From Desulfobacterales bacterium (GTDB lineage Bacteria; Desulfobacterota; Desulfobacteria; Desulfobacterales; RPRI01), in the NCBI GenBank assembly GCA_020052975.1, contig JAGVOC010000385.1, forward strand, positions 1-11,665: 11,665 nucleotides of DNA, written 5' to 3'. Below, piece by piece: positions 1-11,665 of this stretch (positions are counted from its first letter, which is position 1; each line of letters starts with the position of its first letter). The position numbers and the translations under genes are program-made. The notes under the pieces are model-generated. The model was given only the letters and a program-made list of their open reading frames with translations, made no database searches and had not been told where the DNA came from.

Positions 1-1
1 A

Positions 2-184
2 CAGGAGAAATTTAAGAAATTCTGCAATTGTACTTACGAACCGTGTGAACGGAAGAACAAATGCTGTGAATGCCTTCATTATCACAGAAAGAACGGCGAG
101 CTTCCTGCGTGCTTCTTCACAAAAGAAGTTGAACGCACCTACGATCGTTCAATCGCAGCATTCATACGGATGCAGAAAAAATAA
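2..184 (+). CDS. DUF6485-type small Cys-rich protein, 3' part
   Basis: The frame is open from the window edge to a TAA at 182-184, giving 60 residues. The true start lies outside the window, so no ATG-initiated frame shows it. The fragment carries a dense cysteine pattern: C8-x-C10, C15, C21-C22-x-C24 and C37. This is followed by the segment LPACFF, then a conserved-looking [10 protein letters not shown] helix at residues 42-51. From memory this matches the DUF6485 family, short Cys-rich proteins of unknown function found in many anaerobic bacteria. The cysteine spacing suggests binding of zinc or an iron-sulphur cluster, but that is inference. The gene ends about 40 bases before tRNA-Leu and is probably core genome at the island border. 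Coding status is well supported by the pattern; the family name is a recollection. Confidence 0.8.
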
Positions 185-188
185 CGTT

Positions 189-221
189 CAGTGTTTTACT
201 GTGCACTTTTCACTGTTTTTT
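189..221 (+). terminator. possible weak terminator of the DUF6485 gene
   Basis: CAGTG at 189-193 pairs with CACTG at 211-215 and is followed directly by six T residues. The stem is only 5 bp and the loop is 17 bases, so this is a weak intrinsic terminator at best. Its position, just after the stop codon and before the tRNA, makes sense. Confidence 0.3.
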
Positions 222-225
222 ATGT

Positions 226-312
226 GCCGGTGTGGTGGAATTGGCAGACGCGCCGGACTCAAAATCCGGTGGGGGCAACTCCGTGTGGGTTCGACTCCCA
301 CCACCGGCACCA
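226..312 (+). tRNA. tRNA-Leu (anticodon CAA)
   Basis: This is a complete class II tRNA of 87 bases. The acceptor stem GCCGGTG (226-232) pairs with CACCGGC (302-308), followed by discriminator A309 and an encoded CCA at 310-312. The anticodon stem CCGGA/TCCGG encloses the loop CTCAAAA, giving anticodon CAA, which reads UUG. A long variable arm of the GGGGGCAACTCC type follows, and the T-arm GTGGGTTCGACTCCCAC is canonical. tRNA-Leu genes are common integration sites, and everything to the right looks like accessory DNA. I found no second copy of the tRNA 3' end inside this window. Confidence 0.97.
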
Positions 313-324
313 TTTAAAATTAAG

Positions 325-489
325 CTATTTTACCTTCCTATCCGTAGTCCGCATCTCTTGAACATCGGCCTTCATCCTGCCGAACTCCTTCGGTTTCCAT
401 CTGTTGTCGCCGCCCATTTTGTGCGGCTTGCACAGTGGACACGAACGCTTCTTCTTTTTCATCCTTTTTCTGTTTAATCCAAGCCCCAT
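325..489 (-). CDS. 54-residue basic protein with CPLCKPHKMG motif
   Basis: This minus-strand frame is too short for most ORF filters but is well supported. It begins with ATG at 489-487, eight bases after a good GAGGAA ribosome site, and a strong promoter lies upstream at 565-593. The product starts MGLGLNRKRMKKKK, then has CPLCKPHKMGG followed by RWKPKEFGRMKAD. A CxxC next to a basic KPHKMG segment and RWKPKE recurs in small uncharacterised bacterial proteins, as I recall. Some of these lie near toxin-antitoxin genes. A second in-frame ATG at 462-460 would give 45 residues, but it has a poorer ribosome site. The gene converges on tRNA-Leu with a 12-base gap. The basic N-terminus and single CxxC suggest nucleic acid binding, which is not demonstrated. 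Confidence 0.75.
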   Translation of the reverse strand: MGLGLNRKRMKKKKRSCPLCKPHKMGGDNRWKPKEFGRMKADVQEMRTTDRKVK

Positions 490-564
490 CAGATCATTCC
501 TCAAAGATAATTACATGCTCGATAAAATCGTTGGGCTTTTGAGCGTGTTGAGTTCATGACATTT

Positions 565-593
565 ATTATGCGCTTTTGGTCTGTACCCGTCAA
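565..593 (-). promoter_or_regulatory. sigma70-type promoter for the CPLC small protein
   Basis: On the minus strand the -35 box is TTGACG (593-588), the spacer is exactly 17 bases, and the -10 box is CATAAT (570-565). Each box matches consensus at five of six positions. The predicted transcript starts near 558 and has a leader of about 69 bases before the ATG at 489. An 18-codon frame begins almost at the transcript start (ATG 557) and ends at 501 over the ribosome site of the main gene. It could be a leader peptide or chance. Confidence 0.65.
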
Positions 594-631
594 AGGTCAG
601 ACAATTTATTTCGGCCTTAGGTTCTCCCATT

Positions 632-640
632 TGATATAAT
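632..640 (+). promoter_or_regulatory. extended -10 promoter giving a leaderless mRNA
   Basis: TG-A-TATAAT at 632-640 is a perfect extended -10 element. No -35 box is visible 17 bases upstream, as expected for this promoter class. The start codon ATG at 647 lies six bases beyond the -10, where transcription should begin, so the mRNA would be leaderless. No ribosome site exists between them. Confidence 0.6.
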
Positions 641-646
641 ACCGTC

Positions 647-1192
647 ATGATAGACCTTAGCCTCCCATCCATCGCCAGGGAAACGGATGACTTCAAGAGG
701 AAGCTCCTCTTTCTTTGCTGGCTTAGCAACGAACTGAAAAAAGACAATGTCGAATTCGTCGTCGTGGGAGGAAGCGCAGTGGAACTATATTCTTTCGGAA
801 AATATCTCTCCGGCGACATAGACATAGTTTCCCCCGCTTCGTCTATGATCGGCGAAAAACTTGAAAATCTCGGATTCGTCAAGCAGGGCAAGGACTGGAT
901 ATCGGAGGAGCTTCGGCTGTTTCTGGAGATTCCCGCAAGTACTCTTGCCGGGGACCCATCCAGAGTGCGGGAAGTGGAGATCAGCGAGGGCTTGTCCGTA
1001 AAGATCATCGGCATTGAGGACCTTATAGTGGACAGGCTCAATGCCTGCGTACACTGGAAATACGAGACCGACTGCGAGTGGGCATCGTATCTAATAAGAA
1101 AATTTGAAAACGAAATTGATTCGGATTACCTTAAGGGAAAGGCAATAAAGGAACAGGTTGATACAAAGCTAACCGAGTTGAGGGCCAAATGA
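647..1192 (+). CDS. nucleotidyltransferase-fold protein (DUF6036-like)
   Basis: The 181-residue product has the core signature of a minimal nucleotidyltransferase fold. It shows VVVGGSAVELYS at residues 38-49, then GDIDIV at 56-61 with the paired aspartates D57 and D59 that would bind metal and nucleotide. A later conserved-looking block GIEDLIVDRLNACVHWK spans 122-138. Proteins of this layout are usually annotated as DUF6036 or AbiEii-like nucleotidyltransferases. They transfer NMP to a nucleic acid or protein target, but the substrate here is unknown. The GGS and DxD motifs look intact. A TGA at 632-634 blocks upstream starts in this frame, and no good start lies before the GGS motif, so ATG 647 is favoured even though it implies a leaderless transcript. 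The gene overlaps its partner by four bases (ATGA), which indicates translational coupling. A toxin-antitoxin role is inference. Confidence 0.8.
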   Translation: MIDLSLPSIARETDDFKRKLLFLCWLSNELKKDNVEFVVVGGSAVELYSFGKYLSGDIDIVSPASSMIGEKLENLGFVKQGKDWISEELRLFLEIPASTLAGDPSRVREVEISEGLSVKIIGIEDLIVDRLNACVHWKYETDCEWASYLIRKFENEIDSDYLKGKAIKEQVDTKLTELRAK

Positions 1193-1401
1193 AAACAATG
1201 CGGGTTGACATAAACGATCTTTCGAAAAAGAGATTCAGTGCAATGCTCGAACGCCTCGAGATGGGCTACCCGCTGAAGTTCAGGGATATGCGACCCCGGG
1301 ACAGGGGGAAAGCCGCCCAACTTGTCGAGTTCTCTATTAAGACCACGCCTCCGGCAAAAGACATCCTCTCAGGCAAGGCATTCAGGGAACTGTTCAGGTA
1401 G
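1189..1401 (+). CDS. 70-residue partner of the nucleotidyltransferase
   Basis: This small gene starts inside the stop of the preceding nucleotidyltransferase (ATGA overlap), with a GAGG-type ribosome site in the end of that gene. The product is charged and compact, with a middle segment MGYPLKFRDMRPRDRGKAA (residues 25-43) that looks constrained, and a C-terminal helix ending FRELFR. There are no membrane segments or cysteines. I do not recognise a named family. The tight coupling resembles toxin-antitoxin pairs in which a short protein accompanies a nucleotidyltransferase, so it may be a cognate antitoxin or specificity subunit. A second in-frame ATG at 1198 would shorten it by three residues; the overlapping start is preferred because of the coupling. 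Confidence 0.7.
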   Translation: MKTMRVDINDLSKKRFSAMLERLEMGYPLKFRDMRPRDRGKAAQLVEFSIKTTPPAKDILSGKAFRELFR

Positions 1402-2107
1402 ATTGAGTTCCATATTCACTCTGACTATTATTGGCACCCTTTGAAATATTTTGGGGACTAATGGTGGCAGGTTTCCATGGGAATCGATCACAGAAAAGAA
1501 ACAAAATCAGCGGCGGGAAGGAATCAGAATGCCCGGCAGAAATGCTTCGGAATCTGCGCTTAACTGCAATTTGTTCTCCATTTCTTTATGTGCATTTTAA
1601 TCCCGTTGCATAACGACATGATGTCGACGCTCTGTAGCCATCTAATGTGACTCTTGCTTTCTCCTTACCCCCTGAATTATCCCCTGAATTACGTCCTAAA
1701 ACCTTTATTTTTTCAAATAGCAAAAATATCTCTTAATATCAACGCGTTAGCTTTCTGCCGAAAGGCAAGCATATATACTGTATTTCTTCTATAAAATCTG
1801 ATCTCATTTCAACAACACATATTGCCCGTGAGTTCCCAGTATTATGGACTTTACCATGTTGATTTTAAAGGCTTTCGCAGGTTTTGCATAATTATGACGC
1901 TTCACGGAAACTCTATTTTGTTAACTGCTTATTTTTATTATATTTATTTTCAACATCAATTTGGCTAAGCGAGTTCTTCTTCGCAGGAATGATTTCTTAA
2001 TCTTAGAGAGATTACCAAAGAAGCTTTATCGATTGCGAAGCGGTGGAACCGTGTTCCGAGATAAAGAGGTAGCTCCCCTTTCTCCTTCTTTTTTGAGGTC
2101 ACCCAAA
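1402..2107. other. gene-poor gap with AT-rich segments and small repeats
   Basis: I see no convincing gene in these roughly 700 bases. Short open frames exist (for example 1431-1613 on plus) but show no recognisable motif or ribosome site. The segment from about 1670 to 1960 is AT-rich. It holds a 12-bp tandem repeat (1669-1692) and a bulged stem-loop at 1750-1770, where GCTT-GCC pairs with GGC-AAGC around a GAAA tetraloop. It also holds the odd dyad CGACATGATGTCG near 1615-1627 and the palindrome CATAATTATG at 1887-1896. The stretch could be decayed mobile or coding DNA, but no insertion-sequence ends were identified. Confidence 0.5.
1669..1692 (+). repeat. 12-bp tandem repeat, two copies
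   Basis: CCCCTGAATTAT at 1669-1680 is followed immediately by CCCCTGAATTAC at 1681-1692, identical at 11 of 12 positions. It lies in the gene-poor gap and has no evident function. Confidence 0.75.
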
Positions 2108-3457
2108 TCAAAATTTTGTATCTACGTACATGCCTCTGCGGCCGGGACAAAGATTTCCATACTTGTCTTTATGTTTGTTGAGTTTCGGATTATTGGTTTT
2201 GTGGGTAAATCTTTTGCCGCAATGGCTGCATTCGAAAATGTATTGGGGGCCATAATTTGACGTAGTGCGTTTTGGTCTTCTGGTTGTTGATCTTATCCCC
2301 GGAGCAGTGAACCCAATATCTCTTGCTGTAGTCGGCGGAGCCGAGAGCGGACCTACCGTGGTCAACTCAACAGCATATCGTGGTGTGAACGGGGTCTTTG
2401 TTACTTCAGCGCCTTGGATTCTATCAACCCTGTATGATCTATTTTCACCGGTCTGATGCTTTACGGCATACAGTAACAAGTTCCCATCACGCGTCCGGCG
2501 TAATGAATAGGGCTCTATCAGGCGGCGACTTCCCTGGTAAACCAAGTTTACACACAGCCGGTTTGCAGCGGCATAGCGTATTATTTCAAGCGGTATCGAC
2601 GTGCGCCATGCAGTTGCCATTGCAGGCGGTTGCCATGTTGTATCAATTACTTGCCCCATAGATGAAATAGCAGGCGGTACCACTTTTTCAATTGCACGAT
2701 ATAACCATTCGAATATCTCAGGCAGTTCCTGCCAGAACTGTTCAAAAGGCGGCAATACAGGCACCTGATGTCCCAGCATATTTTCCCATTCAGTCTCTAA
2801 CTCAGCGCGTTCCGGCTTCCTCTCAAGACTTTCCACTGTTGGAACTGATATCCCTTTGAAAGCACATTTTCTTTCGAGGGTGCTCAAGATAAGTTCACGG
2901 CCCTGTCTTGTGCTGTCATGCCTGTAGAGATGGACCACATCATAAAGATCGCGAGGCCTTAGCCGTTCACCCAATGCCCTGATCTTCTCAGCAAAGACCT
3001 CCTCAAAGCAATAGCACGGAACATGTATGCCGCCTTCCGGTGTGTCAGAGTAAGGGTGAAACACTTCGCGGCTGACAGGGTCGAGCACCAGGACCTCATC
3101 GTCTGTAAGATCCAACTTTATGCGGGGAAGGTCCCCGCCCGGCTGTAAAGGTCCTCTGTAAGCAATTCTTCCTTGAACTGATATTTGCCCCCGGGGATTC
3201 TTGTAAACATCCAACCTGATCAGTTCGCGCGGGACTTCAATACCGGAAGCATCATAGACCCAGACTGCTATTTCTTTGAACGCGCCGATCAGGAAACTCT
3301 CGTCTTGATGTTCGGCCTCTGTAAGGGTAAAGTCCAGGTCTTCGGAAAAACGGTAGGTTTCAAAATAGCACTTCTTGAGACATGTGCCGCCCTTAAACGC
3401 CCAACTCGCGCTGAGTTCGGAGTGATTTGAAATCCCGGCCAACAACCAGCCGAGCAT
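2108..3457 (-). CDS. abiEii: AbiEii-type nucleotidyltransferase with WYL-like and zinc-finger domains (frame broken at 5' end)
   Basis: The uninterrupted frame from ATG 3457 encodes 449 residues. The N-terminal part is an AbiEii/AbiGii toxin-type nucleotidyltransferase: FKGGTCLKK at 21-29, RFSEDLDFTL at 36-45 with the acidic D40/D42 pair, and FAEKIRALGERLRPRDLYDV at 155-174. Known AbiEii proteins are toxins of type IV toxin-antitoxin pairs and block growth during phage infection. Unusually, residues about 290-362 resemble a WYL ligand-binding domain (LIEPYSLRR, then SYRVDRIQGA). The C-terminus has a CCHC zinc-finger-like module with C410, C413, H429 and C437. The gene originally began at GTG 3537, one base after the AbiEi stop. 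A 5-bp duplication at 3491-3500 shifts that frame, so about 25 N-terminal residues are lost unless translation restarts at ATG 3457. It is probably a recent pseudogene, or an assembly error. Confidence 0.85.
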   Translation of the reverse strand: MLGWLLAGISNHSELSASWAFKGGTCLKKCYFETYRFSEDLDFTLTEAEHQDESFLIGAFKEIAVWVYDASGIEVPRELIRLDVYKNPRGQISVQGRIAYRGPLQPGGDLPRIKLDLTDDEVLVLDPVSREVFHPYSDTPEGGIHVPCYCFEEVFAEKIRALGERLRPRDLYDVVHLYRHDSTRQGRELILSTLERKCAFKGISVPTVESLERKPERAELETEWENMLGHQVPVLPPFEQFWQELPEIFEWLYRAIEKVVPPAISSMGQVIDTTWQPPAMATAWRTSIPLEIIRYAAANRLCVNLVYQGSRRLIEPYSLRRTRDGNLLLYAVKHQTGENRSYRVDRIQGAEVTKTPFTPRYAVELTTVGPLSAPPTTARDIGFTAPGIRSTTRRPKRTTSNYGPQYIFECSHCGKRFTHKTNNPKLNKHKDKYGNLCPGRRGMYVDTKF

Positions 3458-3537
3458 ATAGTCTTTCTCTATGACATTCGCAGTAAGCCCAAACTAAACT
3501 CCCTGGAGAAGTCCGCTATCTCCTGCCGGTTGATCAC
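3458..3537 (-). pseudogene. out-of-frame original 5' end of the abiEii gene
   Basis: Directly after the AbiEi stop (one base gap), GTG 3537 has a well-placed AGGAG ribosome site inside the end of abiEi. It opens a frame reading VINRQEIADFSREF, a typical AbiEii N-terminus. This frame ends at TAG 3471-3469 after 22 codons. The correct continuation, GLTANVIEKDY, lies in another frame and leads straight into MLGW at 3457. Removing one AGTTT unit joins the two parts and restores a 474-residue protein. Translation might restart at ATG 3457, twelve bases after the premature stop. Confidence 0.85.
3491..3500 (-). repeat. 5-bp tandem duplication causing a frameshift
   Basis: The minus strand reads AGTTT twice in tandem (plus strand AAACTAAACT). 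With one copy, the sequence GAG TTT GGG CTT ACT GCG encodes EFGLTA and the toxin frame is continuous. With two copies the frame is lost. The exact tandem form points to slippage or duplication of a once intact gene. Confidence 0.8.
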
Positions 3538-3538
3538 G

Positions 3539-4345
3539 TCAGTTCTCCTTTACCCAGCTTTCCGGGACCCACAGCCTCCAGCGCGTTATCAATCTGTCGG
3601 CAGTAAGTGATGGATCAAGCTTAGTGTTTCCCTTCGTCAACTGAGCTTTGCATTCGCTTATGGCTGCTTTCTGATCAGGGGCATAGCGTTCTAACAGGAA
3701 CCCAAGGCGTTTAAAAACAGCGCCATTGTCCAGGCGTTTTGCATAGTCAATCAGAAGCTGCATATCTTTGTTCTCAGACTTAAGATAACTCAAGAACATG
3801 TCCACCGTCGGCCTTATCCCGCCGCCAAGCTTTGGGTCTAACAGCATGTCAAGGATAGTCCGGGAAGGATCAGAGACAGATATCTTCACCTGTCCTCTCC
3901 AAACCGGCTTTGTTCCGAAAAGCGCTTTCTCAGATATGGTCCGGAGCATAAAACTTGTTCCCTTAATAACAGGAGCGCGGTCTCTGGGCTTCTGTGTTGT
4001 GAGAACAACTACAGTGCGGAAAATCTGTTCGGTGAGGTCCCAGTATTCAGCGGCACTCCACCCACCGATATAGCAGGGTGAAAACAGCCTGTCAGCGATT
4101 ATCCATGGGTCGTCAACAGGTATATCTGCTGTACGGGATTCAAGTGGGACCTGGATATACAACCCCTGTTTCACCCGGGATAGCCATCCCTTTTTTGACC
4201 ATCGAGAGAGCATCTTCGCTGCATCGGATGGAGAAACCTTTAAAATATTGGCTGCGTCCCGTACCGAAACCGTTCCTTTCGTTTCACGGAATATGGCTGA
4301 TAACCTCTTCCTGTCTTCTTTTCCTAAACCTGAGATCGTTTCCAT
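3539..4345 (-). CDS. abiEi: AbiEi-type antitoxin and transcriptional repressor
   Basis: The 268-residue protein has the two-part layout of AbiEi antitoxins. An N-terminal winged helix-turn-helix spans about residues 10-65 (SVRDAANILKVSPSDAAKML followed by a KKGWLSRVKQGLY wing). A C-terminal antitoxin domain includes DDPWIIADRLFSPCYIGGWSAAEYW at about 78-102. In characterised AbiE systems this protein neutralises the AbiEii nucleotidyltransferase without direct complex formation. It also represses its own operon by binding inverted repeats in the promoter. Here it is the first gene, ends one base before the toxin's GTG, and supplies the toxin's ribosome site. A 24-bp imperfect inverted repeat lies six bases upstream of its start codon. 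No strong ribosome site precedes ATG 4345, only an A-rich leader. The frame is intact, so the antitoxin and repressor may still work although the toxin frame is damaged. Confidence 0.9.
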   Translation of the reverse strand: METISGLGKEDRKRLSAIFRETKGTVSVRDAANILKVSPSDAAKMLSRWSKKGWLSRVKQGLYIQVPLESRTADIPVDDPWIIADRLFSPCYIGGWSAAEYWDLTEQIFRTVVVLTTQKPRDRAPVIKGTSFMLRTISEKALFGTKPVWRGQVKISVSDPSRTILDMLLDPKLGGGIRPTVDMFLSYLKSENKDMQLLIDYAKRLDNGAVFKRLGFLLERYAPDQKAAISECKAQLTKGNTKLDPSLTADRLITRWRLWVPESWVKEN

Positions 4346-4350
4346 TTTAG

Positions 4351-4405
4351 TATATTAAATATGTCAATTATCATAAATTAGATGAATTATAACACATTTA
4401 ATATA
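4351..4405 (-). promoter_or_regulatory. 24-bp imperfect inverted repeat, probable AbiEi operator
   Basis: The arms at 4351-4374 and 4382-4405 are 24 bases each and are separated by 7 bases. They match as inverted repeats at 18 of 24 positions, including a perfect outer 10 bases (TATATTAAAT). The dyad covers the -10 box and the predicted transcript start. In the characterised streptococcal AbiE system AbiEi binds inverted repeats of about 23 bp in its promoter, so size and location both fit autorepression. Confidence 0.75.
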
Positions 4406-4413
4406 GCAAGCAA
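4386..4413 (-). promoter_or_regulatory. promoter of the abiE operon
   Basis: On the minus strand TG-T-TATAAT forms an extended -10, with the hexamer at 4391-4386. A weak -35, TTGCTT, lies at 4413-4408 with a 16-base spacer. The predicted transcript starts near 4379 and has a leader of about 34 bases. The element is embedded in the inverted repeat, as expected for repression. Confidence 0.6.
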
Positions 4414-4564
4414 ATTAAAAACGTGGTACTACAATAAGTGTGAAAGATTTCAACTAATATTGGAATAATTGCGTATTGAGGGTACTCAGGCTTGCCATTC
4501 CTCGCCAGCGGACTTCCGATACCTTCAATCCTCCGATTGTCTCGTTTTACGAGTAAGAGAGATT

Positions 4565-4584
4565 CAGCGAACCTCGGCCAAGCC
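4565..4584 (+). repeat. left copy of a 20-bp imperfect direct repeat
   Basis: The unit is CAGC.A.C.TCGGCCAAGCC, with an 11-base perfect core at 4574-4584. The second copy is at 6328-6347 in the same orientation, matching at 17 of 20 positions with all three differences being transitions. Together they bracket the DUF488, dual-OB and DUF488 genes. Confidence 0.5.
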
Positions 4585-4631
4585 CCCAGGAAACGATATT
4601 AAAAAAGCGATGACAAAATTATATTTACAGT

Positions 4632-4640
4632 TGGTATACT
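4632..4640 (+). promoter_or_regulatory. extended -10 promoter of the DUF488-like gene
   Basis: TG-G-TATACT at 4632-4640 is an extended -10. A partial -35, ATGACA, lies at 4610-4615 with a longer than ideal 19-base spacer. The start codon at 4651 is only ten bases past the -10, leaving about four untranslated bases and no room for a normal ribosome site. This is a second near-leaderless start in the window. Confidence 0.5.
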
Positions 4641-4650
4641 ATAGAAAAAA

Positions 4651-5082
4651 ATGGAACTGCATATTTATACCGCCCAGATTGGAAAATATAAAGGCCCGGA
4701 TGCCTACGATGTCACGGTAAAGAGTGGAGACATTAATTTTGCACCTACCTGGAATATCGTGCAAGCCTGGAAAGCAGGCGAAATAAGTTGGGAAACGTAC
4801 TCTCAGCATTACCGTGAATTAATGCTGAACAGCTATAAACGAAACAAACGAGCATGGCACGAGCTTCTCGGTAAAGGCGTTTTAACGCTCCTCTGTTATT
4901 GTCGGGCAGGTGATCATTGTCATCGTTACCTTCTTGCTGACTTTATTGTTAAGTTGGGTGGAAAAAACGGGGTCAATGTTATAAATGAAGGTGAACGCCC
5001 CTTGCCAGCTAAGGAAGAGGCAGTAGATACCAGAAGTAAAGACTATCCTCTCCTTGTTGGACAGCAGCAGAATCTATTCTAA
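4651..5082 (+). CDS. DUF488-like protein (short phage/plasmid-type form)
   Basis: The 143-residue product shows the hallmark C-terminal DUF488 signature LLCYCRAGDHCHRYLLADFI at 80-99, with C82, C84, C90 and H91. The N-terminal strand is IYTAQIGKYKGPDAYDVTV, and FAPTW follows at 30-34. DUF488 proteins are small, uncharacterised and widespread. The conserved Cys-His-Arg cluster suggests a catalytic or metal-binding site, but no reaction is established. The C-terminal 30 residues (DTRSKDYPLLVGQQQNLF at the end) look like a flexible tail. The gene converges on the dual-OB gene and their 3' ends overlap by nine bases, an arrangement that could produce antisense interference. A second DUF488 protein lies in the opposing operon. 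No clear ribosome site is present; ATG 4651 is favoured by the promoter position and by the typical MELHIYT start. Confidence 0.85.
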   Translation: MELHIYTAQIGKYKGPDAYDVTVKSGDINFAPTWNIVQAWKAGEISWETYSQHYRELMLNSYKRNKRAWHELLGKGVLTLLCYCRAGDHCHRYLLADFIVKLGGKNGVNVINEGERPLPAKEEAVDTRSKDYPLLVGQQQNLF

Positions 5083-5799
5083 TCGTATCCAATTATTGTA
5101 GTCGCTATCATAAAGATCAGGGAAGGTATGGATTCCGTTCACTTGTAGCCAACAACAGCCCCGGAACGGGCGCGAGAGACCGAGGCGAAGATATATACTA
5201 TGGTCCGCCAATTTACTATTTAATAGCTTTACAGTTTTTTCACAGTCACCCTTATATTTTGTCAGATAGAAATCAAATAGACCACGAAATGCCAAGTCGG
5301 TAATCGGCACGTTCTGAGTTACGTTCCCTCCATGGTCAACAATTCTCATTCGCAGACGAGGAGGATCTTTATAGTAATCGCATCGAAGAGAAGGAATCTC
5401 AGCCGGAATAAAGGTGCCGATCGAAGGCCCCGGTGATTCAAGAGGTACGCAGCGGTCCTGAATATTGGCGAATAATTCTACAATGGTTTGTCTGCCGGTT
5501 TGCGTTAAGATTTCCTTCCATCTCGTTGCTGTTATCCTTCCTATGCCTTCAATCGAGGCTTCTTCGAAAATGACATCCTCGACATGAGGCGGCTGAGAAA
5601 TCTGAGCACCAAATGTGAACGCAACCTTAGCGCCAGGGGATATGATAAGTTCGCCTTCCTTGAAGAGATGACTTTTAGTAATCTGACCTCTCGTCAGCAC
5701 CGGCCTTATACATGTCAAAGAATCATCATAACCGGCAATGCAAACGTTATCGCCGCTCATCGCAGTCACATCGGTAATTATGAGTGTCTTTCTTGGCAT
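5074..5799 (-). CDS. dual OB-fold (DuOB-like) protein
   Basis: The 241-residue protein begins MPRKTLIITDVTAMSGDNVCIAGYDD, with VCIAGYD at 19-25 and CIRPV at 30-34, and a further motif region ISPGAKVAF at 53-61. A second beta-rich half carries IPSLRCDYYKDPPRLRMRI at 135-153. It ends with YLRLGLSRPF and WLQVNGIHTFPDL. This layout matches, from memory, the dual OB-containing domain family, proposed to bind nucleic acids or nucleotides and found in predicted conflict and defence neighbourhoods. No catalytic motif is visible. It starts five bases after the stop of the upstream DUF488 gene, so both are one operon, with an AGGGA ribosome site immediately before the start. Its stop overlaps the end of the convergent DUF488-like gene. 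The family call is fairly firm; the role as sensor or substrate-recognition subunit is inference. Confidence 0.75.
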   Translation of the reverse strand: MPRKTLIITDVTAMSGDNVCIAGYDDSLTCIRPVLTRGQITKSHLFKEGELIISPGAKVAFTFGAQISQPPHVEDVIFEEASIEGIGRITATRWKEILTQTGRQTIVELFANIQDRCVPLESPGPSIGTFIPAEIPSLRCDYYKDPPRLRMRIVDHGGNVTQNVPITDLAFRGLFDFYLTKYKGDCEKTVKLLNSKLADHSIYLRLGLSRPFRGCCWLQVNGIHTFPDLYDSDYNNWIRLE

Positions 5800-5804
5800 A
5801 GTCC

Positions 5805-6269
5805 CTATAGATGCTCTATCGTATAATTCGTCAATATTTTTTTCTGTAAATATTCAGCGGTAAGCCGGCGATGGCATTTTTCAGCCGTCTTTTCACTACA
5901 TAGAAGAACTGTTGGCCCCTTGAGGAGTTCAGGTTTGATCTTAGTCTCCGCGTTTCGCTTTTCCAGGAGAGCCAAAAACTCTTTTTCATAACTCTGCCAG
6001 TCCTTGTCGGCCTGATATTTTTTTAACAGTTCCTTCGTCGGTGCAAGGTCAGTAATGTGATAATATTGGCCGTCAAGTATCGCCCTAACGAAGTAGGCGA
6101 GATCCTTCCCCTTAGTAAAACCGGCAAGCTGAGAGACATTGTTGAGACGGATATCCAGTAGAATTCTTATGCCAGCTCTTTTTAAGATCGTGAAAAACTC
6201 TTCTGCGCTTTTTCCCGTAAAACCAATGGTATAAAGTACTTTATTCTTTTGCATCGATGAAGTTTCCAT
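5805..6269 (-). CDS. DUF488 family protein
   Basis: The 154-residue protein has all main DUF488 motifs: LYTIGFTGKSAEEFF at 12-26, LLDIRLN at 37-43, and LLCSEKTAEKCHRRLTAEYL at 122-141 with C124, C132, H133, R134 and R135. DUF488 proteins are uncharacterised. The Cys-His-Arg signature is conserved across the family and is probably functional. I chose ATG 6269 rather than the longer frame from 6344 because a strong AAGGAAGGTGG ribosome site sits just upstream of 6269. The extra 25 residues (CCSSAFPATQ type) look non-coding. It is the first gene of a two-gene operon with the dual-OB protein. It differs clearly from the short DUF488-like protein at 4651-5082, so the module carries two distinct DUF488 branches. 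No obvious promoter was recognised upstream. Confidence 0.88.
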   Translation of the reverse strand: METSSMQKNKVLYTIGFTGKSAEEFFTILKRAGIRILLDIRLNNVSQLAGFTKGKDLAYFVRAILDGQYYHITDLAPTKELLKKYQADKDWQSYEKEFLALLEKRNAETKIKPELLKGPTVLLCSEKTAEKCHRRLTAEYLQKKILTNYTIEHL

Positions 6270-6327
6270 AATCCCACCTTCCTTATTTCTGTGCCTAAGC
6301 AATTGTGTCGCGGGGAAGGCCGAGCTG

Positions 6328-6347
6328 CAGCAAGCTTCGGCCAAGCC
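6328..6347 (+). repeat. right copy of a 20-bp imperfect direct repeat
   Basis: This is the second copy of the repeat at 4565-4584. It shares the perfect core TCGGCCAAGCC (6337-6347) and matches 17 of 20 positions overall. It lies between the DUF488 start and the DUF1998 remnant, exactly at the outer edge of the three-gene module. Confidence 0.5.
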
Positions 6348-6350
6348 TCT

Positions 6351-6512
6351 TTAATCGAAGTCTTTAAAAAAACCTATATCTGGTGTATCAGGTGTTCCTA
6401 TGAGCATCGCTCTGTCAAGAAGCCTGTTACCTTCTTCACATGAAGTCTCAGGAAGTAATGAGCATCCATGACATGCAGCGAGGTTGCACGAGTCGGGACT
6501 TTGCCCAGAGCA
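6351..6512 (-). pseudogene. C-terminal remnant of a DUF1998 (DrmB-like) protein
   Basis: Immediately after the helicase stop TAA (6515-6513), and in the same frame, 53 open codons run to a TAA at 6353-6351. They contain SCNLAACHGCSLLPETSCE, then EGNRLLDRAMLIGTPD and IGFF. The run CxxxxCxxC...LPETSCE...NRLLDRA is, as I recall it, the signature of the C-terminal end of DUF1998 proteins such as DrmB of the DISARM defence system. There is no start codon before this motif and no upstream domain, so it is a leftover tail rather than a gene. It suggests that a DISARM-like or other DUF1998 locus once occupied this place and was replaced by recombination. Reading-frame continuity and motif quality indicate recent loss. 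Confidence 0.8.
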
Positions 6513-9500
6513 TTATCCACCCCTGCGGTTTTCCTCAAAAATATCTGCAGGCATGAGGTGACGAAGTCGCCAGACCATTTTGATTGGCCGTTCACTCTCG
6601 TAACTCACACGTTCAGCAGGACCTAAATATGTAAACGGCGTGGTGATGCCATTTCTTTTCTTTGTAGCACGGACAAAGATCAATATAGTGTAGCCACGTT
6701 CCATATGATGAACGAGGTTGACTCCAGTATCGCTATTTTGTGTTGTGTTCGATTGAGATTCCCAATGTAGAAGTTGTCGACTGACGGGATAGTCAGCATA
6801 CATAGTACTCGGGGAGAACTCACGCTCAGTTTTCTGGAACGTAATGAGCAAGGCATAAGCTTTTATGTTTCTGAAATGAAGGACTCCAATCCCTGTAGGC
6901 CCTGATGATTCCAGCGTTGCCATACCAAGCGCAGCTTTAATATCTGAATTGCTATACTGAGCGTGAAGTTCCAAAGAACATGAGAAAGGTAACTCCGGAA
7001 TTTCCCCACTAATACGAGTTTCATCCTCAGCCCATTCAAAAACCTCTTTAAGGTCAGATAAGATATAAGGATTATTGGATAGTTGTTTAAATGAATCTTC
7101 GATGGTAGCAAACCCTAATTTTTTGCCCGGCATGTTCCATAATCGATAATGAATAGATAGAGCACTATCACCAGCCTCATCTAAAGCCCCTTGAATATCG
7201 TGTACGTGAAGTTTATCGATAGTACGGTGAAACAGTTTGATTTCTCTCGCCCCAGTTGTTAACGAAGCTCTTATAAGAGCACTTTTGAGATAGGGGAGAT
7301 CCGGATCTCTTGGTGGTTCAATGAGATGTGCCTTAGCTTTCCATCCTGCCCATGTCTCTTTGACAAGAAGAATCTCAGGCTCATAGTCATGGTATCGCAC
7401 AAAATTACTCAAGGTCAAAGGTTGGTTGGCTTCGTTCTCAAAGGTCTTAAGTCGTTCAGGGATTTGGACTGAGAGATTTTGTAAATTCTCACGGATGTTC
7501 TTAATGACATATTCTCGTGCAATGCGTTCAAGTTGTATAGAGCAACCAGCCGGAAGATGTGGAAAATCAAGGGCTACCTCACGATCAATGGCATAGCGAG
7601 TTTTCGGTAAGAGTGCTTTAAGCTTACTGTCAATTCGGTAACGACGATGTGCTTGCCCCACGAAATCGAGAACAGTCAGGCAATCCTTTTCAGGTGCATG
7701 GCGTAAACCTCGCCCCAACTGTTGCAAGAATACAGTAAGGCTATCAGTTGGACGAAGGAATAAAACTGTATTAACCTCAGGAACATCAAATCCTTCGCTG
7801 AGCACGTCTCGTGTAAACAAGAAGGTTATTTCCCCCTTCTTGAAATCATTTATGAGTGACGTTCTGATTCCATCATTGGTATTCCCTACAATAACGCCAG
7901 ATACTATTCCTTTCTCATTAAACATTTGTGCCATATATTCTGCATGCCTAACCGAAACACAAAAACCGATGCCTCTCACTAATGTCAAATCAGGCTCATA
8001 ACGTTGGAGTGCACTAAGAATAGCATCAAGCCGCTGGTTTGCAAGCACATGCGCACCAGTGTAAACCTTTTCTAATTCATTAATATCATATTTGCCATGT
8101 CTCCAAAACCTGTCAGCATCGATTGGTACAGGATCAGCAACTCCGAAGTAGTGAAAGGGGCAAAGTAATTTCTCTTCAAGAGCCTCAGGCAATCGGACTT
8201 CAGCCGCAAAACGGTTATCAAAATCAGCAGTAATGCTCTTTCCATCCATACGTTCTGGTGTTGCAGTTAGGCCAAGCAGAATTTGAGGTTTGAAATGGTC
8301 GAAAATAGAACGATAACTGTTTGATGGGCCGTGATGAACCTCATCAATGACGATGTAGTCATAAAAATCTGGACTTACCTGATCCCACAATTGGCGAGAA
8401 GTTAGCATATCCACTGAGCAGAATAAATGGTCCATACGGGTAGCTTCATAGGTGCCAACGAGCAGTTCACCAAAATCAGGTATGCGCAGCACATTCCTGA
8501 AAGTAGCCAATGCTTGTACCAATATTTCTTGCCTGTGTGCAACAAACAAGAGACGAGCCTGCCTGCTTAGTTTTTCAAAAAAGCGCTGGAAGTCGAAAGC
8601 AGCAATGATAGTTTTGCCTGTGCCTGTTGCAGCGATCACAAGATTCTTCCAGTGGGCAAAAACATTGCGCTCTGCTTGCAGTGCATCAAGTATACGCTCT
8701 TGGAAAGGATAAGGTCGGAGGTCAAAGAATGTGGCTGGAAAGGGAGTTTTTAAGCGGGCATAACCAATCGCTTCACGCAGAGGGATTGGGTCGCTGGGAT
8801 CAAAATTCAAAAACTCGTGACTATTCCAATAGGTCTCGAACTCAGCAGAAAACTTATCCAAAATATGTGGCATATCTTGAGCTGTTACCTTGAGATTCCA
8901 CTCAAGACCGCTTGTCATTGCTGCATGTGACATGTTCGCCGAGCCGATATACGCTGTAGAGAAACCAGAATTTCGTTTAAAGTGATATGCCTTTGCATGA
9001 AGTCGAGTTCTTTCTGTGTCGTATGATACCCTTACTTTGATATTCGGCATTTTAGCAAGCCATTCTATGGCAGGAGCATCGGATGCACCCATATATGATG
9101 TAGTAATTACTCTTACAGGAATATTACGTGTGAGAAGATCCTCAAAAACAAACATAAGAAGGCGCAAACCAGACCATTTGATGAAAGAAACTAAAATGTC
9201 TACTGCATCGGCAGATCGCAACTCGGCCTGTAATTCATGAACAAGCTGTGGTTCATGCGGTGAACCAGTGAACAAGCTGCTTTCGACAATTGAAGTTTCT
9301 GGGCGAGGGATATCTTGCTTGGCGTAATATGGTGGCGTTATTTCCGAGAGAACCGTTTTTTCAGCATTCACAAGTCTGTGCTTTTTAAGATAGGCTTTTT
9401 CGGCAGTACCTGAAAGAAGATCGATCAGGCGGTTACAGAGGTTAAGGCGTTCAAAAGAATCGGTTTCCTGTCGCAATGATTTCTCAATAACCTTAGCAAC

Positions 9501-9659
9501 AAAGGCAGCATAACGAGAAGGCTGTTCTTCAGTGTCAATCTTTGACAAAACAGACCGCAGCTCAGGATGTCGTATAAGCAAATCTTGGAGTTTTTCGTCG
9601 AGCAATGCCTCATAAATTCCGAAGGGTAGGATATTGTCATGCTGTGAAAAGGCGGACAT
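6513..9659 (-). CDS. PLD nuclease / superfamily 2 helicase / DUF3427 protein
   Basis: The 1048-residue protein has three parts. Residues about 125-285 form a phospholipase D-type nuclease domain with one HxK motif: H221 and K223, followed by IGSANMSHAAMTSGLEWN. Residues about 310-660 are an SF2 helicase. Its motifs are AATGTGKT (343-350, Walker A), DEVHH (439-443), LTATPERMDG (464-473), SEGFDVPEVNTV (621-632) and QQLGRGLR (646-653, arginine finger). The C-terminal part, to about 1045, matches DUF3427, with YADYPVSRQLLHWESQS (954-970), LIFVRATK and FTYLGPAERV. This PLD-DEAD-DUF3427 architecture is widespread, often in defence islands, and is predicted to translocate on and cut nucleic acid. 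All visible motifs are intact. An AGAGG ribosome site lies ten bases before ATG 9659. The cellular role is inferred. Confidence 0.92.
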   Translation of the reverse strand: MSAFSQHDNILPFGIYEALLDEKLQDLLIRHPELRSVLSKIDTEEQPSRYAAFVAKVIEKSLRQETDSFERLNLCNRLIDLLSGTAEKAYLKKHRLVNAEKTVLSEITPPYYAKQDIPRPETSIVESSLFTGSPHEPQLVHELQAELRSADAVDILVSFIKWSGLRLLMFVFEDLLTRNIPVRVITTSYMGASDAPAIEWLAKMPNIKVRVSYDTERTRLHAKAYHFKRNSGFSTAYIGSANMSHAAMTSGLEWNLKVTAQDMPHILDKFSAEFETYWNSHEFLNFDPSDPIPLREAIGYARLKTPFPATFFDLRPYPFQERILDALQAERNVFAHWKNLVIAATGTGKTIIAAFDFQRFFEKLSRQARLLFVAHRQEILVQALATFRNVLRIPDFGELLVGTYEATRMDHLFCSVDMLTSRQLWDQVSPDFYDYIVIDEVHHGPSNSYRSIFDHFKPQILLGLTATPERMDGKSITADFDNRFAAEVRLPEALEEKLLCPFHYFGVADPVPIDADRFWRHGKYDINELEKVYTGAHVLANQRLDAILSALQRYEPDLTLVRGIGFCVSVRHAEYMAQMFNEKGIVSGVIVGNTNDGIRTSLINDFKKGEITFLFTRDVLSEGFDVPEVNTVLFLRPTDSLTVFLQQLGRGLRHAPEKDCLTVLDFVGQAHRRYRIDSKLKALLPKTRYAIDREVALDFPHLPAGCSIQLERIAREYVIKNIRENLQNLSVQIPERLKTFENEANQPLTLSNFVRYHDYEPEILLVKETWAGWKAKAHLIEPPRDPDLPYLKSALIRASLTTGAREIKLFHRTIDKLHVHDIQGALDEAGDSALSIHYRLWNMPGKKLGFATIEDSFKQLSNNPYILSDLKEVFEWAEDETRISGEIPELPFSCSLELHAQYSNSDIKAALGMATLESSGPTGIGVLHFRNIKAYALLITFQKTEREFSPSTMYADYPVSRQLLHWESQSNTTQNSDTGVNLVHHMERGYTILIFVRATKKRNGITTPFTYLGPAERVSYESERPIKMVWRLRHLMPADIFEENRRGG

Positions 9660-9692
9660 CAGTTTAGAACCTCTAAAACAATTTTAAAATTT

Positions 9693-9890
9693 TCACTGTG
9701 ATCTTCTATGATTTTTTCTATAAAATTTCCGGCTCTGTATCCTTGCTGTCACGTCTGCTACCTCAAGAAAATCTGCCACCCACTTCGGACCTACATGCTC
9801 TATGGAGGTGAACTTGCTCCTTATCTTCTCAAGCCCCTCGATGATGAGGTTGTTTTTCAAATGAGGCCTGAATTCTGATGCAGATCTATC
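9693..9890 (-). pseudogene. 65-codon remnant of an unidentified protein
   Basis: Between fic and the helicase, a frame bounded by a TAA (9893-9891) and TGA (9695-9693) lacks a start codon but reads like a real protein. It contains EFRPHLKNNLIIEGLEKIRS followed by KFTSIEHVGPKWVADFLEV. The last part (TARIQSRKFYRKNHRRSQ) looks less natural, as if a frameshift had occurred. From memory the VGPKWVADFL segment recalls the C-terminal tail of some AbiEii/AbiGii-type nucleotidyltransferases, but this is unverified. I read it as the decayed 3' end of another island gene on the same strand as its neighbours. Confidence 0.5.
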
Positions 9891-9925
9891 TTACCTAATT
9901 CATTACCCAATTAAATAGATACTAC

Positions 9926-10969
9926 CTATTTCCTTTTCTGCCACTCTGCGCTCTGTCCCCTTCCGAGACATTCGACCTTTCCCTCGTCACGCAGTTTTTT
10001 CAAAATCTGACGGATCAGGTCTACACTTACGCCGGGGCATTCTTTTTGAATATCAGCGATTCGAAACGGCCTAAGAGTCTTTTCTATTGCAGACCTAATG
10101 ATCTCCGTCTTGGCTCCTTTTGGCGACCGCAACTGCCCGACCCGCTCTTCGAATTCCTTGTAAGCAGTCTTGAGTGTGTATAGAACGTAGTTTATATATG
10201 GCCATGGGTCATGTTTCCCCTCATGCCAGCCCTGTGAACTTTGTTCAAGAGTCTCATAATACCGATCCTTGCTTTGTTCAATAATCCGCTCAATGCTGAT
10301 GTAACGGCCTGCATCATAACCAAGGTGATAGCATTGAAGCAGCAGAAGCAGCCTTGAAACTCGACCATTTCCATCACGGAAGGGATGGATAGAGAGAAAA
10401 TCGAGATTAAACGCTGCCATAGCAACTATCGGATGCACCCATCGTTCGCGAAGACATTGATGCCATAGGTCAATCAGCTCGGCCACAAATACCGGCGTCT
10501 TGGCAGGGGAAACCGTTCTGAATCGCAGACGCGAAGTCCCGTCAGGGTATTTCTCAATGATGTCGCTTTCTTTCTCCTTGTATTTACCGGCATCCCAAAT
10601 GTCACCTTTCGCCAGTCTGTGCAGCTTTAGGATCGTCTCCTCCGATACCGGCAGTTTTGCTGCCTGCTCGTGAATGAGCTTCAGCGCATTGCGATACCCT
10701 CGCACTTCTTCTTCATCGCGGTCGCGCAGATGCGATTTGCCAAACACGATAGTACGGATACGCGCATCAGCGACAGTCACACCTTCTATGCGGTTTGATG
10801 ATACGGCACTTTCTATCAACGCATGTTCCCTAAGAACCTTTAGCTTCTGAGGAGATTGCTTTGTGAAAAGCTCTTGTCTCCCGCGAGCTTCGCCGAGGTC
10901 TGACAGATACCACGACGTTATGCTTGGTACGGTTTCAGGCTTGATCGAGAATTGTTTTAAAGTCATCAT
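9926..10969 (-). CDS. Fic family protein, class II type, with C-terminal winged helix
   Basis: The 347-residue protein carries the complete Fic active-site motif HPFRDGNGRVSR at 195-206, with catalytic H195 and anion-binding G200-N201-G202-R203. Fic enzymes transfer AMP, or another NMP, from a nucleotide to hydroxyl groups of target proteins. An N-terminal inhibitory motif of the S/T-xxx-E-G/N type is present as S58-NRI-E62-G63. Its Glu normally blocks productive ATP binding, so activity is self-restrained. Residues about 283-345 form a winged helix-turn-helix (FRIADIQKECPGVSVDLIRQIL). This is a common three-part chromosomal Fic layout, often regulatory rather than a free toxin. ATG 10969 has a GGAG ribosome site ten bases upstream; the next codon is also ATG. 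No separate FicA-type antitoxin gene is adjacent. Its target is unknown. Confidence 0.93.
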   Translation of the reverse strand: MMTLKQFSIKPETVPSITSWYLSDLGEARGRQELFTKQSPQKLKVLREHALIESAVSSNRIEGVTVADARIRTIVFGKSHLRDRDEEEVRGYRNALKLIHEQAAKLPVSEETILKLHRLAKGDIWDAGKYKEKESDIIEKYPDGTSRLRFRTVSPAKTPVFVAELIDLWHQCLRERWVHPIVAMAAFNLDFLSIHPFRDGNGRVSRLLLLLQCYHLGYDAGRYISIERIIEQSKDRYYETLEQSSQGWHEGKHDPWPYINYVLYTLKTAYKEFEERVGQLRSPKGAKTEIIRSAIEKTLRPFRIADIQKECPGVSVDLIRQILKKLRDEGKVECLGRGQSAEWQKRK

Positions 10970-11011
10970 GATTGCTGCTCTCCATATGGCGCTTGATCCT
11001 GTTTCCCCACT

Positions 11012-11040
11012 ATTATAAAACCCATTATCAAGATAATCTT
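11012..11040 (-). promoter_or_regulatory. possible activator-dependent promoter of fic
   Basis: The minus strand has a perfect -10, TATAAT, at 11017-11012, giving a transcript start near 11005 and a leader of about 36 bases. The -35 position (11040-11035) reads AAGATT, a poor match, and lies in a small dyad AAGAT-A-ATCTT (11030-11040). Half-sites upstream at 11049-11086 would fit activation of a promoter with a weak -35. Confidence 0.45.
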
Positions 11041-11048
11041 ATTCTTCT

Positions 11049-11086
11049 CATGTCCACGTCATGGACACGTTAACAGAACATGTCCA
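11049..11086. promoter_or_regulatory. operator-like cluster of three TGTCCA half-sites
   Basis: TGTCCA (11051-11056) and TGGACA (11062-11067) form an inverted repeat with a 5-base centre. A third TGTCCA lies at 11081-11086. CATGTCCA occurs twice as a direct repeat with a 30-base period, about three helical turns. The cluster lies between fic and the HTH-nucleotidyltransferase gene, roughly 46 to 81 bases upstream of the predicted fic transcript start. Confidence 0.5.
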
Positions 11087-11093
11087 AAAAACC

Positions 11094-11630
11094 CTATATT
11101 TGGGCATCTCTGTTCCCATACAAAATTATTGAACCGAAAGATAGTGAGTGATAAAACATTATGTCTTCTTTCCTGAGCTTCTCTATTTTTTTGTCCTTCA
11201 AAAAAAGCAGTTTTGCATTCTTTACTTTTTTATTTACTTCAGATGTCAAAGAGGCAATTTTTGATTCTTTAACATCTTTGACCCTCACCCATAGATCCAC
11301 ATCCGAATCCTCTGTATTTTCGCCTCTGGCACAACTCCCGTACAACCCGACCGCGGTAACAAAGGGATATTTACCGAATATTCGCGTATCTATTCTTCTC
11401 ATGTTAAGCAGTATCTTGACTGCTTTAACAGACGCGTTATCAGCTACAACCAATTTGCCTTTCTCCTTTTTTAGTATCTGCTCATTAAGAAGTATCTGGA
11501 AATACTTGGAGACCAAACCTTTGCTTAACTTGAGTTGGGAGGCAATATTATTCACGCTGACGCTGCCCGTCCTGAAAATGACAGCCTCTAATATTTTTAT
11601 CCGCTGACTCGTTGAAAATAAACTTTCCAT
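11094..11630 (-). CDS. HTH-fused MNT-type nucleotidyltransferase
   Basis: The 178-residue protein joins an N-terminal winged helix-turn-helix (about residues 5-65; NNIASQLKLSKGLVSKYFQIL is the helix-turn-helix) to a minimal nucleotidyltransferase domain. The latter has the signature GSCARGENTEDSDVDLWV at 98-115, with G98-S99 and the metal-binding D110 and D112. Such fusions are common in bacteria and archaea. They may be DNA-bound regulators or act with HEPN-type toxins that the MNT domain AMPylates. No HEPN gene is visible downstream; the next gene is fic. The motif is intact, so transferase activity is plausible. The gene is AT-richer than its neighbours, suggesting separate acquisition. 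ATG 11630 is preceded by TTGGAGAC, a ribosome site at unusually short spacing, and by a dyad at 11642-11658. Confidence 0.85.
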   Translation of the reverse strand: MESLFSTSQRIKILEAVIFRTGSVSVNNIASQLKLSKGLVSKYFQILLNEQILKKEKGKLVVADNASVKAVKILLNMRRIDTRIFGKYPFVTAVGLYGSCARGENTEDSDVDLWVRVKDVKESKIASLTSEVNKKVKNAKLLFLKDKKIEKLRKEDIMFYHSLSFGSIILYGNRDAQI

Positions 11631-11641
11631 GTCTCCAACTC

Positions 11642-11658
11642 GTGAACAATTAGTTCAC
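11642..11658. promoter_or_regulatory. inverted repeat upstream of the HTH-nucleotidyltransferase gene
   Basis: GTGAAC (11642-11647), five central bases, then GTTCAC (11653-11658) form a perfect 6-5-6 dyad eleven bases upstream of the start codon. It is a plausible autoregulatory operator for the HTH protein. The rest of the promoter lies beyond the window edge. Confidence 0.5.
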
Positions 11659-11665
11659 AATTCAT

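Follow-up and report, generated by a model that had tools for sequence, protein, structure and literature searches.

We analysed an 11,665-nucleotide stretch of DNA (the window) in which three adjacent genes, here called A, B and C, encode two DUF488 proteins on either side of a dual-OB (DuOB) protein. The neighbourhood looks like a defence island, and its features are as follows.

226-312: tRNA-Leu(CAA), marking the left edge of the island; possible integration site
2108-4345: AbiEi/AbiEii toxin-antitoxin pair, AbiEii with a C-terminal WYL domain
4565-4584, plus strand: left copy of an imperfect direct repeat, CAGCGAACCTCGGCCAAGCC, 66 bases upstream of the start codon of A
4651-5082, plus strand: gene A, DUF488-N3a protein of 143 aa, intact frame
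5065-5079, plus strand: C-terminal pentapeptide QQNLF of A, predicted sliding-clamp (DnaN) binding motif
5074-5082, no strand assigned: 9-bp tail-to-tail overlap of the frames of A and B at their stops
5074-5799, minus strand: gene B, dual-OB (DuOB) protein of 241 aa
5805-6269, minus strand: gene C, upstream of B, DUF488 protein of 154 aa from the ATG at 6269, PADLOC PDC-M45C
6328-6347, plus strand: right copy of this repeat, CAGCAAGCTTCGGCCAAGCC, 58 bases upstream of the start codon of C
6513-9659: protein with PLD, SF2 helicase and DUF3427 domains, PADLOC mREase_IV (type IV methyl-directed restriction enzyme) at 3.7e-190
9926-11630: Fic protein and HTH-nucleotidyltransferase, the latter MntA/HalB-like below cut-offs; continuation of the island

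No integrase was found among the nine window proteins scanned. An earlier note on this DNA had described two different DUF488 genes around a dual-OB gene, a convergent nine-base overlap of stops, and an imperfect direct repeat, identical at 17 of 20 positions, outside the first and last gene. We found each of these in place, and all three genes are intact frames, with A belonging to DUF488-N3a, C to DUF488, and most of the aligned homologues of B to DuOB.

Scanned against Pfam, gene A matched DUF488-N3a (PF22751) at 9.6e-16, with 58.6 bits against a gathering cut-off of 27 over profile positions 41-115 of 118; DUF488 was matched too. The active-site motif C.C.....CHR is present, and C90-H91-R92 was invariant in an alignment of 25 sequences, giving A the C...CHR signature of a DUF488 cysteine enzyme. 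Among the PADLOC profiles A had a weak match to PDC-M45C (1.3e-10) and none to PDC-M45B. On plasmids, the surroundings of DUF488 matches of A (Pontibacillus, Enterobacter) consisted mostly of hypothetical proteins. Short DUF488-N3a proteins were also seen without DuOB at four loci (L057:6611-6994, L059, L060 and L061), amid many small unrecognised frames, and the L057 gene has a neighbouring frame that by eye looks SSB-like.

The open frame of gene C reaches a TTG at 6344 (5805-6344, minus strand; 179-aa form). We prefer the ATG at 6269 as the start, because P0153, a homologue with 91% identity, starts with these residues too. The longer TTG form was the one scanned, and it matched DUF488 (PF04343) at 1.8e-23 and PDC-M45C at 4.4e-55, the latter over residues 37-178 of the 179-aa form and profile positions 3-143 of 145. 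C132-H133-R134-R135 was invariant in an alignment of 29 sequences, so that C carries the C...CHR signature as well.

Gene B matched no Pfam model, DuOB (PF22557) included, and scored no PDC-M45A model in PADLOC. A sequence search with B returned 97 homologues. When B and 34 of these were aligned, 25 of the 35 members matched PF22557 at E <= 0.001 and 2 of the 35 matched PDC-M45A. A search of genome G001 with PF22557 found nothing despite the presence of a B homologue there, indicating that the model misses this clade. The AlphaFold model of B had a pLDDT of 95, and its Foldseek and VIA lists were headed by OB-fold single-stranded DNA-binding proteins; all matches were weak, and aminoacyl-tRNA synthetase rows were also among them. 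The only relative of B returned by a scan of genome contigs came from a Thermodesulfovibrionales MAG (L001), which we take to belong to the phylum Nitrospirota. At L001:8001-8522 the B homologue is cut by an early stop near the contig end and is possibly a decaying copy. Elsewhere the DuOB protein can be longer: at L017:754-1968 it has about 400 aa and is fused to an HRDC domain. The DuOB protein at L112:8401-9624 is similarly long, at about 400 aa.

The earlier note had called the module undescribed, which did not hold: PADLOC-DB 2.0.0 lists PDC-M45 A/B/C as DuOB plus DUF488 plus DUF488, and Pfam already includes the DuOB and DUF488-N3a families. PDC stands for phage defence candidate in one paper (PMC11514479), and the term was absent from the text of the PADLOC paper (PMC9252829). 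Our literature search found no paper naming PDC-M45, which we met only as a catalogue entry, no relevant paper on DuOB among the matches listed, and no paper combining DUF488 with "dual OB". One paper mentioning DUF488 counts a DUF488-HTH fusion with a ParB fold as one of the CTP binders. Among the loci that we inspected, the first DUF488 protein of L017-L021 matched PDC-M45B (1e-44 to 4e-84), and the DuOB gene of L063, beside an M45B and a C gene, matched PDC-M45A at 4e-95; the M45A proteins of L063, L120 and L124 are DuOB by Pfam. On the Agrobacterium plasmid pAt1D1108a (L120), M45A-M45B-M45C and CBASS genes are no more than about 5 kb apart, and on the Allochromatium plasmid pAt1 (L124) a full PDC-M45 is next to csm6. 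In Rhodothermus pRMAR01 (L125) cas1/cas2 adjoin a related trio, the DuOB protein of which matches Pfam DuOB and no M45A model, and an Acinetobacter plasmid has a DuOB-DUF488 pair followed by a DUF4326 protein as the third. The pattern is thus a constant pair of DuOB and C-type DUF488, the third protein being exchangeable. Since B scores no M45A model and A no M45B model, we regard the window trio as a variant of PDC-M45 and not a strict member. DUF488-DUF4326 pairs were observed on small plasmids (L122:3355-5043 and L123:3995-5028); at L122 a DuOB gene precedes the pair, and the DUF4326 protein also has an mSLOG domain.

A neighbourhood survey, proposed in the earlier note for the linkage of DuOB and DUF488, showed that this linkage is real and recurrent. 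A DuOB match was present in 12 of 295 Nitrospirota genomes, and in all 12 a DUF488 gene immediately preceded DuOB in the same orientation. A sample of 176 genomes at the level of the order gave 19 with a DuOB match, 9 of them new; DUF488 was beside DuOB in 8 of these 9, the ninth being a decayed copy. In total, DUF488 adjoins DuOB in 20 of the 21 Nitrospirota genomes with a DuOB match. The third gene across these 21 genomes was A-type, convergent and with the 9-bp overlap in G068 and G133, M45B-like in 11, and represented by a decayed A/B remnant with the overlap in G363. No intact third gene was found in six genomes (G005, G131, G183, G262, G325 and G351), of which the three scanned matched PDC-M19 and G131 had a broken A-like stretch upstream; the locus of G001 lies at a contig end. 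In the phylum, the M45B profile matched 157 of 295 genomes at E <= 0.001, a figure that includes many weaker, general DUF488 matches, and only the 30 best loci were inspected. Neither C nor DuOB was matched within some 1.5 kb of the M45B-like genes at L071-L074, L076 and L077.

Could A be a remnant, or an independent gene that merely adjoins B and C by chance? It does occur without B and C in G159 (L056) and G305 (L100), and in G356 (L099) the contig stops about 130 bases beyond a whole A, a stretch that, judged by eye, seems to contain no more than the final residues of a B; a partial A lies at a contig end in G340. Against this, the same convergent arrangement with an identical 9-bp overlap recurs in three divergent loci, namely the window, L014 and L015, and the decayed A and B fragments of L108 (G363) still keep it. 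Furthermore, DuOB and A homologues were found on equal-sized contigs for 11 of the 97 DuOB proteins, as compared with a control mean of 0.69 and maximum of 4; all 11 coincidences were among the 48 DuOB proteins that share 49% identity or more with B, with none among the 49 more distant ones. The corresponding value for C was 19 of 97 (control mean 1.7, maximum 6), counted with the best 120 of 7961 C homologues. We consider a chance neighbour or remnant unlikely.

It has been suggested in the earlier note that the trio is an excisable unit bounded by the repeat, and we judge a mobile cassette that was excised or inserted via these 20 bp to be highly improbable. A repeat identical at 17 of 20 positions (21 of 26 if extended) does flank the trio, the contexts of the trio differ among the window, L014 and L015, and a decayed trio copy exists in G363. 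However, the flanks of the L014 and L015 trios have no repeat, so that the genes occur in other genomes where the repeats are absent, an outcome that the earlier note had itself named as refuting its idea; the best pairs there were 14/20 and 15/20, like those of five other loci tested, and the core 11-mer was absent from 8 of 8 loci tested. Shuffled windows also yielded pairs of equal quality: three direct pairs of at least 17/20 occur in the whole window, and 1 to 3 occurred in each of 10 dinucleotide shuffles. A pair that good in exactly both flanking intergenic stretches arose in 1 of 1000 shuffles, by a post-hoc test, making the repeat weakly remarkable, with only its place in both flanking gaps unusual. 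No recombinase was found among the nine window proteins scanned, and the distances of the two copies from two start codons are explained equally well by shared upstream sites or coincidence. We rejected the repeat as an att site or target duplication, given the chance-level pairs in shuffles and the lack of a repeat around the L014 and L015 trios. Sigma-70-like promoters in 4346-6530 were uninformative (4, versus 4.4 in shuffles).

Gene A ends in ...GQQQNLF, and in its AlphaFold model residues 116-143, which include QQNLF, form a low-confidence tail with pLDDT under 50; A thus carries QxxLF in a free tail, as a sliding-clamp binder would. Of 55 A homologues, 41 had QxxLF within their last 12 residues. 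The 14 lacking the motif (P0124, P0125, P0127, P0129, P0133, P0137, P0141, P0145 and P0147-P0152), many of them short or distant, were all kept in the count of 55, and one of them, P0125, ends in QQSLL. Positions 2 and 3 of the motif vary (QQN, QQS, QPS, QIA, QLS, QTS) while Q, L and F are fixed, a pattern that fits the clamp-binding consensus QL[S/D]LF or QxxLF (PMC12309361). By comparison, QxxLF was near the C-terminus in none of the 97 DuOB homologues and none of the best 120 of 7961 C homologues, and it occurred in 1 of 382 other, unrelated ORFs of at least 100 aa in the fetched neighbourhoods.

The motif recurred in most M45B partners in DuOB operons, being found within the last 12 residues in 8 of 11 (QESLF, QLSLF six times, QGSLF) and within the last 20 in 9 of 11, the additional one being QSDLF, 20 from the end, in G279; the partners in G132 and G352 were without it. 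On the opposing side, only 4 of the 14 long M45B proteins surveyed in the phylum, the one of G132 included, had Q..LF, the others mostly having xx[DE][LMI]F; the M45B proteins of the Agrobacterium and Allochromatium plasmids lacked QxxLF, and so did the four short DUF488-N3a proteins without DuOB. The Rhodothermus M45B-like protein had QLNLF 24 residues from its end. Of the other DUF488 proteins in the survey, 0 of 11 had QxxLF; the M45B protein of L076, which is without DuOB, ends in QGVLF. In linked genes the A/B overlap fixes part of the LF-stop, but the motif is kept in A where B is missing (L056 and L100) and in the non-overlapping M45B gene of L019, which ends 59 bases ahead of the next called frame. 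Taken together, the sequences suggest that the QQNLF end of A is a DnaN-docking tag. Our literature search, with Burroughs and Aravind 2023 outside its scope, found no earlier report of a clamp-docking tail in DUF488/DuOB systems.

We propose that B (DuOB) and C (DUF488) form the constant pair and that the third, exchangeable protein is of DUF488/DUF4326 type; here it would be A, a short DUF488-N3a enzyme that is convergently encoded. A would dock on the replication sliding clamp (DnaN) via its C-terminal QQNLF, and the OB folds of B would bind single-stranded DNA or a DNA end. A and C, with their C...CHR cysteine active sites in a putative rhodanese/phosphatase-like fold, may add a modification to a DNA terminus or lesion, or remove one, where clamps are loaded, either in defence against replicating foreign DNA or in DNA damage repair. 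The idea in the earlier note, a module that works on nucleic acid and includes an OB subunit, is plausible. We give about an even chance that the trio is a PDC-M45 variant forming a clamp-tethered, cysteine-dependent module that, together with an OB-fold DNA binder, acts on DNA ends or lesions. The wider proposal, that DuOB/DUF488 candidate systems are clamp-tethered, that their dissimilar third subunits (DUF488-N3a, M45B) end in a DnaN-binding motif, and that they patrol replicating DNA and process ends or lesions, we hold at slightly below even. We know of no anti-phage system that acts by sliding-clamp tethering, and the literature search gave none among the matches listed.

Defence and repair were rated close, and clamp-tethered DNA processing is compatible with both. 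If the system is a DNA-repair accessory, DuOB/DUF488 would act during replication to remove an adduct or resolve a damaged end, and defence islands would contain it only incidentally; we regard this as a tentative but serious possibility. It is favoured by C-like DUF488 genes (50.7% and 49.3% identical) that follow uvrA in formaldehyde-related clusters on plasmids, two such records having been inspected of 134 plasmid records with a match:

L093:5995-6426: DUF488 gene after uvrA, IncC plasmid
L121:4995-5426: DUF488 gene after uvrA, IncX5 plasmid

On the IncC plasmid no DuOB-annotated gene lay within 6 kb, in a gene table that is incomplete. The M45 operons of G135, G151, G328, G330 and G332 share, by eye, the same two upstream neighbours, as in vertical inheritance, and these neighbours look housekeeping, again by eye. 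Clamp-binding motifs are carried by replication and repair proteins (PMC12309361). On the other hand, the window trio sits between the AbiE toxin-antitoxin pair and the PLD-helicase-DUF3427 gene, the Agrobacterium, Allochromatium and Rhodothermus copies are near CBASS or CRISPR genes, and the occurrence is patchy (12 of 295 genomes). Further contexts on the defence side are restriction-modification genes beside the L024 pair and near that of L016 and, some 2 kb ahead of the L112 operon, a ZorD/DpdE-like helicase. A third reading is RNA-end or tRNA processing, with RNA as the ligand of B and with RNA termini or NAD-derived sugars as the substrates of the DUF488 enzymes; it appears less probable still, at a level that we would call distinctly unlikely. 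OB folds bind RNA too, the structural matches of B include the aminoacyl-tRNA synthetase rows, and Burroughs and Aravind are said to have proposed in 2023 that the superfamily includes RNA-end enzymes. DNA, in contrast, is indicated by the clamp motif, by the fusion to HRDC and by the uvrA context.

DUF488 proteins are widespread and, to our knowledge, have no established reaction. A clamp-docking tag on one subunit is a concrete and cheap handle on where the system acts. If the proposal of clamp-tethered DNA processing is true, it would place a family of enzymes still awaiting characterisation at the replication fork or on clamp-marked DNA and link the chemistry of defence islands with DNA repair.

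Among known systems, PDC-M45 shares DuOB and two DUF488 proteins with the window trio, C matching M45C at 4.4e-55, but in the window the M45B slot is taken by a convergent DUF488-N3a protein and B scores no M45A model. PDC-M19 is likewise a pair of DUF488 and a DuOB-like protein, and the DuOB genes of L022-L024 match M19B; it differs in having two genes and a more distant DuOB, and a C-terminal QxxLF was seen in 0 of 3 DUF488 proteins checked. Burroughs and Aravind reportedly described in 2023 DUF488-N3/DuOB conflict systems belonging to the RapZ-C-DUF488-DUF4326 clade, with DNA-end processing in conflicts as the predicted function, and the Pfam names DUF488-N3a and DuOB correspond to theirs. 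The C-terminal clamp-binding tails of transposases and polymerases offer a further comparison. DUF488 proteins belong to neither class, and clamp binding by A is a prediction from sequence; in beta-clamp-binding transposases, the Leptospirillum clamp being among those tested, the motif is typically C-terminal (PMC4549789), and QxxLF stands at the extreme C-terminus of such tails (PMC4549789, PMC12309361), as it does in A.
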